Below are positions 1 through 64,000 of a DNA stretch of 64,000 nt, one piece after another. This DNA comes from Ornithinicoccus hortensis. GTDB lineage: Bacteria > Actinomycetota > Actinomycetes > Actinomycetales > Dermatophilaceae. Below the pieces are notes generated by a model. The model was not told the DNA's origin and did no database searches. It saw nothing but the letters and a program-made list of their open reading frames with translations. The stretch covers positions 496,001 through 560,000 of the forward strand of contig NZ_VFOP01000001.1 of NCBI RefSeq assembly GCF_006716185.1, read 5' to 3'. Numbering within the stretch: the first letter of the stretch is position 1; every line of letters begins with the position of its first letter. A program made the translations under genes and the position numbers.

Positions 1-272
1 GCCCGCAGCAGCGTGGACTTGCCGGAGCCGTTGCGGCCGACGATGCCGATCGACTCGCCCTTGTAGGCGATGAACGACACGTCCTTGACGGCGTGCACCT
101 CGCGCACCCCCATGTGCCGCTTGCCGCGGTTGATCCACCGGGTCACCACGTTGTCCGCCCCCGGGGCGGGGCGGGTGGTCTTGCCCACCCCGTAGACCTT
201 GTAGACCACGTCCAGGTGGGACACGATCACCGAGGGGACGCGGTCGTCCGTCGTGGCCTCAGGAGCGCCCAT
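1..272 (-). CDS. Polysaccharide ABC exporter ATP-binding protein, N-terminal part (cut by window edge)
   Basis: The reverse strand from the ATG at 272 reads MGAPEATTDDRVPSVIVSHL and continues to a Walker A P-loop, GRNGSGKST, about 80 residues in. This is the start of an ABC transporter nucleotide-binding subunit; the rest lies left of position 1. GGAGG sits 7 nt before the ATG. The start overlaps the end of the ABC-2 permease by about 14 bp, so the two are translationally coupled. The long lead before Walker A, with a V-Y-K-V-Y-G strand, fits Wzt/TagH-type ATPases of O-antigen or teichoic-acid exporters. By family knowledge it would power export of a lipid-linked polysaccharide across the membrane together with the permease. 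A C-terminal carbohydrate-binding domain cannot be assessed. Confidence 0.9.
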   Translation of the reverse strand, partial: MGAPEATTDDRVPSVIVSHLDVVYKVYGVGKTTRPAPGADNVVTRWINRGKRHMGVREVHAVKDVSFIAYKGESIGIVGRNGSGKSTLLR

Positions 273-1164
273 AGGTCGCCTCCGCCCGCCAGACCAGTAC
301 GAAGCCGACCACGAACAGCAGGATGGCCCAGCCGCAGGACACCAGCCAGGTGACCGGCTGCACCGGGAGCTCGCCCATCAGGGTCTCGCGCACCAGGGTC
401 AGCGTCACCGCCAGCGGCTGGTACTCCAGGATCACGGCGACCCACTCGGGGGCCCCGGCGGCGTAGTGCGCCACGGGGAAGAAGATGCCGGAGACGTAGC
501 GCATCATCCGGGTGAGCAGCGGGATCAGGTTGCTGGCGTCGCGCACCTCGTGGACCACCCGGGCGGCGATCAGGCCGAGCCCGGTGGTCATCACCCCGAC
601 CACGACCAGCGAGACGGGGAAGAGCAACCACTCCCAGGTCGGGGTCTGCCCCCGGACCAGCGCGATGACCACCAGGATGCCGAACGCCGGCAGCGTGGCG
701 AAGAACTGGCTCATCGAGGTGGACAGCGGCAGCAGCACGCGGGGGAACTGCAGCGACCGGATCATCGAGATGTTGCCGGTCATCGCCCGGGCACCGTAGT
801 TCAGGCCGCCGGAGATGTAGATGAAGGTGAACAGGCCGGTGGTGAGGAAGGTGATGAAGTCCTCGACGTTGCCCCGGGTGCCGAGCAGGAGGCCGAAGAT
901 GAGCAGGTAGGCGACCCCGAGCAGCAGCGGGTTGAGCACCGACCACAGCAGGCCGAGCACGTTGTTCTGCGTGCCGGCGATGAAGTCGCCCTGGGCCAGG
1001 GTGACCAGGAAGCCGCGGCGCTCCCACAGGTCCTTGATGTAGGTGCCCAGCGGCGGCCGGCCACCGACCCGCTCCAACCCGTGGGCCCGGGCCAGCTCGG
1101 CCGCCTGCTCGGAGGTGAGGGCGGGGGGCAGGCCGGCCGGGTCCCCGGGACCCGTCGAGGTCAC
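259..1164 (-). CDS. ABC-2 type polysaccharide export permease (Wzm/TagG-like)
   Basis: A 301-residue protein with a soluble N-terminus of about 65 residues and roughly six hydrophobic segments, the first near residues 70-95. The amphipathic lead-in (TYIKDLWERRGFL) followed by LLWSVLNPLLLGVAYLLIFG is typical of ABC-2 permeases that export O-antigen or teichoic-acid-like polymers. Its start overlaps the end of the UDP-sugar dehydrogenase gene by 4 bp, and its end overlaps the ATPase start, giving a tight operon of dehydrogenase, permease and ATPase. It is expected to form the membrane channel of a two-subunit exporter. Substrate is inferred from the neighbours only: a polymer that may contain rhamnose and an N-acetylated uronic acid. 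Confidence 0.9.
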   Translation of the reverse strand: MTSTGPGDPAGLPPALTSEQAAELARAHGLERVGGRPPLGTYIKDLWERRGFLVTLAQGDFIAGTQNNVLGLLWSVLNPLLLGVAYLLIFGLLLGTRGNVEDFITFLTTGLFTFIYISGGLNYGARAMTGNISMIRSLQFPRVLLPLSTSMSQFFATLPAFGILVVIALVRGQTPTWEWLLFPVSLVVVGVMTTGLGLIAARVVHEVRDASNLIPLLTRMMRYVSGIFFPVAHYAAGAPEWVAVILEYQPLAVTLTLVRETLMGELPVQPVTWLVSCGWAILLFVVGFVLVWRAEATYGRS

Positions 1165-2423
1165 AGCTTGCTGACCCGCTCACCAGCCGATGCCACGCCC
1201 CGGGTGTCGAAGAACCGGGTCGCGGCCGAGGCCAGCGCGTCGACGTCGTACTCGCGGTGGTTCTGCACCAGGATCGTCAGGTCGGCCTCGGCGACCGCGG
1301 TGGCCGGGTCCTCGACCCGGGACACCGACTCACCCAGCGGACCCCACGCGGTGACGTGCGGGTCGTGGAAGACGACCTTGGCGCCCTTGGCCAGCAGGTT
1401 GCGCGCCAGCGGCACGGCCGGGGACTCCCGCTGGTCGGCGATGTTCGGCTTGTAGGTCACGCCCAGCAGCAGGACGGTGGACCCCTTCAGGGACTTGGCG
1501 TCCTCGTTGAGCAGGTCCTGGGCCCGGGACACCACGTAGGAGGGCATCTGGGTGTTGATCTCCTGCGCCAGCTCGACGAATCGGAACGGGTAGCCCAGCC
1601 GCGACTTCACGTTGTAGGACAGGTAGTTCGGGTCGATCGGGATGCAGTGGCCACCCACGCCGGGGCCGGGGTAGAAGGCCTGGAAACCGAACGGCTTGGA
1701 CTTCGCCGCGTCGATGACCTCCCACAGGTCGATGCCCAGCTCGTGGCAGAACCGGGACATCTCGTTGACCAGCGCGATGTTGATGTGCCGGTAGGTGTTC
1801 TCCAGCAGCTTGGCCGTCTCCGCCTCCCGGGTGCCCTTGGTCCGCACCACGGTGTCCACGAAGCTGCCGTAGAACTTCTCGGCGGCGTCCCCGCACGCGG
1901 CGGTGTGACCGCCGACGACCTTCGGCGTGTTCTTGGCGCCGAACTTCTCGTTGCCCGGGTCGATCCGCTCCGGGGAGAAGGCCAGGAAGAAGTCCTTGCC
2001 CGCCACGAGGCCCCTGGCCTCCAGGCGCGGCCGCACGACCTCGTCGGTGGTGCCCGGGTAGGTGGTGGACTCGAGCACGACGAGCATCCCCGGCTGCAGG
2101 TTGCGCGCCACGGTCTCGACGGCGGCCTCCACCGGCCGCAGGTCCGGGCCGCCCTCGTCGGACAGCGGGGTCGGCACGCAGATGACGGCCGTCTTGGCGG
2201 TGGCGATCTCGGTCTCGTCGGTGGTCGCCCGGAAGCCGCCCTCGATCATCTCGGCGATGTCGGCGTCGGACAGGTCGTCCACGTGCGAGCGGCCGGCGTT
2301 CAGGTCGTCGACGACCCCCTGGTTGATATCGAACCCGAGCACGGTCAGGCCCGACCGGGTGGCCTCCTGGGCCAACGGCAGACCGACGTATCCCAATCCG
2401 ATGATGACGGCGTCAACGGCCAC
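1161..2423 (-). CDS. UDP-N-acetyl-aminosugar 6-dehydrogenase (WecC/WbpA-type nucleotide sugar dehydrogenase)
   Basis: The GTG at 2423 (VAVDAVIIGLGYVGLPLA) has AAGGAG 7 nt upstream and gives 420 residues, normal for the family. A longer open frame continues upstream but carries no dehydrogenase sequence. The N-terminal Rossmann motif GLGYVGLPLA is near residue 9. The central motif GVGGHCIPIDPNYL holds the likely catalytic Cys260. The GGHCIPIDP form is typical of the WecC/WbpA branch (UDP-ManNAc or UDP-GlcNAc) rather than plain UDP-glucose dehydrogenases. The enzyme would oxidise C6 of the sugar twice with NAD to give a UDP-uronic acid. It is the last biosynthetic gene before the exporter. The exact substrate cannot be read from sequence. 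Confidence 0.88.
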   Translation of the reverse strand: MAVDAVIIGLGYVGLPLAQEATRSGLTVLGFDINQGVVDDLNAGRSHVDDLSDADIAEMIEGGFRATTDETEIATAKTAVICVPTPLSDEGGPDLRPVEAAVETVARNLQPGMLVVLESTTYPGTTDEVVRPRLEARGLVAGKDFFLAFSPERIDPGNEKFGAKNTPKVVGGHTAACGDAAEKFYGSFVDTVVRTKGTREAETAKLLENTYRHINIALVNEMSRFCHELGIDLWEVIDAAKSKPFGFQAFYPGPGVGGHCIPIDPNYLSYNVKSRLGYPFRFVELAQEINTQMPSYVVSRAQDLLNEDAKSLKGSTVLLLGVTYKPNIADQRESPAVPLARNLLAKGAKVVFHDPHVTAWGPLGESVSRVEDPATAVAEADLTILVQNHREYDVDALASAATRFFDTRGVASAGERVSKL

Positions 2424-2455
2424 GTGTGATCTCCTTGGTGGGGGTCGGGGGCAGG

Positions 2456-4225
2456 TCAGGCTCGAGCGATCTCGCCGTACACCTCGGCGTACCGGTCCGC
2501 GGCTGCGGCCCAGGTGCCGTGCCGGGAAACCCAGTCGCGGGCCTGCGCGCCCATGGTCCGGGCGTGCTCCGGAGCATACCGCAGGCGCCGCATTTCCTCG
2601 GCCCACGCCGCGGGGTCGCCGGGGGGTGCGGCGGCGCCGAAACGACCGGGCGGGACGAGCTCGACGAGCGGTGGCAGGTCGCTGACCAGCACCGGAAGGC
2701 CACCACCCATCGCCTCCAACGGTTTCAGCGGCGGGACGAGCGCGGTGACGGCGGTGGCCCGCCGTGAGACGCAGAACACGTCGAGCACCGCCAGGTGTTC
2801 CCGCACCCGGGCGTGCGGCACCCGACCGGTGAAGACCACCCGATCGCCCAACGGGGCCGCCTGGGCCTGCAGCGCCGACCGGGCCGGACCGTCGCCGACC
2901 ACGAGGAGCCGTACGGCCGGGTCGTCGAGCTCGGCCACGGCCGCCACGAGGGTGTCGATGCCCTCGTAGTCGTTGAGCGTGCTCACCGTCCCGAAGACCG
3001 TGTCGGTCGGCGCGAACCCCAGCTCCGCGCGGGTCGCGGCGCCGTCCGGGAGCGGCTCGGTGAACGCCGCCGGCACGGCGTTCGGCACGACGCTCACCCG
3101 GTCCGCGGGGATGCCGCGGCCCACGATCGCGGTCCGCATGGTCTCCGAGATGGCCACCACGCGGTCCGCCGCAGCCATGCAGGCCGCCTCCGCCTCCCGG
3201 GACAGGGTGTAGAAGTCGGCGGCCGGGTCGCCGCCGCGGGACAGCCAGGTCTCCTCGAGGAAGCCGCGCACCTCGTAGACCACCGGCAACCCGGTGCGCC
3301 GGCCCACGACGAGGGCCACCTGAGCGTTCTCGTGCTTGCTGTGCGCGTGCAGCACGTCCGGTCGGAGCCGTTCGACGAGGGCGGTGAGCTCGCGCACCGC
3401 CTGCTCCTGCATGGCGCGGCCGGGCAGCGGCATCGGCCCGCGGGGCAGCAGCCGGTGGTGGTCGATGCCGTCGACGACGACCTCGCGCCGCGCGGCCAGC
3501 GTGCCGCTGTCGACCGGGAAGCCGAGCCGGGTGACCACGTGCGGGTCCATCCCGGCGTCGCGCTGCGCGGTGACGATCCCGTGGGTGCGGATGGTGTAGC
3601 CCGCCTGCACCTCCGGGACGGCGTTGCTCACCACGTGCAGCACCCGGCGCACGGGGGCGGTGGCCCGCCGCGGCGGCGGGGGCTCGGCGAGCGCGTCGTC
3701 CAGGATCCCGTGCCGCAGCACCTCGAGCTCGCCCCCGAGGCGGGTCGCCAGCTGACGGCCCCGTATGCCGGGGGCCAGGCGGGCCTGCTCCACCGCCGTC
3801 GTCAGGTCTCCCCGGGCGGCGGCGACGAGGGCGGCGGTGCGCGGGCGGTGCCGGTCCTGCGCCGGGAGGAGGTCCAGGGCGCGGGAGGCCAGGTCGGGCA
3901 GGTGCAGGGTGGTGGCCGCGGAGGCCACCCGCCTGGCCACCCCGGGCGGGACACCGGCGGGCCCGTCCCCGGCGAGCGCCGATTCGAGCAGCTCGACGGC
4001 CTCGGGCGTGCGACCTGCGGCGGCCAGGGCGAGGGCCGCCAGGTCGGGCCGGCGTCCCCGGACGGCAGGGTGCTGGACCGCGTCGCGCACCGGGCGGGGC
4101 GCGCTGCGCAGCGCCACCGAGGTGGCCTTGGCGCCGGCCCGGCCCACGTGCCGCCACCACACCGACGCGGCGGTCGGCAGGTTGCGTACCGCGGCGGGGA
4201 CCGCGGCTCCCGGAGAGCGACCCAC
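2456..4225 (-). CDS. Family 4-type glycosyltransferase with long N-terminal extension
   Basis: A GT-B glycosyltransferase of about 589 residues. The N-terminal 200 residues are alanine-rich, helical and without a recognised domain. The catalytic half begins near RRVLHVVSNAVPEVQAGYT, a typical GT4 opening with a glycine-type acceptor loop, and contains DVLHAHSKHENA, VVPNAV and the donor-site stretch PLKPLEAMGGGLPVLVSD. No signal peptide or membrane span is seen, so it is probably cytoplasmic. I chose GTG 4225, just after the stop of the upstream gene. A GTG at 4288 would give 610 residues and has a GGAGG upstream, but overlaps that gene by 58 bp. Sugar donor is unknown; the locus suggests a role in polymer assembly. 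Confidence 0.82.
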   Translation of the reverse strand: MGRSPGAAVPAAVRNLPTAASVWWRHVGRAGAKATSVALRSAPRPVRDAVQHPAVRGRRPDLAALALAAAGRTPEAVELLESALAGDGPAGVPPGVARRVASAATTLHLPDLASRALDLLPAQDRHRPRTAALVAAARGDLTTAVEQARLAPGIRGRQLATRLGGELEVLRHGILDDALAEPPPPRRATAPVRRVLHVVSNAVPEVQAGYTIRTHGIVTAQRDAGMDPHVVTRLGFPVDSGTLAARREVVVDGIDHHRLLPRGPMPLPGRAMQEQAVRELTALVERLRPDVLHAHSKHENAQVALVVGRRTGLPVVYEVRGFLEETWLSRGGDPAADFYTLSREAEAACMAAADRVVAISETMRTAIVGRGIPADRVSVVPNAVPAAFTEPLPDGAATRAELGFAPTDTVFGTVSTLNDYEGIDTLVAAVAELDDPAVRLLVVGDGPARSALQAQAAPLGDRVVFTGRVPHARVREHLAVLDVFCVSRRATAVTALVPPLKPLEAMGGGLPVLVSDLPPLVELVPPGRFGAAAPPGDPAAWAEEMRRLRYAPEHARTMGAQARDWVSRHGTWAAAADRYAEVYGEIARA

Positions 4226-4230
4226 CGCCG

Positions 4231-5400
4231 TCAGTGTCCGTCCGGGGCGAAGCACCACTGCTCGCAGGGGACGACGCGGACCGCCCACGGACCGGGGTCC
4301 TCCAGCGTCGAGACGTGCCCCTCGGGATACGGGTTGGGCGCCGGGTGCGTGCCGTGCAGCACCCCGAACGGTCGACCGGCCACCAGGTCCAGCTCCAGCC
4401 GCCAGCGCCCGGTCTCCCAGACCTGGCCGAGCGCGGCATCGTGGCTGGGGATGTAGTGCTGCGCCCCACCGGGCACCCGGGTGATCTCGCCGAGCACGGG
4501 GCCCCGGTCGGTGGCGTAGAAGTCGACCCGGACGAACGGGATACCCACGGCCCGGGACAGGTGGGCGCTGTGCTCCATCATCTGCGCCAGGCCCTCGGGG
4601 TGGGGGATCTGCGGGTCGATCTTCTGGCGGGGCGCCACCTTGCCGAGGTCCTGGGCGTCCGCGTCGAGGTAGCGGTAGCGGGCGGTGCCCAGGTTGGCGT
4701 GCTCGGGCATCCGGCGCAGCAGCGTGTGCATGACGGTCCCGTAGGAGGCGTAGATCTTGACGTCGTCGGGGATCGGGCCGCCGCCGGGCTGGACCAGGGT
4801 CTCCTCGGCGAAGAAGGGTGGCGACAGGGTGCCCACGGAGGCGAACCGGTCGCGTACCTCCTGGGCGGTGAAGGTCCGCGTGCCGTCGAGCAGTTCGTAG
4901 GCGTCCTCGCCGGTGCGCCGCAGCGGCAGCACGCCGTGACCGCCCGCGCCGCCGTCCGACTTCAGCACGAAGGTGTCCGGCAGGCCGGTCAGGTCGATGT
5001 CCTCTAGGGAGGCCCAGGACCGGTAGACGGTCGGGGTGGCGATCCCGTGGCTGGCCGCCAGCCGGTAGTTGCGCAGCTTGAACGGGATGTGACGCTGCGG
5101 GTGGCGCTGGTCCGGGTCGACCCCGCGCAGGTCGGTCAGGGTCCGCCGGAGCGTGGTCAGGTCCCGCGCGAACGAGGGGTGCCCGGTGTCCGCGAGAGCC
5201 AGGGCCTTGGTGGCCTTGTCCAGCTGCGCCCTGGTCCGGCGCAACTCCTCGGTCAGGTCCGGCCGGGCGGCCTCCTCCCGGGCCCGCTCCAGCTCGGCCC
5301 GCAACTGCGCCACCTGCTCGGCCCGCTCGGCGAGCCGGGCGTCCCGCCAGGCGATTCCGGGGAGGCGCCCGGCGATCTTGCTCCGCAGTGTGTCAGCCAC
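4231..5400 (-). CDS. TupA-like ATP-grasp ligase with N-terminal coiled coil
   Basis: A 389-residue protein from GTG 5400 (AGGGAG 8 nt upstream). Residues 1-75 carry the motif GRLPGIAWRDARLAERAEQ and a heptad-rich coiled coil also found at the start of the large glycosyltransferase at 12734-16075. From about residue 105 the sequence resembles the TupA-like ATP-grasp family: KLRNYRLAASHGIATPTVY, then DTFVLKSDGGAGGHGVLPL (ATP-binding lysine and glycine-rich loop), and near the end VDFYATDRGPVLGEITRVPGG (metal-binding acidic/Glu region). TupA was named for teichuronopeptide biosynthesis, so an ATP-dependent peptide- or amide-bond-forming reaction on a uronic-acid polymer is a reasonable inference next to the uronic-acid dehydrogenase. 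The substrate is unproven. Confidence 0.78.
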   Translation of the reverse strand: MADTLRSKIAGRLPGIAWRDARLAERAEQVAQLRAELERAREEAARPDLTEELRRTRAQLDKATKALALADTGHPSFARDLTTLRRTLTDLRGVDPDQRHPQRHIPFKLRNYRLAASHGIATPTVYRSWASLEDIDLTGLPDTFVLKSDGGAGGHGVLPLRRTGEDAYELLDGTRTFTAQEVRDRFASVGTLSPPFFAEETLVQPGGGPIPDDVKIYASYGTVMHTLLRRMPEHANLGTARYRYLDADAQDLGKVAPRQKIDPQIPHPEGLAQMMEHSAHLSRAVGIPFVRVDFYATDRGPVLGEITRVPGGAQHYIPSHDAALGQVWETGRWRLELDLVAGRPFGVLHGTHPAPNPYPEGHVSTLEDPGPWAVRVVPCEQWCFAPDGH

Positions 5401-5496
5401 GGCATGTACTCCCTGGAGGCGGTCGGGTCCCCGTCCGGGCGGGATGTCCTGTGGCATGCTAACGCTCGGAACCGGCACCCCGCAGGAAGGACGACG

Positions 5497-5532
5497 ATGA
5501 CGGGTCGACCGAGGCGCGGCGACCGTGACTGA
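5497..5532 (+). CDS. Possible 11-residue leader ORF before the CgeB-type glycosyltransferase
   Basis: ATG at 5497 is preceded by AGGAAGG at near-ideal spacing and encodes MTGRPRRGDRD before a TGA at 5530-5532. This stop overlaps the next gene, whose likely GTG start is at 5525 in another frame and lacks a good ribosome-binding site of its own. The arrangement looks like an upstream mini-ORF that delivers ribosomes to the main start. It may instead be chance, or a sign that the main gene starts elsewhere. Confidence 0.35.
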   Translation: MTGRPRRGDRD

Positions 5533-7405
5533 GGCCGTCACCAAGCAGGTGACCCGCATCCGCCGGGCCCTCGTCAAGGCGGCCACCGACCCCACCGAGC
5601 GGGCCCGCTACCTCCGGACGGCGAGGTCCAAGACGACCACGCGGGTCAAGCAGGCCCTCCCGCGGAAGTTGCGGGGGGACCTGGAGCTGCCCGCGGCCCA
5701 CCTGCCCGACGGCCCGGTCAACCGGCCGGGGCTGCGGGTGGCCGTGCTGCTCGACCCGTTCAGCGAGCTGGCCTTCCGCTACGAGTGGGACCAGGTGGCG
5801 CCGACCCCCGCGAACTGGCGCAGCGAGTTCACCGCGCGCCGTCCGGACCTGTTCTTCGCCGAGTCCGCGTGGCGCGGCAACGACGGGTCGTGGCGGCTGG
5901 CGATGACCGGCTCCTCCGGGCCCAGCCAGGACCTGCGGGACCTGCTCGACTGGTGCCGCGAGCACGGGGTGCCCACGGTCTTCTGGAACAAGGAGGACCC
6001 GCCCAACTACGACCGGTTCATCGCGACCGCGCGCCTGTTCGACCACGTCTTCACCGTCGACGCCGACCGGCTCCCGGACTACCGGCGCGACCTCGGTCAC
6101 GACCGGGTGCAGCTGCTGCCGTTCGGCGCCCAGCCGCGGGTCCACACGCCCGTCCGGCCCAAGGGGTTCGAGCCGCACCGCTACGACATCGCCTTCGCCG
6201 GCAGCTACTTCCGGGACAAGCACCCGGAGCGGCGCGAGCAGATGGACGCGATGCTCCCGGTCGCCCAGAAGTACGGGCTGCACATCTTCTCCCGGATGCA
6301 GGGCGAGGACGAGCGCTACCAGTTCCCCACGCAGTTCCAGAAGAACATCGTCGGCACCCTGCCGTACCCGCAGATGCTCGCCGCGGCCCCGGCATACAAG
6401 CTGTTCCTCAACGTGAACTCGGTGACCCTGTCCCCGACGATGTGTGCCCGCCGGCTGTTCGAGTTGTCCGCCGCCCAGGCGCCGATCGTGTCCGGACCCG
6501 CCGCCAGCATCGAGCCGGTCTTCGGCGACACCGTCCCGGTGGTGACCGACCGGGCCGAGGCCGAGACCCGGATCGGGGTGCTGATGCGCCACCCCGAGCT
6601 GCGGGACCGGCAGGCCCTGCTGGCACACCGGCGGGTCTTCGCCGGGCACCTGTACCGGCACCGCGTCGACCAAGTGCTGGAGACCGTCGGGCTCCCCGTC
6701 CAGCCCCGTCGGCGGCGGATCTCGGCGGTCGTGCCGACGATGCGACCCGACCAGGTGGACCACGTGCTGGCCACCGTCGCCGCGCAGGTCCACCCGGACG
6801 TCGAGCTGGTGCTGCTGACCCACGGCTTCGCGGCGGACGAGCCGGCGCTGCGGGCGCGGGCCGAGGAGCTGGGGCTGGAGCACCTGGTGGTCCGCGAGAT
6901 CGACGCCGCGGTGACGCTGGGCGCCATGATGAACGTCGGGGCGGAGGCCGCCTCGGGCGACTACCTGGCCAAGATGGACGACGACAACCACTACGCCCCG
7001 CACTACCTGTCCGACCTGGTCAACGCCTTCGACTACAGCGAGGCGCAGGTCGTCGGGAAGTGGGCCCACTTCGTCCACCTGCGGTCGACCGGCGCGACGC
7101 TGCTGCGCTTCGGGCACAAGGAGCACCGCTACGTGGACCTGGTCCAGGGCGGCACCCTGCTGATGCCCGTCGACGTGGCCCGCGAGGTCGGCTTCAAGGA
7201 CCTGCCCCGCCGGGTGGACACGACCTTCCTCGACAAGGTCCGGGCCCGCGGCGGCCGGGTCTACTCCGCCGACCGGTTCAACTTCGTCTCGGTCCGCGAG
7301 GGCAGCCCGGACGGCCACACCTGGTCGATCACCGACGACCAGGTGCTGACCCGCAGCAGCCAGCTGCTGTTCTTCGGTGACCCGCTCGCACATGCCACCG
7401 TCTGA
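5525..7405 (+). CDS. Two-domain glycosyltransferase: CgeB-like GT-B plus GT2-like domain
   Basis: A 626-residue protein. After a basic helical lead, residues 65-390 resemble the CgeB/DUF3880-type glycosyltransferases (LRVAVLLDPFSELAFRYEW; PTVFWNKEDPPNYDRF; DIAFAGSYFRDKHPERR; LNVNSVTLSPTMCARRLFEL). Residues 395-626 are a GT2-like fold (ISAVVPTMRPDQVDHVLATV) with the metal-site motif AKMDDDNHYAPHYL. It is divergently transcribed from the TupA-like gene and heads an operon with the two AsnB-like genes, overlapping the next start by about 14 bp. GTG 5525 has no strong ribosome-binding site; see the mini-ORF at 5497. It probably adds one or two sugars to the envelope polymer; donors are unknown. 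Confidence 0.8.
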   Translation: MTEAVTKQVTRIRRALVKAATDPTERARYLRTARSKTTTRVKQALPRKLRGDLELPAAHLPDGPVNRPGLRVAVLLDPFSELAFRYEWDQVAPTPANWRSEFTARRPDLFFAESAWRGNDGSWRLAMTGSSGPSQDLRDLLDWCREHGVPTVFWNKEDPPNYDRFIATARLFDHVFTVDADRLPDYRRDLGHDRVQLLPFGAQPRVHTPVRPKGFEPHRYDIAFAGSYFRDKHPERREQMDAMLPVAQKYGLHIFSRMQGEDERYQFPTQFQKNIVGTLPYPQMLAAAPAYKLFLNVNSVTLSPTMCARRLFELSAAQAPIVSGPAASIEPVFGDTVPVVTDRAEAETRIGVLMRHPELRDRQALLAHRRVFAGHLYRHRVDQVLETVGLPVQPRRRRISAVVPTMRPDQVDHVLATVAAQVHPDVELVLLTHGFAADEPALRARAEELGLEHLVVREIDAAVTLGAMMNVGAEAASGDYLAKMDDDNHYAPHYLSDLVNAFDYSEAQVVGKWAHFVHLRSTGATLLRFGHKEHRYVDLVQGGTLLMPVDVAREVGFKDLPRRVDTTFLDKVRARGGRVYSADRFNFVSVREGSPDGHTWSITDDQVLTRSSQLLFFGDPLAHATV

Positions 7406-9023
7406 GGTCGGCCCCGACGACCCCCAGGTGCTGGATGCCGCCTTCGGCCACGGCTACCTCCTCCTCCCGCGGGACCAGCCGGCCGGTCGGCTGGTCGAGC
7501 GGTGGCCGACCCGCGACGTCGCCGGTCACCGCTACCACCTGCATCCCCGCACCCGGGTCACCGTCGCGACCGGTGCCCCCGGCACCCTGGTGCTCCTGGG
7601 CGACCCGCTGGACGTCGGCGCCGGCATCGCCGACCCCGACCGGGTCGCCGCCCGGCTGCTCGCGACCTGGCGCGACGGGGACCCCGACGCGGTGGTCCGG
7701 GAGGCGGCCTACCTCGGTGGCCGGTGGACCGCCTTCCTGCACCCGGGTGACGAGGGCGCCCTGCGGGTGGTCCCGGACTGCGCGGCCAGCCAGCCCGTCA
7801 GCTGGGCGGACGGGGAGCACGGACCGGCCCTGGGCTCCTCCTCGACCCTGGTGGCCGACGCGCTGGGACTACCCCCCGACCCGCTGACCGTCCGGGTCTA
7901 CCAGGACCTCGCCGCGGCGCCGCGGGAGCACCGCACGGTGATGTACCCGCCGGGGCAGCACACCGAGCACGAGGGCGTCCGCCGGCTGCCGCCCAACCAC
8001 CTGCTGGAGATCGGGCCCGGTCCGCACCCGAGCGTGCGGTGCGAGCGGTTCTGGCCCTGGTCCGACCGGGTCGAGCGCACCGACCTGCCGGCGGTCTTCG
8101 CGGACTTCCGGGAGCGGCTGACCGCCCATGTCGGCCTGATCACCGGGCTCGGCCGGACCGGCATCAGCCTCACCGCCGGGGGCGACAGCCGGACCAGCCT
8201 GGCCGCGCTGGTCCCGCACCGCCGTCCGGGGACCTTCGCCTTCACCTACTACAACCCACGGCAGGGCGCCCGGGAGGGCCGACACCGGGCGGACCTGTTC
8301 GAGGCCAGCGGGTGGGCCTGGCTCGCCGGGCTGGGGCACCTGGTGCTCCGCTGGCGGATGCCGGGCAGCCAGGAGGCGCTGGCGCACGCCTGGCGCCGGA
8401 TGTTCCCGGTCCACCCGCCCTCGGTCGGCGCCGCGAACTCGATGTACCTCGGGCTGCCCCGCGACCTGGTGCAGCTCGCCTCCAACCTCGGGGAGATCGG
8501 CACCGCGAACCCGATGCCACGCCGCCCCGGGGAGTTCACCCCGCGCCGGCTGGCGGAGTTGTGGCAGTCCGCGCCGTTCGCCGCCGCGCACGACCACGAC
8601 GCCGTCTTCGCCGACTACCGGGAGGCCACCACGCTGACCCCGCGGGCGCTGGCCGGCTACGACCTGCACGACGTCTTCTACTGGGAGCACCGGATGGGCG
8701 CCTGGGGGGTGCGCAAGTATGCCGAGGGGGACGTCGGACACCGGGTGATGTTGCCGTTCAACGACCGGCTGCTGCTGGAGACGATGCTGTCGCTGCCGGT
8801 CGCGCAGCGGGAGGCGAAGGTGCTCTTCGTGATGATGCAGGACGCCACGCCCGAGCTCGCCGGTGGGCTGCCGACGGGGCCGGGCCCCCTCGGTGACCCG
8901 GGGTTGCCGTCCGGCTGGCCCGACGAGGAGGACCCCGTCGGGTGGCGGGACCTGGTGGCCGCCCGGCCCCGGCTCCGGGAGGAGCTCCTGCCGCGGATCC
9001 GGCGCCGGGGAGGCCGGACGTGA
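7392..9023 (+). CDS. Asparagine-synthetase-like protein with degenerate glutaminase domain
   Basis: A 543-residue protein from ATG 7392; an in-frame GTG at 7377 is an alternative. Residues 1-150 look like a decayed class II glutaminase domain: the fold signature LGGRWTAFLH...VVPDCAASQPV is present, but the residue after Met is Pro, not the Cys that AsnB needs for glutamine hydrolysis. The synthetase half keeps a PP-loop, SLTAGGDSRT, near residues 258-267, and the C-terminal signature HRVMLPFNDRLLLETMLSLP. It may therefore activate a carboxylate with ATP and use free ammonia, an amine or a partner. In a locus with a uronic-acid dehydrogenase, amidation of a uronic acid is a plausible job, not a proven one. 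The gene overlaps the next by 4 bp. Confidence 0.75.
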   Translation: MPPSEVGPDDPQVLDAAFGHGYLLLPRDQPAGRLVERWPTRDVAGHRYHLHPRTRVTVATGAPGTLVLLGDPLDVGAGIADPDRVAARLLATWRDGDPDAVVREAAYLGGRWTAFLHPGDEGALRVVPDCAASQPVSWADGEHGPALGSSSTLVADALGLPPDPLTVRVYQDLAAAPREHRTVMYPPGQHTEHEGVRRLPPNHLLEIGPGPHPSVRCERFWPWSDRVERTDLPAVFADFRERLTAHVGLITGLGRTGISLTAGGDSRTSLAALVPHRRPGTFAFTYYNPRQGAREGRHRADLFEASGWAWLAGLGHLVLRWRMPGSQEALAHAWRRMFPVHPPSVGAANSMYLGLPRDLVQLASNLGEIGTANPMPRRPGEFTPRRLAELWQSAPFAAAHDHDAVFADYREATTLTPRALAGYDLHDVFYWEHRMGAWGVRKYAEGDVGHRVMLPFNDRLLLETMLSLPVAQREAKVLFVMMQDATPELAGGLPTGPGPLGDPGLPSGWPDEEDPVGWRDLVAARPRLREELLPRIRRRGGRT

Positions 9024-10198
9024 CCCCGCTCGGAGACCGGCTGGGCCCGTTGGTTCGTGTGCGGGAGCGCGCGGTGCAGCGGGCCCGTCGGGTGCGCCGG
9101 GAGCGCCTGCTCCCCCTGCGCCCCGAGGTGGTGGACGCGGTCCACGGCCACGGCTACCTGGTGCGTCCCGCCGGGGACGACGGACGCCTCCCGGACGTGG
9201 TGCGGCCCTGGCCGCAGCGCCGGGTCGGACCGCTGAGCCTCCACCTGCACCCCCGCACCGTCTGCTCGGTCGCCGGCGACGGCCCGCTGCGGGCGGTGCT
9301 GCTGGGACACCCGGTGGACGTCGACGCCGGCCTAACCGACGGCGCCGAGATCGCCGAACGGGTGGTCCGCGACGCCCGGACGCATGGCGACCGGCAGGCC
9401 CTCGGGTATGCCGCGGGGCTCGGTGGTCGCTGGACGCTCCTCCTGCTGCACGGACCGGACGGTGGGCACCTCACGGTGCTGCCCGACGCGCTGGCCTCCC
9501 AGCCGGTCCAATGGACCACGGACCACCCCGGCGGCCCGGTCGTGGCCTCGGCGGCCTCCCTGGTCGCGGGGCGCAGCAGCCGGCTCGGGGCGGGACAGCA
9601 GGTCGGGTTCGGCCCCGGTGGGACGCTGGTCCGGCCGGCGCCGGACCCCGGGGACGGCGACCCCGACCCGGCCGGGACCGATGCGGCGGGTGCCGACCTG
9701 GTGGGTCGCCTCTCCGAGCACCTGCGGCTGCTCGCGTCGTGGGGTCCACCGGTGCTCACGGTCGACGGGGGCACCGCCTCACGCCTGGTGCTGGAGGCGT
9801 TCGCGCGGGACCCGGTGGCCGGGGCCCGGGCCATCACCTGCGTCACCCCGGAGCAGGGGCCCTCGCCGGAGGTCGATGGCATGTTCGCCGCCAGCCGGAG
9901 CTGCTTCGAGATCGGCCTGCCGCACCGGGTGCTCCGGGCCCGCCCCCCGGCCCGCGGCTCCGCCTTCGAGCTGATCCACGGCACGACTTTTCCGGACGCG
10001 GACCCGGGCGGCACGGCATACGCCCTCTGGTCCCAGCTGCCGCACGACCTGGTGCACCTGCACCCGGCGGGCGGACCGGTCGACCCGGACCGGCCGGCGC
10101 CGGAGCCGGTGCGGGTCGCGCAGGAGGGCGACCTGTCCCACCGGGTGCTGCTGCCCTACAACGAGCGGGCCATCCTCCGGCTGCTCGGACGGCGCTGA
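9020..10198 (+). CDS. Degenerate paralog of the upstream AsnB-like protein
   Basis: A 392-residue protein starting at GTG 9020 in a GTGA overlap, with GGGGAGG 6 nt upstream. It parallels its upstream neighbour: HGYLVRP, LHLHPRTVCSVAG, GLGGRWTLLLLHG, VLPDALASQPVQW, and near the end EGDLSHRVLLPYNERAILRLLG. However, the PP-loop position reads LTVDGGTASRLVLEAF instead of the S/T-x-G-G-x-D-S pattern, and much of the synthetase half is shortened. ATP pyrophosphatase activity therefore looks lost. It may be a structural partner of the upstream protein or a carbohydrate-binding derivative. The reading frame is intact, so it is probably a maintained gene rather than a pseudogene. Confidence 0.7.
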   Translation: MTPLGDRLGPLVRVRERAVQRARRVRRERLLPLRPEVVDAVHGHGYLVRPAGDDGRLPDVVRPWPQRRVGPLSLHLHPRTVCSVAGDGPLRAVLLGHPVDVDAGLTDGAEIAERVVRDARTHGDRQALGYAAGLGGRWTLLLLHGPDGGHLTVLPDALASQPVQWTTDHPGGPVVASAASLVAGRSSRLGAGQQVGFGPGGTLVRPAPDPGDGDPDPAGTDAAGADLVGRLSEHLRLLASWGPPVLTVDGGTASRLVLEAFARDPVAGARAITCVTPEQGPSPEVDGMFAASRSCFEIGLPHRVLRARPPARGSAFELIHGTTFPDADPGGTAYALWSQLPHDLVHLHPAGGPVDPDRPAPEPVRVAQEGDLSHRVLLPYNERAILRLLGRR

Positions 10199-10200
10199 AC

Positions 10201-10214
10201 GGGGCCGAAGCCCC
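10201..10214. terminator. Small GC hairpin between convergent genes
   Basis: GGGGC-CGAA-GCCCC forms a 5-bp stem with a tetraloop between the stops of two convergent genes at 10198 and 10231. There is no T-run. It is a weak candidate terminator only. Confidence 0.3.
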
Positions 10215-10230
10215 CGGCCGGGCCGCCGCC

Positions 10231-11634
10231 TCACTCGGTGGCGAGCATCCCCTGCCTGGTCACCGAGTAGCGCGCCGGACGCACCCCGGACGCGGCCGCC
10301 GGGGCCCAGCGCTCGCCGAACAGTTCGGCGGCCCGTGCGGCGAGGTCGCCCGCACCGGCGGCGGCGCTGCGGCACAGCGCGCGGGTGCGCCACACCTCCA
10401 CCCCCAGGTCCGCGGTCTCCGCGGGATCGGTGCGCACCACCCCGACGTTCTCCCGGTCCAGCAGCTGCACCAGCCGGGTCAACGTCTCCGGGTCCACGGT
10501 GAGCCCGCCGGGCACCACGACGGTGAACGGCGAGGGGTAGGACGAGGGCGGCTGCTGGTCGGTGAAGACGACCCGGGTCTCGGCCATGAAGTAGTCGTGC
10601 ACCCAGTCCGGCAGGGTCCCGTCCGGGTCCACCACGGTGACCGCCAGGTCGGTCACCGCCGAGCCCAGCACCGAGTCGATGGTGGTCTGCACCAGCTCGG
10701 GTGCGACCCCACCGACCGGGACCACGACCCCCACGGCCGGGACGACCCACTGGCGCCCGGCGTTCTGCTTGCGGAACATCGGGATGGGCAGGTGGTTCGC
10801 GGCCAGACCGGTGCGCAGCAGCTTGATCTGTGCGCCGCGCTGGGCGAAGCTGCGGGCGCCCTGGTGGTAGGCCAGCGCCTCGTCGTCGGGGACCAACAGG
10901 CCGCCCCGGGTATAGGCGCGGTAGCCGAACTCGGTGTCCACGATCCCCCGGAGGCCGAACCCGGCGAAGCCGCCGACGTCCTGGTAGAAGGTCTTCCGCA
11001 CCGACACGCTCGCGCCGACCACGGCCAGGAAGGCGTCGTCGGCATCACGGGTCAGGCCGTCCTGCTCGGCGATGTGGTCCTCCTGCCAGACGTGGCCCCG
11101 CAGCGTGCGACCGGTCAGCAGGCCGGCTATCCCGTCCTCCGTCCCGACCGCGTCGGCCACGTCCTGCGCGGTGATGCCGGCGAAGTCGACGAACCACTTG
11201 CGGCCGAGGACGACCGCGTGGTCGCAGACGTGGTGCCACCGGGCGTGCGCCTCCACGTGGCGCCGGTCGGCGACCATGTCCGCGTCCAGGAAGAGCACGA
11301 TGTCGGCGTCGGTGGCCCCGGCACCGGCGTGCCGCGCGGCCCCGGACCCGTGCGAGGACCCCTCGTCCCGCCGCACCAGCCGGGTGCGCAGCCCCTCCTG
11401 GACGGGCAACTCCAGCGGCGGGTCGGAGGCGTCGTCGACCACGATCACCTCGAGCAGCTCGGCCGGGTAGCTCTGCCCGGCGAGCGAGGCGAGGGTGCGG
11501 TCCAGCTGCGGTTGGCAGTCCCGGGCCGGCAGCACGACGGCCACCGTGAGGTCGGGCGTCCACCCACCCAGCGGCGGGGTGGGCAGGTCGGGCCAGCGCT
11601 GACCGGTCACCACCGTCGTCTCGTCGCGCCCCAC
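10231..11634 (-). CDS. Family 2 glycosyltransferase
   Basis: A 467-residue protein from GTG 11634 with GGAGG 7 nt upstream. Residues 25-260 form a GT-A domain: LTVAVVLPARDCQPQLDRTL, EVIVVDDASD (nucleotide-binding aspartates), DIVLFLDADM (DxD metal site), and later a GFGLRGIVDTEFGYRAY stretch of the acceptor-side region. The C-terminal 200 residues repeat GT2-like elements (VVVPVGGVAPELVQTTIDSVLG) without an obvious second DxD, so they may be a non-catalytic GT-like domain. No membrane span is seen. It lies convergent to the AsnB-like pair and divergent from the next gene. Likely role: sugar transfer in the surface-polymer locus; donor and acceptor unknown. Confidence 0.8.
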   Translation of the reverse strand: MGRDETTVVTGQRWPDLPTPPLGGWTPDLTVAVVLPARDCQPQLDRTLASLAGQSYPAELLEVIVVDDASDPPLELPVQEGLRTRLVRRDEGSSHGSGAARHAGAGATDADIVLFLDADMVADRRHVEAHARWHHVCDHAVVLGRKWFVDFAGITAQDVADAVGTEDGIAGLLTGRTLRGHVWQEDHIAEQDGLTRDADDAFLAVVGASVSVRKTFYQDVGGFAGFGLRGIVDTEFGYRAYTRGGLLVPDDEALAYHQGARSFAQRGAQIKLLRTGLAANHLPIPMFRKQNAGRQWVVPAVGVVVPVGGVAPELVQTTIDSVLGSAVTDLAVTVVDPDGTLPDWVHDYFMAETRVVFTDQQPPSSYPSPFTVVVPGGLTVDPETLTRLVQLLDRENVGVVRTDPAETADLGVEVWRTRALCRSAAAGAGDLAARAAELFGERWAPAAASGVRPARYSVTRQGMLATE

Positions 11635-11656
11635 GGAGCATCCTCCCGCCCTCGGC

Positions 11657-11662
11657 TATCGT
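11657..11662 (+). promoter_or_regulatory. -10 box TATCGT, leaderless-type promoter
   Basis: TATCGT matches the actinobacterial TANNNT -10 pattern and ends exactly 7 nt before the ATG at 11670. There is no Shine-Dalgarno sequence. This spacing predicts a transcript that starts at or next to the start codon. Confidence 0.5.
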
Positions 11663-11669
11663 CGCGATC

Positions 11670-12773
11670 ATGCTAGTCGCCGGCACCCCATCGCCCCCGA
11701 CGGCGCCCGGTGGCCCGGTGCTGAACAGCACGGTGCTCACCCCGCAGGGCTTCCAGCCCCGACCCGCCGAGCCCGGTCGCACCGGCATCGTGCATGGACC
11801 CGACGCCGCCGTTGAGGGGCCCCGGACCGCGGTCCGCGTCGAGGTGCCACCGGGACCACTGCTCGGCCGGGAACACCTGCGGGTCCTGCAGGGCGTCGGG
11901 ATGGTCACCGTGGACGAGGCGTCGCGCCCGGGGGCCGGTGACACGGCGGCCCTGGTCGCGGGGCTGTCCCTGGCCGGCATCCCGGTCGCCACCCGGGACT
12001 GCTCCGCAGCGGTCCGGGCGCTGCTCCCCGGGGACCTGCTGGCGATCACCGACCGGGTCGAACGGTCCACCGTCCTGGACCCCGGTCTGCGCGAGGTGCT
12101 CTCCCTGCAGCTGCGCCGCTGCGCCGACGAGCACTACGGCTACCGGATCGCCACCGACCCGGAGCACCCGGTGGTCGCCGTGCTGGTGGACGGGGCGCCG
12201 GACGCCCCACCGGCCACGCTGCAGCTGCTGCAGGACGACCTGGCCGCCCAGACCTGGCCGGCGGTGCAGCTGCACGGCTGGGGTCCCGACGCCGACGCGG
12301 TGGACCTCGGGGCGGAGGCGGTCTATCTCACCCGGGTCCGACCGGGCCCGCGCTACGGACCCGAGCACCTCACCGACCTGGTCGCCGCGCTCGTCCGTAG
12401 CGGCCGCCCGGTGGCCCACTCGCCGGCGCGCTTCCGGTGGCACCCGCGGCACCGCTTGGTGGTGGAGGACCGCGCGGCGCAGGGCGACGTCATCGGGACG
12501 GGCGGCCTACCCGGCGGATCGCTCTGGTATGCCGGGGACGGCGCCGCGGTGCCCACCGCCCCCGGCTACGTCGTGCACGGGGCCAACATGGTGGCCGACG
12601 GAACAGTCGGCGGCGCGACTCCCGACCCGGGGCCCGGGCCGGGGCAGCGGGGGACCGTCCTGCACCGCACCCGGCCGGCGCAGCTGGACTGGCTGTCCAC
12701 CGGGTCGGAGCCGGGGGAACCGGTCCCCTCCTCCTACTTCAGCACCGCCACCCTGCTCGAGGCCCGCAGCTGA
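11670..12773 (+). CDS. GT2-fold-like protein with degenerate metal site
   Basis: A 367-residue protein of unknown function. Its middle contains VYLTRVRPGPRYGPEHLTDLVAAL, which has the frame of the GT2 motif seen in related proteins (compare AKMDDDNHYAPHYLSDLV in the protein at 5525-7405), but the acidic triad is replaced by RVRPGPR. Catalytic glycosyl transfer is therefore doubtful. The N-terminal 130 residues (GPRTAVRVEVPPGPLLGREHLRVLQG) resemble no family I recognise. It has no signal peptide or membrane span. The gene is probably read from a leaderless message. Its last 40 bp overlap the end of the convergent large glycosyltransferase. It may be an accessory subunit of polymer assembly. 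Confidence 0.65.
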   Translation: MLVAGTPSPPTAPGGPVLNSTVLTPQGFQPRPAEPGRTGIVHGPDAAVEGPRTAVRVEVPPGPLLGREHLRVLQGVGMVTVDEASRPGAGDTAALVAGLSLAGIPVATRDCSAAVRALLPGDLLAITDRVERSTVLDPGLREVLSLQLRRCADEHYGYRIATDPEHPVVAVLVDGAPDAPPATLQLLQDDLAAQTWPAVQLHGWGPDADAVDLGAEAVYLTRVRPGPRYGPEHLTDLVAALVRSGRPVAHSPARFRWHPRHRLVVEDRAAQGDVIGTGGLPGGSLWYAGDGAAVPTAPGYVVHGANMVADGTVGGATPDPGPGPGQRGTVLHRTRPAQLDWLSTGSEPGEPVPSSYFSTATLLEARS

Positions 12774-15700
12774 GCGACCGCGTCGGTCAGGGTGGCCGCC
12801 CGGGCGTCGAAGGTGTGCTCCTCGCGCACCCGGCGCCCGAGTTCCTGCCGGGCCTCCCGCGCCTCCGGGCTCTCGTGGAGGCTCGCGGACACCAGCGCGG
12901 CCAGCTCCTCGGGGGTGCGGTAGGTGTGCACGACGTCCCCGAAGACCTCGGCCACCTCCGGCAGGTAGTCGCTGACCACCCGGGCGTCGCACGCGGCGAG
13001 GTCGAACAGCCGGTTGGACAGGATGCCGTGGTCCCGCATGTCCCCCCAGTGGTCGTTGAGCACCACCCCGGCCGCGGCATACGCCCCGGGCAACTCATGG
13101 TTGGGCAGGTACTCCCCCTTCCAGGCGCCCTCGGGGAGCAGATCGTCCCAGCGCAGCCCGTAGACGGAGGGGACGATGCCGGCCTGCAGCGCCGCGGTCA
13201 CGACCGGCCGACCCGCCTCCCCGTCGCTCGCGTTCGGCCGCAGGGGACGGCCGTTGGCCACGACGAGCACCGGGTGGGCGCGTCGCCGGTCCGGCGGCAC
13301 CGGGTGGAAGCGGTGCTGGTCGGTGCACTGCAGCAGCACCTCGACCGGTCGGCCGAGCTTGTCGCTGGTCCGCCGGCACCAGCGGGGTGAGGCCCCGAAG
13401 ACGAGGTCGTAGTCGCTCATCTCGGCGGGCGACACCCGCTCCGGGTGGCTGATCACCCAGGCCACGTTGAGCTGGCCGGGGGTGGTGCCGTAGGGGGCCA
13501 CGCCCCGCAGTTGCAGCACCACGTCGTCCAGGTGGGCGGTCGGCCGGTGCCAGGCGTCCTTGCAGTCCACGGTCGCCTCGTGACCGGCCCGTTCCAGGGC
13601 GTCGCGCATCGACTCGGCGAAGTGCCAGTCGCCCCAGTTGGTGCGGCGCTCGACACCGGGCGGGCCGATCTTGATCGCCCAGCGCAGCGGTCGCTCCGGC
13701 CGGTCGTGCACCACCAGCGGGACCCCGTCCACGCCGGTGGCCGGCGCCCGCTGCAGCCCGACCAACCGGTAGCCCCCGAGGCCGGCCCCCTCGTCCGGGC
13801 GCCGGTCCTGGGCCGTCCACAGCTCCCGGACCCGTCGGCGGTTGTCGCGGCCGGCCACCAGCGTCCCGCCCTGGTGCCGGGTGGGGTCCCGTCGCAGCGC
13901 CAGCCGGCTGGCCGGCACGCAGGCCGCCGAGCCGCCCCCCGCGGTGAGGCGCAGGGACAGTTCGGTGCCCGCGTAGTGCCGCGTCTGCAGCGGGTTGAAG
14001 CCCTCGACCCGGACCAGGTCGGCGGCGCGGGCCACCAGGCCCAGGGCCGTCACCGCCGTGACCGCGCGCTCCTGCCGCACCTCGGGGGCGTCCCCGGCGA
14101 AGCCGTGGTAGGGCAGGACGCTGTGGCCGCCCGCCAGGAAGGCCGCCCCGGCGGACCACACGGCACCACCGGAGTTCAGCACCAGCGGCTGGACGACGGT
14201 GTGCCGGTCCAACGCCTCGAGCAGGGGGGCGTCCCACCCCGGCTCGGTCCAGACCGACTCCGGGAGGAAGGCGACCGTCCCGCCCCGGCTGGCGGCCAGA
14301 CCCACGTTGCTCGCCGTCTCCAGCGGCAGCGGCTGGGTGAGCCGCTCGATCTGCACCCCGTCCACCCCGGCGAGCGCGAACTGCAGCCTGAGGTGGTCGG
14401 CGGCGGACAACCGGCTGTCGACCACCACGACCTCGACGGGGCCGAGTGCGGTCTCCACCAGCCGGGCCACCCCGGTGCCGACGGTCTCCGGCTCCTCCGT
14501 GGCGACCAGCACCACGCTCAGCAGGTCCGGATCCCTCTCGGCGAGCCGCTCCGCCAGGTCGGCCCAGTCGACCAGCGTCCGCTGCCGCACCACCCAGCGG
14601 TAGCCCACGGGCTCGTCGCTGGTGATCCGCTCGTTGCGGGTCTCCCAGACGTCGTAGGACGTGGCCAGGAACGGGACGAAGCCGAAGTCGGTCACCCGGG
14701 CGAGACGGATGAACAGGTCCCAGTCGACGTTGCGCCGCAGGGACTCGTCGAACCCCCCGGTCTCCTCCAGCAGCGAGCGCTCGTGCACCAGGACGATGCA
14801 GTCGATGTAGTTGCGCTCCTCCAGGGCGGCCCGGTGGAACGGCATCCCGCGGTAGAGGCGGCGCTCCCGGCCACCCTCCTCCACCAGGGCCGACATCGCG
14901 TAGGCGACCCGGTGTCCCTCGTGGTGCATCGCGCGCACCACCAGCTCCAGGAAGTCGGGGGCCCAGGTGTTGTCCGAGTCCAGGTAGGCCACGTAGTGCC
15001 CGGTCGCGCGGGCCAGCCCGGCGTTGCGGGCGGCCGCGACGCCGCGGCCCTGCTCGTGGCGGACCACCTCGATCCGGTCGTCGGTGGCGTAGCCGGCCAG
15101 CACCTCCCCGGTCCCGTCGGTGCTGCCGTCGTCGACGACGACGAGTTGCCAGTGCGGGTAGGTCTGGGCCAGGACGGAGTCCAGCGCCGCCCCGATCATC
15201 GCTGCCCGGTCCCGGGTGGGGATCACCACGCTGACCACGGCGGGCGGGTCGGGCAGCGGCGCGTCCGCGCGCAGCCGGGCCTTCAGCTCGGCCTCGGCGG
15301 CCGCGTCCCACTCGGCGCGGTCCCGCTCCAGGTGCAGGTAGCCGCGGGCACCGGCCAGCGTCCGGGCGGCCTGCCGGGACACGGCGACGAAGTGGTCGGG
15401 GCGGTCCCAGACCGGCAGGTCCGCGTCCGCAGGGTCCGGGTCCTCGCCGGTCCCCGCGCGGGCCACCAGGTGCCCGAGGACCGAGCCGGGGTGCTCCGCC
15501 GCGTCCGGGTGCGCGGCCAGGTATTCCTCGGTGTCCACCACCGGGTGCCCACTGACGCCGCGCGCCGCGCCCACGGTGAGGTAGTGCAGCAGCGCTCCCT
15601 CGGGGGCGTTCTGGCTGGAGGCGACCATCCTGCGCTCCGCCAGCAGCTGGACGTAGCTGTCCACGTCGAAGACCGGGTGCGGGGACAGCCCGGCGACCTG

Positions 15701-16075
15701 GCCGACCTCCAGGTAGTGGCTGAGCGGGTCCGTGCCGGCTGGCAACGGCTCTCCGACCTGTTCGAGGTACCACTGCGGGTCGAACAGCCCGCTGCCCGAG
15801 ACCAGTGCTTCCGGGTCGGCCACCACCCCGGGGGTCCAGCCCTTGGGCGACCGCTCGCGCTGCCGGGCCCGCTCGGCCCGTTCCGCGGCACGCGCCTCCT
15901 CCCGGGCCTTCTCCCGGTCCTTGAGCCGGTCGCGCTGCTGCGCGGCCTTCTCGGCCTTCTCCCGGGACCGCTCCAACCGGGCCCGCAGGTCCTGGGTCTC
16001 GCGGCGGCGCTCCTCCAGCTTGGCGTCGCGCCACGCGATCGGCGGCAACCGCCGCATGACGTTCTTGATCCGCAC
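12734..16075 (-). CDS. Large multidomain glycosyltransferase (coiled coil, GT2, second GT2-like, CgeB-like GT-B)
   Basis: About 1113 residues from GTG 16075; ATG 16057 is a possible later start. Order: residues 1-90 carry LPPIAWRDAKLEERRRETQ and a highly charged coiled coil, the same module as the TupA-like protein; residues 100-230 contain FDPQWYLEQVG, DPLSHYLEVGQVAGLSPHPVFD and HYLTVGAARG repeats often found beside polysaccharide glycosyltransferases; about 270-520 is a canonical GT2 domain (VVSVVIPTRDRAAMIG, VVVDDGSTDGTGE, VAYLDSDNTWAPDFL); the next part is a second GT2-like domain with no clear DxD; the last 330 residues are a CgeB-like GT-B domain (NWGDWHFAESMRDAL, VAWVISHPERVSPAEM, EVLLQCTDQHRFHP, ILSNRLFDLAACDARVVSDY). 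It lies 14 bp after rmlA and could perform successive transfers, including rhamnosyl steps. Confidence 0.82.
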   Translation of the reverse strand: MRIKNVMRRLPPIAWRDAKLEERRRETQDLRARLERSREKAEKAAQQRDRLKDREKAREEARAAERAERARQRERSPKGWTPGVVADPEALVSGSGLFDPQWYLEQVGEPLPAGTDPLSHYLEVGQVAGLSPHPVFDVDSYVQLLAERRMVASSQNAPEGALLHYLTVGAARGVSGHPVVDTEEYLAAHPDAAEHPGSVLGHLVARAGTGEDPDPADADLPVWDRPDHFVAVSRQAARTLAGARGYLHLERDRAEWDAAAEAELKARLRADAPLPDPPAVVSVVIPTRDRAAMIGAALDSVLAQTYPHWQLVVVDDGSTDGTGEVLAGYATDDRIEVVRHEQGRGVAAARNAGLARATGHYVAYLDSDNTWAPDFLELVVRAMHHEGHRVAYAMSALVEEGGRERRLYRGMPFHRAALEERNYIDCIVLVHERSLLEETGGFDESLRRNVDWDLFIRLARVTDFGFVPFLATSYDVWETRNERITSDEPVGYRWVVRQRTLVDWADLAERLAERDPDLLSVVLVATEEPETVGTGVARLVETALGPVEVVVVDSRLSAADHLRLQFALAGVDGVQIERLTQPLPLETASNVGLAASRGGTVAFLPESVWTEPGWDAPLLEALDRHTVVQPLVLNSGGAVWSAGAAFLAGGHSVLPYHGFAGDAPEVRQERAVTAVTALGLVARAADLVRVEGFNPLQTRHYAGTELSLRLTAGGGSAACVPASRLALRRDPTRHQGGTLVAGRDNRRRVRELWTAQDRRPDEGAGLGGYRLVGLQRAPATGVDGVPLVVHDRPERPLRWAIKIGPPGVERRTNWGDWHFAESMRDALERAGHEATVDCKDAWHRPTAHLDDVVLQLRGVAPYGTTPGQLNVAWVISHPERVSPAEMSDYDLVFGASPRWCRRTSDKLGRPVEVLLQCTDQHRFHPVPPDRRRAHPVLVVANGRPLRPNASDGEAGRPVVTAALQAGIVPSVYGLRWDDLLPEGAWKGEYLPNHELPGAYAAAGVVLNDHWGDMRDHGILSNRLFDLAACDARVVSDYLPEVAEVFGDVVHTYRTPEELAALVSASLHESPEAREARQELGRRVREEHTFDARAATLTDAVAQLRASSRVAVLK

Positions 16076-16089
16076 CCGGGGTCCCCCGA

Positions 16090-16968
16090 CTAGGCGCGCG
16101 GGTCGGCGGTCTGGAGCAGACCGAGCAGGTAGTCGCCGTAGCCGGACTTGCGCAGCGGCTCGGCCCGGGCGGCGAGCTCGTCGTCGCTGAGGAAGCCCAT
16201 CCGCCAGGCGACCTCCTCGGGGCAGCCGATCTTCTCGCCCTGGCGTGCTTCCAGGGTGCGCACGTAGTTGGAGGCGTCGTTGAGGGAGTCGAAGGTGCCG
16301 GTGTCGAGCCAGGCGGTGCCGCGGGGCAGCACCTCCACCTGCAGCGACCCCTCGTCCAGGTAGGTCCGGTTGAGGTCGGTGATCTCCAGCTCGCCGCGGG
16401 CCGAGGGCCGCAGCGCCCTGCTGCGTTCGGTCACGGTGCCGTCGTAGAAGTAGAGGCCGGGCACGGCATACCGGCTGCGCGGCCGGGCCGGCTTCTCCTC
16501 CAGCGAGATCGCGGTGCCGGAGTCGTCGAACTCGACCACGCCGTATGCCGTGGGGTCGGCCACCCGGTAACCGAAGACGGCGGCGCCCTCCAGCTCCTGG
16601 AACCGGCGCAGCCGGGTGCCCAGCCCCGGGCCGTAGAAGATGTTGTCGCCCAGCACCAGGCCGCAGCCCTGCCCGGCCAGGTGATCGGCCCCGATCAGGA
16701 AGGCCTGGGCGATGCCGTCCGGGGACGGCTGCTGGGCGTAGCTGATGGACACCCCGAACTGTGACCCGTCGCCGAGGAGCCGCTCGAACCCCGGCGCGTC
16801 GTGGGGGGTGGTGATGACCAGGACGTCGGTGATGCCGGCCAGGATCAGCGTGGACAACGGGTAGTAGACCATCGGCTTGTCGTAGACCGGCAGCAACTGC
16901 TTGCTCACCCCGAGTGTGATCGGGTGCAGTCTGGAGCCGGTGCCGCCTGCCAACAGGATCCCGCGCAT
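16090..16968 (-). CDS. rmlA: Glucose-1-phosphate thymidylyltransferase
   Basis: A 292-residue protein, standard length for RmlA. It opens with [20 protein letters not shown], the nucleotide-binding signature, followed by [31 protein letters not shown] and [17 protein letters not shown], all hallmark motifs. It makes dTDP-glucose from dTTP and glucose 1-phosphate, the first step of dTDP-L-rhamnose synthesis. It is divergent from rmlB across a 47-bp gap and is followed by the large glycosyltransferase, likely in one transcript. An AGGA lies just before the ATG, and a TAGGAT box 8 nt upstream could also give a leaderless transcript. Confidence 0.96.
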
Positions 16969-19447
<2,479 letters not shown>

Positions 19448-19460
19448 CGACTGAGGGCCG

Positions 19461-22400
19461 CTAGCCCGCGGGCAACGACTGGGCGCTGCCTGCCCCGGCC
19501 GCGGCCGGAACCCGCAGGGCGACCGGGCCGGTCCGGGCGACCCACGCCACGGAGCGCCAGCCCTGCGGTGCCGGCAGGTCCGTCGGCACGGTCCGCGCGG
19601 GAGGATCCAGTGTCGCCGGGGTGTCCCCGGGCTCGTCCCAGAGCAGCTCGGCCACGCCCTCCCGGACGCTGAGGACCACGGGCACGGACGGGGGGACCTG
19701 CGCCAACAGGCGCTCGGTCACCCCCTGCGTGCCGTCCGGACCGAAGTCCGCCAACCCCTCGCGCAACCAGCTCCGGACCTGCTCCTGCGCACCCGCCTGG
19801 TGGACCACCGCGAGCAGGTCGAGCTGCTCGGCGTCGGCGACCGAGCGGATCGGTACGGTGCGGAGCTCCCAGGGCCCGTCGGCCACCTGCACCTCCACCG
19901 GACCCGTGGCGCGAGCCGGGCTCTGCACGGCCGGTCGCACCCGCAGGTCGAGGGGGCCACCGGCGGGCTCCCGGGGACCGGTCTCGGTCACCGGGTCGGG
20001 GCGGTCGACAGGCTCGCCCCGGTCGGCGGCGAGCTCGGCGAGCCGCGCGACGAACCGCTGGTGCCCGAACTGTTCGGCGACCAGGCGCTGGGTCCGGGTG
20101 ACCCGCTCGGCGTATGCCTCCGGGTCGGCGACGTAGCGGGCGATCAGCGCCTGTGCCTCCCCCGGCAGGGCGTAGTCGAGCACCTCGCCGAAGGTGTCCC
20201 GGTGCTTCGGGTGCGCGATGGTCAACACCCCGCTCGCCGCCGCCTCGAGCAGGGTCCGCCCGAACGCCTCGTGCATGTGCGGGTTGTCCAGGTAGAGGAA
20301 GAAGTCCAGCCCCGCCAGGAACTCGGTGACCTCGATCTGCTTGTGCCGCATGACGACCCATTCCTCGGGCAGGTCCTCCAGCCCCAACCCCTCGTCCGCG
20401 GCCAGCCGCCGCAGGGTGCTCCGGGCCCCCATCATCCGGATCTCGTAGCCCCGGCCGAAGGTGTAGCCGCGGCGGATCTCGGCCAGCGTGGGGGCGAACT
20501 TGAGGACGTCGTCGCGCGAGTAGCGACCGATCACCACCGGTCCCTCCCCGATGGTCGGAGTCCCCCGGTCGCGCACCTGCCACTGGGTGGGGTCGATCAG
20601 GCCGAGGTTGTCCCAGGTGGTCATCCGGACGTCGGGGTCCTGCTCGCGCAGCACCCGGCGGATTGTCGGTCCCTGCGGCACCCACAGCGGCTCACGGCCA
20701 AAGAGTTCCCGGGTGCGTTCGGTGACGTCCGAGACCACGTAGCGCTGGTCGCTCCCGTCCGGCTCCAGCGGTGCCTGGTTGGCCATGATCAGCACCTGCC
20801 GGGCCCGCACGACCGAGCGCCCGCGCGCCGGGGGGTACTGCAGGATCGGCGGGTAGCGGATCAGCAGGACGTCGATGTCCACGTCGTCGTCGGGGTGGAT
20901 CCACTCCACCTCCCCGTTGTTGACCAGCTCCAGGATGGCCGCGCACAGCGGGTCGTCCTTGGTAGTCATGAACCGGAACGCCTCCAGGTGCATCACGCAC
21001 ACCCGCAGCCCGGCAGCCCGGGCCGCGGCGAGTTCCTCGAGCATGGAGCGCTGCGGGCCCCCGAACCGGCGCCAGTCACCGGCCAGGCACAGGTCGAAGT
21101 GCGGCGGCGGGGCGAGGTCGGGCGCGGCGGGCTTGGCCCAGCGGCGCGGCTCGGGGAACAGCCGCGGTCCGGTGGGGTCCAGGAACGGCTGGGTCTCCCC
21201 GGCCTTGATCCGTTGGTGCCAGGGCCGGTAGGCGCACTTGTAGGCGTGCCGGGCACCGTGCCGCCACCCGCGGGAGAACTCACTGGAGGACAGCGTGTCC
21301 CCGCCCCGCAGGAAGGTCATCACCGCCGGGATGTCCCGCACCCGGCCACCGAAGGCGGCGGCGATGCGGGTGGCGTACTCGGTGTCGGCGCTCTTGCTGG
21401 TCGGGTCGAAGTAGCCGATCCGGTCCACGACCGGGTCGACCCGGATCATCAGCGACGGGGCGGAGGTGACCCGCGGCAGGTAGCCGGGGCGGTTCAGCTC
21501 CAGGTCCTCGCTGACCCGGACCCCCTGCCCGCGGGTGGCCATCAGGCCGGGCTTGGCGAGCAGCAGCTGCACGCTGCGCTCGATGGCCTGCGGGTGCAGC
21601 CAGTCATCGGAGTCGAGCACGGTCAGGAACCGGCCGGTGGCCTGACGCATCCCGGTGTTGCGGGCCCGGTAGGTCCCGCCGTTGACCGTCTTGCGGATCA
21701 CCCGCACCCGCGGATCGAGCGCCGCCGCCCGGTCCAGCACCGACCGGTAGTCCTCCCCCGAGGCGTCGTCGATAACCAGGATCTCCAGGTCCGTCCAGGT
21801 CTGGCGGGCCAGCGAGCGCACCGCGGTGAGCAGCGGTGGGCCGGGCCGGAAGGTGCTCATCAACACGGTGACCCGGGCGGGTGTGGGCACCGGCTCCAGG
21901 TCGGGGCAGGTCAGCCGGTCGAACGGCGGGAGGTCCTCCCCCTCCGGTTGCGGCTCCAGCGAGAGCGGGGCCAGGTCGCCGCCCTCCAGGGCCGTATGCA
22001 GTGTGGCCAGCCACTCCCGCTCGTCCAGTCCGTCTCCGGGGAACAGCGCCGGGTTGGTGAGGTCGGCGGCGACGGCGGCAGCCATGGGTGGCCGGATCGC
22101 CTCGTGACCCACCAGGTCGAGGGCGGCCGTCCGGTCCCGGTCGGCCACCCGCAGCTGCAGCAGTAGCTCGAGGCACCGGGGGCGCAGCTCGGCCAGCACC
22201 CCCGTCGCGTGGACGGCTTCCAGGGCCGCCCGTCCCTGGGCCCGCTCCTCCGGGAGACCGGTCTGCAGCGCCAGCACCTGGCCGTAGCTGGCGACCCACC
22301 CGGCCGCCATGTCCGGCCCGAGCACCGGCCAGGGGTCACCGCCGGTGAGCCAGCGGGTCAGGTCCTCGGGGGTGTGTCCCGGCCAAGCGAGTTCGGCGAG

Positions 22401-22538
22401 GATCTCGCGGGAGTGGACCGACTTGGTGCGCAGCGCCGTCGACACAAAGACGTTCGGGTCCTGCTCGGTGAACCGGGCGTGGTCCCGGGCCACCTGCAAC
22501 CGGGTCGCGAGGACGGGGCGGACGCGGGGCTCGCTCAC
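19461..22538 (-). CDS. Large two-domain glycosyltransferase (GT2 plus GT-B)
   Basis: A 1025-residue protein starting at a GTG in a 4-bp overlap with the small membrane protein gene. Residues 1-220 are helical and unassigned. Residues 225-450 are a GT2 domain: RVTVLMSTFRPGPPLLTAV, LEILVIDDASGEDY, NGGTYRARNTGM and FLTVLDSDDWLHPQA. Residues 490-840 resemble a GT-B domain (LAGDWRRFGGPQRSMLEEL; VVIGRYSRDDVLKF; FFLYLDNPHMHEAFGRTLLEAAASG, the donor-site stretch). The last 170 residues are Pro/Ala/Val-rich and unassigned. The GT2 half closely resembles the protein at 23093-25138 (NGGSYLARNAALG, FQDADDWSHPQR). Likely a bifunctional assembly enzyme of the polymer. Confidence 0.82.
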   Translation of the reverse strand: MSEPRVRPVLATRLQVARDHARFTEQDPNVFVSTALRTKSVHSREILAELAWPGHTPEDLTRWLTGGDPWPVLGPDMAAGWVASYGQVLALQTGLPEERAQGRAALEAVHATGVLAELRPRCLELLLQLRVADRDRTAALDLVGHEAIRPPMAAAVAADLTNPALFPGDGLDEREWLATLHTALEGGDLAPLSLEPQPEGEDLPPFDRLTCPDLEPVPTPARVTVLMSTFRPGPPLLTAVRSLARQTWTDLEILVIDDASGEDYRSVLDRAAALDPRVRVIRKTVNGGTYRARNTGMRQATGRFLTVLDSDDWLHPQAIERSVQLLLAKPGLMATRGQGVRVSEDLELNRPGYLPRVTSAPSLMIRVDPVVDRIGYFDPTSKSADTEYATRIAAAFGGRVRDIPAVMTFLRGGDTLSSSEFSRGWRHGARHAYKCAYRPWHQRIKAGETQPFLDPTGPRLFPEPRRWAKPAAPDLAPPPHFDLCLAGDWRRFGGPQRSMLEELAAARAAGLRVCVMHLEAFRFMTTKDDPLCAAILELVNNGEVEWIHPDDDVDIDVLLIRYPPILQYPPARGRSVVRARQVLIMANQAPLEPDGSDQRYVVSDVTERTRELFGREPLWVPQGPTIRRVLREQDPDVRMTTWDNLGLIDPTQWQVRDRGTPTIGEGPVVIGRYSRDDVLKFAPTLAEIRRGYTFGRGYEIRMMGARSTLRRLAADEGLGLEDLPEEWVVMRHKQIEVTEFLAGLDFFLYLDNPHMHEAFGRTLLEAAASGVLTIAHPKHRDTFGEVLDYALPGEAQALIARYVADPEAYAERVTRTQRLVAEQFGHQRFVARLAELAADRGEPVDRPDPVTETGPREPAGGPLDLRVRPAVQSPARATGPVEVQVADGPWELRTVPIRSVADAEQLDLLAVVHQAGAQEQVRSWLREGLADFGPDGTQGVTERLLAQVPPSVPVVLSVREGVAELLWDEPGDTPATLDPPARTVPTDLPAPQGWRSVAWVARTGPVALRVPAAAGAGSAQSLPAG

Positions 22539-22939
22539 GCCTGCTGGTCGGATCGGGGCGGAGTCGCCGCACGCTCGTCACGGACCAGGGCCACGGCCTC
22601 GTCGAGGGAGGTCTGCAGCCGGTCCATCCGCCCGACGTACTGGGCCTGCAACACCTTGACCGCCCCCACGATGTCGACCTCGGACACGGCCGGGCTCTGC
22701 GTCGCGGCGGGCTTGGGAGCCTTCGGGGCCCGGCTCGAGCGCACCACCTCACCGCGGATGTAGGGCCGCAGCGACCGGACCCGCCGGTCGGCGTCGAGGG
22801 CGACCAGGAGGGTGGCGCTGAGCAGGGCCATCCCCGCCAGCACGACCAGCCACCACAGTTCGAGGAGGGAGCCGACGAGTCCGATGATCGAAAGTACTGC
22901 GGCGACCCCCGCCCCCGCGAGCAGGTACTTGGACCTCAC
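22535..22939 (-). CDS. Small two-TM membrane protein with C-terminal helix, unknown function
   Basis: 134 residues from GTG 22939, preceded by a strong AGGAAGGG. Two hydrophobic segments (about residues 5-26 and 28-48) form a membrane hairpin. They are followed by a basic linker and an Ala/Pro/Lys-rich stretch, then a predicted helix (IVGAVKVLQAQYVGRMDRLQTSLDEAVAL) suited to coiled-coil contact. No family was recognised. It is translationally coupled to the downstream 1025-residue glycosyltransferase, so a role as its membrane anchor or partner is a reasonable guess. Confidence 0.75.
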   Translation of the reverse strand: MRSKYLLAGAGVAAVLSIIGLVGSLLELWWLVVLAGMALLSATLLVALDADRRVRSLRPYIRGEVVRSSRAPKAPKPAATQSPAVSEVDIVGAVKVLQAQYVGRMDRLQTSLDEAVALVRDERAATPPRSDQQA

Positions 22940-23092
22940 CCGGTGTCCCTTCCTCCGTCTGCGGTGCGGCTCGCGTGGCTGGCACCGGACCGCTCGTCCA
23001 GCCCGTATCGTAACGCGTAATCACGGCGCACCGACCCACGACGCCCGGGGCCGGGCGATCCCGGGCGGGGACGGACAGGGAGGCAGGCAGCA

Positions 23093-25138
23093 GTGGCGAG
23101 GACGACCCGCGGCGACGGCGACACGACCTCCCGCAAGGTGCCCCGGGTGCGGCTCGACGACCGACCGGATTTCTGGACCACGTGGCGGATCTGGCACTCC
23201 GCCACCGCGAAACACCCGGACGGGCTGGCCCACCTGGCGCTGCGCACCAAGTCTCCCCTGGTGCTGGACGCGCTCGCGCTCGCCGCGACGGAGGGCCGCT
23301 CCGACGCCGCGGCGCTGAGCCTGCTGGCGGAGCTCGACCCCGACCTCCCGGCCCCCGCCATCTGTGCCCGCCGCCGCAACTTCCGGGCCGCTGCCGGCCT
23401 GGCGCTGGCCTGGTCCGGCCTGGGCCGGGACGAGGCCGACCTGCGGGCGGCCGCCACGCTCTACCACCGGATGTGGGAGCACGACCGGTTCCGCCAGCTG
23501 CCCGCACCACACCACCAGGCAGCCGCCCAGGTCTTCTTCCTGACCGGGCGGCACGAGGAGCTGCGCTCCCTACTGCCGGCGCTGCGCAAGCTGCCACCGA
23601 CCATCCGCCGCTTCCTGGAGACCGACCTCGCCCACCCCTACCTGACCGGCGGGCACCCCTCTGACGAGGCCCACACCGCGTGGGAGCAGCGGCTGTCCGC
23701 CCCGTTCACGAAGGCCGGGCTCGCCCCGCTGCGGGTCGGCACACCCTCCTGGGCCCGGGAGGCGGGCACCGAGCCCGAGCACCTCTTCGACCGGCTCTGC
23801 ACCGATCCGGTCCCGGCCGCGCCGGAGGCGTCCGACGGGCCGCTGGTGACGGTGATCATGCCGTGCTACCAACCGGACGAGGGCCTGCTCGGCTCGATCG
23901 CCTCGATCAGCGCGCAGACCTGGGACAACCTGGAGATCCTGGTCGTGGACGACGCCTCCGGCCCGGAGTATGCCGACCTGTTCGCTAAGGCGGTCGCCAG
24001 CGACGACCGGGCCGCGCTGGTGTCGGTGGACCGCAACGGCGGGAGCTACCTGGCGCGCAACGCGGCGCTGGGGGTGGCCAAGGGTGAGCTGATCACCTTC
24101 CAGGACGCCGACGACTGGTCCCACCCGCAGCGCATCGAGCAGCAGGCGCAGCTGCTGCTGACGGATCCCTCGGCGCCGGCCAGCATCAGCCACGCGGTCC
24201 GCGCGATGGACGACCTCACCCACCAGTGGTTCGGCTACCGCGCGGTCCGGTCCAACGCCTCCAGCCTGATGGTGCGGCGCGAGGTCTTCGACCGGATCGG
24301 GCCGTTCGCCCCCATCCGCAAGGGGGCCGACTCCGAGTATGCGGAGCGGATCGCCACGCTGGCCGGCCCGGTCCGGAGCACCAAGTCGCCGTTGGCGGTA
24401 ACCCGGCTGCGCACCGGCACGCTGTCCCGGGGCGACTTCACCTACCAGTGGACGACTCCGGACCGCCTGGTCTTCCGCGGGTCCTACCGGGCCTGGCACG
24501 CGGCGTTGGCCGACCAGGAAGCGGCCACCCCCGGCGCCGGCACCACCCAGGGGACCGCGGAGCCGCCGTTCCCGGTGCCCCGGGCCTGGCTGCGTGGTCT
24601 GGACAACGCCCCCACCTGGGACCGTGTCGACCTGGCGTACCTGGACGACTTCTCGGCGGCGCCCGCCGACCGCCCCGTCCCGGACCCTGCCCAGGACGAG
24701 CCCGACGGCCGGACCGGCCTGTGGCACCTGGAGGTGCCACACCCCGAGGACCCGGAACGCCCGGAGATGCACCCCGAGTGGTTCGCCCGGATGGTGGCCG
24801 ACCAGCAGCTGGTCCCGCTCAGCCGGGTCGAGCAGGTCACCGTCGGGCACCTGGTGGTGCTCGACCCGCGGGTGTTGCTGCTGTCCACCGCCCAGCCGTG
24901 CCGGCTGGCCGTGGAGTCGGTGGAGGTGCGGGTGACGCCGGACATGGTCATCCCGGACGACACGGGCCTGCCCCTCGACCTGCTCGCGGTGTCGGACGCC
25001 TGCGCCCGGTGGTGGGGGGTGCGGCCCACGTGGGCGCCGGCGGCACACCTGGACGAGGGCGGCCGGGAGGAGCTCGCGCAGGCGGCGCCCGGCCTGGTCC
25101 GCCCCGTCAGCGGCGGGAGACCTCCGGGTCCTCGATGA
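23093..25138 (+). CDS. Family 2 glycosyltransferase with helical N-terminal region
   Basis: 681 residues from GTG 23093 with GGGAGG about 10 nt upstream. Residues 1-230 are rich in Ala/Leu helices (ALAWSGLGRDEADLRAAATLYHRM), like a repeat-type solenoid. Residues 250-450 are a GT2 domain: PLVTVIMPCYQPDEGLLGSI, LEILVVDDASGPEY, NGGSYLARNAALG and ITFQDADDWSHPQ (DxDD). The C-terminal 200 residues are unassigned. It is divergent from the small membrane protein across a 153-bp gap that contains TAACGC/TACGAT promoter-like boxes. Its last 32 bp overlap the convergent acyltransferase gene. The GT2 region is paralogous to that at 19461-22538. Confidence 0.82.
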   Translation: MARTTRGDGDTTSRKVPRVRLDDRPDFWTTWRIWHSATAKHPDGLAHLALRTKSPLVLDALALAATEGRSDAAALSLLAELDPDLPAPAICARRRNFRAAAGLALAWSGLGRDEADLRAAATLYHRMWEHDRFRQLPAPHHQAAAQVFFLTGRHEELRSLLPALRKLPPTIRRFLETDLAHPYLTGGHPSDEAHTAWEQRLSAPFTKAGLAPLRVGTPSWAREAGTEPEHLFDRLCTDPVPAAPEASDGPLVTVIMPCYQPDEGLLGSIASISAQTWDNLEILVVDDASGPEYADLFAKAVASDDRAALVSVDRNGGSYLARNAALGVAKGELITFQDADDWSHPQRIEQQAQLLLTDPSAPASISHAVRAMDDLTHQWFGYRAVRSNASSLMVRREVFDRIGPFAPIRKGADSEYAERIATLAGPVRSTKSPLAVTRLRTGTLSRGDFTYQWTTPDRLVFRGSYRAWHAALADQEAATPGAGTTQGTAEPPFPVPRAWLRGLDNAPTWDRVDLAYLDDFSAAPADRPVPDPAQDEPDGRTGLWHLEVPHPEDPERPEMHPEWFARMVADQQLVPLSRVEQVTVGHLVVLDPRVLLLSTAQPCRLAVESVEVRVTPDMVIPDDTGLPLDLLAVSDACARWWGVRPTWAPAAHLDEGGREELAQAAPGLVRPVSGGRPPGPR

Positions 25139-27356
25139 GCGGCACCAGGAACTCGGCGAGCGGCTCGGCCAGCACCATCACGTAGGTCGCGGTGATGTGG
25201 GAGCCCGCGCGGTAGGTGAGGACGTTGCGGTAGACCCCGATGCAGGTGCCGTCCGGGCACACCCACGGGTCCATGTCGACGAAGTGCGCCCCCTGCGGGA
25301 TCCGGTCGACCGCCTCGCGCAGCACCGTCGACCCGGCGCTGGTCTCATACGGCCAGGAGCAGGCCAGCTCGAAGTCCTCCGGGTGCTCCGCCACGCACTC
25401 GTACACCGGGCCGATACCCCCCGGCTGGGGCGTGTCCGACAGGGCGACCACGGTGGTCCCCCCGTCGATCAGCGGCTGCCAGTAGCCGACGAACCCCTCG
25501 ACGATGCCGTTGGCCGTGTCCGCGTCGTCCGCTCCCCGGGCGGTCCCGCGCACCGAGGAGGTGATCAGCACGTCGGGCCGCGCGGGCCCGGACAGCTCCT
25601 CGAAGACCGCCTGCCCCCACTCGCGGCAGGTCTCGTAGGGCTCCCCCTGGCTGGAGGTCATCGCGTCGGTGAAGGCGCAGGCGCTCTTGGTGTAGACCCG
25701 GATCCGCCAGCCGTTCTCCCGCCCGATCGCGTCCAGCGCCGGCAGCCACTGGCCCGCCTTCGAGTCCCCGACCAGGGCGATGTCGGTGTCCCCGTCCGGG
25801 TCACCGGCCGTGCAGTCCCGCAGGTCCACCTCGTCCGCGGCCAACAGGCACCCCTCCAGCTGCGGCGGGCCGTCCTCGACCGCGACGACCGGGTCCGGCG
25901 TCAACTGGTCCACCAGCGGCTCGCTGGCGACGTCCTCGGCCGACGGCGGGACGGGTCCCGGGTCCGCCTCCACGTCCCCACCCGCCGTGCCGCCACCCGG
26001 GTCACCCGGCCCGGACGAGCCGAGCTCGGCCCCCAGGACGGCGCTCCCGGTCGTGCCCCGGCCGGACCCGTCGAGGTTGCCCGGCTGCACCTGCGCGGTC
26101 CCCGGCGACGGGACCGAGGAGGCCGCGGCCAGTCCCAGCAGGACCCCGGAGAGCAGCCCGGCCAGGCTGGCGTTCAGGCCCACGGAGAGGGCGAACCGCG
26201 GCGAGGTGCGCAACCCCTCGGCATACCGGATCGGCCGCTCGACCAACCGGTAGCTCAGCCAGGCCGGCAGCACCGAGGCCAACACCACGGCCAGACCCGC
26301 CCACGGCGTCAGCTCCCCCCACTGCCACTCGGCGATCCGCAGCGCCGGCCAGTGCCACAGGTAGAGCGAGTAGGACAGCCCGCCGACCCAGACGGCCGGC
26401 CCCAGCCCGAGCACCGCCAACGGACCCCACGGCGCGGCGTTGAACCCGCCCACGATGACGGCGGCGGTGCCCAGGACCGGCACCAGGGCCGCCCACCCCG
26501 GCCAGGCGGTGCCGGTGTCCACGACGAGCGCCGACCCGATGACGGCGGCCAGCCCGACCCACCCGAGCAGGCCGCCCACCCACTGCCAGCAGCGCTCCCA
26601 GGCCCCCGCGCCGATGGCAACCAGCGCCCCCACACCGAGCTCCCACAGCCGGGTGGGCGTGACGAAGAAGGCCTGCTCGGGACTCTGCGCGGTGTAGTAG
26701 AGCGACCAGGCCAGCGACGGCAGCACGATCAACCCGGCCATGCCCAGCGCCAGGGCCGCCCGACCAGGCCGGTCGGACACGCTGCGGTGCAACCCGCTGC
26801 GCACCGCCCGGTCCCGGATCCGCCGCTGGCGACGGCGGGCCAGCCAGACCAGGCCGAGGATCACCAGCGGCCAGACGATGTAGAACTGCTCCTCGACCGC
26901 CAGCGACCAGAAGTGCAACACCGGTGAGGGGTCGACGTCCTCGGCCAGGTAGTCCACGGAGCGCGCCGCGAAGACCCAGTTCACGACGTAGAGGGCGGAC
27001 GCCGCGATGTCCCCGGCGATGCTCTCCCAGCGGACCCGCGACACCATCAGCCACGCGGCGACCGCGGTGACCACGAGGACGACGGCCGCGGCGGGCAGCA
27101 GCCGTTTGGCGCGCCGGCCGTAGAACCGCAGCAGGCTGACCCGTCCCTCCGCGTCCACCTCGCGCAGCAACTGCATGGTGATCACGAACCCGGAGACCAC
27201 GAAGAAGACGTCGACGCCGAGGAACCCGCCGCTGGGCACCGCCAGCCCGGTGTGGTGCAGCAGCACCAGGATCACCGCCAGGGCCCGCAGCCCCTCCACG
27301 TCCCGGCGGAACCGCGACCCCGTCACGTCCTGGGGTCGGGGATCACTCGTGGTCAC
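25107..27356 (-). CDS. Membrane acyltransferase with C-terminal SGNH domain (OafA-type)
   Basis: 749 residues from GTG 27356 (VTTSDPRPQDV); the upstream open frame is not part of the family. Residues 14-360 are an acyltransferase-3 domain with about ten membrane spans: RRDVEGLRALAVILVLLHH, GFLGVDVFFVVSGFVI, FYGRRAKRLLPAA and FWSLAVEEQFYIVWPL. After an acidic Pro/Gly linker the last 230 residues are an SGNH domain: DIALVGDSKAGQW in block I (Lys in place of the usual His) and YRAGSHITATY carrying the catalytic-type His near the end. Such proteins O-acylate surface or wall glycans at the membrane. It is divergent from the gene at 27379 and probably decorates the polymer of this locus. Confidence 0.9.
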   Translation of the reverse strand: MTTSDPRPQDVTGSRFRRDVEGLRALAVILVLLHHTGLAVPSGGFLGVDVFFVVSGFVITMQLLREVDAEGRVSLLRFYGRRAKRLLPAAAVVLVVTAVAAWLMVSRVRWESIAGDIAASALYVVNWVFAARSVDYLAEDVDPSPVLHFWSLAVEEQFYIVWPLVILGLVWLARRRQRRIRDRAVRSGLHRSVSDRPGRAALALGMAGLIVLPSLAWSLYYTAQSPEQAFFVTPTRLWELGVGALVAIGAGAWERCWQWVGGLLGWVGLAAVIGSALVVDTGTAWPGWAALVPVLGTAAVIVGGFNAAPWGPLAVLGLGPAVWVGGLSYSLYLWHWPALRIAEWQWGELTPWAGLAVVLASVLPAWLSYRLVERPIRYAEGLRTSPRFALSVGLNASLAGLLSGVLLGLAAASSVPSPGTAQVQPGNLDGSGRGTTGSAVLGAELGSSGPGDPGGGTAGGDVEADPGPVPPSAEDVASEPLVDQLTPDPVVAVEDGPPQLEGCLLAADEVDLRDCTAGDPDGDTDIALVGDSKAGQWLPALDAIGRENGWRIRVYTKSACAFTDAMTSSQGEPYETCREWGQAVFEELSGPARPDVLITSSVRGTARGADDADTANGIVEGFVGYWQPLIDGGTTVVALSDTPQPGGIGPVYECVAEHPEDFELACSWPYETSAGSTVLREAVDRIPQGAHFVDMDPWVCPDGTCIGVYRNVLTYRAGSHITATYVMVLAEPLAEFLVPLIEDPEVSRR

Positions 27357-27365
27357 GGCAGGCAA

Positions 27366-27371
27366 TAGTCT
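27366..27371 (+). promoter_or_regulatory. -10 box TAGTCT, leaderless-type promoter
   Basis: TAGTCT fits TANNNT and ends exactly 7 nt before GTG 27379. No Shine-Dalgarno precedes that GTG. The box sits in the 22-bp gap to the divergent acyltransferase gene. Confidence 0.5.
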
Positions 27372-27378
27372 CACGATC

Positions 27379-28431
27379 GTGAGAGTGCTCGCCCTCTGTC
27401 CGCTGTGGCCCCCCGTCGCGGGGTCCGTGCCGCTCCAGGCCGCCGCCCGGGTCGCGCAGGTCGCGGGCGGGTCCCCGCTGGACCTGATCACCGGCCCCGC
27501 GCCGTCCCCCGGTGACCCGACCACGCCCGTCCCGACCGCCTCGCCCGCCCGCTCGCACGCGCTCCCGACGGGCACCGTCGACGACCAGGTCACGGGTGCC
27601 TGGGCCCGGATCGGGGCGTGGGTGTCCGGGGACTGGGACTACGGGCTGGTCTGCAGCGGGCCCGGTGACCCGTGGGCCCACCTGGTGGCCGCGAGCCAGA
27701 AGATGCTCCACCCCGACACCACCTGGCAGGCGCACCTCGTGGCCCCGGCGCGACGGCACGGACGTCGCCCCGGGCCCCTGACCGGACCGGTCCACGAGTC
27801 GATCCGCGCGGCCGCCGCCGGGCACGGCGTGGAACTGCCGGACAAGCACCCGGCCGAGTGGGCCGAGCTGCTGATCGGCGCCCTGGCCGACGAGGTGGTG
27901 TGCGGCTCCGAGCGGCTGGCCGAGACCTACCGCCGGGCCAGCACCAACCCCGCGGCCGGGCACACCGTGTGGCACGGCTCGCCGTGGCCCGACCTGACGC
28001 GTGCGCGACCGGACGATCTCGGCGACGGCCCGCTGGACCTGGTGCTCTGCGAGCAGGACGAGGGCATCGCGACCTGGGTGCTGGAGGCCGCCCTGGAGCT
28101 GTCCCCGGAACGGGTCCGCAGATCGGTCTCGCTGACCGTGCTCGAACCGGCGCGGACCCGCACCCGGGAGGGCCTGGAGCGGGCGCTGGCCGCGGACCTG
28201 CTGGTCCTGGCGGACGGACCCGCCAAACCGGACCCGTCGGGCGGGTTGGTCGCGCCCTACCCGGCCGGCCTGCTGCTGGACCACCCGCAGGTGCCTCCGA
28301 CCTGGGTGATCGCCCGGGACGGGTCGGACCTGGATGCGCGGCCCACGGCATACCGGAGCCCGGCGGAGCACCCGACAGCAGCCATGTTGGTGCTGGACCG
28401 GCTCACCCGGGCAGCAGCGGCCCCAGGATGA
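27379..28431 (+). CDS. Unknown protein of the polysaccharide locus
   Basis: 350 residues from GTG 27379 (VRVLALCPLWPPVAGSVPLQ). The opening looks like a GT-B N-terminal strand-loop (LALCPLWPPVAGSV...AAARVAQVAGG, similar to the glycine-loop region of GT4 enzymes). VVCGSERLAETYRRA recalls the mid-region of GT4 enzymes. However, there is no clear donor-site E-x7-E motif, and the C-terminal part (DLVLCEQDEGIATWVLEAAL; LLLDHPQVPPTWVIARDG) is unassigned. No signal peptide or membrane span is visible. I cannot assign a function; a divergent or non-catalytic glycosyltransferase is possible. Its end overlaps the convergent glycosyltransferase by about 29 bp. Confidence 0.6.
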   Translation: MRVLALCPLWPPVAGSVPLQAAARVAQVAGGSPLDLITGPAPSPGDPTTPVPTASPARSHALPTGTVDDQVTGAWARIGAWVSGDWDYGLVCSGPGDPWAHLVAASQKMLHPDTTWQAHLVAPARRHGRRPGPLTGPVHESIRAAAAGHGVELPDKHPAEWAELLIGALADEVVCGSERLAETYRRASTNPAAGHTVWHGSPWPDLTRARPDDLGDGPLDLVLCEQDEGIATWVLEAALELSPERVRRSVSLTVLEPARTRTREGLERALAADLLVLADGPAKPDPSGGLVAPYPAGLLLDHPQVPPTWVIARDGSDLDARPTAYRSPAEHPTAAMLVLDRLTRAAAAPG

Positions 28432-30568
28432 GTTCGCGGTAGCGCTCCGCGGCCCGTGCCGGGTCGAACAGCCCCACCGCCTCGACCTGCGCGCGGCGTC
28501 GGGCGTCCTCCCACGCGGCGGGGTCGGTGACCGCGCGGACCCTGGCCTCCGCCTCGGCCAGGTCCGTGACGACCCAGTCCGGGGGGAACAGTGCGCGGGC
28601 CCCGCCCAGGGATGCCAGGAGCGGCCACTGCCGGACCACCGGCACGGCACCGGAGGCCGCCCCCTCGACCAGTCCCAGGTGCCAGGACTCCCGCCTGCTG
28701 GTGCTGAGGATGACCCCGACCCGCCGGAGGTGCCGGGCGATGTCGTCGGTCCACCCGACGAACTCGACGCGGTCCCCGATCGCGGGGTCGAGCAGGCGCC
28801 GGCGGACCTCGTCGTTGTAGGTGACGGACCTTCCGGAGAAGCCGTGCCCCAGGTCGGCACCGATGAACACCATCCGCCAGGAGGGCTCGCGGGCCAACAG
28901 GTCCAAGGCCCACAGGGGGTCCTTGACCCGCCGCCCCCAGCCGATCATCCCCAGCGTGGTGCGGGCCTCCTCCCCCTTGGGCCGGTCGACCTCGGCCAGG
29001 GCGGCCAGGTTGTCCACCACGTCCACCGGCACCTCGGCACCGATCGCCCCCAACAACCGGACCACCAGGGACCGGAGCGGCTCGCTCACCACGAGCACCT
29101 GGTCGACGGCCGTCCAGTCGACCAGGTGGAACCAGGGGTCGAGCGCGTCGAGGCTGTGGATCCGGATCACGAAGCGCACGCCGCGGGGGACGAGGTGCGA
29201 GGCCCACACGGTGAGCCGGTCCGCCCAGTCGGAGAAGACCGCGTCGGTCCGGCGCAGTCGCGGCACCAGCGCGTCGCGGATCTCCTTGTCCAGCGCGTGC
29301 GCCCCCCACGGGTCCGGCTCGTCGGCCGCCGGCCCGCAGCCCCGGAGCACCGCCAGCGCCTCCAGCACCTGCGGGTCGGGCAACCGCTGCCCCAGGAACC
29401 GGGCGATCTGCCGGGGACCCCGCACCTGCACGGAGGCCACCTCCGAGAGGGCCGCCACGACCGGGGGGTGGAAGGTGCCGTAGGCCCCCCCGAGGACGAG
29501 CACCCGGGGGCGGCCGCCACCGCGCTTGCCCGGCGTCACCACGGGTCGGCTCCCGCCGCCGACCAGTTCGCGCATCGTCGCGCTGGACCACAGCGGGCGC
29601 AGGAAGTCCGCGGTGTCCTCGACCAGGGGACTGCTCAGCGTCTCCGCGTGTCGTTCCCGGTGGAAGGTCACCCCCAGCGCGTCGGCCAGCCGGTGCCGCG
29701 CACCGAGCCGGTCCCCGTCGGCGAGCGCCCGGTCCGCGCCGGTCAGCGCGGCCTGCACCGCCTCGGCCAACTCGGCGTCGTCCGGGGCCTGCGCATCGTG
29801 CTCGACCACCCAGAGCAGCGCGTTGGCCCGCAGTGCAGCCAGGCCTGTGGTGCCCACCTCCGGGGACTCGCGCAGCCGGGCCCAGGGGCCGAGGGCGTCC
29901 ACCACGGTGAGCACCAGGTGCGCGGCCTCCAGGGGCCCGAGCACCGAGGGCAGCCAGCGCAGCGCGTCGGCCAGGTCCCCGGTCGGCAGCAGGACCGGCG
30001 GGACCCCGGCCGCGCCGGCCCGCCGGGCCAGCGCCCGGAGGGACGCCACCTCAGCCTCCTCCGCGGGACGCCGCTCCGGGCGGGCCGTCACGAACTCCCA
30101 GAGCTCCGAGACCAGGTCCGCGAGCGCCCGGGCCCCCTCCCGCAGCCGCGGGTGCTCGGCATACGGGACGAGGGGGGTCCCCTCGTACAGCTCCGGCACG
30201 AGCCCCAGCGCCCGGTCGGTGTCCTCGTCGAGGCTGACCACGAGGTCGGCGCCGCGCAGCATCCGGTGCAGCGTGCGGTCCCGCTTCAGGGTCCACAACC
30301 AGTCGGGGTCCAGCCCGGCGCGCCGGGCCGTGACGGCGGCCGCGGCGCGGACCACGGTGGCCCGCAGCGCCGCCCTTCCCCCGGCCGGTGCCGGGCGCAG
30401 CTCGCGGACCGGGTAGCCGACATCCCCGACCGGCTCCGGGCAGCCTCCGCGGAGCCGGACGGTGAGCTTCGCGTCCTGCCACGGCAGGCCGGAGCGGAAG
30501 GCGGAGGCACGCGAGGCCAGCAGGAGCACGGTGCGCTCCCCTGCGTCCTGCCGACTCGTCCGTCCCAC
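28403..30568 (-). CDS. GT4-like glycosyltransferase with long N-terminal region
   Basis: 721 residues from GTG 30568 (VGRTSRQDAGERTVLLLASR); CAGACT 6 nt upstream may be its -10 box. The N-terminal 340 residues contain SGLPWQDAKLTVRLRGG, weakly like the IAWRDAKLEER motif elsewhere in the locus, and otherwise helical sequence. From about residue 345 a GT-B fold is seen: PRVLVLGGAYGTFHPPVVAAL, VLVVSEPLRSLVVRLLG, LGMIGWGRRVKDPLWALDLL, MVFIGADLG, and the donor-site-like RRESWHLGLVEGAASGAVPVV. It is probably a cytoplasmic transferase acting at the end of the polysaccharide locus. It is divergent from the CWBR2 protein gene across 141 bp that hold promoter-like sequence (GATAGCGT near 30664). Confidence 0.78.
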   Translation of the reverse strand: MGRTSRQDAGERTVLLLASRASAFRSGLPWQDAKLTVRLRGGCPEPVGDVGYPVRELRPAPAGGRAALRATVVRAAAAVTARRAGLDPDWLWTLKRDRTLHRMLRGADLVVSLDEDTDRALGLVPELYEGTPLVPYAEHPRLREGARALADLVSELWEFVTARPERRPAEEAEVASLRALARRAGAAGVPPVLLPTGDLADALRWLPSVLGPLEAAHLVLTVVDALGPWARLRESPEVGTTGLAALRANALLWVVEHDAQAPDDAELAEAVQAALTGADRALADGDRLGARHRLADALGVTFHRERHAETLSSPLVEDTADFLRPLWSSATMRELVGGGSRPVVTPGKRGGGRPRVLVLGGAYGTFHPPVVAALSEVASVQVRGPRQIARFLGQRLPDPQVLEALAVLRGCGPAADEPDPWGAHALDKEIRDALVPRLRRTDAVFSDWADRLTVWASHLVPRGVRFVIRIHSLDALDPWFHLVDWTAVDQVLVVSEPLRSLVVRLLGAIGAEVPVDVVDNLAALAEVDRPKGEEARTTLGMIGWGRRVKDPLWALDLLAREPSWRMVFIGADLGHGFSGRSVTYNDEVRRRLLDPAIGDRVEFVGWTDDIARHLRRVGVILSTSRRESWHLGLVEGAASGAVPVVRQWPLLASLGGARALFPPDWVVTDLAEAEARVRAVTDPAAWEDARRRAQVEAVGLFDPARAAERYRELILGPLLPG

Positions 30569-30709
30569 GTGGGCAGTCTGGCATCCCCGGGGGGACGGGG
30601 CCGGTGCCGACGGCCACCGCAGCGGCAGATTTCCCGCGGTCCTATGCAACGTGGGGGTCCTCCGATAGCGTCTTACGCCTACCACTGTCTGCCGAGGGGC
30701 ACGAGTTTC

Positions 30710-32218
30710 ATGAGACACAGCAGGGTGCTGGCCGGGGGCCTGTTCGCCGTCCTGATCGGGGCGTTCGCGCTCAGCCCGGGGTCCGCCGACCCGGTCGATC
30801 CCGCGGAGTCCGCACCGCAGGCCTCCCGGAGCGAGGTCCGGTGGGACGCGGGGCTGGCCGGCACGGCCCCGTGCCCGGAGGGCACCACCCGGGCGAGCAG
30901 CCGACTGACCGAGCGGTTCAACACCGGCATCCCGCAGAACCAGTTCAACAACGGCTTCTACCGCGCCCAGGGTGGCCTGCACGGCGTGTCCGCCCGCTCC
31001 GACGTCGACGGCAACGACCCGACCGACTGGATGTTCACCGACTGGGCGACCGCGCCGGTCGGCGCCCAGACGATGCTGGCCTTCGCCACCAAGGGCAACG
31101 CCGCCAGCACCCTGGCCCGCGCCAACGTCAACTCGGTGCAGAAGCAGGTCCCGATGGGCTCGTCCTGGCGCGGCCTGGTCTACGACATCACCGCCGCCAC
31201 GGACGACGAGGACGGCCGACTCGGACCCTGGTTCGAGCACAAACGGGCCTCAGGGAAGAGCCAGACCTGGTGGCTGGAGAACATCCAGATCTACACCTGC
31301 AGCAAGAACAACACCACCCGCTACAGCGGGTCGGACCGCTACGCCACCTCGGCGGCGATCTCGGGCCTGCTCAAGGCCGACGTCGACGTCGCCTACCTGG
31401 CCAGCGGCACCTCGTTCCCCGACGCGCTGACCGGCGCGGCGCTCGCCGCCACGACCGACAGCCCGGTGCTGCTGGTCAAGAAGACCGGCATCCCGGGCAG
31501 CGTCCAGGCCGAGCTGACCCGGTTGAACCCGGACCGCATCGTGGTGCTGGGCGGCAAGTCCGCGGTCAACGACGCGGTGCTGAAGTCGGCCGAGCGGTTC
31601 GCCCGCAGCGGCGAGGTCACCCGGTTGTCCGGGGCCGACCGCTACCAGACCTCGGCGGCCATCGCCGCGCTCTACCCGGACGGCCTGGACCGGGTCTACA
31701 TCGCGACCGGGCGGGACTACCCGGACGCGTTGGCCGGCGGTGCGCTGGCCGGCCGGTTGGACGTCCCGGTGCTCTACACCAGTCCGGACGGCATCCCTGC
31801 CGTGGTCGCCGAGCAGCTCGAGCGGATCAACCCCGGCAAGATCGTCGTGCTCGGCGGCACCAGCGCGGTGCCGGAGGACCAGATCGGACAGCTGCGCGGC
31901 TACACCCGCAGCGGCACCGTCGACCGGATCGCCGGCTCCGACCGCTACGCCACCTCGGCGCTGATCGCGCGCGGGTTCCCGACCGGGCTGCCCCGGGTGT
32001 TCGTGGCCACCGGCCAGGACTTCCCGGACGCGCTCTCCGGTGCCGCCGTCGCGGGCAGCCAGGGGGTGCCGGTCCTCCTCACCCGCTACGCGGAGCTGCC
32101 CAGCACGGTCCGCAACCAGATCTCCAAGGCCGACGCCAACGCGGGGGTGGTCATCGGCGGGCAGGGCTCGGTCAGCCCGCTGGTCCGTGACCAGCTCGGC
32201 GCCGTCGTCCACAACTGA
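30710..32218 (+). CDS. Secreted protein with C-terminal cell-wall-binding repeats 2 (CWBR2)
   Basis: 502 residues from ATG 30710; a longer in-frame ORF runs upstream but lacks coding character. A signal peptide is clear (MRHSRVLAGGLFAVLIGAFALSPG). Residues 45-200 are an unassigned extracellular domain (RFNTGIPQNQFNNGFYRAQGG; SSWRGLVYDITAATDDEDG). Three tandem CWBR2 units follow, each beginning with a SGSDRYATSAAI-type sequence and containing FPDALTGAALA and a VVLGG-S-AV strand. CWBR2 triplets usually attach proteins non-covalently to the Gram-positive wall, so this should be a wall-associated protein of unknown activity. It shares the CWBR2 module with the peptidase-like protein at 35417-37627. 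It precedes the Mau-like cassette by 40 bp and may be co-transcribed with it. Confidence 0.88.
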   Translation: MRHSRVLAGGLFAVLIGAFALSPGSADPVDPAESAPQASRSEVRWDAGLAGTAPCPEGTTRASSRLTERFNTGIPQNQFNNGFYRAQGGLHGVSARSDVDGNDPTDWMFTDWATAPVGAQTMLAFATKGNAASTLARANVNSVQKQVPMGSSWRGLVYDITAATDDEDGRLGPWFEHKRASGKSQTWWLENIQIYTCSKNNTTRYSGSDRYATSAAISGLLKADVDVAYLASGTSFPDALTGAALAATTDSPVLLVKKTGIPGSVQAELTRLNPDRIVVLGGKSAVNDAVLKSAERFARSGEVTRLSGADRYQTSAAIAALYPDGLDRVYIATGRDYPDALAGGALAGRLDVPVLYTSPDGIPAVVAEQLERINPGKIVVLGGTSAVPEDQIGQLRGYTRSGTVDRIAGSDRYATSALIARGFPTGLPRVFVATGQDFPDALSGAAVAGSQGVPVLLTRYAELPSTVRNQISKADANAGVVIGGQGSVSPLVRDQLGAVVHN

Positions 32219-32258
32219 CCCGGCCGGACCCGACCAGACGAAGAGGCTGACCGACACC

Positions 32259-32942
32259 ATGCGCAAGAACCGCCGACTCCTCAACGGTGACCTGCTGACA
32301 CTGCAGGTCCCGGACGCCGCGGCACTCCCGGGCTCCACCGCGATCAGCGTGCTGTCGCTGGACGACCACGAGCTGGAGGTCAACTCCGGCACCGCCGCCG
32401 ACCTGGAGTTCTACCTCTCCATCTCCGGCAGCCAGCTCACCGACGAGGTCACCCTGCGGGACGGCAGCGCGCTGCGCTACGGCCGGCACGGCGCCGACCC
32501 GGCCTCCGGGTTCGTCTTCGCGGTCGCCGTGGGCGAGCACCACGTCTACGGCTTCACCGTGCCGACCATGGACATCGAGACGCTCACCAGCTACCTGGCC
32601 GGCGTCACCTTCCGGCCGCACGAGGACGGACCGACGCTTGAGCTGTCCGGGTCGGTGACGTGGTCGCAGTACCGCACGCACACCGTCGCCCAGGTGGTGG
32701 ACCTGAGCGAGGGCCAGGGCTTCCTGCTCGACGTCCGGCGCACCCGCACCGGTGACATCGCCCGCGACGGGGCCGGCATGGAGGTGCCCGGCGGCTGGCT
32801 CACCCGATCCTCGACGGAGGAACGGCACGCGTATGCCGTGCTCGAGGCCACCGACTTCGTCAGCTACGGCATCCCCGGCAACCAGGGCGACGTCGACCTG
32901 GTGGCCACGGTCCTGTCCGGTGTCACCACGGAGCTGGGATGA
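32259..32942 (+). CDS. Unknown 227-residue protein heading a Mau-like cassette
   Basis: Starts at ATG 32259 (MRKNRRLLNGDLLTLQVPDA). No signal peptide or membrane span is seen. The sequence is rich in beta-type stretches (LEFYLSISGSQLTDEVTLRDG; VYGFTVPTMDIETLTSYLAG; TLELSGSVTWSQYRTHTVAQV; QGFLLDVRRTRTGD). I recognise no family. It ends 7 bp before the MauE-like gene, so it is part of that operon. In mau and aau operons the gene just before mauE encodes the large dehydrogenase subunit MauB. This protein is too short and shows no visible propeller repeats, so position is the only similarity. It could be a cytoplasmic partner or regulator of the exported Cys/Trp-rich protein. Confidence 0.72.
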   Translation: MRKNRRLLNGDLLTLQVPDAAALPGSTAISVLSLDDHELEVNSGTAADLEFYLSISGSQLTDEVTLRDGSALRYGRHGADPASGFVFAVAVGEHHVYGFTVPTMDIETLTSYLAGVTFRPHEDGPTLELSGSVTWSQYRTHTVAQVVDLSEGQGFLLDVRRTRTGDIARDGAGMEVPGGWLTRSSTEERHAYAVLEATDFVSYGIPGNQGDVDLVATVLSGVTTELG

Positions 32943-32949
32943 GCCCGCG

Positions 32950-33525
32950 ATGAGCGTGCTGTCCCCCGCCCTGCTGGGTGCCGTGGCGCTGGTCCTGCTG
33001 GCCTCCGCCGCCGGCCACCTGCGCCACCCGGTGGCCCTGCGGTCCGGTCTGCTGGTGCACGACGTCCTCCCGGCCGCGCTGCACCGACCGGTGTCGGTCC
33101 TGCTGCCGGTGGCCGAGCTGACGCTCGGGGCCGTGGCGCTGTGGGCGATCGCCGGGCCCGGTGACCCGGTGCTGCTCACCCGGCTCGGCGGCGCCGGCGC
33201 CGCCCTGCTGTTCGCCGGCTTCACGGCCTACCTCCTGGGGGTGCTGCGGACCCGGCCCGAGCCCGGTGTGCCCTGCGCCTGCGGGGTCGGGGAGGCCTCG
33301 GTCGGGCCGGTGAGCGTGGCGCGGGCCGGGCTGCTCGCCGGCTTCGCCGCCGTCGCCGCGCTCACCGCGGGAGGGTGGACGTTCACCACCCGGCCGACGC
33401 CCGAGGTCGTCGTCACGGTCGCGGCCGCGCTCACCCTCGCCGTGGCCACCGCGCTGCTGCCGGCCGCCCGCGAGGTGCCGGCCGACCTGACCCTCACCGA
33501 CCTGGCGGCGGGTGGTGCCCGGTGA
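32950..33525 (+). CDS. MauE-like integral membrane protein
   Basis: 191 residues from ATG 32950. It has about five hydrophobic segments, matching the DoxX/MauE-type fold (ALLGAVALVLLASAAGHLRHP; LLPVAELTLGAVALWAIAG; LLFAGFTAYLLGVLRTRP), and a cysteine pair in PGVPCACGVGEASVGPVSVARA, the position of the conserved cysteine motif of MauE. In methylamine dehydrogenase operons MauE and MauD are needed to form or protect the many disulfides of the small subunit MauA. The gene is coupled by a GTGA overlap to the MauD-like gene, reproducing the mauE-mauD-mauA order. A role in oxidative folding or maturation of the exported protein encoded at 34097 is inferred. Confidence 0.8.
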   Translation: MSVLSPALLGAVALVLLASAAGHLRHPVALRSGLLVHDVLPAALHRPVSVLLPVAELTLGAVALWAIAGPGDPVLLTRLGGAGAALLFAGFTAYLLGVLRTRPEPGVPCACGVGEASVGPVSVARAGLLAGFAAVAALTAGGWTFTTRPTPEVVVTVAAALTLAVATALLPAAREVPADLTLTDLAAGGAR

Positions 33526-34100
33526 GCTTCCTGACCTCCGCCGTGATCCTGGCCTGGGTCGCCATCGTGCTGCTCGCCCTCGGCTTCGCCGGGATGCTCC
33601 GCCAGGTCATGCTGCTCAGCAACCGTCGGCTCGGCGGGGACGGGCAACCCACGGGCGCCCCGCCCGGCGGGGGCACCGCCCGCAGCACCCGGGACCTCGT
33701 CGGCTTCCGGCTGCCGCCGCACGGGGAGCTCGCCGCGCTGCCGGACCCGCAGGCGCACCGCACGGTGGTGGCATTCGTGTCCCCCGGCTGCCCGTCCTGC
33801 ACCCAGACGCTCCAGGGGCTCGCCGCGGCGCCGGACGTCGCCGCCGGCTCGGTCGCGGTCGTGGCCGTGTCCACCGGCAGCTGCGAGCCGGCCGAGGCGG
33901 CCTTGGCCGGCACCGGCCGGTGCATCCCGCAGGGCCGCCCGCTGCTGGACCAGCTGCACGTGCCGGTGACCCCCTACCTGGTCGCGCTCGATGCCAGCGG
34001 CACGATCGTGGCCGCCCTCCTGCCGCAGGAGGACACCGACCTGGCCGGCTGGCTCCGGCATACCCGAGGATCCATGACGCTCACCGAGGAGTCACCATGA
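33522..34100 (+). CDS. MauD-like membrane-anchored thioredoxin-fold protein
   Basis: 192 residues from GTG 33522 (VSFLTSAVILAWVAIVLLALGFAG). One N-terminal membrane anchor is followed by a linker and a thioredoxin-like domain with VVAFVSPGCPSCTQTLQGL, where C-P-S-C is the redox motif, and VTPYLVALDASGTIVAAL, which carries the cis-Pro region. This architecture (single TM, TlpA/ResA-like domain facing outside, CPxC motif) is that of MauD, required for correct disulfides in methylamine dehydrogenase small subunit. The end overlaps the ATG of the Cys/Trp-rich exported protein by 4 bp, so enzyme and probable substrate are made together. It probably acts at the outer face of the membrane. Confidence 0.85.
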   Translation: MSFLTSAVILAWVAIVLLALGFAGMLRQVMLLSNRRLGGDGQPTGAPPGGGTARSTRDLVGFRLPPHGELAALPDPQAHRTVVAFVSPGCPSCTQTLQGLAAAPDVAAGSVAVVAVSTGSCEPAEAALAGTGRCIPQGRPLLDQLHVPVTPYLVALDASGTIVAALLPQEDTDLAGWLRHTRGSMTLTEESP

Positions 34101-34630
34101 GCAACACCCCGGGCAGCCGCCCGACGATCCGGTTCGAGGACCTGCCGACGGCCGACGAGGCGCGGCTGCGCAAGCGGCTGCGGCCCCGTCCGACGCGCCG
34201 CACCTTCCTCGGCTCCGTGCTGGGGGCCGGGGCCGCCGTCGGGCTGAGCTCCCTGGTGCTGGTGAACCGGGCGACCGACTCCGCGCAGGCCGCGTACTGG
34301 CAGGACTGGACCAACACCGCGACCGGGCCGTGCGCCACCTATGCGCGGGACCACACCGAGCGCGGCATCCAGTGCGGCCCGTCCCCGATGTGCACCACCA
34401 AGTCCTGCTGCTGGAAGTACCGCAACGGCGCCGGCAACCTGGTCGGCTGGCACAAGAGCGCCCCCGGCTCGACCGGCTACTACACGCACCGGCCGGACGA
34501 CTGCTGGAACAGCACCTACGACTCCTGGCACTGGAACTTCAGCGACGGCTACACCTACCGCTGCTCCGACGGGTGGACCTGCAGCGCCGGCGGCTCCTGC
34601 AGCAAGTCCATCTGCCCCTGGCCGATGTAA
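34097..34630 (+). CDS. Tat-exported Cys/Trp-rich protein, MauA-like (methylamine dehydrogenase small-subunit-like)
   Basis: 177 residues from ATG 34097 (GGAG upstream, ATGA overlap). A twin-arginine signal is clear: RPRPTRRTFLG then a hydrophobic stretch, with a likely cleavage near SAQA-AYW (residue 66). The mature part of about 111 residues holds ten Cys (79, 93, 99, 104, 105, 136, 156, 162, 168, 173) and nine Trp (68, 71, 106, 118, 137, 144, 146, 160, 175). MauA has a similar total length, a Tat-type leader, an N-terminal FRF-D-like start and a Cys-rich core with a CC pair. Its TTQ cofactor is built from two Trp. The MauE/MauD-like neighbours support disulfide-dependent maturation. TTQ formation and amine oxidation are not shown: no heavy chain or MauG is in the window. 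A structural or toxin-like Cys-rich protein is the main alternative. Confidence 0.75.
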   Translation: MSNTPGSRPTIRFEDLPTADEARLRKRLRPRPTRRTFLGSVLGAGAAVGLSSLVLVNRATDSAQAAYWQDWTNTATGPCATYARDHTERGIQCGPSPMCTTKSCCWKYRNGAGNLVGWHKSAPGSTGYYTHRPDDCWNSTYDSWHWNFSDGYTYRCSDGWTCSAGGSCSKSICPWPM

Positions 34631-34633
34631 CGC

Positions 34634-34819
34634 GTGGTCGAGCACACCGTCGGGCCGGCGCGCCGTTGGGCGGCCGACCCCCTCGTCCTGCTGGGCGCGA
34701 CCGGGGTGGCGACCATCGCCCTGGTCCTCGTCCTCCTCACCGGGGGCGACCTGCCCTGGCAACCCCCGGCGATGCTGGGCGTGGTCGCGGCCGGGTTGGC
34801 CCTGTCCGGCTCCACCTGA
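34634..34819 (+). CDS. Short membrane protein or N-terminal piece of a split membrane protein
   Basis: 61 residues from GTG 34634, 3 bp after the Cys/Trp-rich gene. It has two hydrophobic segments (ADPLVLLGATGVATIALVLVLL and PAMLGVVAAGLALSG) and stops at TGA 34817-34819. The reading frame after this TGA continues in phase into the next membrane protein without any other stop, and the next start codon has no ribosome-binding site. The two pieces therefore look like one gene of about 255 codons broken by a single nonsense codon, or a pair with stop-codon readthrough or re-initiation. No strong ribosome-binding site precedes this GTG either. Function unknown; by position, part of the Mau-like cassette. 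Confidence 0.5.
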   Translation: MVEHTVGPARRWAADPLVLLGATGVATIALVLVLLTGGDLPWQPPAMLGVVAAGLALSGST

Positions 34820-34843
34820 GGCCTGAACAGCGCCTGGTCGCTG

Positions 34844-35401
34844 GTGGCCTCGGTCCGGGGCCGTTCCGTCCAACTCCGCCTGTGGGTGGCCTTCGCCCTC
34901 GGCTGCACCGTCGGTGGCGCCTTCACCGGGGTCGTCCTCGGGGTGTTCTCCGGCCTGCTCTCACCGCTGACCGCGGGCCTGCGCCTCGGGCTGTTCGTGC
35001 TGGCCGCCCTCGCGCTGGCCGTGCTCGACCTGGTCCAGCCGGTGCTGCGGCTGCCGCAGCGCAAGGAGCTCATCCCGCAGGAGGTCTTCCACCGCGGCAT
35101 GGGGCGCGGCGGGTTCCGGTTCGGCCTGGAATACGGCTGCGGCTTCCGCACCCTGGTGCCCTCGGCCGCCTCCTACATCGCCGCCGTCTTCCTGCTCTGC
35201 GCGGTGCTCCCGCTGCCGTATGCCGTCCTGCTCGGCGCCGTCTTCGGGCTGAGCCGGAGCCTGGCGGTGCTGCAGTACGTCCTCCTCGGCGCCCCGGGCT
35301 GGCAGGCCTTCCTAGCCCGGCACAGTCGCCTGCTGGAGCGGGCCGGGTCGCTGGTGGCCCTGGCCGCCCTGGTGGCCTCGGCCGTCCTGCTGCTGGCCTG
35401 A
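34844..35401 (+). CDS. Multi-pass membrane protein, last gene of the Mau-like cassette (possible C-terminal piece)
   Basis: 185 residues if read from GTG 34844 (MASVRGRSVQLRLWVAFALG). About five hydrophobic segments, including LWVAFALGCTVGGAFTGVVLGVF, GLRLGLFVLAALALAVLDLV, YIAAVFLLCAVLPLPYAVLLG and LVALAALVASAVLLLA. No family was recognised. The frame is open back through GLNSAWSLVASVRG to the TGA at 34817-34819, in phase with the 61-residue ORF before it. The absence of a Shine-Dalgarno before 34844 favours one original gene. It ends 15 bp before the end of the convergent peptidase-like gene. As a polytopic membrane protein co-encoded with an exported redox-type protein it could be an electron-transfer or maturation partner, but nothing in the sequence proves this. 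Confidence 0.6.
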   Translation: MASVRGRSVQLRLWVAFALGCTVGGAFTGVVLGVFSGLLSPLTAGLRLGLFVLAALALAVLDLVQPVLRLPQRKELIPQEVFHRGMGRGGFRFGLEYGCGFRTLVPSAASYIAAVFLLCAVLPLPYAVLLGAVFGLSRSLAVLQYVLLGAPGWQAFLARHSRLLERAGSLVALAALVASAVLLLA

Positions 35402-35416
35402 GCCGGGGCGGTCCGG

Positions 35417-37627
35417 TCAGCCGGTGCCGGCGAGCTGGTCGAGCACCTTCTGGGAGACCGCGGACTTGCCGCCGACCACGACGATCGCACCCGGCTTCAG
35501 GTCGTTGAGCACGGCGCGGGTGGCATCGGGCAGGCTGTCGGTGCGGGTGAGCAGCATCGGGCCCTCGGTGAAGCCGGCCCGGGCCGACCCGGACAGCGCG
35601 TCCGGATAGTCCCGCCCGGTGGAGACGTAGACCACGTCCAGCCCCGTCGGGTAGTAGGCGGCCAGCTCCGCCGCGGTCTCGTAGCGGTCCGACCCATAGA
35701 CCCGCTGCAGGTTCTTGGTGACGGTCAGGTTCTTCAGCTGGTTGGCGACCGGGTCACTGACCGCCTCCGCGCCACCGAGCACGACCACCCGCTGCGGCCT
35801 GATCGCCTGCATGGCGCTGACCGTCTCGCTGGGGACGCTGTCCTGCCGGGTGAGCAGCACGGGGCCGTTGTTGAAGGCCGCGCGGGCCGACCCACCCATC
35901 GCGTCGGGGTAGGTGTCACCGGTCGCGACGTAGACCACCGGCACGTTGCTGCCGAACTTGCGGGCCAGCGCGCCGGCCGTGGCGTAGCGGTTCTCCCCCG
36001 AGATCCGGGTGACGGAGCCGGCCGTGTAGCCCTTGAGCTGGTTGACCACGCTGCCGGAGATGGCCTCGGAGCCGCCGACGACCACGATCGAGCTGGGCTT
36101 GAGTCTGGTCAGCTCGGTCTTGGTCTCCTTCGGCAGGGCGGTCTTCGGGGTCAGCAGCACCGGGTTGTTGGTGGCCCCGGCGCGGGCCGACGCCGCGAGG
36201 GCGTCCGGGAAGTCCTTGCCGGTGGTCACGTAGGCCACCCTGCCCGTCGGGTAGGTCGCGGACAGCTTGGCGGCGGTCGCGTAGCGATTCGCCCCCGCCA
36301 CCCGGCTCACCGGGGTCTTCGGCGGGCTCGCGGGCGGGTCGTCCGGGATCCCGACCTGGAGCATCTTGGCCCAGGTCGCGTTGTCGAGGACGCCGGTCAC
36401 CGGGACCGAGTAGTCACCCTGGTACTCCAGCAGCGCCGCGAGCGTGATCGGCCCGAAGCTCCCGTCGACGTCCCCGCCGGTGAAGCCGAGGTGTTGCTGG
36501 GCGATCTTGACGTAGTTGTTCACCGCGTTGGGCAGCACGACCGGGTAGGGCGAGTACGGCGGGTTGGGCAGGTTGGTCGGGCACGGGGAGGTGCGGCGCG
36601 CGGTGTAGCGCGGGGCATACTGCCCGGCGTAGACCCGGCAGGTGCCGTGGTCGATCGTGGTGACGGGGGTGCCGGTCCACCACGAGGTGCGCTTCATCGC
36701 CCCGTCCCAGGTGAAGCTGATGTGCAGGTGGTCGGTGTGCGGGCTCGGCCCGGTGTAGTCCTTCCAGGAGCCCGGGTCGTACATGTACCAGGACTTGCGG
36801 TTCCAGATGATCGACATGACGCCGAACCGGCGGGCCATCTCCCCGTTGTTGGCGCTGAGCCACTGTGCCACGGAGTCCCCGATGGCCTTGTCCGCCGGGT
36901 CGTAGACGTTCATCGCCCAGTCGAAGGCGCGGCCCTCGTAGTGCTGGCTGTTGTCGCCCGCCAGGCAGGTGCGGCTGGTCGAGTAGTAGGGGCGGTTGTA
37001 GTGGCTGCTCACCAGCGCCGCGAAGGCGAGCATGCCCGGCTTGTTGTTGGGGTCGCAGGCGTAGGTGTACTGCCACGGCGACGCGGCGTCCAGGGTGCCG
37101 GGCAGCGATTTGGTCGGCGGGGCGGGGACCGCGGTGGTGTCGGCGTCGGTGCCGAACTGGGCGAGGTAGCCGGTGTCGGCCGACATCAACTCCTCGGGGG
37201 TGGACGGCGTGATCTCCTCGGCGGGCCGCTCCACCAGCCACTCGGCCGGGATGTCGGCCGGGTCCGGCGGGGAGCCGACCCAGGCCAGCGGTTCGTCCAC
37301 CGGGAGGACCGGCCCGGCGGACGCACCGTCCTCCGGGCCTACGACGAACGGGTCGGCCGGCCGCTGCACGGCCTCGAGGTAGTGCGTGCCCTCGGCGAAG
37401 GTGTCGCCGTAGTCCCCCAGGGACTGGTGGTCGTGGCCGTGGTCGTCACCGGCCAGGTCCGCGGGGTCCAGCGGATCGGCCAGCGCGCCCGGTGCGGCGC
37501 TCACGAGGGAGGCGACCAGGGCGCTGGTCACCGCGGTCACCAGGGTCCGTCGAGACGTCACGGACGGGGAGGGGTGGGGGTGCGCCAGCGACTTCACAGC
37601 AGGGGCCTTTCGGACCGCCGGATCCAT
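35417..37627 (-). CDS. Secreted M15-like peptidase with PG-binding domain and three CWBR2 repeats
   Basis: About 736 residues from ATG 37627; a TTG at 37654 would add nine. Signal peptide: SRRTLVTAVTSALVASLVSAAPGALA. Residues 70-190 are an acidic, Pro-rich linker. Around 200-330 a peptidase M15/LAS-type zinc site is visible: HYEGRAFDWAMN (H...D) and SPHTDHLHISF (second HxH). Next is a peptidoglycan-binding domain (IAQQHLGFTGGDVDGSFGPITLAAL), then three CWBR2 units (SRVAGANRYATAAKLS; TRISGENRYATAGALA; RVYGSDRYETAAELA). It should be a wall-bound hydrolase or carboxypeptidase that trims peptidoglycan stem peptides. It is transcribed alone from an unusually AT-rich promoter region upstream. Confidence 0.88.
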   Translation of the reverse strand: MDPAVRKAPAVKSLAHPHPSPSVTSRRTLVTAVTSALVASLVSAAPGALADPLDPADLAGDDHGHDHQSLGDYGDTFAEGTHYLEAVQRPADPFVVGPEDGASAGPVLPVDEPLAWVGSPPDPADIPAEWLVERPAEEITPSTPEELMSADTGYLAQFGTDADTTAVPAPPTKSLPGTLDAASPWQYTYACDPNNKPGMLAFAALVSSHYNRPYYSTSRTCLAGDNSQHYEGRAFDWAMNVYDPADKAIGDSVAQWLSANNGEMARRFGVMSIIWNRKSWYMYDPGSWKDYTGPSPHTDHLHISFTWDGAMKRTSWWTGTPVTTIDHGTCRVYAGQYAPRYTARRTSPCPTNLPNPPYSPYPVVLPNAVNNYVKIAQQHLGFTGGDVDGSFGPITLAALLEYQGDYSVPVTGVLDNATWAKMLQVGIPDDPPASPPKTPVSRVAGANRYATAAKLSATYPTGRVAYVTTGKDFPDALAASARAGATNNPVLLTPKTALPKETKTELTRLKPSSIVVVGGSEAISGSVVNQLKGYTAGSVTRISGENRYATAGALARKFGSNVPVVYVATGDTYPDAMGGSARAAFNNGPVLLTRQDSVPSETVSAMQAIRPQRVVVLGGAEAVSDPVANQLKNLTVTKNLQRVYGSDRYETAAELAAYYPTGLDVVYVSTGRDYPDALSGSARAGFTEGPMLLTRTDSLPDATRAVLNDLKPGAIVVVGGKSAVSQKVLDQLAGTG

Positions 37628-37706
37628 GGGAAGGGACGTGGCGGCAGTGGTCAATGGTGTTGGTGGGGTTCTTGTGCAGCGGCCCCGACACTACCGACCA
37701 ACACCT

Positions 37707-37756
37707 AGGCTCCGAGCCTGGTAGAAGTAATATCTTCATTATCACAATTATGTCAT
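37707..37756 (-). promoter_or_regulatory. AT-rich promoter with overlapping inverted repeat
   Basis: Read on the minus strand, ATGACA (37756-37751), an 18-nt spacer and TATTAC (37732-37727) form a plausible housekeeping promoter for the secreted peptidase-like gene. The perfect inverted repeat AGGCTC-C-GAGCCT (37707-37719) sits just downstream of the -10, where a repressor could bind. The stretch 37724-37765 is mostly A/T, which is striking in this genome. Confidence 0.5.
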
Positions 37757-37829
37757 TCTCAAAGTCCCACAAGGCTTCTCACCAGGTCTTTCGCCTCCCC
37801 CACCGAGGGACCGGACCGCAGACGACACT

Positions 37830-37858
37830 GACCCGCCGCCGGTGAACGGCGACGGGTC
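37830..37858 (-). terminator. Hairpin terminator after ino1
   Basis: GACCCGCCGCCG (37830-37841) pairs with CGGCGACGGGTC (37847-37858) with one mismatch and a 5-nt GTGAA loop. It starts about 24 nt beyond the ino1 stop. There is no long T-run, as is usual for actinobacterial terminators. Confidence 0.7.
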
Positions 37859-37882
37859 AGCGGGGGTGCGGTGGGGGTCAGG

Positions 37883-38962
37883 TCAGCGCTCGACCTCACC
37901 ACGGATGAACGCCTCGACCTGGGCGCGGCCCTGGTCGTCCGGCAGCTGCTGCGGCGGGGACTTCATCAGGTAGGAGGAGGCCGACAGGATGGGGCCGCCG
38001 ACGCCGCGGTCCTTGGCGATCTTCGCCGCGCGGAGAGCGTCGATGATGATGCCGGCGGAGTTCGGGGAGTCCCAGACCTCCAGCTTGTACTCCAGATTTA
38101 GCGGCACGTCGCCGAAGGCACGGCCCTCGAGGCGGACGTAGGCCCACTTGCGGTCGTCCAGCCACTGCACGTAGTCGGACGGGCCGATGTGCACGTTGCG
38201 GGCGCCGAGGTCGTGGCTGATGTTGGAGGTGACCGCCTGGGTCTTGGACACCTTCTTGGACTCCAGCCGCTCCCGCTCGAGCATGTTCTTGAAGTCCATG
38301 TTGCCGCCGACGTTCAGCTGGTAGGTGCGGTCCAGCACGACGCCTCGGTCCTCGAACAGCTTGGCCATCACGCGGTGCGTGATGGTCGCGCCGACCTGGG
38401 ACTTGATGTCGTCACCGATGATCGGCACACCGGCGTCGGTGAACTTCTGCGCCCACTCCGGGTCGGAGGCGATGAACACCGGGAGGGCGTTGACGAAGGC
38501 GACGTTCGCGTCGATCGCGCACTGGGCGTAGAACTTGTCGGCCGCCTCCGAGCCCACAGGCAGGTAGGAGACGAGGACGTCGACCTCGGCCTCCCGCAGC
38601 GCCCGCACCACGTCGACCGGCTCGGCGTCGGCCTCCTCGATCGTCTCTTTGTAGTAGCGGCCCAGCCCGTCCAGGGTGTGGCCCCGCTGGACGAGGACGC
38701 CGGTGGGCGGCACGTCCGCGATCTTGATGGTGTTGTTCTCGCTGGCGTTGATCGCCTCGGCCAGGTCGAAACCGACCTTCTTGGCATCCACGTCGAAGGC
38801 GGCCACGAACTCGACGTCGCTGACGTGGTAGGGGCCGAACTGGACGTGCATGAGGCCGGGGACCTGCGCGGTCGCGTCGGCCGCACGGTAGTACTCGACA
38901 CCCTGCACCAGCGAGCTGGCGCAGTTGCCGACGCCGACGATTGCGACGCGTACAGAACCCAT
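37883..38962 (-). CDS. ino1: myo-Inositol-1-phosphate synthase
   Basis: 359 residues, the size of the short actinobacterial type. It opens with [21 protein letters not shown], the NAD-binding glycine motif, and contains [48 protein letters not shown] and [14 protein letters not shown], all characteristic. It isomerises glucose 6-phosphate to inositol 1-phosphate for phosphatidylinositol, PI-linked glycolipids and mycothiol. AAGGAG precedes the ATG and overlaps the TAA stop of the PadR-type gene 3 bp upstream, so the two are coupled. The gene order matches the mycobacterial ino1 (Rv0046c), PadR-type (Rv0047c) and ponA1 neighbourhood. Regulation by the PadR-type protein is likely. Confidence 0.96.
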
Positions 38963-38965
38963 GGG

Positions 38966-39568
38966 TTACTCCTTGTGATCGGTGATGTTGTCCAACCGGG
39001 ACGGGGCGGTACGGAAGTGCGCCGAGCGCTCGGACTCGATGAGCCCGGCGAGCCAGCGCACCTCACGCTCGGCCGATTCGAGGCCGTGGCGGTGCAGCTC
39101 GGCGGTGTAGGCATCGCCGCCGGGGCTGCCGGAGTCGCGGATGGTGGCCAACCGCTCCTCCAACCGGCTGCGCCGCCCCTCCAGGATGCGCAGTCGGACG
39201 TCTGAGTTGGTGCGGCCGAAGAAGGCGAAGTGGACGTCGAACGTCCCGTCCTCCCACGCCGCGGGGCCGGCCTGCTCCAGGAGCCGGCCGAAGCGTTCCT
39301 TGCCCTCCGCAGTCAGCTCGTAGGTGATCCGGTTGCGTCGACCGGCCGGGATGGTGCTGCCCGGGCGACGCAGCGAGGTGTCCTCCATGGCGTGGATCCA
39401 GCCGTGGTGCACGAGCTCGCGCAACCGCGGGTAGAGGGTGCCGTAGGAGAGGGTCCGCACCGTCCCCATCACCAGGTGAAGCTGCTTGCGGAGTTCGTAT
39501 CCGTGCATGGGGGAGTCGTGCAGCAGGCCGAGGATGGCCAACTCCAACATCTCCGTGCGCCTACTCAC
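38966..39568 (-). CDS. PadR-family transcriptional regulator
   Basis: 200 residues from GTG 39568 with GAGGAG 5 nt upstream. The N-terminal winged helix is typical of PadR proteins: MLELAILGLLHDSPMHGYELRKQL, then SYGTLYPRLRELVHHGWI and RITYELTAEGKERFGRLL. The C-terminal half (RLRILEGRRSRLEERLATI; AEREVRWLAGLIESE) forms the helical dimerisation part. It is encoded directly before ino1 in one operon and is divergent from the class A PBP gene. A perfect palindrome lies in the shared promoter region (39605-39621), so autorepression and joint control of ino1 and possibly the PBP gene are likely. The ligand is unknown. Confidence 0.92.
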   Translation of the reverse strand: MSRRTEMLELAILGLLHDSPMHGYELRKQLHLVMGTVRTLSYGTLYPRLRELVHHGWIHAMEDTSLRRPGSTIPAGRRNRITYELTAEGKERFGRLLEQAGPAAWEDGTFDVHFAFFGRTNSDVRLRILEGRRSRLEERLATIRDSGSPGGDAYTAELHRHGLESAEREVRWLAGLIESERSAHFRTAPSRLDNITDHKE

Positions 39569-39604
39569 GCACACTCCTCACAGCAGTCCGATACGTCGCC
39601 TCAA

Positions 39605-39621
39605 TATATCGCACCGATATA
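39605..39621. promoter_or_regulatory. PadR-type operator palindrome
   Basis: TATATCG-CAC-CGATATA is a perfect 7-bp inverted repeat with a 3-nt spacer, in the 113-bp gap between the divergent padR-type and PBP genes. It overlaps the TATATT sequence that, on the minus strand, is a good -10 box for the regulator gene. Placement and symmetry fit an autoregulatory operator. Confidence 0.65.
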
Positions 39622-39681
39622 GCGCCGCGAACCAACACGCCGTAACGACGCACCCACAGGCAGAGGCGGCATGATGGTCGC

Positions 39682-41922
39682 GTGACCGGACGATCGGAGA
39701 AGCCGAAGTCGGCCGACGGGCCCCGGGCCGGGAGCCGCAGCGCCCGCAAGAAGGGAAGACGCCGCAGGCCCGGTTGGCAGCGCGTGCTGTTCGGCCTCTT
39801 CTGGGTCGGCTTCACCGTGGTGGTGGTCGGCTTCCTCGCCACCCTGCTGCTGTACTCCCGCACCGACATCCCGGCCCCGAACGAGTTCGCCGAGTCGCAG
39901 AGCTCGATCATCTACTACGCCGACGGCGAGACCGAACTGGCCCGGTTCACCGGCGGGCACAACCGGGAGCTGGTCACCCTGGACCGCATCCCGGAGACCG
40001 CCCAGCACGCCATGATCGCCGCGGAGGACCGCAACTTCTACGAGAACCAGGGGGTCTCGATCACCGGCACGGCCCGGGCGCTGTGGAACAACCTGACCTC
40101 GGACACCACGTCCGGTGGCTCGACGATCACCCAGCAGTACGTCAAGAACTACTTCCTCACCTCCGAGCAGACCTACACCCGCAAGGTGGAGGAGGCGATG
40201 ATCGCGATCAAGATCGACCGCCAGCTGTCCAAGGACGAGATCCTGGAGAACTACCTCAACGTCATCTACTACGGCCGGGGCGCCTACGGCATCCAGACCG
40301 CCTCGCAGGCCTACTTCGGCAAGAACGTCGAGGACCTCACGGTCGCCGAGGGGGCATTCCTGGCCGCCGTCACCAACGCACCCTCGCTGTTCGACCCGGC
40401 CTACGCCGAGGGCAACCAGGAGCGGGCCGAGCAACGCTTCGCCTACGTCATCGACGGCATGGTGCAGGAGGGCTGGTTGTCCGCCCAGGAGGCCGCCGGG
40501 GTGACCTTCCCCGAGCTCAAGGACCCGGAGGAGACCACCGCCAACACCGGCGTGGAGGGCTACATCGCCGACGAGGTGCGCCAGGAGCTGGTGCAGCGGC
40601 TGGACATCGCCGACGACGACATCGACCGGGGCGGTCTGCGGATCGTCACCACGATCGACCAGGGACACCAGGAGGCGGCCGAGGAGGCGGTGGAGTCGCT
40701 GCTCCCGGAGGGCGAGGACCTGCACGTCGGGCTGGTGGCGATGCGCCCGGGGGACGGCGCGATCACCGCGATGTACGGTGGGTCCGACTACGCCGAGCGC
40801 CAGCTCAACGACGCGACCGGGGCGAACCTGCAGGCCGGGTCGCTGTTCAAGGTCTTCACCCTGCTCGGCGCGCTCGACGAGGACGTGAGCACCCGCACCA
40901 CCTTCGACGGCTACACCCCGCAGTACTTCACCATCGAGGGCCAGGCCGAGCCCTACGAGGTCAACAACTTCCGGAACCAACAGTTCGGCCGGATCGACCT
41001 GGTGACCGCGACCGCCTACTCGGTCAACACGGTGTATGTCGCGCTCAACCAACAGATCGGTCCGGCGGCGACCCGCGACGCGGCGATCACCGCGGGCCTG
41101 CCCGAGGACACCCCGGGGCTGGACGCCTCGTTGTCCAACGTGCTGGGGCCGGCGTCGCCGACCGTCGTGCAGATGGCCGAGGCATACTCCACGATCGCCG
41201 CCGAGGGGGAGCACGCCGACGGCTACCTCGTGGAGTCGGTGACCAGCACCAACGGCGACTACGACTACGAGGTCGACGTCGAGACCACCCGGGCCTTCGA
41301 CCCGGACGTCACCGCCGATGCGATCGACGCGATGACCCACGTGGTCACGGAGGGCTCCGGGACCGCCGCGGGAGACCTCGGACGCCCCGCGGCGGGCAAG
41401 TCCGGCACGAGTGAGAACAACCGTTCCGCCTGGTTCAACGGGTTCGTCCCGCAACTAACGGCCACGGTCGGCATGTACAAGGGCGACGGCACCGAGGAGA
41501 TGCACGACATCGCCGGCCTCGACCAGATCACCGGCGGCACCTTCCCCGCGCAGATCTGGGGCGAGTTCATGCGCCTGGCGATGGACGGGGAGCCGGTCGA
41601 GGAGTTCCCGGAGCGCGCCGGCGTGGGGGACGACACGATGTGGACCCGCACGCCGACGCCGACCACCGAGGACGAGGCGACGACGACCACGGAGACCGAG
41701 ACGGAGACCGAGACCGAGACGGAAACCGAGACGGAGACGGAGACCGACACCGAGACGACCACCTCGGACGATCCCACCACCACCTCGCCGACCAGCACGG
41801 ATCCCCCCACCACGACGACACCCCCCGAGCCCACCGACCCGGAGCCGACGGACGAGCCCACCTTCACCGGGCCCCCGGTCTCCGAGCCCCCGGACGGGAC
41901 CGCCGACGCGGGCCAGGACTAA
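39682..41922 (+). CDS. ponA: Class A penicillin-binding protein (bifunctional transglycosylase/transpeptidase)
   Basis: 746 residues from GTG 39682. A basic cytoplasmic N-terminus is followed by one membrane anchor (FGLFWVGFTVVVVGFLATLLL). The GT51 transglycosylase domain shows AAEDRNFYENQGVS, GGSTITQQYVKNYF and KDEILENYLNVIYYGRGAYG. The transpeptidase domain shows SLFK (nucleophile Ser near 386), SVNT (about 447) and KSGT (about 572). It polymerises lipid II and cross-links peptidoglycan outside the membrane. The last 90 residues are a low-complexity tail, first Thr/Glu repeats then Pro/Thr-rich, probably wall-spanning. The gene is divergent from the PadR-type gene and followed by a GT87-like gene, as for mycobacterial ponA1-Rv0051. 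Confidence 0.95.
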   Translation: MTGRSEKPKSADGPRAGSRSARKKGRRRRPGWQRVLFGLFWVGFTVVVVGFLATLLLYSRTDIPAPNEFAESQSSIIYYADGETELARFTGGHNRELVTLDRIPETAQHAMIAAEDRNFYENQGVSITGTARALWNNLTSDTTSGGSTITQQYVKNYFLTSEQTYTRKVEEAMIAIKIDRQLSKDEILENYLNVIYYGRGAYGIQTASQAYFGKNVEDLTVAEGAFLAAVTNAPSLFDPAYAEGNQERAEQRFAYVIDGMVQEGWLSAQEAAGVTFPELKDPEETTANTGVEGYIADEVRQELVQRLDIADDDIDRGGLRIVTTIDQGHQEAAEEAVESLLPEGEDLHVGLVAMRPGDGAITAMYGGSDYAERQLNDATGANLQAGSLFKVFTLLGALDEDVSTRTTFDGYTPQYFTIEGQAEPYEVNNFRNQQFGRIDLVTATAYSVNTVYVALNQQIGPAATRDAAITAGLPEDTPGLDASLSNVLGPASPTVVQMAEAYSTIAAEGEHADGYLVESVTSTNGDYDYEVDVETTRAFDPDVTADAIDAMTHVVTEGSGTAAGDLGRPAAGKSGTSENNRSAWFNGFVPQLTATVGMYKGDGTEEMHDIAGLDQITGGTFPAQIWGEFMRLAMDGEPVEEFPERAGVGDDTMWTRTPTPTTEDEATTTTETETETETETETETETETDTETTTSDDPTTTSPTSTDPPTTTTPPEPTDPEPTDEPTFTGPPVSEPPDGTADAGQD
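41683..41757 (+). repeat. Short tandem GAGAC(C/G)-type repeat encoding a Thr-Glu tract
   Basis: About ten near-identical 6-bp units (ACGGAG/ACCGAG) encode (Thr-Glu)n in the extracellular tail of the PBP. Such tracts can change length by slippage. It is coding and is not a CRISPR-like array. Confidence 0.8.
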
Positions 41923-41925
41923 CCT
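41920..41925 (+). promoter_or_regulatory. -10 box TAACCT overlapping the PBP stop codon
   Basis: TAACCT begins with the PBP stop TAA and ends exactly 7 nt before ATG 41933. The ATG has no Shine-Dalgarno. This fits a leaderless promoter for the next gene, in addition to read-through from ponA. Confidence 0.4.
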
Positions 41926-41932
41926 CCTGCCC

Positions 41933-43282
41933 ATGCCCGCACCCCCGTATGCCGTGCCCTCGCGGCGCGACCGGGTGGTCGCCCTCGCCTCGGGGATCAT
42001 CGGCGGCCCGGCGGGGCGGTATGCCGTGATCGGCGGCCGCGGCCTCGCCGGGGTCGTGGCCGCGGTCATCGCGTGGGCGGCGGCGATGATCGCCCTCGGC
42101 GTCTGGCAGAAGGGTCACTGCCTCACCAAGGGCTGGGTCAACCCGGACCAGTTCTGGCGGGCCTGCTACTCCGACCTCCCGGTGCTGCACGTCACCACGG
42201 GTCTGGCCGGACGGCAGTTCCCGCTCACCGACCCACCGCTGGACCAGCCGCTGGGCTCCGCCCTCGTCATGTGGCTGGTCAGCCTGGTCACCCCGCAGGC
42301 GGGGACCGGGGTCGGTGCCCAGCAGTGGGTGCTGGGGATCTGGGCGGTCCTGGCGGTACTGCTGCTCGCGGCCGGCGGGCTGGCGGTGGTCGCGCTGCGG
42401 CCGCGCCGCCCCTGGCAGGCAGCGCACCTCACGGCGAGCCCGGCCCTGGTGGTCCTGGCCCTGGTCTCGGTGGACCTGGCCGGCGTGGCCCTGGCGCTGG
42501 TGGCGTTGTGGGCCTGGAAGCGTCGCACACCCGGGTGGGCCGGCGCACTGTTCGCCCTCGCGCTGCTGGTCCGCCCGTATGCCGTGGTCTTCCTCGTGGC
42601 GGCCGCCCTGGTCGGCTGGCGGGAGGACCGGCGGCCGGACGTGGCCCGGATGCTGGGCGGCGCCCTGCTGACCGTCTTCGTCCTGGGGGCATCGCTCTAC
42701 GTGCTGTTCGGCGACAGCGTCCTGCTGCCGCTGCGGAGCTGGTGGCTGTCGGCTCCGGGCTACGGCGCACTGGCCCTGGTCCCCCAGCTGCACCAGCACC
42801 CGCTGCTCCCCGGTGTGGCGACCGGAGTCGCGGTGGCCGGCTTCCTGCTGGCCCCGGTGCTGGGTGCCTATCTGGGCCGGCACCGGCGCCGCCCGGGCAT
42901 CGCCCAGCTCGCGGCCCCCATGCTGCTGGTGCTCTTCCTCACCGCCAAGGCGGTGCCGGTGCAGGCCGGGTTGTGGGTGCTCCCGGTGCTGGCGCTATCG
43001 GCCATCCGCTGGCGGGACCACCTGATCTGGGCGGGCGCGGAGATCCTGCACTTCGTCATGGTGTGGCTGCACATCGGCTTCGCGTCCGACCCGGGCAAGG
43101 GGTTGCCCGGGAGCACCTACTCGTTGTTCATCCTGCTGCGGATGGCCGCCCTGGCGTGGGTCTGCTACCAGGTCTGGGAGTCCCGGCCCGCTCGGACCCG
43201 GCACCGTCACCGGGTCCCGGTGGACTCCTCCACGAGCGGCACCAGGGCATCCTCCAGCGCGGGGGTCAGGCTCGAGACGTAG
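41933..43282 (+). CDS. GT87-like polyprenol-linked mannosyltransferase-type membrane protein
   Basis: 449 residues with about ten or more membrane spans. An early extracellular loop carries GHCLTKGWVNPDQFWRACYSDLPVL, with the acidic and Cys residues in the first loop typical of DUF2029/GT87 relatives encoded next to class A PBPs (mycobacterial Rv0051). The C-terminus is cytoplasmic and basic. GT-C enzymes of this kind use lipid-linked sugars at the outer face of the membrane, but the activity of this subgroup is not established. Its last 76 bp overlap the end of the convergent acyltransferase gene. The conserved position after ponA suggests a wall-related function. Confidence 0.78.
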   Translation: MPAPPYAVPSRRDRVVALASGIIGGPAGRYAVIGGRGLAGVVAAVIAWAAAMIALGVWQKGHCLTKGWVNPDQFWRACYSDLPVLHVTTGLAGRQFPLTDPPLDQPLGSALVMWLVSLVTPQAGTGVGAQQWVLGIWAVLAVLLLAAGGLAVVALRPRRPWQAAHLTASPALVVLALVSVDLAGVALALVALWAWKRRTPGWAGALFALALLVRPYAVVFLVAAALVGWREDRRPDVARMLGGALLTVFVLGASLYVLFGDSVLLPLRSWWLSAPGYGALALVPQLHQHPLLPGVATGVAVAGFLLAPVLGAYLGRHRRRPGIAQLAAPMLLVLFLTAKAVPVQAGLWVLPVLALSAIRWRDHLIWAGAEILHFVMVWLHIGFASDPGKGLPGSTYSLFILLRMAALAWVCYQVWESRPARTRHRHRVPVDSSTSGTRASSSAGVRLET

Positions 43283-45321
43283 GTGTTGCTCAGGTGGTTG
43301 GAGTCGCGGAAGACCGCTACGCCACCGATCACCGCGGGACACCGGTCGCCGGGGCAGATGTAGTCGGTGAGGTCGATGAGCGGCACCTCCGGGCGGAGCT
43401 CGATCAGCTCGGCCTGGCCCCTCCCCGACTGCTCCAGCGCCTGCTCCCGCGGGAAGGCGCACGCCGTCATCCGGGTCGGGTGGGCCAGTACGCAGTCGGC
43501 CATGTTCTCCTGCGGCCGCGGGGTGTCCCGCAGCACCACGAACGGGATCTCCTGCTCGGCCAGGAAGTCGGCGCCGCGCGCCATCGCCACGGCGAGCTCG
43601 GCCCCGTCCATCGGGTAGCGGGCGTTCGAGGCCAGGACCAGGTCGGGCTGCAGCTCCTCGATCCGGTCCTGGACGCCCTCGTTCCACTGCGTGCACTGCC
43701 AGTAGGTGCCCGACTCACCGGCCCGGGTGAACTCCAGCCCGGGCGCGAACGGGCAGGAGGACTTCATCATCGTCACCACCCGCCAGCCGTGCGTGTGGCC
43801 CAGCGAGTCCAGCGCCGGGTTCCACTGGCCGGCGTGGGAGTCGCCCACGACGACCACCAGGGTGTCGGCGTCCGGGTCGCCGGCGAGGCACTCGCCGACC
43901 TCGACGTCCAACAGGTCGGCGTTGCAGCCCTGGGGGATGAACGCCGGCTGGTCGGCCGCCACCGCATCCAGCGGCGGGTTGGTGGGCCCGGGGTCGTCGA
44001 CCGGCTTCCCCTCCGGGGATGCCGTGGGGTCCGCCCCGAGCAGCATCGCCCCGAACGGGTCGCGCTGGGTCTGCACCACGGGCGACACCGCCCAGGTCGG
44101 CTCCTCCTGCGGCGGCACCGGCCAGGTGGCCAGCTGCAGGGTCAGCCCGGCGACCACCCCGACCAGGGAACAGTTCAGTCCGAGCCGGAGCGAGCGGGCC
44201 GTCCACCTGCCGCGGTCCAGTCCCACGCCCGCCAGCCGGACCGGCTCCTCGACATACTTCCAGGACAGCCAGGCGGGGACCACCGAGACGGCGACCGCCA
44301 GCAACCCGTAGCGGATCCGCACGTCGTGCCCGGTGCCGAAGAGTTCCAGCGCGACGACCACGAACGGCCAGTGCCACAGGTAGAGGCTGTAGGAGATCCG
44401 CCCGGTGAACTGCATCGGGGCCGGTGCGAGGACGGCTACCGGCCCGGTCGGTCCGGCCGCGGGGCCGGCGACCAGGATCAGCGCGGCGCCGACCGTCGGC
44501 AGCAGGGCGTGCCACCCGGGGAACGGCGTGGCCGAGGAGAAGGTGGCGATCGACCAGAGGACCAGGGCCAGGCCGATCCAGCCGGCCGTGGCGGCGAGGG
44601 CCGGTCGCAGCCGGGGCCAGAGACCCGCTCCCAGCGCGACGAACCCACCGAGCGCGAGCTCCCAGGCCCGGGTGTGGGTGACGAAGTACGCCGAGGCCGA
44701 GCTGGTCGCGGTGAGGTGCACCGAGAGGGCGAGCGACACGGCGAAGACGAGCACCGTGAGCGCCCAGGCGTAGCCCCGCACCCGGTCGGCGCGGCCACGC
44801 CTGCGGGCGAGCGCCACGAGGGCGAGGAGGAGCAGCGGCCAGACCAGGTAGAACTGTTCCTCCACGGCGAGTGACCAGAAGTGCTGGAGCGGGCTGGGGG
44901 CCTCCTCCTGGGCCAGATAGTCGACCGACCCCCCGGCCAGGGTCCAGTTCACGACGTAGGCGGCGCTGGCGACGATGTCGGCGCCGATCTGCCCCCACCG
45001 CCCCGAGGGCAGCAGCGTCAGGGTCAACAGCGCGGTGCCGAGCAGCGCACTCAGCGCGGCGGGCAGCAACCGCCTGGCCCTGCGGGCGTAGAAGCGGGAC
45101 AGCGCGATGGTGCCCTCCCGCTCCGCCTCGCCCACCAGGATGGTGGTCATCAGATAGCCGGAGATGACGAAGAAGACGTCGACGCCGACATACCCGCCGG
45201 GCAGCCAGGGCAGTCCCGCGTGCCAGAGCAGGACGGCCAGCACCGAGATGGCGCGCAGTCCCTCGATGTCCTTGCGGAACCGGGACCGGTGGCTGGTCGC
45301 CGCCGCGGCGCCCCCCGTCAC
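43207..45321 (-). CDS. Membrane acyltransferase with C-terminal SGNH domain (OafA-type), second copy
   Basis: 704 residues from GTG 45321 in a GTGA overlap with the small gene upstream. The acyltransferase-3 half shows SRFRKDIEGLRAISVLAVLLWH, GGYVGVDVFFVISGYLMT, FYARRARRLLPAA and FWSLAVEEQFYLVWPLL with about ten spans. The SGNH half shows VVVGDSHAGQWNPALDSL, with the standard GDSHA block, and FRDSNHLSNTYVSSL, with the D/N-x-H catalytic end. It is a paralog of the protein at 25107-27356 but keeps canonical GDSH. By family it transfers acyl groups, often acetyl, to surface polysaccharide or peptidoglycan sugars outside the membrane. The glycan target is unknown. Confidence 0.9.
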   Translation of the reverse strand: MTGGAAAATSHRSRFRKDIEGLRAISVLAVLLWHAGLPWLPGGYVGVDVFFVISGYLMTTILVGEAEREGTIALSRFYARRARRLLPAALSALLGTALLTLTLLPSGRWGQIGADIVASAAYVVNWTLAGGSVDYLAQEEAPSPLQHFWSLAVEEQFYLVWPLLLLALVALARRRGRADRVRGYAWALTVLVFAVSLALSVHLTATSSASAYFVTHTRAWELALGGFVALGAGLWPRLRPALAATAGWIGLALVLWSIATFSSATPFPGWHALLPTVGAALILVAGPAAGPTGPVAVLAPAPMQFTGRISYSLYLWHWPFVVVALELFGTGHDVRIRYGLLAVAVSVVPAWLSWKYVEEPVRLAGVGLDRGRWTARSLRLGLNCSLVGVVAGLTLQLATWPVPPQEEPTWAVSPVVQTQRDPFGAMLLGADPTASPEGKPVDDPGPTNPPLDAVAADQPAFIPQGCNADLLDVEVGECLAGDPDADTLVVVVGDSHAGQWNPALDSLGHTHGWRVVTMMKSSCPFAPGLEFTRAGESGTYWQCTQWNEGVQDRIEELQPDLVLASNARYPMDGAELAVAMARGADFLAEQEIPFVVLRDTPRPQENMADCVLAHPTRMTACAFPREQALEQSGRGQAELIELRPEVPLIDLTDYICPGDRCPAVIGGVAVFRDSNHLSNTYVSSLTPALEDALVPLVEESTGTR

Positions 45322-45839
45322 CGGCGGACGACCCGTCGCTGCCGGGCCGCGCCGAGCAGGGTGGTGCCGAGGAAGGCCACCACCCACGCCGCGATGGCGC
45401 CCCCGAGGAGGAGCAGGGCCGGGCGGGGGCCGTCCGGCACGGTCGGGACCTCGGAGAAGCCGGCGACCGAGACGCCGCCGCCGTCCTCGGCGACCGTGGC
45501 CGCCGTGCCGTCGGCGACTGCCGAGGCGAAGCGCGGGTCGGGATGGCTCGCCTCTACCAGGACGCGGCTGTCACCGGCCCCGTCCTCGGGTCCGGACAGC
45601 ACCGCTGCCTCCACCGCTACCTGGTCCGTCAGCGGGGCATCGGCCCGCATCCCCGCGAGCACCCCCTCGACCAGTGCTGGGTCCTCGACCCGGTCGACGA
45701 CGTGGGTTGCGGGGGTGCCCTCAGCGACCTCCAGGGTCGCCGAGGCCTGGTAGGTCACCGTACGCAGGACGAGCGCGGCCCCCACCACCACGAGGAGGAC
45801 CAGGAACGGGGTGAACCACGGCCAGCGTCGGGTCGGCAC
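45318..45839 (-). CDS. Small two-TM protein resembling a shortened Wzz/YveK chain-length regulator
   Basis: 173 residues from GTG 45839. One TM near the start (FTPFLVLLVVVGAALVL) and one near the end (ALLLLGGAIAAWVVAFLGTTLLG) bracket an extracytoplasmic domain of about 110 residues (YQASATLEVAEGTPATHVVDRV; SRVLVEASHPDPRFASAVADGTAATVAED). The arrangement and the Y-x-A-x-A-x-L-x-V start recall polysaccharide co-polymerase (Wzz, CapA) proteins, but the long central helices are missing. It is coupled by a 4-bp overlap to the acyltransferase. A CATGCT box 6 nt before the start may be its promoter. Family placement is tentative. Confidence 0.65.
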   Translation of the reverse strand: MPTRRWPWFTPFLVLLVVVGAALVLRTVTYQASATLEVAEGTPATHVVDRVEDPALVEGVLAGMRADAPLTDQVAVEAAVLSGPEDGAGDSRVLVEASHPDPRFASAVADGTAATVAEDGGGVSVAGFSEVPTVPDGPRPALLLLGGAIAAWVVAFLGTTLLGAARQRRVVRR

Positions 45840-45869
45840 CGCACCAGCATGCCACCCGGCGGCGCCGGA

Positions 45870-46841
45870 TCAGGGCACGAGCACCAACTTGCCGGTTGTC
45901 GTCCCGGACTCCAGGTCGGTCTGCGCCCGGGCGGCCTCGGCGAGCGGATAGCGCTGCCCGACCCGGATGTCGAGGCTGCCGTCGGCGACCGCGCCGAGCA
46001 CCGCCGCGGCCCGCTCCTCCAGCTCGGCCCGGTCCAGCAGGTAGTGGGCCAGGGAGGGGCGAGTAAGGAAGAGCGAGCCCTTGGCGTTGAGCACCTGCGG
46101 GTCGAGCGGCGGCACCGGGCCGCTGGCGCCGCCGAAGAGCACCATGGTCCCCCGCGGCCGCAGCGAGTCCAGCGATCCGTCGAAGGTGGTCTTGCCGATC
46201 CCGTCGTAGACGACGTCGACCCCAGCCCCGTCGGTGAGCCGCCGGACCTCGGCCGCCACGTCGGCGTCGCGGTAGAAGATGATCTCGTCGGCCCCGGCGG
46301 CACGGGCCAGCTCGGCCTTCTCCTCGGTGGAGGTGGTGCCGATGACCCGCACCCCCTTGGCGGACAGCAACTGGCACAGCAGCAGGCCGACCCCGCCCGC
46401 GGCGGCATGGACCAGGGCGGTGTGCCCGTCGGCGGCCGGGAAGGTGTCGGTCACCAGGTAGTGGGCGGTCATCCCCTGCAGCATGGCCGCGGCCGCGAGC
46501 TCGAGGTCCACCCCGTCGGGGACGGGCACGACCCGCTCCGCCGGGAGCACGGCCGACTCGGTGTACCCGGTGCCCGGCACCATCGCCCACGCCACGCGGT
46601 CGCCCACGGCGACGTCGGTGACGCCCTCACCCACGGCCGAGACGGTGCCCGCGCCCTCCGACCCGGACACGAACGGGGTCTGCATCGGGTAGGTACCGGA
46701 CCGCTGGTAGATGTCGATGAAGTTGACGCCCGCCGCGGCCAGCTCGACCCGGACCTGCCCGGGACCGGGCTCGGCCGGCTCGAACTCCTGCAGGACCAGG
46801 TTCTCCGGTCCACCCTGCTCGGTCACCACGATCTGGCGCAC
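45870..46841 (-). CDS. Quinone oxidoreductase of the zinc-free MDR family
   Basis: 323 residues from GTG 46841, typical length. It opens with VRQIVVTEQGGPENLVLQE and has PGQVRVELAAAGVNFIDIYQRSG, SEGAGTVSAVGEGV, MLQGMTAHYLV and the NADPH-binding ALVHAAAGGVGLLLCQLL, the classic Qor pattern without zinc-binding cysteines. It reduces quinones or enones with NADPH in the cytoplasm. It lies 30 bp after pcnA in the same direction and may share its transcript. No link with the neighbouring envelope genes is evident. Confidence 0.9.
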   Translation of the reverse strand: MRQIVVTEQGGPENLVLQEFEPAEPGPGQVRVELAAAGVNFIDIYQRSGTYPMQTPFVSGSEGAGTVSAVGEGVTDVAVGDRVAWAMVPGTGYTESAVLPAERVVPVPDGVDLELAAAAMLQGMTAHYLVTDTFPAADGHTALVHAAAGGVGLLLCQLLSAKGVRVIGTTSTEEKAELARAAGADEIIFYRDADVAAEVRRLTDGAGVDVVYDGIGKTTFDGSLDSLRPRGTMVLFGGASGPVPPLDPQVLNAKGSLFLTRPSLAHYLLDRAELEERAAAVLGAVADGSLDIRVGQRYPLAEAARAQTDLESGTTTGKLVLVP

Positions 46842-46871
46842 GTCACCACATCCTCTGCCTCGGGGCTGTCG

Positions 46872-48395
46872 TCAGGCGCCATTGTCGCCCGCCCGGTCGG
46901 CGGGTCGGGACCCGGCCCCGGGCATACCGTCGTCGGTCGACTCCGGCTGCTCCTCCCACCAGCGGCGCAGCTCGGACTCGGCGGCCTCCCGGCCGATGGG
47001 GCCCTGGTCGAGCCGGACCGCCAGCAGGTGCTTGTAGGCACGGCCCAGCACCGGGCCGGGCGGGATCCCGAGGACCTCGGCGATCTCGTTGCCGTTGAGC
47101 TCGGGACGGACGGCCGCCAGCTCCTCCTGCTCCCGGAGCCGGTCGATCCGCTCCTCGAGGCCGTCGTAGCTGCGGGCCAGCCGCTCGGCCTTGCGGCGGT
47201 TGCGGGTGGTGCAGTCGGACCGGGTCAGCTTGTGCAGCCGCCCCAGCAGCGGCCCGGCGTCGGTGATGTAGCGGCGGACCGCGGAGTCGGTCCACTCCCC
47301 CGTGCCGTAGCCGTGGAACCGCAGGTGCAGCTCGACCAGTCGGGTGACCGCCTTCACGGTGTCCTTGTCGTAGCGCAACGCACGCAGCCGGGCCCGCGCC
47401 AGCTTGGCACCGACGACCTCGTGGTGGTGGAAGCTCACCCCGCCCCCGGGCTCGAACCGACGCGTCGCGGGCTTGCCGATGTCGTGCAGCAGGGCCGCCA
47501 GCCGCAGCACCAGGTCGGGTCCGGGCACCGCGTCCGGGCCGTCGGCACCGGGCGGGTCCTCCAGGTCGATCGCCTGCTCCAGCACGATCAGGGAGTGCTC
47601 GTAGACGTCCTTGTGGCGGTGGTGCTCGTCCAGCTCGAGCTTGAGCGCCGGCAGCTCCGGCAGCACCCGGTCGGCCAGACCGGTCGCGACCATGACCTCC
47701 AGCCCGGCGCGGGGGTGGGCCCCGAGCAGCAACCTGCTCAGCTCGTCCCGGACCCGCTCGGCGGAGACGATGTCCAGCCGCCCGGCCATCTCGGTCATCG
47801 CGGTCTGCACGGCGGGATCGAGGACGAAGCCCAGCTGGGACACGAACCGGGCCGCACGCATCATCCGCAGCGGGTCGTCGGAGAAGCTGATCTCCGGGGT
47901 GTGCGGGGTGCGCAGCACGCCCTCGGCGAGGTCGGCCAGGCCGTCGTGCGGGTCGGTGAACTCCACCTGCGGCAGCCGCAACGCCATCGCGTTGACCGTG
48001 AAGTCGCGGCGGACCAGGTCGTCGGTGAGGTTGTCGCCGAAGGCGACGACGGGCTTGCGCGACTCCGGGTCGTAGGCGTCGGCCCGGAAGGTGGTGACCT
48101 CCACCACCAGGTCCCCGCGCCGACCGCCGATCGTGCCGAAGTCCCGGCCAACGTCCCACAGGTGGTCGACCCAGCCGGTGAGTACCTGCTCGATCTGCTC
48201 GGGACGGGCCGAGGTGGTGAAGTCCAGGTCCGGGGACTGCCGGCTCAGGAAGGCGTCCCGCACGGGGCCGCCGACGAGCGCCAACTCGTGGCCCGCGGCC
48301 GCGAACCTCTCGCCCAGCTCGGTCAGGACGGGCAGCACCGGCGCCAGGTGGCGCACGGCGCGGGCGAGCAGCTCGGGCGAAGAGGTGGTGGACAC
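46872..48395 (-). CDS. pcnA: CCA tRNA nucleotidyltransferase / poly(A) polymerase family protein with HD domain
   Basis: 507 residues from GTG 48395; a TTG at 48404 would add three. The N-terminal nucleotidyltransferase shows HELALVGGPVRDAFLSRQSPDLDFTT (metal-binding D-x-D), RRDFTVNAMALRL and DPLRMMRAARF. The HD phosphohydrolase domain shows LVLRLAALLHDIGKPATR and HHHEVVGAKLARARLR. It adds or repairs the CCA end of tRNA. Its place beside a nudix gene and the Rv3909/mviN cluster matches mycobacterial Rv3907c. TACCCT lies 8 nt before the GTG with no ribosome-binding site, suggesting a leaderless transcript. Confidence 0.95.
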   Translation of the reverse strand: MSTTSSPELLARAVRHLAPVLPVLTELGERFAAAGHELALVGGPVRDAFLSRQSPDLDFTTSARPEQIEQVLTGWVDHLWDVGRDFGTIGGRRGDLVVEVTTFRADAYDPESRKPVVAFGDNLTDDLVRRDFTVNAMALRLPQVEFTDPHDGLADLAEGVLRTPHTPEISFSDDPLRMMRAARFVSQLGFVLDPAVQTAMTEMAGRLDIVSAERVRDELSRLLLGAHPRAGLEVMVATGLADRVLPELPALKLELDEHHRHKDVYEHSLIVLEQAIDLEDPPGADGPDAVPGPDLVLRLAALLHDIGKPATRRFEPGGGVSFHHHEVVGAKLARARLRALRYDKDTVKAVTRLVELHLRFHGYGTGEWTDSAVRRYITDAGPLLGRLHKLTRSDCTTRNRRKAERLARSYDGLEERIDRLREQEELAAVRPELNGNEIAEVLGIPPGPVLGRAYKHLLAVRLDQGPIGREAAESELRRWWEEQPESTDDGMPGAGSRPADRAGDNGA

Positions 48396-48469
48396 GATGG
48401 TCAAGGGTATGCCGTGTGGCTGGCCCGGCCTCCCAGGACCGCGGGACCGGGCTGGCTAGAGTGAGGAGG
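48396..48469. promoter_or_regulatory. Divergent promoters of pcnA and the nudix-murJ-sigM cluster
   Basis: On the minus strand TACCCT (48409 to 48404) is 8 nt before the pcnA GTG. On the plus strand TAGAGT (48457-48462) is exactly 7 nt before the nudix ATG 48470; the 7-nt gap is GAGGAGG, so that gene could be read leaderless or with a Shine-Dalgarno from an upstream start. Confidence 0.5.
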
Positions 48470-48952
48470 ATGACCACGTCGCAGCGGCCCGGCCGCTGGC
48501 AGCACAGGCTGCCGGCGGTGCAGGAGACGTCCGCGGGCGGGGTGGTCATCGACGTCCACGAGGGTCGGGCCCGGATCGCGATCATCGCCCGCCGCAACCG
48601 GGCGGGACGGATCGAGTGGTGCCTCCCGAAGGGCCACGTCGAGCCTGGCGAGACCCTGGAACAGACCGCGGAGCGCGAGGTCGCCGAGGAGACCGGCATC
48701 ATTGGCCGTGTGCTGGTGACCCTGGGGACCGTCGAGTACTGGTTCTCCACCCCGGAGCACCGGATCCACAAGATGGTGCATCACTACCTGCTCGAGGCGA
48801 CCGGGGGCGAGCTCACCGTCGACGGCGATCCGGACCAGGAGGCCATCGACGCGGTCTGGTACCCGCTGGACAGCGTCCACGAGCAGCTCACCTTCCCCAA
48901 CGAGCGACGGATCGCCCAGGTGGCCTGGCAACGCCTGGCCGGGACCGCCTGA
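48470..48952 (+). CDS. NUDIX hydrolase (MutT4-like position)
   Basis: 160 residues. After ETSAGGVVID the complete Nudix box is visible: GHVEPGETLEQTAEREVAEETGI, with the metal-binding glutamates. The C-terminal VEYWFSTPEHRIHKMVHHYLLE fits a pyrophosphohydrolase of the mycobacterial MutT4 type (Rv3908), which sits at the same place between pcnA and the Rv3909/mviN genes. It would hydrolyse a nucleoside-diphosphate derivative in the cytoplasm; the exact substrate is unknown. It is the first gene of a run of closely spaced plus-strand genes. Confidence 0.92.
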   Translation: MTTSQRPGRWQHRLPAVQETSAGGVVIDVHEGRARIAIIARRNRAGRIEWCLPKGHVEPGETLEQTAEREVAEETGIIGRVLVTLGTVEYWFSTPEHRIHKMVHHYLLEATGGELTVDGDPDQEAIDAVWYPLDSVHEQLTFPNERRIAQVAWQRLAGTA

Positions 48953-48968
48953 CCGCGGACACCCTCCC

Positions 48969-51506
48969 GTGACCACCCCTTCCCCGGCCGCCGGACCGGC
49001 CCGCCGCGGTCCCGCCCTGACCTCGCTGCTGGTGCTGGTCACGGTGCTGGCCGTCGTGTGGTCGGCCCTGGCCGTCGCACCGGCGCCGGCACGGGCGGTT
49101 CCACCCGATGGCGTCCCGATCGAGGTCGCGCTGGACGCGATTGACCCGGCCGTGGCCGGCCCCGACACCGAGCTCACCGTCACCGGCACGATCCGCAACG
49201 TGACCGAGCAGCCGGTGCGCGTGGACACGGTGCGGGTCAGCACGGCATACCGGGGCCTGGACACCCCGACCGCCGTTGCCGGGTGGGCCGACGGCGATCT
49301 CGGGGAGTCCGTCGACACCCCCCTGGTGGTCGGGGAAGCAAGGATCGAGGCCGACCTGGCGCCCGGCGCCGTGGTGAACTTCCGGACGGTGGTGGACGAG
49401 GAGGCGCTCGCCCCGCCGTTCGGGTTCGCCACCCTGCCACTGCGCGTCGAGGCGGTCGCCGGCACCGGGGAGGACGGTGCGCCGGCGACCGGGGAGGTGG
49501 TCGGCGGGCTGCGGAGCTTCCTGCCCTGGGACGCCCAGACCGGCGAGGAATACCGCCCGATCCGGGTGTCCTGGCTGGTGCCGGTCACCCTGCCCCCGAC
49601 GCCCGACCTGCTGTCCTCCGATGCCGCGACTCGCGAGGCCGCCTGGACCGCCGCCACGGGCCCCGACTCGGCGACCCGCCGCCTGCTCTCCGAGCTGGCC
49701 GGCACCGCGGTCACCTTCCTGGTCGACCCGGCCCTGGTGTCCCCTCCCGCACCCGTCCCGACCCTCGCCCCGCCCGAGGACACCGGCGAGGGGACCGAGG
49801 AGGAGCCCCCGGGCGAGACGACCGGCCCCTCGGCGACTGAGTCACCGACGACCGAGTCCCCGACGACCGAGTCCCCGACGACTGAGCCGTCGGCAACCGG
49901 ACCATCGGCGACCGGGTCCCCCACCGCAGCAGGGCAGGCCACCGACCCGGCCGCCACCCAGCCCCCGGGGGACGGTGCCCCTGCCACCGAGACAGGACCC
50001 GACACGGACCCTCCCGCCGAGGACGACGACACCACCACCGAGGCTCCGGGGACCGCCCCTGAGGTCCCGGGGACCCCCGAGGACGGGGCCGGACTCCGGC
50101 GGGCGATCGGCGAGGTCGACCCGGACCGGCTGTGGTGGCTCCCGGCCGGTGACCTCGACCTGGTGGCGCTGCTCGACCTGGGCATGACCCCGGAGGAGAT
50201 CGCGCCGTTGTCCCGCCGCAGCAACCCCCCGGCGGACGGTGCGGCCGAGCTGCTGGCCACCGGTCGGCACAACATCGCCTGGCCCGCCCTCGACACGGTG
50301 ACCGAGGACACCCTCGCCGCCCTGTCCGCGGTCTGGGCGTCCGCCACCTCCGAGGGGGGTACGCCGGAGGAGACCGCGCCGTTGGCCGGCGCGGTGGTCC
50401 CGGGGAGCTCGGTCACGGGCGACCGGGCGTTGCTCGGTGACGCCGTCTCGGTGCATCCCGACGGGACCGCCCTGCTCGGCTTCGACGAGCGGCTCAGCGC
50501 GATGGTGGCCGGTGTCGACTCCGCGGACGGCTCGGGCGTGGTCAGCCAGCGGTTGATCGCCGAGCTGCTGGCGCTCTACCAGGAACAACCGGCCGCCGAG
50601 CGCAGCCTGCTGATCGCGCTGCCCCGCAACCACGGCGTGTCCCCGGAGGCGTTGGGCGCCCTCTACGGAGCCACCGCCGACCTGCCCTGGGCGCAGGCCG
50701 TGCCGCTGCAGGACCTGGTAGAGGACGCCGGGTCGCAGGACGGGCAGACCCGGCTCGTGCCCGCGGCTCCCGACGGCGAGGGCACGACGGAGGAGGACCC
50801 GGGCGCCTACCCGAGCACCCCGTCCAGTCCATTGACCACCGCCCGGATCGACCTCGTGGAAGAGACGCGGGCCACCCTGGCCGGCGTCGGCGAGGTGGTG
50901 CCGGAGGGTGTGGCGGGGGCACGGAGCTGGGACGGCGTGCTGGACCAGCTCTACTCGGTCCGCTGGCGGTTCAACGAGGGCGGGTGGACCGAGCCGCTGC
51001 TGGCCGCACAGGCGCTCTCCACGGAGATCGTCGACGGCATCCACGTGAACCCGACCACGATCAACTTCCTCGCCGACGAAGGCCTCATCCAGATCACCGT
51101 GGTCAACGAGCTGCCGGTCACTGTCAGCGACCTCACCCTGACCGTGCGACCCCGCAACCCGAGGCTACGGATCGTGGAGCAGCCCGAACCGATCCAGATC
51201 GGGCCCTCCAGCCGCGCAACGGTGCAGTTCCGGGCCCGCGCGCTCGCGTCGGGCGAGGTCGAGGTGGAGACCGAACTGAGCACGCCGAGCGGGACCATGC
51301 TGGCCGACCAACAGCTGATGCGCGTCAACGTGCGGCCGACCGGGGTATGGATCTATTGGGTTTTGGGCGGCGTAGCAGGGATCATTCTGGTGCTGGGTGT
51401 TTGGCGTGCGCTGCGTCCGCGGCGGTCGGGCGCCCAGGGGGCGGCGACGCCGCAGACGACTGATGGGGACGGCGATGGCACGGACGAACGCAGCACGGAG
51501 CACTGA
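48969..51506 (+). CDS. Secreted/membrane-anchored Rv3909-like protein (DUF6049 type)
   Basis: 845 residues. A signal peptide (LTSLLVLVTVLAVVWSALAVAPAPARA) leads to a large extracytoplasmic part and ends in a TM anchor with basic tail (WIYWVLGGVAGIILVLGVWRALRPRR), so the protein faces outside. Residues 45-250 are beta-rich (VEVALDAIDPAVAGPDTELTVTGTI). Residues 255-375 form a low-complexity Thr/Pro/Glu linker with repeated ESPTT units. The C-terminal part before the TM has an Ig-like look (VTVVNELPVTVSDLTLTVRPRN). Position between the nudix gene and murJ matches mycobacterial Rv3909, an envelope protein of unknown molecular role. Its stop directly abuts the GTG of murJ. Confidence 0.88.
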   Translation: MTTPSPAAGPARRGPALTSLLVLVTVLAVVWSALAVAPAPARAVPPDGVPIEVALDAIDPAVAGPDTELTVTGTIRNVTEQPVRVDTVRVSTAYRGLDTPTAVAGWADGDLGESVDTPLVVGEARIEADLAPGAVVNFRTVVDEEALAPPFGFATLPLRVEAVAGTGEDGAPATGEVVGGLRSFLPWDAQTGEEYRPIRVSWLVPVTLPPTPDLLSSDAATREAAWTAATGPDSATRRLLSELAGTAVTFLVDPALVSPPAPVPTLAPPEDTGEGTEEEPPGETTGPSATESPTTESPTTESPTTEPSATGPSATGSPTAAGQATDPAATQPPGDGAPATETGPDTDPPAEDDDTTTEAPGTAPEVPGTPEDGAGLRRAIGEVDPDRLWWLPAGDLDLVALLDLGMTPEEIAPLSRRSNPPADGAAELLATGRHNIAWPALDTVTEDTLAALSAVWASATSEGGTPEETAPLAGAVVPGSSVTGDRALLGDAVSVHPDGTALLGFDERLSAMVAGVDSADGSGVVSQRLIAELLALYQEQPAAERSLLIALPRNHGVSPEALGALYGATADLPWAQAVPLQDLVEDAGSQDGQTRLVPAAPDGEGTTEEDPGAYPSTPSSPLTTARIDLVEETRATLAGVGEVVPEGVAGARSWDGVLDQLYSVRWRFNEGGWTEPLLAAQALSTEIVDGIHVNPTTINFLADEGLIQITVVNELPVTVSDLTLTVRPRNPRLRIVEQPEPIQIGPSSRATVQFRARALASGEVEVETELSTPSGTMLADQQLMRVNVRPTGVWIYWVLGGVAGIILVLGVWRALRPRRSGAQGAATPQTTDGDGDGTDERSTEH

Positions 51507-54500
51507 GTGAGCAACGACCCGACACCGGGCAGGGACACCCCGCCCCCGACCGGGGAGCCTGCCCCCCAGACGGGGGGGCACAGCTCGGCCTCGCTGGCCC
51601 GGCACAGCGCGGTCATGGCCTCCGGGACACTGGTCTCGCGGGTCCTGGGCCTGATCCGGGTGGCGCTCCTCGCGGGCGCCATCGGTCTGCTGGGACCGGC
51701 CGGCAACGCCTGGCAGACCGCCAACACGCTGCCCAACACGATCTACATCCTGTTGGCCGGCGGGGTGCTCAACGTGGTCCTGGTGCCCCAACTGACCCGG
51801 GCCGCGACCCTGGGGGCCAAGGGCCAGGACCTCACCGACCGGCTGATCACCCTGATGCTGGTGGCCCTGATCGGGATCACGGTCGTGGTCACCGCTGGCG
51901 CCGCAGTGCTCACCAAGTTCTACGCCTGGTCGTGGAGCGGCGACCAGTTGGCGCTGTCGGTCGCCTTCGCCTACCTCTGCCTGCCCCAGGTGCTGTTCTA
52001 CGGCCTCTACACCTTGCTCGGCCAGATCCTGAGCTCCCAGGAGCGGTTCGGCTGGTTCATGTGGGCCCCGGTCGTCAACAACGTGGTGGCGATCGCCGGC
52101 CTGGTGGTCTTCACGATGCTCTACCCGGAGGCCCGGAACACCCCGCCCGGGGAGTGGACGTCCTCGATGATCTGGTGGCTCGGCGGCACCGCCACCCTGG
52201 GGGTCGTCTGCCAGGCCGCGGTGCTGGTGCAACCGGTCCGCGCCAGCGGGTTCCGCTACCGCCCCCGGTGGGGCTTCCGCGGGGTCGGGCTCGGAGCGAC
52301 CTCCCGCCTGGCACTGTGGACCCTCGCGGTGATCGCGGTCTCCCAGCTCGGCATGTGGCTGACCACCAACGTGCTCAACTGGGTGAGCAACCAGGGCGAC
52401 GACGTGCCCGGCAAGATCATCTACGAGAACGCCTTCCTGTTCTTCATGCTGCCGCACTCGCTCGTGACGTTGTCCCTGGTCACCGCCATGTTCACGCAGA
52501 TGTCCCGGTCCGCCGCCGTGGACGACGTCCCCGCCCTGCGGCTGCAGTACGCCCACGGGCTGCGGTTGCTCGGCGCGGTCATCATCCCGATCTCCGTGGC
52601 GATGTTCCTGCTGGCCCCGGCGATGACCGGGGTGCTGCTGTTCCGCAACGAGCCCGCCGAGACGATCGCCACTGCATACGTGACGATGAGCCTGCTGGTG
52701 GGCCTGCCCCCGTATGCCGTGTACATCCTGTCCACCCGGATCTTCCACTCCTACCAGGACGGCAGGACCCCGTTCGACCTGCAGATCGCGATCAGTGTCG
52801 TGGCGATCGCCGGCACCCTGCTCGCGCTCACCGTCCCCGCGACCTGGGCGGCCGTGGTGATCGGGTTGGGGCAGAGCCTGGGCCAGGCGGCCGCCGCCGT
52901 CCTCGGGGTGCGCTGGGTGCGCCGGCGTCTGGGCACCGCCCCGTTGGGCCGGGTCCGGACCACCTACCTGTCCGCCATGATCGCCGCGGCGGTCGCCGCG
53001 GTCCCCACCCTGCTGGTCATCTGGGGTGGCTCCATGGCGTTGGACGGCGTGCTCCGGCACGTCGTCGTGCTGGGGGTCGGGGGCCTGCTCTACTTCGGCT
53101 GCTACGCCCTGGTCGCGCACCGACTGGGCATCACCGAGCTCGCCGAGGCGGTCGCTCCCCTGCTCCGCAGGTTGGGACGGGGTCGGGGCGGTCCCGCCGC
53201 GCCGGACGCGGTGGAGGCGCCCGCGGGACTAGTCTTAGCCGCAAACCCGAACCCGGCAGAGGTGACCGAGCAGGTCGACCCCGCGCCGGACGGCACCTCG
53301 GACGCCGCCCCGGCGCCCGACGACCAGTTCCCGACAGACCCTGCCGGGAGTCCGGAACAGCGGAAGGAGCACGGCTTGCGGGGGATCGAGTCCGGCACCG
53401 CCCTGGGCGGTCGGTACGTCCTCGAGGAGCTGCTCGCCAGCCGTGGCGACTCCCTCGAGTACTGGTCCGCCCACGACAGCACCCTCGAGCGCCTGGTGGC
53501 CGTCACCCTGCTGCCCGCCGACGGTGAGCACGAACAGATGGCCCACGCCGTGCTCGACGGTGCCCGCCGCACCGCCGGGGTGGATGACTCCCGCCTCGTC
53601 CGGGTGCTCGACGTCGGCCTGGACGACGGCATGTGCTGGATCGTCGAGGAGGGCCTGGCCGAGTCCGAGTCCCTGGCCTCCCTCGTCGCCAACCGTCCGT
53701 TGCCCGCCGAGGAGGCCCGCCGCATCATCGGCGAGGCCGCCAGCGGAATGGAGGCCGCGCGCCGGCGCGGGCTGCACCACCTGTACCTGTCCCCGCACGC
53801 CGTCCTGCGCACCCGGGAGGGCGTCATCAAGGTCTCCGGGGTGGCGGTCGCCGCGGCGCTGGAGCAGACCGAGGAGATCCCGGCCGTCGAGGCGTCCCTG
53901 ATCGACACCGGGGACTTGGTGTCGCTGCTCTACACCGGTCTCACCGGTCGGTGGCCCGGGGAGGACATGGAGGGGCTGCGCAGCGCCCACCGGTCGGACG
54001 ACGGCTCGCTGCCCGCTCCCTCCGAGGTCGTCGCCGGCGTCCCGGGCGACTTGGACGCCCTGTGCCGCGCCATGCTGGACGCCTCCTACGACCACCGGGA
54101 GGGACCGCAGACCCCCGGGGAGCTCGCCCGTCAGCTCTCCCCGTGGGCGACCGAGCCGGTCGCCGCCACGGGCCCGACCGGGCCGGACGCCCCGGTCAGC
54201 GGGGGCGGCGCCGAGGCGGCCCTGGTGGGGACGGCGGGTGCGTCCGCCGCTGCCACGGCGGCCCAACCCGGCCCGGTCCATGACGAGACCCCTGCGGGCG
54301 GCAACGAACCCGCGGACCCCTCCTACTTCCGGCCCCGCGGTGCCGCGGGCGCTGCCGGCGCCACCGGGCCCGACGCGGACGACCCGGACCCCGACGACGA
54401 GGGCTACGACGACTACGACGGCTTCGGCGCCGCGACGGGCCCGGACCGGACGCTGCCGCCGGGGGTCCGCGAGGACCAACCGCCCGGGAGCCAGACCGGC

Positions 54501-55127
54501 CTGGTCCTGCTGCTCCTGCTCGGGGTGGTCGCCATCGCCGTGGTCGTGGCGGTCAGCGCGTTCAGCGGGTTCTTCTCCGGGGGAGACGACGACCCCTCCC
54601 CCGCGGCCCCGACCGCACCTGCCACGTCGACGCCGACGGACGACACGGCCCCGACCACCGAGGAACCGGAGGAGACGACCACCTCCGCCCCGGCCAACGA
54701 CGAGCCCTACGAGGCCGTCGGCGCGAGCGGGTTCGACCACTTCGGCGGCGACGAGAAGTCCGACCTCGCGCCCGACGCGGTGGACGGCGACGACAGCACG
54801 TTCTGGCGTTCGTACTGGTACACCGCCGCCAACTGGGGCAACCTGAAGGACGGTGTCGGTCTGGCCATCGACCTCGGCGAGGAGGTCCCGGTCAGCGAGG
54901 TGACGGTGCTCTTCCCCGAGGGCGACTACGGTGCCGAGGTCTTCGTCAACGACGAGCCGACCGACGAGGGTGGCACCAGCCTCGGGTCGGACGACAGCGC
55001 GTCGGGGACCTGGGAGCTCACCGCCGACGAGCCGGTGACCGGGCGGTATGTGATCGTCTGGTTCGACCGTGCGTGGACGGGTCCCAACGGCGAGGTGGCG
55101 CAGGTCTCCGAGGTTACGGTGCAGTGA
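51507..55127 (+). CDS. murJ: MurJ-type lipid II flippase fused to pseudokinase and discoidin-like C-terminal domain
   Basis: 1206 residues. Residues 30-560 are a MurJ/MviN core with about fourteen spans (VMASGTLVSRVLGLIRVALLAG; GQILSSQERFGWFMWAPVVNN; FLFFMLPHSLVTLSLVTAMFTQMS). Residues 635-890 are a kinase-like domain that has lost catalytic residues: VAVTLLP lacks the VAIK lysine, HHLYLSPHAV replaces HRDLKPxN, and IKVSGVAV replaces DFG. A TM (LVLLLLLGVVAIAVVVAVSAF) follows, then an external F5/8-type-C-like domain (DGDDSTFWRSYWYTAANWGN; VSEVTVLFP). This matches mycobacterial MviN (Rv3910), whose pseudokinase binds an FHA protein when phosphorylated. It flips lipid II for peptidoglycan synthesis. 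Confidence 0.93.
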   Translation: MSNDPTPGRDTPPPTGEPAPQTGGHSSASLARHSAVMASGTLVSRVLGLIRVALLAGAIGLLGPAGNAWQTANTLPNTIYILLAGGVLNVVLVPQLTRAATLGAKGQDLTDRLITLMLVALIGITVVVTAGAAVLTKFYAWSWSGDQLALSVAFAYLCLPQVLFYGLYTLLGQILSSQERFGWFMWAPVVNNVVAIAGLVVFTMLYPEARNTPPGEWTSSMIWWLGGTATLGVVCQAAVLVQPVRASGFRYRPRWGFRGVGLGATSRLALWTLAVIAVSQLGMWLTTNVLNWVSNQGDDVPGKIIYENAFLFFMLPHSLVTLSLVTAMFTQMSRSAAVDDVPALRLQYAHGLRLLGAVIIPISVAMFLLAPAMTGVLLFRNEPAETIATAYVTMSLLVGLPPYAVYILSTRIFHSYQDGRTPFDLQIAISVVAIAGTLLALTVPATWAAVVIGLGQSLGQAAAAVLGVRWVRRRLGTAPLGRVRTTYLSAMIAAAVAAVPTLLVIWGGSMALDGVLRHVVVLGVGGLLYFGCYALVAHRLGITELAEAVAPLLRRLGRGRGGPAAPDAVEAPAGLVLAANPNPAEVTEQVDPAPDGTSDAAPAPDDQFPTDPAGSPEQRKEHGLRGIESGTALGGRYVLEELLASRGDSLEYWSAHDSTLERLVAVTLLPADGEHEQMAHAVLDGARRTAGVDDSRLVRVLDVGLDDGMCWIVEEGLAESESLASLVANRPLPAEEARRIIGEAASGMEAARRRGLHHLYLSPHAVLRTREGVIKVSGVAVAAALEQTEEIPAVEASLIDTGDLVSLLYTGLTGRWPGEDMEGLRSAHRSDDGSLPAPSEVVAGVPGDLDALCRAMLDASYDHREGPQTPGELARQLSPWATEPVAATGPTGPDAPVSGGGAEAALVGTAGASAAATAAQPGPVHDETPAGGNEPADPSYFRPRGAAGAAGATGPDADDPDPDDEGYDDYDGFGAATGPDRTLPPGVREDQPPGSQTGLVLLLLLGVVAIAVVVAVSAFSGFFSGGDDDPSPAAPTAPATSTPTDDTAPTTEEPEETTTSAPANDEPYEAVGASGFDHFGGDEKSDLAPDAVDGDDSTFWRSYWYTAANWGNLKDGVGLAIDLGEEVPVSEVTVLFPEGDYGAEVFVNDEPTDEGGTSLGSDDSASGTWELTADEPVTGRYVIVWFDRAWTGPNGEVAQVSEVTVQ

Positions 55128-55134
55128 GGCCCCT

Positions 55135-55674
55135 GTGACCATGACCGCCGACATCTCCCAGACGCCGGATGCCGACCTCCTGCAGCTGCACAAGGACGGC
55201 GATCCCGACGCCTTCGGTGAGTTGTTCCGCCGCCACAAGGACCGGATGTGGGCCGTGGCGCTGCGCACCACCCGCGACCCCGAACTCGCTGCCGACGCCG
55301 TGCAGGACGGGTTCCTCAACGCCTTCCGCCGGGCCGAGTCCTTCCGCGGCGACGCAGCCGTCACCACCTGGCTGCACCGGATCGTGGTCAACGCCTGCCT
55401 GGACCGGTTGCGCCGGATCAAGCCGACCGTCGAGCTCGGGGACACCGACGTGGTGGAGACCCGGGACCACCACGCCAGCGTCGAGGTGCGCCTGGACATC
55501 CAGGAAGCCCTGGCCAAGCTGCCCGAAGGACAGCGGATGGCACTGGTCCTGGTCGACATGCACGGCATGAGCGTCGCCGAGGCGGCCAGCGTGCTCGACG
55601 TCGCCGACGGCACGATCAAGTCGCGGTGCGCCCGCGGACGGGCCGCCATGGCCGAGTTGCTGGGCCTGCCGTGA
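55135..55674 (+). CDS. sigM: ECF RNA polymerase sigma factor, SigM-like
   Basis: 179 residues from GTG 55135 (TGAGG 5 nt upstream); ATG 55141 is the alternative. Region 2 is visible in DPDAFGELFRRHKDRMWAVALRTTRDPELAADAVQDGFLNAF and TTWLHRIVVNACLDRLR. Region 4 is visible in ALAKLPEGQRMALVLVDMHGMSVAEAASVLDVADGTIKSRCARGRAAMAELL. Gene order (murJ-kinase, sigma, anti-sigma, trxB, trxA) is that of mycobacterial sigM. It starts 7 bp after murJ and is probably transcribed with it. Target promoters are expected to have GGAAC and CGTC boxes; one such site lies just downstream. Confidence 0.94.
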   Translation: MTMTADISQTPDADLLQLHKDGDPDAFGELFRRHKDRMWAVALRTTRDPELAADAVQDGFLNAFRRAESFRGDAAVTTWLHRIVVNACLDRLRRIKPTVELGDTDVVETRDHHASVEVRLDIQEALAKLPEGQRMALVLVDMHGMSVAEAASVLDVADGTIKSRCARGRAAMAELLGLP

Positions 55675-55713
55675 GCACCTCCACAGGGTCGTCCAGGTCG
55701 GTGGCAGGTCGCA

Positions 55714-55741
55714 GGGAACCCGTCAGGGCAATCAGACGTCA
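55714..55741 (+). promoter_or_regulatory. ECF-type promoter GGGAAC-N17-CGTCA before the anti-sigma gene
   Basis: GGGAAC (55714-55719), a 17-nt spacer and CGTCA (55737-55741) match the GGAAC/CGTC consensus of SigM-like and related ECF sigma factors. It lies in the 130-bp gap between sigM and its anti-sigma gene, so SigM could drive its own inhibitor and whatever follows. Confidence 0.65.
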
Positions 55742-55804
55742 TAACCCTGTAGGGCGCATTGCACCCTGCTCCACGATGGACGATCACGCAGGACGGAGGA
55801 CGCG

Positions 55805-56662
55805 GTGAGTACCGCAGAACACGACGACGACGCCCAGGTCGAGAACGACCCCACGGGTGTGCGGGCGTTGCTGTCCTCCCTGCCGGACCCCGGTCCCATG
55901 CCGGACACCGTGTTCGCCCGGATCAGCGCCAGCCTCCAGGAGGAGCAGGAGCGCCGGGAGCAGCAGTCGGCCTTCGGGCCGACCAGCGGCCCCGACGTCA
56001 TCTCGCTGGCCGCCGAGCGGCACCGCCGTCGACCGATGCGCACGCTGACCTACCTGGGCGCGGCCGCCGGACTGGCCGTCGTCGCTACGGTCGTCTCCAC
56101 GCAGGTCTTCGGCCCCGGTGACGGGGGCGGTTCCGGGATCTCGGCAGACGTGGGCAACAGCAACTCGCGAGACCAGGAAGGCGGTGTCCAGGCGGACGTC
56201 GGAGCGGCCGACGAGGGTGCAGCCGACGGCAGCACCGCCGCGGAAGGCGACGAGGGGGCCATGGCGGAGCCGCCGCCGCTGGGTGCGGCGGACGAGGACG
56301 ACGCAGCGGCCCCGACGATGGGGGCTGCCGGGGGGGACCAGGCGGGTAGGGGACTGACCCTGGGCTTCGCCTCCGGCGAGGTCGCCCTGTCCTCGACCGA
56401 CTTCGCGGCCGACGTCAGCCGCTGGTACTCGGCCTCGCCCGTCACCGAGAGCGGGTCCGCCTCCGTCCTGGCCGGGTGCGCCCAGGCCCTGGGCAACGCA
56501 GTGCCGGACGACGCCACGCTGGTGCTCACGGAGGGGTCACTCGACGGGGATCCCGTAGTGTTGGCCCTGCAGACCGAGCCGAACCGGATCGCCTGGGCGC
56601 TCGACCCCTCCTGCTCCACCGGCGAGGGTGAGATCCTGCAGGGCCCCTCGGTCATCCCCTGA
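55805..56662 (+). CDS. Anti-sigma factor (RsmA-like) with single membrane span
   Basis: 285 residues from GTG 55805 with GGAGG upstream. The N-terminal cytoplasmic part ([32 protein letters not shown]) has the short helical look of anti-sigma domains but no zinc-binding HxxxCxxC. One membrane span is at residues 81-99 ([19 protein letters not shown]). The external part is acidic and low-complexity up to about residue 185, then has an ordered C-terminal domain ([41 protein letters not shown]) with a Cys pair. It follows sigM at a distance and has an ECF-type promoter of its own. Corresponds by position to mycobacterial Rv3912. Confidence 0.85.
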
Positions 56663-56670
56663 CCCTCCCG

Positions 56671-56697
56671 GGGAACAACACCGGCGGACACGCTGTT
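56671..56697 (+). promoter_or_regulatory. SigR/SigH-type promoter GGGAAC-N18-GTT upstream of trxB
   Basis: GGGAAC (56671-56676), an 18-nt spacer and GTT (56695-56697) match the disulfide-stress sigma consensus GGAAY-N18-GTT, which controls trxBA in Streptomyces and mycobacteria. A second, TAGGAT-type -10 box lies just downstream (56708-56713), so basal plus oxidative-stress transcription is likely. Confidence 0.65.
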
Positions 56698-56789
56698 CGG
56701 ATCAACGTAGGATCTGCGTATCCGAGCACTGCACACGGGCCGTCCCGCGACGGCTCGTGTCGATCGTCAAGAGACCGGGAGTTGACCGC

Positions 56790-57788
56790 GTGAGCACAGA
56801 GCATGTGCAGACCACCTCGGACACCGTGCGCGACGTGATCATCGTGGGGTCCGGCCCCGCGGGATACACGGCCGCCATCTACACGGCCCGGGCCAACCTC
56901 GCACCGCTGGTGTTCGAGGGGTCCGTCACGGCCGGCGGTGCCCTGATGAACACCACGGACGTGGAGAACTTCCCCGGCTTCGAGGACGGCATCATGGGTC
57001 CGGAGCTGATGTTCGCCATGCGTGGTCAGGCCGAGCGGTTCGGGGCCACCCTGGAGCGCGAGGACGTCGCCGAGCTGGACCTCACCGGCGAGATCAAGCT
57101 GGTGACCGACGCGGCCGGCCAGGTCCACCGGGCCCGCACCGTCATCCTGGCGATGGGGTCGGCCTACAAGGAGCTCGGCCTGCCGGACGAGCAGCGCCTC
57201 TCCGGCCACGGCGTCTCGTGGTGTGCCACCTGCGACGGCGCGTTCTTCCGGGACCAGGACATCGTCGTCGTCGGCGGGGGCGACTCGGCCATGGAGGAAG
57301 CGACCTTCCTGACCCGGTTCGCCAAGTCGGTTACCGTCCTGCACCGTCGAGACTCCCTGCGCGCCAGCAAGATCATGGCCGAACGTGCCGAGGCCGACGA
57401 CAAGATCAGATTCGCCTGGAACAGCGAGGTCGCGGCCCTGCACGGTGACCCGAAGCTCACCGGCCTGACGGTGCGGGACACCCAGACCGGGCAGACCCGC
57501 GACCTGGCCACCACGGGCCTGTTCGTCGCTATCGGGCACGACCCGCGTAGCGAACTCGTCCGCGGACAGGTCGAGACCGACGCCGAGGGCTACGTCCTGG
57601 TCCAGGGGCGCACGACCGCCACCAACCTGCCGGGCGTCTTCGCCTGCGGCGACCTCGTCGACCACACCTACCGCCAGGCGATCACCGCCGCGGGCAGTGG
57701 CTGCTCGGCCGCCCTCGACGCGGAGCGCTACCTGGCCACGCTCGATGCCCAGCAGCCGGCACTGGCCGCCACAAGCCTGTCCAACTGA
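56790..57788 (+). CDS. trxB: Thioredoxin-disulfide reductase
   Basis: 332 residues from GTG 56790 (GGGAG upstream); the frame is open further upstream but only this start gives the FAD motif close to the N-terminus. It shows [22 protein letters not shown] (FAD), [29 protein letters not shown] (redox C-A-T-C and NADPH site) and the C-terminal [24 protein letters not shown]. It reduces thioredoxin with NADPH in the cytoplasm. It is followed by trxA after 71 bp and preceded by an oxidative-stress type promoter. Confidence 0.97.
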
Positions 57789-57859
57789 TCGAATTTACTG
57801 AACGACAACAAGATTCACGCCCTTCAGGGCACGACAACAGCAACCGGAAGGATCCCCAC

Positions 57860-58186
57860 ATGGCCACCAAGCACACGAACGACGCCGACTTCCAGGCCGA
57901 CGTCCTCGACCACGACAAGCCCGTCCTCGTGGACTTCTGGGCCCCGTGGTGTGGCCCGTGCAAGATGGTCGCTCCCATCCTGGAGGAGATCTCCGAGGAG
58001 CACGGCGACAAGCTGACCATCGTGAAGCTGAACACCGATGAGAACCCCCAGGTGACCGCGCGCTACGGGATCACCGGCATCCCGACCATGAACGTCTACC
58101 AGGGCGGCGAGGTCGTGAAGTCCATCACCGGGGCGCTGCCGAAGCAGAAGCTGATCCGTGAGCTGGACCAGTTCCTCGGAGCCTGA
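57860..58186 (+). CDS. trxA: Thioredoxin
   Basis: 108 residues, standard size. The active site is VDFWAPWCGPCKM (W-C-G-P-C), and the cis-Pro loop is GITGIPTMNVYQGG. GGAAGG precedes the ATG. It is the disulfide reductant for cytoplasmic enzymes and partner of trxB just upstream. In mycobacteria the amidase-like gene cwlM follows at this point; here the next feature is a bidirectional terminator and then parB, so cwlM is absent from this place. Confidence 0.97.
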   Translation: MATKHTNDADFQADVLDHDKPVLVDFWAPWCGPCKMVAPILEEISEEHGDKLTIVKLNTDENPQVTARYGITGIPTMNVYQGGEVVKSITGALPKQKLIRELDQFLGA

Positions 58187-58194
58187 TCCACAGG

Positions 58195-58236
58195 TTATCC
58201 ACACGCTCTGAGCGCGGCCCGCTCCGGTTGTCCACA
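58195..58236. promoter_or_regulatory. Two DnaA-box sequences between trxA and parB
   Basis: TTATCCACA (58195-58203) is the classical DnaA box and TTGTCCACA (58228-58236) is the form preferred in Streptomyces-type high-GC genomes. The second lies across the loop of the terminator hairpin. GATCCACA just before the first is a weaker match. They lie about 6 kb from the expected oriC. Confidence 0.5.
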
Positions 58237-58257
58237 ACCGGAGCGGGCCGTTTGCTG
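58215..58257. terminator. Bidirectional terminator between trxA and parB
   Basis: CGGCCCGCTCCGGTT (58215-58229) and AACCGGAGCGGGCCG (58236-58250) form a perfect 15-bp stem with a 6-nt loop, followed by TTTGCT. It separates the convergent trxA and parB genes and can end both transcripts. Confidence 0.88.
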
Positions 58258-58269
58258 TCCCGCCGCACG

Positions 58270-58285
58270 CGTTTCACGTGCAACG
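58270..58285. promoter_or_regulatory. parS-like site just after parB
   Basis: CGTTTCACGTGCAACG keeps 13 of the 14 central positions of the parS consensus TGTTTCACGTGAAACA. It lies 5 bp beyond the parB stop. Confidence 0.5.
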
Positions 58286-58289
58286 GCGG

Positions 58290-59339
58290 TCAGGACGGCT
58301 GTGACCCCAACAGGTCCAGGATGCGGTCCAGGTCCTCGATCGAGGCGAACTCCACGGTGACCCGACCCTTGCGTTTGCCCATCGCGATCGATACCCGGGT
58401 GTCCAGGCGGTCGGCGAGCCGGGCCGCGGCCTCGTCCAGCTCGGGTCGTGGCTCCCGGCTCCTGGTGGCGCGCCGGGTGGGAGCCTGCTGTTCCCCGAGC
58501 AGCACGATCTCCTCCACGGAGCGGACGGAGAGGCCCTCCGCCACGATCCGCTGCGCCAGGCGCTCCATCGCAGCCCCGTCGGGCAGCCCGAGCAACGCGC
58601 GGGCGTGACCGGCGCTGAGGACCCCCGAGGCCACCCGGCGCTGCACCAGCGGCGGGAGCTTGAGCAGCCGGATCGTGTTGCTGATCTGCGGGCGGGAGCG
58701 GCCGATCCGGCGGGCCAGTTCCTCTTGGGTGCAACCGAAGTCCTCCAGCAGCTGCTGGTAGGCCGCCGCCTCCTCCAGCGGGTTCAGCTGGCTGCGGTGC
58801 AGGTTCTCCAGCAGCGCGTCCCGCAGCAGGACATCGTCCCCGGTCTCCCGGATGATGGCCGGGATGGTGGCGGCGCCGGCCATGCGGCTCGCCCGGAGCC
58901 GTCGCTCGCCCATGACGAGTTCGTAGCGTTCCTGCCCCTGCTCATCGGCGACCCGACGCACGACGACCGGTTGCAGCACGCCGATCTCCCGGACGCTCTG
59001 CTCGAGCTCGGCCAGTTCGTCCTCGTCGAAGACCTGGCGGGGCTGGCGCGGGTTGGCGTCCACCAGGTCCACCGGGATCTCGCGGAACTCGGCACCCGGC
59101 ACCGGGGCCAGGTCCCCGTCCTGCTGGGCGGGACCCTCTTCCTTCTCCGCCGCCGGCGTCGAGGTGGGTTCCGGCGAAGCGTTGTCCACGGCGGCGCGCT
59201 GGTCGGGATCCTCCTGCCGCACAACGCTCGCCCCGTCGGAGTCGCGGGGGAAGAACAAGTCGCTGGGCCGGGCCCCGGTGGGAGCCGGCGGGATCAGCGC
59301 CCCGAGCCCCCGCCCCAGGCCACGTCGTCGATCGCTCAT
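58290..59339 (-). CDS. parB: Chromosome-partitioning protein ParB
   Basis: 349 residues from ATG 59339, overlapping the parA stop by 4 bp, with GAGAGGA upstream. The N-terminus [14 protein letters not shown] is the ParA-stimulating start. The CTP-binding domain follows ([25 protein letters not shown], with the [12 protein letters not shown] box). The helix-turn-helix region is [26 protein letters not shown], and the C-terminal dimerisation part ends the protein. It loads on parS sites, spreads as a CTP-dependent clamp and organises the origin region. The preferred sites are in its own operon (58270, 60284, 60353, 61267). Confidence 0.97.
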
Positions 59340-60508
59340 GCCGAGTTCCTCTCTTCGCCGGTGTCGGCCAGCTCGGCGGCCGCTTCCAGGTAGCACAGGG
59401 CACCGCTGCTCGCGGGGTCGTAGGTGATCACGGTCTCGCCGTGGCTCGGCGCCTCGCTGATCCGCACCGAGCGGGGGATCGAGGTGGCCAGCACCTGCTG
59501 CGGGAAGTGCTCCCGCACCTCGTCGGCCACCTGGGCGGACAACTTGGTGCGCGCGTCATACATGGTGAGCAGGATGTTGCTGACCCGAAGTCCGGGGTTC
59601 AGGTGCTCCCGGATCATCTCGATGTTGGTGAGCAGTTGGCTCAGTCCCTCGAGGGCGTAGTACTCGCACTGGATCGGGATCAGCACCTCGTCCGCGGCGA
59701 CGAACGCGTTCACGGTGAGTAGCCCCAGACTGGGCGGACAGTCGATGAAGACGTAGTCGACCCGCTCCGCAGCAGGCAGCGAGTCCAGGTAGGCGTGCAG
59801 CGCCTTGCGCAGCCGGGCCTCACGGGCCACCAGCGGCACCAGCTCGATCTCGGCGCCCGCCAGGTCGATCGTGGCGGGTAGGCAACTCACTTGCGGGACA
59901 GAAGGACTGACAGTGACGACGTCCTGCATCGGCACCCCGTCGAGCAACACGTCGTAGACCCCGGACGTCCCCGTCGAGTGGGGCACGCCGAGCGCGGTGC
60001 TCGCGTTGCCCTGAGGGTCCATGTCGATGACCAGGACCCGCAGGCCGGACTGTCCGAGCGCCGCGGCCAGGTTCACCGCCGACGTCGTCTTGCCGACCCC
60101 GCCCTTCTGGTTGGCCACCGTGAAGACGCGGGTGTGACTCGGCCGCGGGACGGTCCGGGTGGACAGGGCCCGACGGCGCCGTCCCTCGTCGGCGAGCGCA
60201 CGGGCCAGGGGTGAACCCGTCAGGTCGACGGGGTCACCCTGGATCGAGGGGGCCTCCTCCGCCACCTTCTGGGGCGCCGCGGATGTTTCCCGTGAAACAT
60301 CGGGAGCCGGGACGGGGCTTTCAGTCGGCTCCTGCGTCTCCTTGTCGACCGGTGTTTCACGGGAAACATCGCCAGTAGGGTCCGACGAATGCTGCGGAAC
60401 GGGCCAGCCGATAGGAGTGGAGTCCGGGGACGTCCTGCCGGGCCACCCGAGGCCTTGGTGGACCTGGACCTCATGGGTGGCGGATAGGTGATGGGTTGTC
60501 GAAGTCAT
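59336..60508 (-). CDS. parA: Chromosome-partitioning ATPase ParA
   Basis: 390 residues from ATG 60508; an in-frame ATG at 60529 overlaps rsmG and would add seven. The deviant Walker A is [20 protein letters not shown], followed by [13 protein letters not shown] and [17 protein letters not shown]. The first 110 residues are a variable extension in which two parS-like DNA sites are translated as DVSRET. It is the ATPase that moves ParB-parS complexes. Ten bp separate its start from the rsmG stop, and its end overlaps parB, giving one operon rsmG-parA-parB. Confidence 0.96.
60284..60299. promoter_or_regulatory. parS site inside parA
   Basis: TGTTTCCCGTGAAACA differs from the consensus parS at one position. 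It is translated in ParA as part of DVSRET. Confidence 0.85.
60353..60368. promoter_or_regulatory. parS site inside parA, second copy
   Basis: TGTTTCACGGGAAACA differs from consensus parS at one position, 53 bp from the first copy, and again encodes VSRET. Paired sites in the 5' part of parA are common in Actinobacteria. Confidence 0.85.
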
Positions 60509-60518
60509 CTCCCGCCCA

Positions 60519-61274
60519 TCATCGCCCATCGCCGCCTGACTTCCGGCGTCCGCCACGGCCCTTTCCCTTCCGGTTCTTCCCACCACCGCCCTGGCGGGGC
60601 CGGGGCACCGTTTCCCCCACGGTCAGTTCGACTACCCGCGTCGGGGTGTCGACCAGGTCTTCGCCCAGGGTGATGACGCGCGACTGCTGGACTCCGAGGC
60701 GCTCCAACAGCGCCAGGTCGGCCGCCAGTTCCTCCGTGGCCGAGGCCCCCTTGAGCGCCAGCACCCTGCCGTGGGGTTCCACCAACGGCAGGCACCAGCC
60801 GGCCAACTCACCGAGTTTGGCCACGGCCCGCGCGGTCACCACCGGAGCGCGCAGCCGTCCCCACAGTTCCTGGGCGCGACCACGGTGCACCGAGACGTTG
60901 CCGAGTCCCAGCTCTGCGATGGTCCCCTCGAGCCAGGTCGTGCGACGCAGCATCGGCTCCACCAGGGTCACGTCGAGGTCCGGGCGGGCGATCGCCAGCA
61001 CCAGGCCTGGCAGGCCCGCTCCCGAGCCGACGTCGATGAGTCGCGTCCGGTAGGGCAGCACGGACTCGACCACGGCGCAGTTCACCAGGTGCCGGTCCCA
61101 CAGACGCGGCGTCTCACGCGGGCCGATGAGTCCGTGGGATACCCCGGAGTCGGCCAGCAGTTCGGCATACCGGACCGCCACGTCGAGGTGGTCCCCGAAG
61201 ACCGACCGAGCAGCGGTCGGCGGTGCCGGTGCCGGTTCGCGCCGCTGCTGCGCGGCAGGGTCGTCCTCTTTCAC
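60519..61274 (-). CDS. rsmG: 16S rRNA (guanine-N7) methyltransferase RsmG
   Basis: 251 residues from GTG 61274, a start embedded in a parS-like site. The SAM-binding motif is LIDVGSGAGLPGLVLAIARPDLDVTLVEP, preceded by GLIGPRETPRLWDRHLVNCA, the GidB signature. It methylates G527-type position of 16S rRNA. The C-terminal tail after VGETVPRPRQGG is basic and Gly/Arg/Lys-rich. It lies between jag and parA as in most Actinobacteria; the upstream gap is 27 bp and no clear ribosome-binding site is seen. Confidence 0.95.
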   Translation of the reverse strand: MKEDDPAAQQRREPAPAPPTAARSVFGDHLDVAVRYAELLADSGVSHGLIGPRETPRLWDRHLVNCAVVESVLPYRTRLIDVGSGAGLPGLVLAIARPDLDVTLVEPMLRRTTWLEGTIAELGLGNVSVHRGRAQELWGRLRAPVVTARAVAKLGELAGWCLPLVEPHGRVLALKGASATEELAADLALLERLGVQQSRVITLGEDLVDTPTRVVELTVGETVPRPRQGGGGKNRKGKGRGGRRKSGGDGR

Positions 61275-61282
61275 GTGGAACG
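61267..61282. promoter_or_regulatory. parS-like site at the rsmG start
   Basis: TCTTTCACGTGGAACG matches 13 of 16 positions of parS, including the CACGTG centre, and contains the rsmG GTG. Weaker than the two sites in parA. Confidence 0.5.
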
Positions 61283-61301
61283 TGCGGTGGCCGGAGGCCG
61301 G

Positions 61302-62051
61302 TCAGTCGGCGGGCAGGACGACGACGTAACGGTTCGGCTCGTCACCCTCGGACTCCGAGGTCAGGCCGGCGGCCAGGACCTCGTCGTGGACCACCTTGCG
61401 CTCGAAGGCGGTCATCGGCTCCAGCTCCTGGCGCCCACCGGAGTTCTTGACCTCACCGATCACCTGCCGGGCCTGCTCGACCAGGGCGGCGCGGCGCGCG
61501 GCGCGGTGCCCTGCGATGTCGAGCATCAGCCGGCTGCGCTCCCCGGTCTCGGCCTGCACGGCGAGTCGGGTCAACTCCTGCAGTGCCTCCAGGACGGCCG
61601 CCTCCTTGCCGACGAGTCGCTGCGGCGCAGGACCGTCCTCGGAGTCGACGATCGCGACGGCCGCCCGGTCGGCCTCGACATCGACCTCCAGGTCGCCGTC
61701 GAGGTCGGCGATGTCCAGCAGCGTCTCAAGGAAGTCGGCAGCGATCTCGCCCTCCCGCTCGAGCTCGGCCACCTTGCGGCTGGGCCGCCGCCTCGGCGCG
61801 ACCTCGGTGCCCTCGGTCGTGTCCGTGGCATCCGGACCGTCAGCGACGTCGGCGGCGTCGGCGACGTCGGCGACGTCGGCGGCGTCGGTGCCCTCGGTGG
61901 CCTCGGTGGAGACGGAAGCGTCCGTCGCGCCGGCTTCTTCGGCGGTCGTCGTCACGTGATGCGCCTGCTCGGCAGCCGCCTCCGTCTCGCTGGTGGCGTC
62001 GGTCGCGGTGTCCTGGACGTCGTCCTGGCTGGTCTCGGCGGGTGTGCTCAT
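61302..62051 (-). CDS. jag: RNA-binding KH/R3H protein Jag (KhpB)
   Basis: 249 residues from ATG 62051 with AGGAG 5 nt upstream. Residues 1-85 are an acidic Ala/Asp/Thr/Val-rich low-complexity extension. The KH-type part shows APQRLVGKEAAVLEALQELTRLAVQ, and the C-terminal R3H domain shows LEPMTAFERKVVHDEVLAAGL then SEGDEPNRYVVVLP. It binds RNA and is linked to cell elongation and division control in other Gram-positive bacteria. It lies between yidC and rsmG, as is usual. Confidence 0.94.
   Translation of the reverse strand: MSTPAETSQDDVQDTATDATSETEAAAEQAHHVTTTAEEAGATDASVSTEATEGTDAADVADVADAADVADGPDATDTTEGTEVAPRRRPSRKVAELEREGEIAADFLETLLDIADLDGDLEVDVEADRAAVAIVDSEDGPAPQRLVGKEAAVLEALQELTRLAVQAETGERSRLMLDIAGHRAARRAALVEQARQVIGEVKNSGGRQELEPMTAFERKVVHDEVLAAGLTSESEGDEPNRYVVVLPAD
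61840..61900 (-). repeat. Imperfect GACGTCGGCG tandem repeat in the jag N-terminal region
   Basis: Repeated GACGTCGGCG / GGCGTCGGCG units encode the DAADVADVADAADVAD tract of Jag. It is an in-frame coding repeat, likely variable in length. Confidence 0.75.
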
Positions 62052-62127
62052 CTGAACTCCTGTGGTGGGGGCGGCCGACGGCCGCTCACGAGAAAGAAAG
62101 AGATCGAACTGGTGTCCGGACCTGGGG

Positions 62128-63132
62128 CTATCGACCCTTGGGTCGGTTGTTGCCCTTGCCCTTGGTGCGCTTCTTGCTGCGCGGCTGGACCCGCTGGCCG
62201 CCCTGCGGTCGGGGACGGGTGGTGGAGGCGGCCGCGGTGGCGGTGGCGTCGTCACCCTCGACGGTCGACAGCTGCACCTTGTCCACCGGCTTGCCCTTGG
62301 CCAGGCGGCGGGCCTCCCGGGCCTTCTCGGCCGGGGACCCCGGGGCCGGCATCGCGCGGATCACGTAGAACTGCTGGCCCATGCTCCACAGATTGGTGGT
62401 GGTCCAGTAGATGAGCACACCGATCGGGAAGTTGACACCGGACACCGCGAAGATCAGCGGCAGGGCGTAGAGCAGCATCTTCTGCTGCCGCGCCATCGGG
62501 TTGTCCAGTGCCGCGGCCGGCATGTTCTTGCGCATCAGTTGGTGCTGGGTGGTGAACGTGGTCACCGACATCGCGATGATGAGCACCACGGCAAGGACCT
62601 TGGCGGGACCGTCGTTGCTGTGCAGGAAACTGGAGGTCAGCGAGGCGCCGAAGATGTCAGAGGCGGCCAGCTTTTGGGCCAGCTCCTGGGACCACATCCC
62701 CTGCGGGTCGTGCGTGCCGTCCGCCACACCCGGCACCGTGTTCAGGATGCGGAAGAGGGCGAAGAAGAACGGCATCTGCATCAGGATCGGCAGACAGGAG
62801 GAGAACGGGTTGGTGCCGTGCTTCTTGTAGAGAGCGAAGCTCTCCTCGGTCATCGCCTTGCGCGACGCCTCGTCTTTCTTCCCCTTGTACTTCTGCTGGA
62901 TCTTCATGAGCTCCGGCTGCAGCATCTGCATCCGGCGCTGGGAACGGATCTGCTTGACGAACAACGGCATCAGCAGCACGCGGAGCACGATGACCAGGCC
63001 GACGATCGAAAGCGCCCAGGTCCACCCGCTCGTGTCGGACATCCCGAGCCTGGTGAGCAGCCACTCGACGCCGACCAGGATGGCCGAGTTGAACCAGTAG
63101 AACGGGATCAACAGTGTGTCAATGAAACCCAT
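62128..63132 (-). CDS. yidC: Membrane protein insertase YidC/Oxa1
   Basis: 334 residues. The first TM region (LLIPFYWFNSAILVGVEWLL) is followed by the charged cytoplasmic hairpin (VKQIRSQRRMQMLQPELMKIQQKYKGKKDEA), then FSSCLPILMQMPFFFALFRIL, a span near VLAVVLIIAMSVTTFTT and the paired spans LLYALPLIFAVSGVNFPIGVLIYWTTTNLW. It inserts membrane proteins alone or with SecYEG. The C-terminal tail is very basic (PRPQGGQRVQPRSKKRTKGKG), which in Gram-positive YidC proteins favours ribosome contact. It sits in the conserved rpmH-rnpA-yidD-yidC-jag block. Confidence 0.97.
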   Translation of the reverse strand: MGFIDTLLIPFYWFNSAILVGVEWLLTRLGMSDTSGWTWALSIVGLVIVLRVLLMPLFVKQIRSQRRMQMLQPELMKIQQKYKGKKDEASRKAMTEESFALYKKHGTNPFSSCLPILMQMPFFFALFRILNTVPGVADGTHDPQGMWSQELAQKLAASDIFGASLTSSFLHSNDGPAKVLAVVLIIAMSVTTFTTQHQLMRKNMPAAALDNPMARQQKMLLYALPLIFAVSGVNFPIGVLIYWTTTNLWSMGQQFYVIRAMPAPGSPAEKAREARRLAKGKPVDKVQLSTVEGDDATATAAASTTRPRPQGGQRVQPRSKKRTKGKGNNRPKGR

Positions 63133-63139
63133 GAGGTCC

Positions 63140-63421
63140 TCAGTCTTGCGGCGAGCCGTGGCTCACCTGGTGGTCATGCGTGCGGGCCGGGGGAACGTGG
63201 TCGACGCCCCCGGCGCTCCAAGGATGGCACCTGGACAACCGGCGAGCCGCCAGCCAGGTTCCCCGGAGGGGTCCGTGCACCCGCAACGCCTCGATGGCGT
63301 AGGCCGAGCACGACGGGTAGTAGCGACAGCTGGGGCCGAGCAGCGGCGAGATCAGCAACTGGTAACCGCGGACCAACCAGATCAGCGGTGCCGCCAGGAC
63401 CGAGCCCACCGTGGCCGCCAT
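63140..63421 (-). CDS. yidD: Membrane protein insertion efficiency factor YidD
   Basis: 93 residues. The family signature is intact: [29 protein letters not shown] and then [17 protein letters not shown]. It is a small peripheral membrane protein that aids YidC-dependent insertion. Its ATG overlaps the rnpA stop by one base and it ends 7 bp before yidC, so the three are in one operon. Confidence 0.95.
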
Positions 63422-63786
63422 CAGCGCAACGCCCGAGCGACGGCGTCATCAAGCGCCGCACCGAGGGCCTGGCTACTCGCCCCCGCAGCTGCCGGGGTGG
63501 CCCGGACCACCAGGTCGGTACCGCCGGGGAACTGGTCCGTGCGGGCCGCGACGAGGTGCCGCAGTTGCCGGGTGACCCGGTGTCGCACAACGGAGTTGCC
63601 AACCGCCTTGGAGACCACGAAGCCGACCCTGGCCGGGCCGGAACCGCGGTGGGACCGGTCGGCGCGGTGCACCACGAGGAGCGGCGTGCCGGCCCGTCGG
63701 GTCCTGGTCACCGACCGCGCCGCACCGCCCCGGAACACGGCGGTGAAATCCTCCGGCCGGGTCAGTCGATGGCGCTTGGGCAGCAT
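63421..63786 (-). CDS. rnpA: Ribonuclease P protein component
   Basis: 121 residues, typical length. It opens with [21 protein letters not shown] and has [26 protein letters not shown], containing the RNR-like RNA-binding helix (here [10 protein letters not shown]), and the C-terminal [12 protein letters not shown]. It binds RNase P RNA for 5' processing of tRNA precursors. It lies 52 bp after rpmH and overlaps yidD. Confidence 0.96.
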
Positions 63787-63838
63787 CGTGACCTCGGGAG
63801 CAGCATGGCTGATGAGTCGACCTGGTCGGGGCCCCTCG

Positions 63839-63976
63839 TCAGGCGGACAGGCTGGAGCGGCCCTTGCGGCGGCGGTTGGCCAGGATGGAACGGCCGGCGC
63901 GGGTACGCATCCGCAGGCGGAAGCCGTGCACGCGGGCGCGACGACGGTTGTTGGGCTGGAACGTACGCTTGCTCAC
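63839..63976 (-). CDS. rpmH: 50S ribosomal protein L34
   Basis: 45 residues from GTG 63976 with GGAG 6 nt upstream. The full L34 pattern is seen: [19 protein letters not shown], then [20 protein letters not shown]. It is the first gene of the leftward rpmH-rnpA-yidD-yidC-jag block. The dnaA gene and oriC are expected just to the right of the window. The gene is too short for most ORF cut-offs. Confidence 0.97.
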
Positions 63977-64000
63977 TGGGTACTCCGTTACCGCAGCACC

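Follow-up and report, generated by a model that had tools for sequence, protein, structure and literature searches.

The locus and its gene order

What lies at this locus? In the window, a stretch of 64,000 nucleotides from Ornithinicoccus hortensis, the genes for a MauE homolog, a MauD-like protein and an exported Cys/Trp-rich protein follow one another, each junction overlapping by 4 bp, and lead into a membrane protein gene, here called mauF(Sec) (Table 1). The order and the overlaps of the E-D-A cassette agree with the original prediction, as do the assignments of its first two members. The MauE homolog scores 54.3 bits against PF07291 (cut-off 27) and keeps C109 and C111 in 24/24 sequences. 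The protein predicted to be MauD-like carries the CPSC motif, retains four Cys in all 25 sequences and matches Paracoccus MauD (BLASTP E 1e-9), yet reaches only 26.7 bits against the TIGR02661 equivalog, below the curated cut-off of 188.6; hence we keep the name "MauD-like".

Upstream, the gene for P227, which has no match in Pfam or NCBIfam, ends 7 nt ahead of the MauE gene without overlapping it, and itself begins 40 nt after the end of a CWB2 protein gene. The specific N-terminal domain of that CWB2 protein is encoded 5′ of the operon in 20/20 long family loci and is absent in Propioniciclava L080; the CWB2 gene is part of the conserved locus. P227 was found in the same 20 loci and, weakly, in 6 of 14 class-level loci. 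Relatives of the exported protein occur in 24 of 186 family genomes, and the order P227, MauD-like, exported protein, membrane protein is the same in all 20 long loci fetched, with MauE matched in 19, so that the cassette is not a chance arrangement.

Table 1. Features of the locus, in window coordinates
Feature	Coordinates	Strand	Basis or remarks
CWB2 (cell wall binding domain 2) protein, secreted	30710..32218	+	Pfam PF04122, 3 stretches
P227, soluble protein	32259..32942	+	no Cys, no known family
MauE homolog, invariant CxCG	32950..33525	+	PF07291
MauD-like membrane-anchored thioredoxin	33522..34100	+	CPSC and second Cys pair
Exported Cys/Trp-rich protein, presumed substrate	34097..34630	+	twin-Arg leader, weak Tat models
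MauF(Sec), membrane protein, 255 residues, proposed Sec at residue 62	34634..35401	+	frame conserved across UGA, MauF homology
In-frame UGA, proposed Sec codon	34817..34819	+	conserved among relatives
SECIS-like hairpin, 7-bp stem, loop GGUCC at 34852-34856	34845..34863	+	covariation, bSECIS model fit

An in-frame UGA in the last gene

That a membrane protein follows the cassette had been predicted, and the gene is indeed present, but the frame then read (34844-35401) is only the C-terminal part of a longer one starting at GTG 34634, the UGA that crosses it having been overlooked. This UGA is found in all 25 family-level copies (the window and 24 others), in Propioniciclava L080 of the order Propionibacteriales, and in 15/15 class-level copies read; all 16 class-level matches with E below 1e-16 outside the window's genome report one TGA. 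A nonsense mutation was rejected, as the identical UGA stands in every relative read across that stretch. A pattern search for a Cys form found none, among only 32 stretches matching either pattern.

The class-level search matched 17 of 394 genomes, comprising the window's own, three with only 32-43-residue matches lacking the UGA, and 13 others, for 12 of which flanks were fetched. At the phylum level, 7 of 396 genomes matched, the window's included. Here, L136 and L138 show WSPUGES and L139 shows DSGUGHS, while the match in G758 ends with its contig before the Sec position, that in G725 showed no Sec region and that in G694 covers 59 residues. A tblastn search of plasmids with distant MauF(Sec) returned a single record, from Nonomuraea gerenzanensis.

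Could the UGA simply separate two proteins? Residues 63-70, which lie between it and GTG 34844, are conserved as protein (in alignment A4, G, N, S, A, W and L do not vary), and the counterpart of this GTG is CTC in L045, CTG in L047 and TTG in L046 and L080. Just downstream of the UGA, constraint extends to the nucleotide level: within codons 64-76, four of the six invariant columns with four- or six-fold degeneracy use a single codon, compared to 0 of 38 in the rest of the gene, codon 63 excepted.

A SECIS-like hairpin downstream of the UGA

A hairpin, whose GGUC-type loop lies 32 nt after the UGA in the window, shows strong covariation across 29 copies (14 of the 26 at family level and 15 at class level; L136, L138, L139 and G1095 were left out). 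Of its cells, 94.5% are paired and 34 are changed on both sides. The resulting score of 0.634 compares with 0.241 ± 0.036 in 500 shuffles, none of which was as high, and with at most 0.203 when slid. Since the register was placed by hand (32 nt, but 29 nt in two copies), this alignment leans towards the hairpin. Covariation is weak if only close relatives (A3) are compared, 9 of 500 shuffles reaching it.

The hairpin also fits a bSECIS model (loop of 3-9 nt, stem of 4-16 bp, spacing of 16-37 nt, G in the first two loop positions, minimum free energy ≤ -7.5 kcal/mol), with -10.7 kcal/mol in the window and -11.6 for the formate dehydrogenase (FdhA) control, although a model hairpin as good as the window's arises in 9.5% of shuffles. 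Of the 15 class-level copies all but L132 pass, as does one of three more distant ones; L132 (-6.5 kcal/mol), L138 (-5.8) and L139 (-6.9) do not reach the energy limit, and in L125 the best model hairpin sits in a different register. On its own, the window's stretch shows no folding advantage over shuffles (z -0.54), and the stem is paired otherwise in its structure of minimum energy. Two other candidate elements were discarded: a pairing of GAGGCC at the UGA with GGCCUC, which is unpaired at one position in 11 of 22 distinct rows and shows no covariation, and a first hairpin, CAGCGC/GCGCUG, whose loop lies only 14 nt after the UGA.

Homology to MauF

Against a MauF profile, MauF(Sec) scores 77.4 (E 9.1e-11), whereas the best of 100 column shuffles reaches 23.8. 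The homology spans about 180 columns and crosses the UGA, and the Sec position aligns with Cys79, the sole invariant Cys in eight MauF proteins. The relatives L136 and L138 match a Paracoccus-type MauF model at 8e-16 and 1e-18. At the S-x-C-G redox position of MauF, Cys is replaced by the proposed Sec, within WSPUG in L136 and L138 and within SGSTUG in the window. A second invariant Cys was not found in the MauF(Sec) family, and a Foldseek search with the MauF(Sec) model gave 0/179 matches at E ≤ 0.001. From the profile match, we predict with near certainty that this membrane protein is a MauF homolog.

Selenocysteine-decoding genes in operon genomes

The window's genome carries a tRNA-Sec(UCA) adjoining selB (241.1 bits, slightly below the cut-off of 242.25), as well as FdhA with a UGA of its own. 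Within the family, tRNA-Sec was detected in 23 of 24 genomes with the operon and in 94 of 162 without it; when only genomes lacking FdhA are considered, the numbers are 10/10 and 5/63. The class-level comparison gave 13/13 operon genomes against 15/62 controls, the latter picked by handle number, and not matched for kinship, from the genomes that had no listed match. Related genomes are not independent, and the associated p-values are therefore indicative only. The 60-bit line for tRNA-Sec was our choice: listed family scores drop from 62.4 to 55.6, and one class genome (G502) stands at 59.7. Exceptions occur in both directions. In G128, an operon genome in 570 contigs, no tRNA-Sec exceeds 60 bits; in G611, which holds a relative with the UGA, none exceeds 44 bits; and five genomes that lack both FdhA and the operon do carry tRNA-Sec. 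Physical linkage was seen too, with tRNA-Sec 2.3-7.5 kb from mauF(Sec) in 6 of 13 class genomes and with selD-like, tRNA-Sec, selA and selB genes directly upstream of the locus in G126.

The exported protein

The predicted content of 10 Cys and 9 Trp in 111 mature residues holds (with the cut placed by eye), and all 10 Cys and five of the Trp are invariant in 25 sequences. A motif W-x-W...C-x-D recurs in 20/20 diverse relatives (seven copies from the family and 13 of the 15 found at class level, two near-duplicates being left out). The anticipated conserved Trp pair is present, but as W-x-W, and matching it to the TTQ Trp pair of methylamine dehydrogenase (MADH) would take an alignment. In L122 and L125 the domain is fused to two PG_binding_1 stretches, and we regard the exported proteins as probably cell-wall-associated.

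Is it a MauA? The long, Tat-type leader resembles that of MauA. In two comparisons with small-subunit profiles of MADH/AADH (AADH, aromatic amine dehydrogenase), the mature domain scores 16.4 and 14.1, within the shuffles (95th percentiles 18.8 and 18.2, in turn), and we rejected membership in MauA on this ground; the proposed profile search against MauA/AauA accordingly detected no similarity in the mature domain. CCP/MauG (PF03150) had no match at E 0.001 in the window's genome, the control being positive in 2 of 14 genomes; the MADH heavy chain (PF06433) had none there either, a weak result as no control genome gave a match.

An order-level profile search matched 3 of 297 genomes, namely the window's, a genus mate and one with a fragment containing five stops. 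A scan of genome contigs with the single exported protein yielded 597 stretches, none confirmed, tblastn against plasmids gave no result, and PDB sequence searches returned two chance matches in one case and none in the other. The AlphaFold2 model has a mean pLDDT of only 35.

Discussion

We conclude that the operon very probably serves the Mau-type maturation of an exported Cys-rich protein and ends with the gene of a MauF-homologous selenoprotein, a reading drawn from comparative sequence analysis. That MauF(Sec) is a selenoprotein we predict almost without reservation. Decoding of its UGA as selenocysteine would be carried out by SelB. The alternative of two proteins, a 61-residue one-helix membrane peptide ending at the UGA and a second product from GTG 34844, with the hairpin coupling or regulating translation, could draw on the presence of this GTG in the window and on the strong conservation of the hairpin. 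We consider it highly improbable, since the intervening residues are conserved as protein, the GTG is replaced in several relatives, MauF homology runs continuously over the UGA and places Sec on an invariant Cys, and the link to tRNA-Sec would be left without explanation. UGA is a generally leaky stop, and readthrough by a near-cognate tRNA could insert another amino acid with no selenocysteine involved. Against this stand the co-occurrence and linkage with tRNA-Sec, the hairpin conforming to the SECIS model and the Sec/Cys pairing with MauF, and together they make such readthrough extremely improbable.

The nature of the exported protein allows two further readings. It could be a MauA homolog past sequence recognition, within the divergent amine dehydrogenase-like system of TTQ type that the original prediction had offered as one option. 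The company of MauE, MauD-like and MauF homologs, the MauA-like leader and the invariant W-x-W would suit this view, but the mature-domain scores do not exceed shuffled controls and neither a CCP/MauG homolog nor a heavy chain (for which no control gave a match) was found in the genome, and we judge it very unlikely. Alternatively, it might be the precursor, or product, of a RiPP-like cluster: decRiPPter describes Streptomyces clusters in which MauE, once together with MauD, stands next to a protein with at least eight Cys (PMC7794033). Compared by description, those clusters are interpreted as RiPPs, and the passages concerned mention neither MauF nor selenocysteine. An exported domain of ~110 mature residues with invariant Cys, fused in L122 and L125 to PG_binding_1 stretches, argues against this interpretation, which we hold to be unlikely. 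The other option of the original prediction, a new exported Cys/Trp-rich protein borrowing Mau-type maturation, is instead supported, and strengthened by the MauF homolog that joins MauE and MauD. Gene order marks the exported protein as the presumed substrate, and it is probably matured by these helpers.

How might they act together? The Sec of MauF(Sec), the CxCG of MauE and the CPSC of MauD may form a membrane thiol/selenol relay through which disulfides are formed or isomerised in the exported protein, which would then act in or at the cell wall. We find this relay, as drawn, reasonably plausible. Its proposed mode of action is similar to that of CcdA/DsbD-type membrane electron carriers, from which MauF(Sec) differs in lacking a second invariant Cys; CcdA (5vkv) had the top Foldseek probability (0.35) among the 50 matches listed, without significance (E 1.2). 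More speculatively, and with rather low probability, the locus might represent a selenium-dependent pathway, distributed across the Actinomycetes, that builds disulfides and a protein-derived redox centre around W-x-W...C-x-D in exported cell-wall-associated proteins, making MauF(Sec) a selenoprotein for the biogenesis of another protein's active site.

The closest known relative is MauF of the Paracoccus denitrificans mau cluster (WP_011750949.1), which is homologous, is encoded in the same type of operon, together with MauE and MauD, and has its redox residue in the same place. The present locus differs in the predicted Sec for Cys, in that no adjoining MADH large subunit was recognised, and in the order E-D-A-F instead of F-B-E-D-A. 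MauA (PF02975) and the AADH small subunit share with the exported protein a Tat-type leader, a Cys-rich mature domain and a gene position after MauE and MauD, but not mature-domain profile similarity or, in the window's genome, a MauG homolog. Table 1 of PMC13188914, a catalogue from 2026 that covers the selenoproteins of prokaryotes, includes proteins that are likewise membrane- or transport-related, for example the YeeE/YedE family (GUxSG), SaoP and TsoB. In the parts of the catalogue consulted, the MauF(Sec) system is not among the entries, no family listed is MauF-related and none has an SGS[TV]U or SPUG motif beside Mau neighbours. Split by its own stop codon, mauF(Sec) is probably truncated or missed in automatic annotation.

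MauF(Sec) would thus constitute a membrane selenoprotein family in Mau-type operons of several actinomycete families, and would explain why tRNA-Sec is kept in ten genomes without a selenocysteine-containing formate dehydrogenase. The exported proteins with W-x-W...C-x-D, which match nothing in Pfam, form a family that merits characterisation. To our knowledge, the role of MauF itself is not understood biochemically. The Sec/Cys pair between MauF(Sec) and MauF predicts the invariant Cys of the latter as the acting residue, and the finding thereby singles out one MauF residue whose role can be checked in Paracoccus.

Gene order and redox partners of the operon

The Mau-like gene positions given in the original prediction were borne out (see the table), and the 4-bp overlaps it reported hold for the MauE, MauD-like and Tat-protein genes; P227, the soluble, Cys-free product of the first gene, instead ends 7 nt before MauE. 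The MauD-like protein scores far under the MauD equivalog cut-off, yet it matched Paracoccus MauD (BLASTP E 1e-9). Redox residues are invariant throughout: CxCG in MauE, CPSC and a second pair in the MauD-like protein, and likewise those of the proposed membrane selenoprotein, MauF(Sec). The genome encodes a second MauE-family protein (L001, G000:C1:2339457-2339849), whose PF07291 score of 99.2 bits exceeds that of the operon MauE. On a Thermomicrobium roseum plasmid (L092), a partial stretch resembling the MADH light chain (37% identity) lies directly upstream of an annotated 596-residue MauE/DoxX-family protein.

Features of the operon, in window coordinates
Feature	Position	Strand	Remark
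P227	32259-32942	+	ends 7 nt ahead of MauE
MauE	32950-33525	+	above Pfam cut-off
MauD-like protein	33522-34100	+	BLASTP to Paracoccus MauD, E 1e-9
Tat protein	34097-34630	+	only weak Tat-signal models match
Interrupted membrane gene	34634 (GTG)-35401	+	255 residues, one in-frame UGA
In-frame UGA	34817-34819	+	residue 62 of 255
SECIS-like hairpin	34845-34863	+	7-bp stem, loop GGUCC, 32 nt past UGA

A conserved UGA and a candidate SECIS element

The interruption of the last gene recurs: all 24 other family-level copies (23 genomes) carry the same UGA at the same place, within LSGST*G[LVI]NSAW and with conserved protein on both sides. A possible restart codon, GTG at 34844, is replaced by CTC, CTG or TTG in some relatives. 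Among invariant columns with four- or six-fold degeneracy in a 25-row codon alignment, four of six in codons 64-76 use a single codon, versus none of 38 elsewhere in the gene outside codon 63. The stretch is therefore both protein-coding, as the conserved frame across the UGA shows, and the carrier of a nucleotide-level signal, as these frozen synonymous codons show.

Is this signal a SECIS? Under the bacterial SECIS model described in PMC13188914, the best hairpin reaches -10.7 kcal/mol in the window and -11.6 at the UGA of the same genome's formate dehydrogenase (FdhA). By itself, the window sequence is not persuasive: it folds no better than shuffles (z -0.54), and 9.5% of shuffles contain a model hairpin as good. 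Covariation is weak when limited to close relatives. Comparison with distant copies decides the case: across 29 hairpins (26 distinct), with registers placed by hand, 94.5% of cells are paired and 34 show a change on each side. The covariation score of 0.634 exceeds that of every one of 500 shuffles (0.241 +/- 0.036) and of the slid controls (at most 0.203). L129 (minus strand) and L133, both distant copies, have the hairpin one codon nearer, at 29 nt past the UGA. A competing pairing around the UGA was rejected as SECIS, as it showed no covariation. Family-level copies also harbor another hairpin, almost free of variation, that lies after the UGA but ahead of the SECIS candidate (window 34828-34843; CAGCGC/GCGCUG in most).

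Selenocysteine machinery tracks the operon

The window's genome encodes tRNA-Sec (anticodon UCA), selB (241.1 bits, just short of the 242.25 cut-off) and FdhA with its own UGA, close together. Across 186 family genomes, tRNA-Sec above 60 bits is found in 23 of 24 with the operon versus 94 of 162 others (p 1e-4), and the 73 genomes lacking an FdhA match provide a sharper test (10/10 with the operon, 5/63 without; p 5e-9), these p-values being indicative only because related genomes are not independent. The sole operon genome without such a tRNA-Sec, G128, is a 570-contig assembly. In one of the ten FdhA-less operon genomes (G126), genes for AIRS (SelD-like), tRNA-Sec, SelA and SelB sit just upstream of the operon and a gene for a protein with cell wall binding domain 2 (CWB2). 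Five genomes (G137, G140, G144, G157 and G159) have tRNA-Sec with neither FdhA match nor operon, and may encode other selenoproteins.

When 394 class genomes were searched by profile, 13 more had clear homologs (best E per genome 1e-21 to 1e-30); their matches number 16, two in each of three genomes, with one TGA reported in each match. All 15 class-level proteins read contain SGS[TV]U[ST]xNS. tRNA-Sec is present in 13/13 of these genomes versus 15/62 controls (p 3e-7, likewise indicative), its gene lying 2.3-7.5 kb from that of MauF(Sec) in six. The 14 class-level loci searched yielded the Tat protein in all (10 by profile, 4 by frame reading), the MauD-like protein in 13 (three weaker than E 0.01), MauE in 10 and weak P227 matches in six. 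MauF(Sec) is encoded twice, beside different partner genes, in three genomes: G987 (L129), G962 (L127 and L128) and G879 (L132 and L133). Phylum-level relatives read WSPUGES in two loci (L136, L138) and DSGUGHS in one genome, G611, where no tRNA-Sec above 44 bits was found.

Relationship to MauF

In the Paracoccus mau cluster, MauF is encoded ahead of MauB. Aligning 26 interrupted proteins with eight MauF over 177 columns gave E 9.9e-5 (score 38.1; highest among 100 column shuffles, 31.4), and adding class-level members (21 sequences) gave E 9.1e-11 (77.4; shuffle maximum 23.8). Sec aligns with Cys79, which alone among the cysteines is invariant across the eight MauF proteins. L136 and L138, which have SPUG where MauF has SPCG, give E 8e-16 and 1e-18, respectively, against the Paracoccus-type MauF model. 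Pfam and NCBIfam returned no convincing match for 25 interrupted proteins (lowest E 0.003, single members); for MauF of Paracoccus, Pfam gave no match. The predicted MauF(Sec) structure is confident (mean pLDDT 85.7, pTM 0.86) and has no significant PDB match, CcdA having the highest probability among the matches listed (0.35, at E 1.2).

The exported protein and a proposed relay

What might this machinery act on? The suggestion that the Tat protein is related to MauA was not upheld: no similarity was detectable, and mature-domain profile comparisons fell within shuffled controls. Their leader regions can be aligned, as Tat leaders may be in general. Pfam and NCBIfam gave no family match apart from weak Tat-signal models, with MelC1 below cut-off. 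Of 186 family genomes, 24 contain relatives (22/31 within the genus, two in other genera). Such loci come from Ornithinimicrobium, Serinicoccus, Janibacter anophelis and also, in another order, Propioniciclava sinopodophylli. W-x-W...C-x-D is present in 20/20 diverse relatives, and in 119 of 4000 trials with shuffled proteins. In L122 (7370-8290, minus strand) and L125 (6041-7021, plus strand), one protein joins the Cys-rich exported domain to two PG_binding_1 stretches, and all 20 long loci of the window's group encode, upstream, a CWB2 protein that has a specific N-terminal domain; a cell-wall location of the exported protein is therefore likely. Convergent to the operon lies the gene for another CWB2 protein, which has a peptidoglycan-binding domain (window 35417-37654, minus strand); a relative of it adjoins the operon in several, not all, fetched loci.

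We propose that MauE, the MauD-like protein and MauF(Sec) act together as a thiol/selenol relay in the membrane, by which the disulfides of the ten-Cys exported protein would be formed or isomerised; how the relay is ordered, what its reductant is and what P227 does are matters of inference. PMC7794033 presents as speculation that MauE helps to form the disulfides of the MADH small subunit and describes the role of MauD as unclear; decRiPPter is reported there to have found MauE, once with MauD, near Streptomyces precursors with at least eight Cys, taken as RiPP clusters. Table 1 of PMC13188914, said to span 119 families or subfamilies of selenoproteins, lists no Mau or MauF selenoprotein in the parts read, and literature searches on selenoproteins with MauE/MauD, Ornithinimicrobium and methylamine utilization returned no title on this subject. 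Given these negatives and decRiPPter's RiPP reading, we call the system, with a selenoprotein absent from the sources searched, a new variant of Mau-type maturation.
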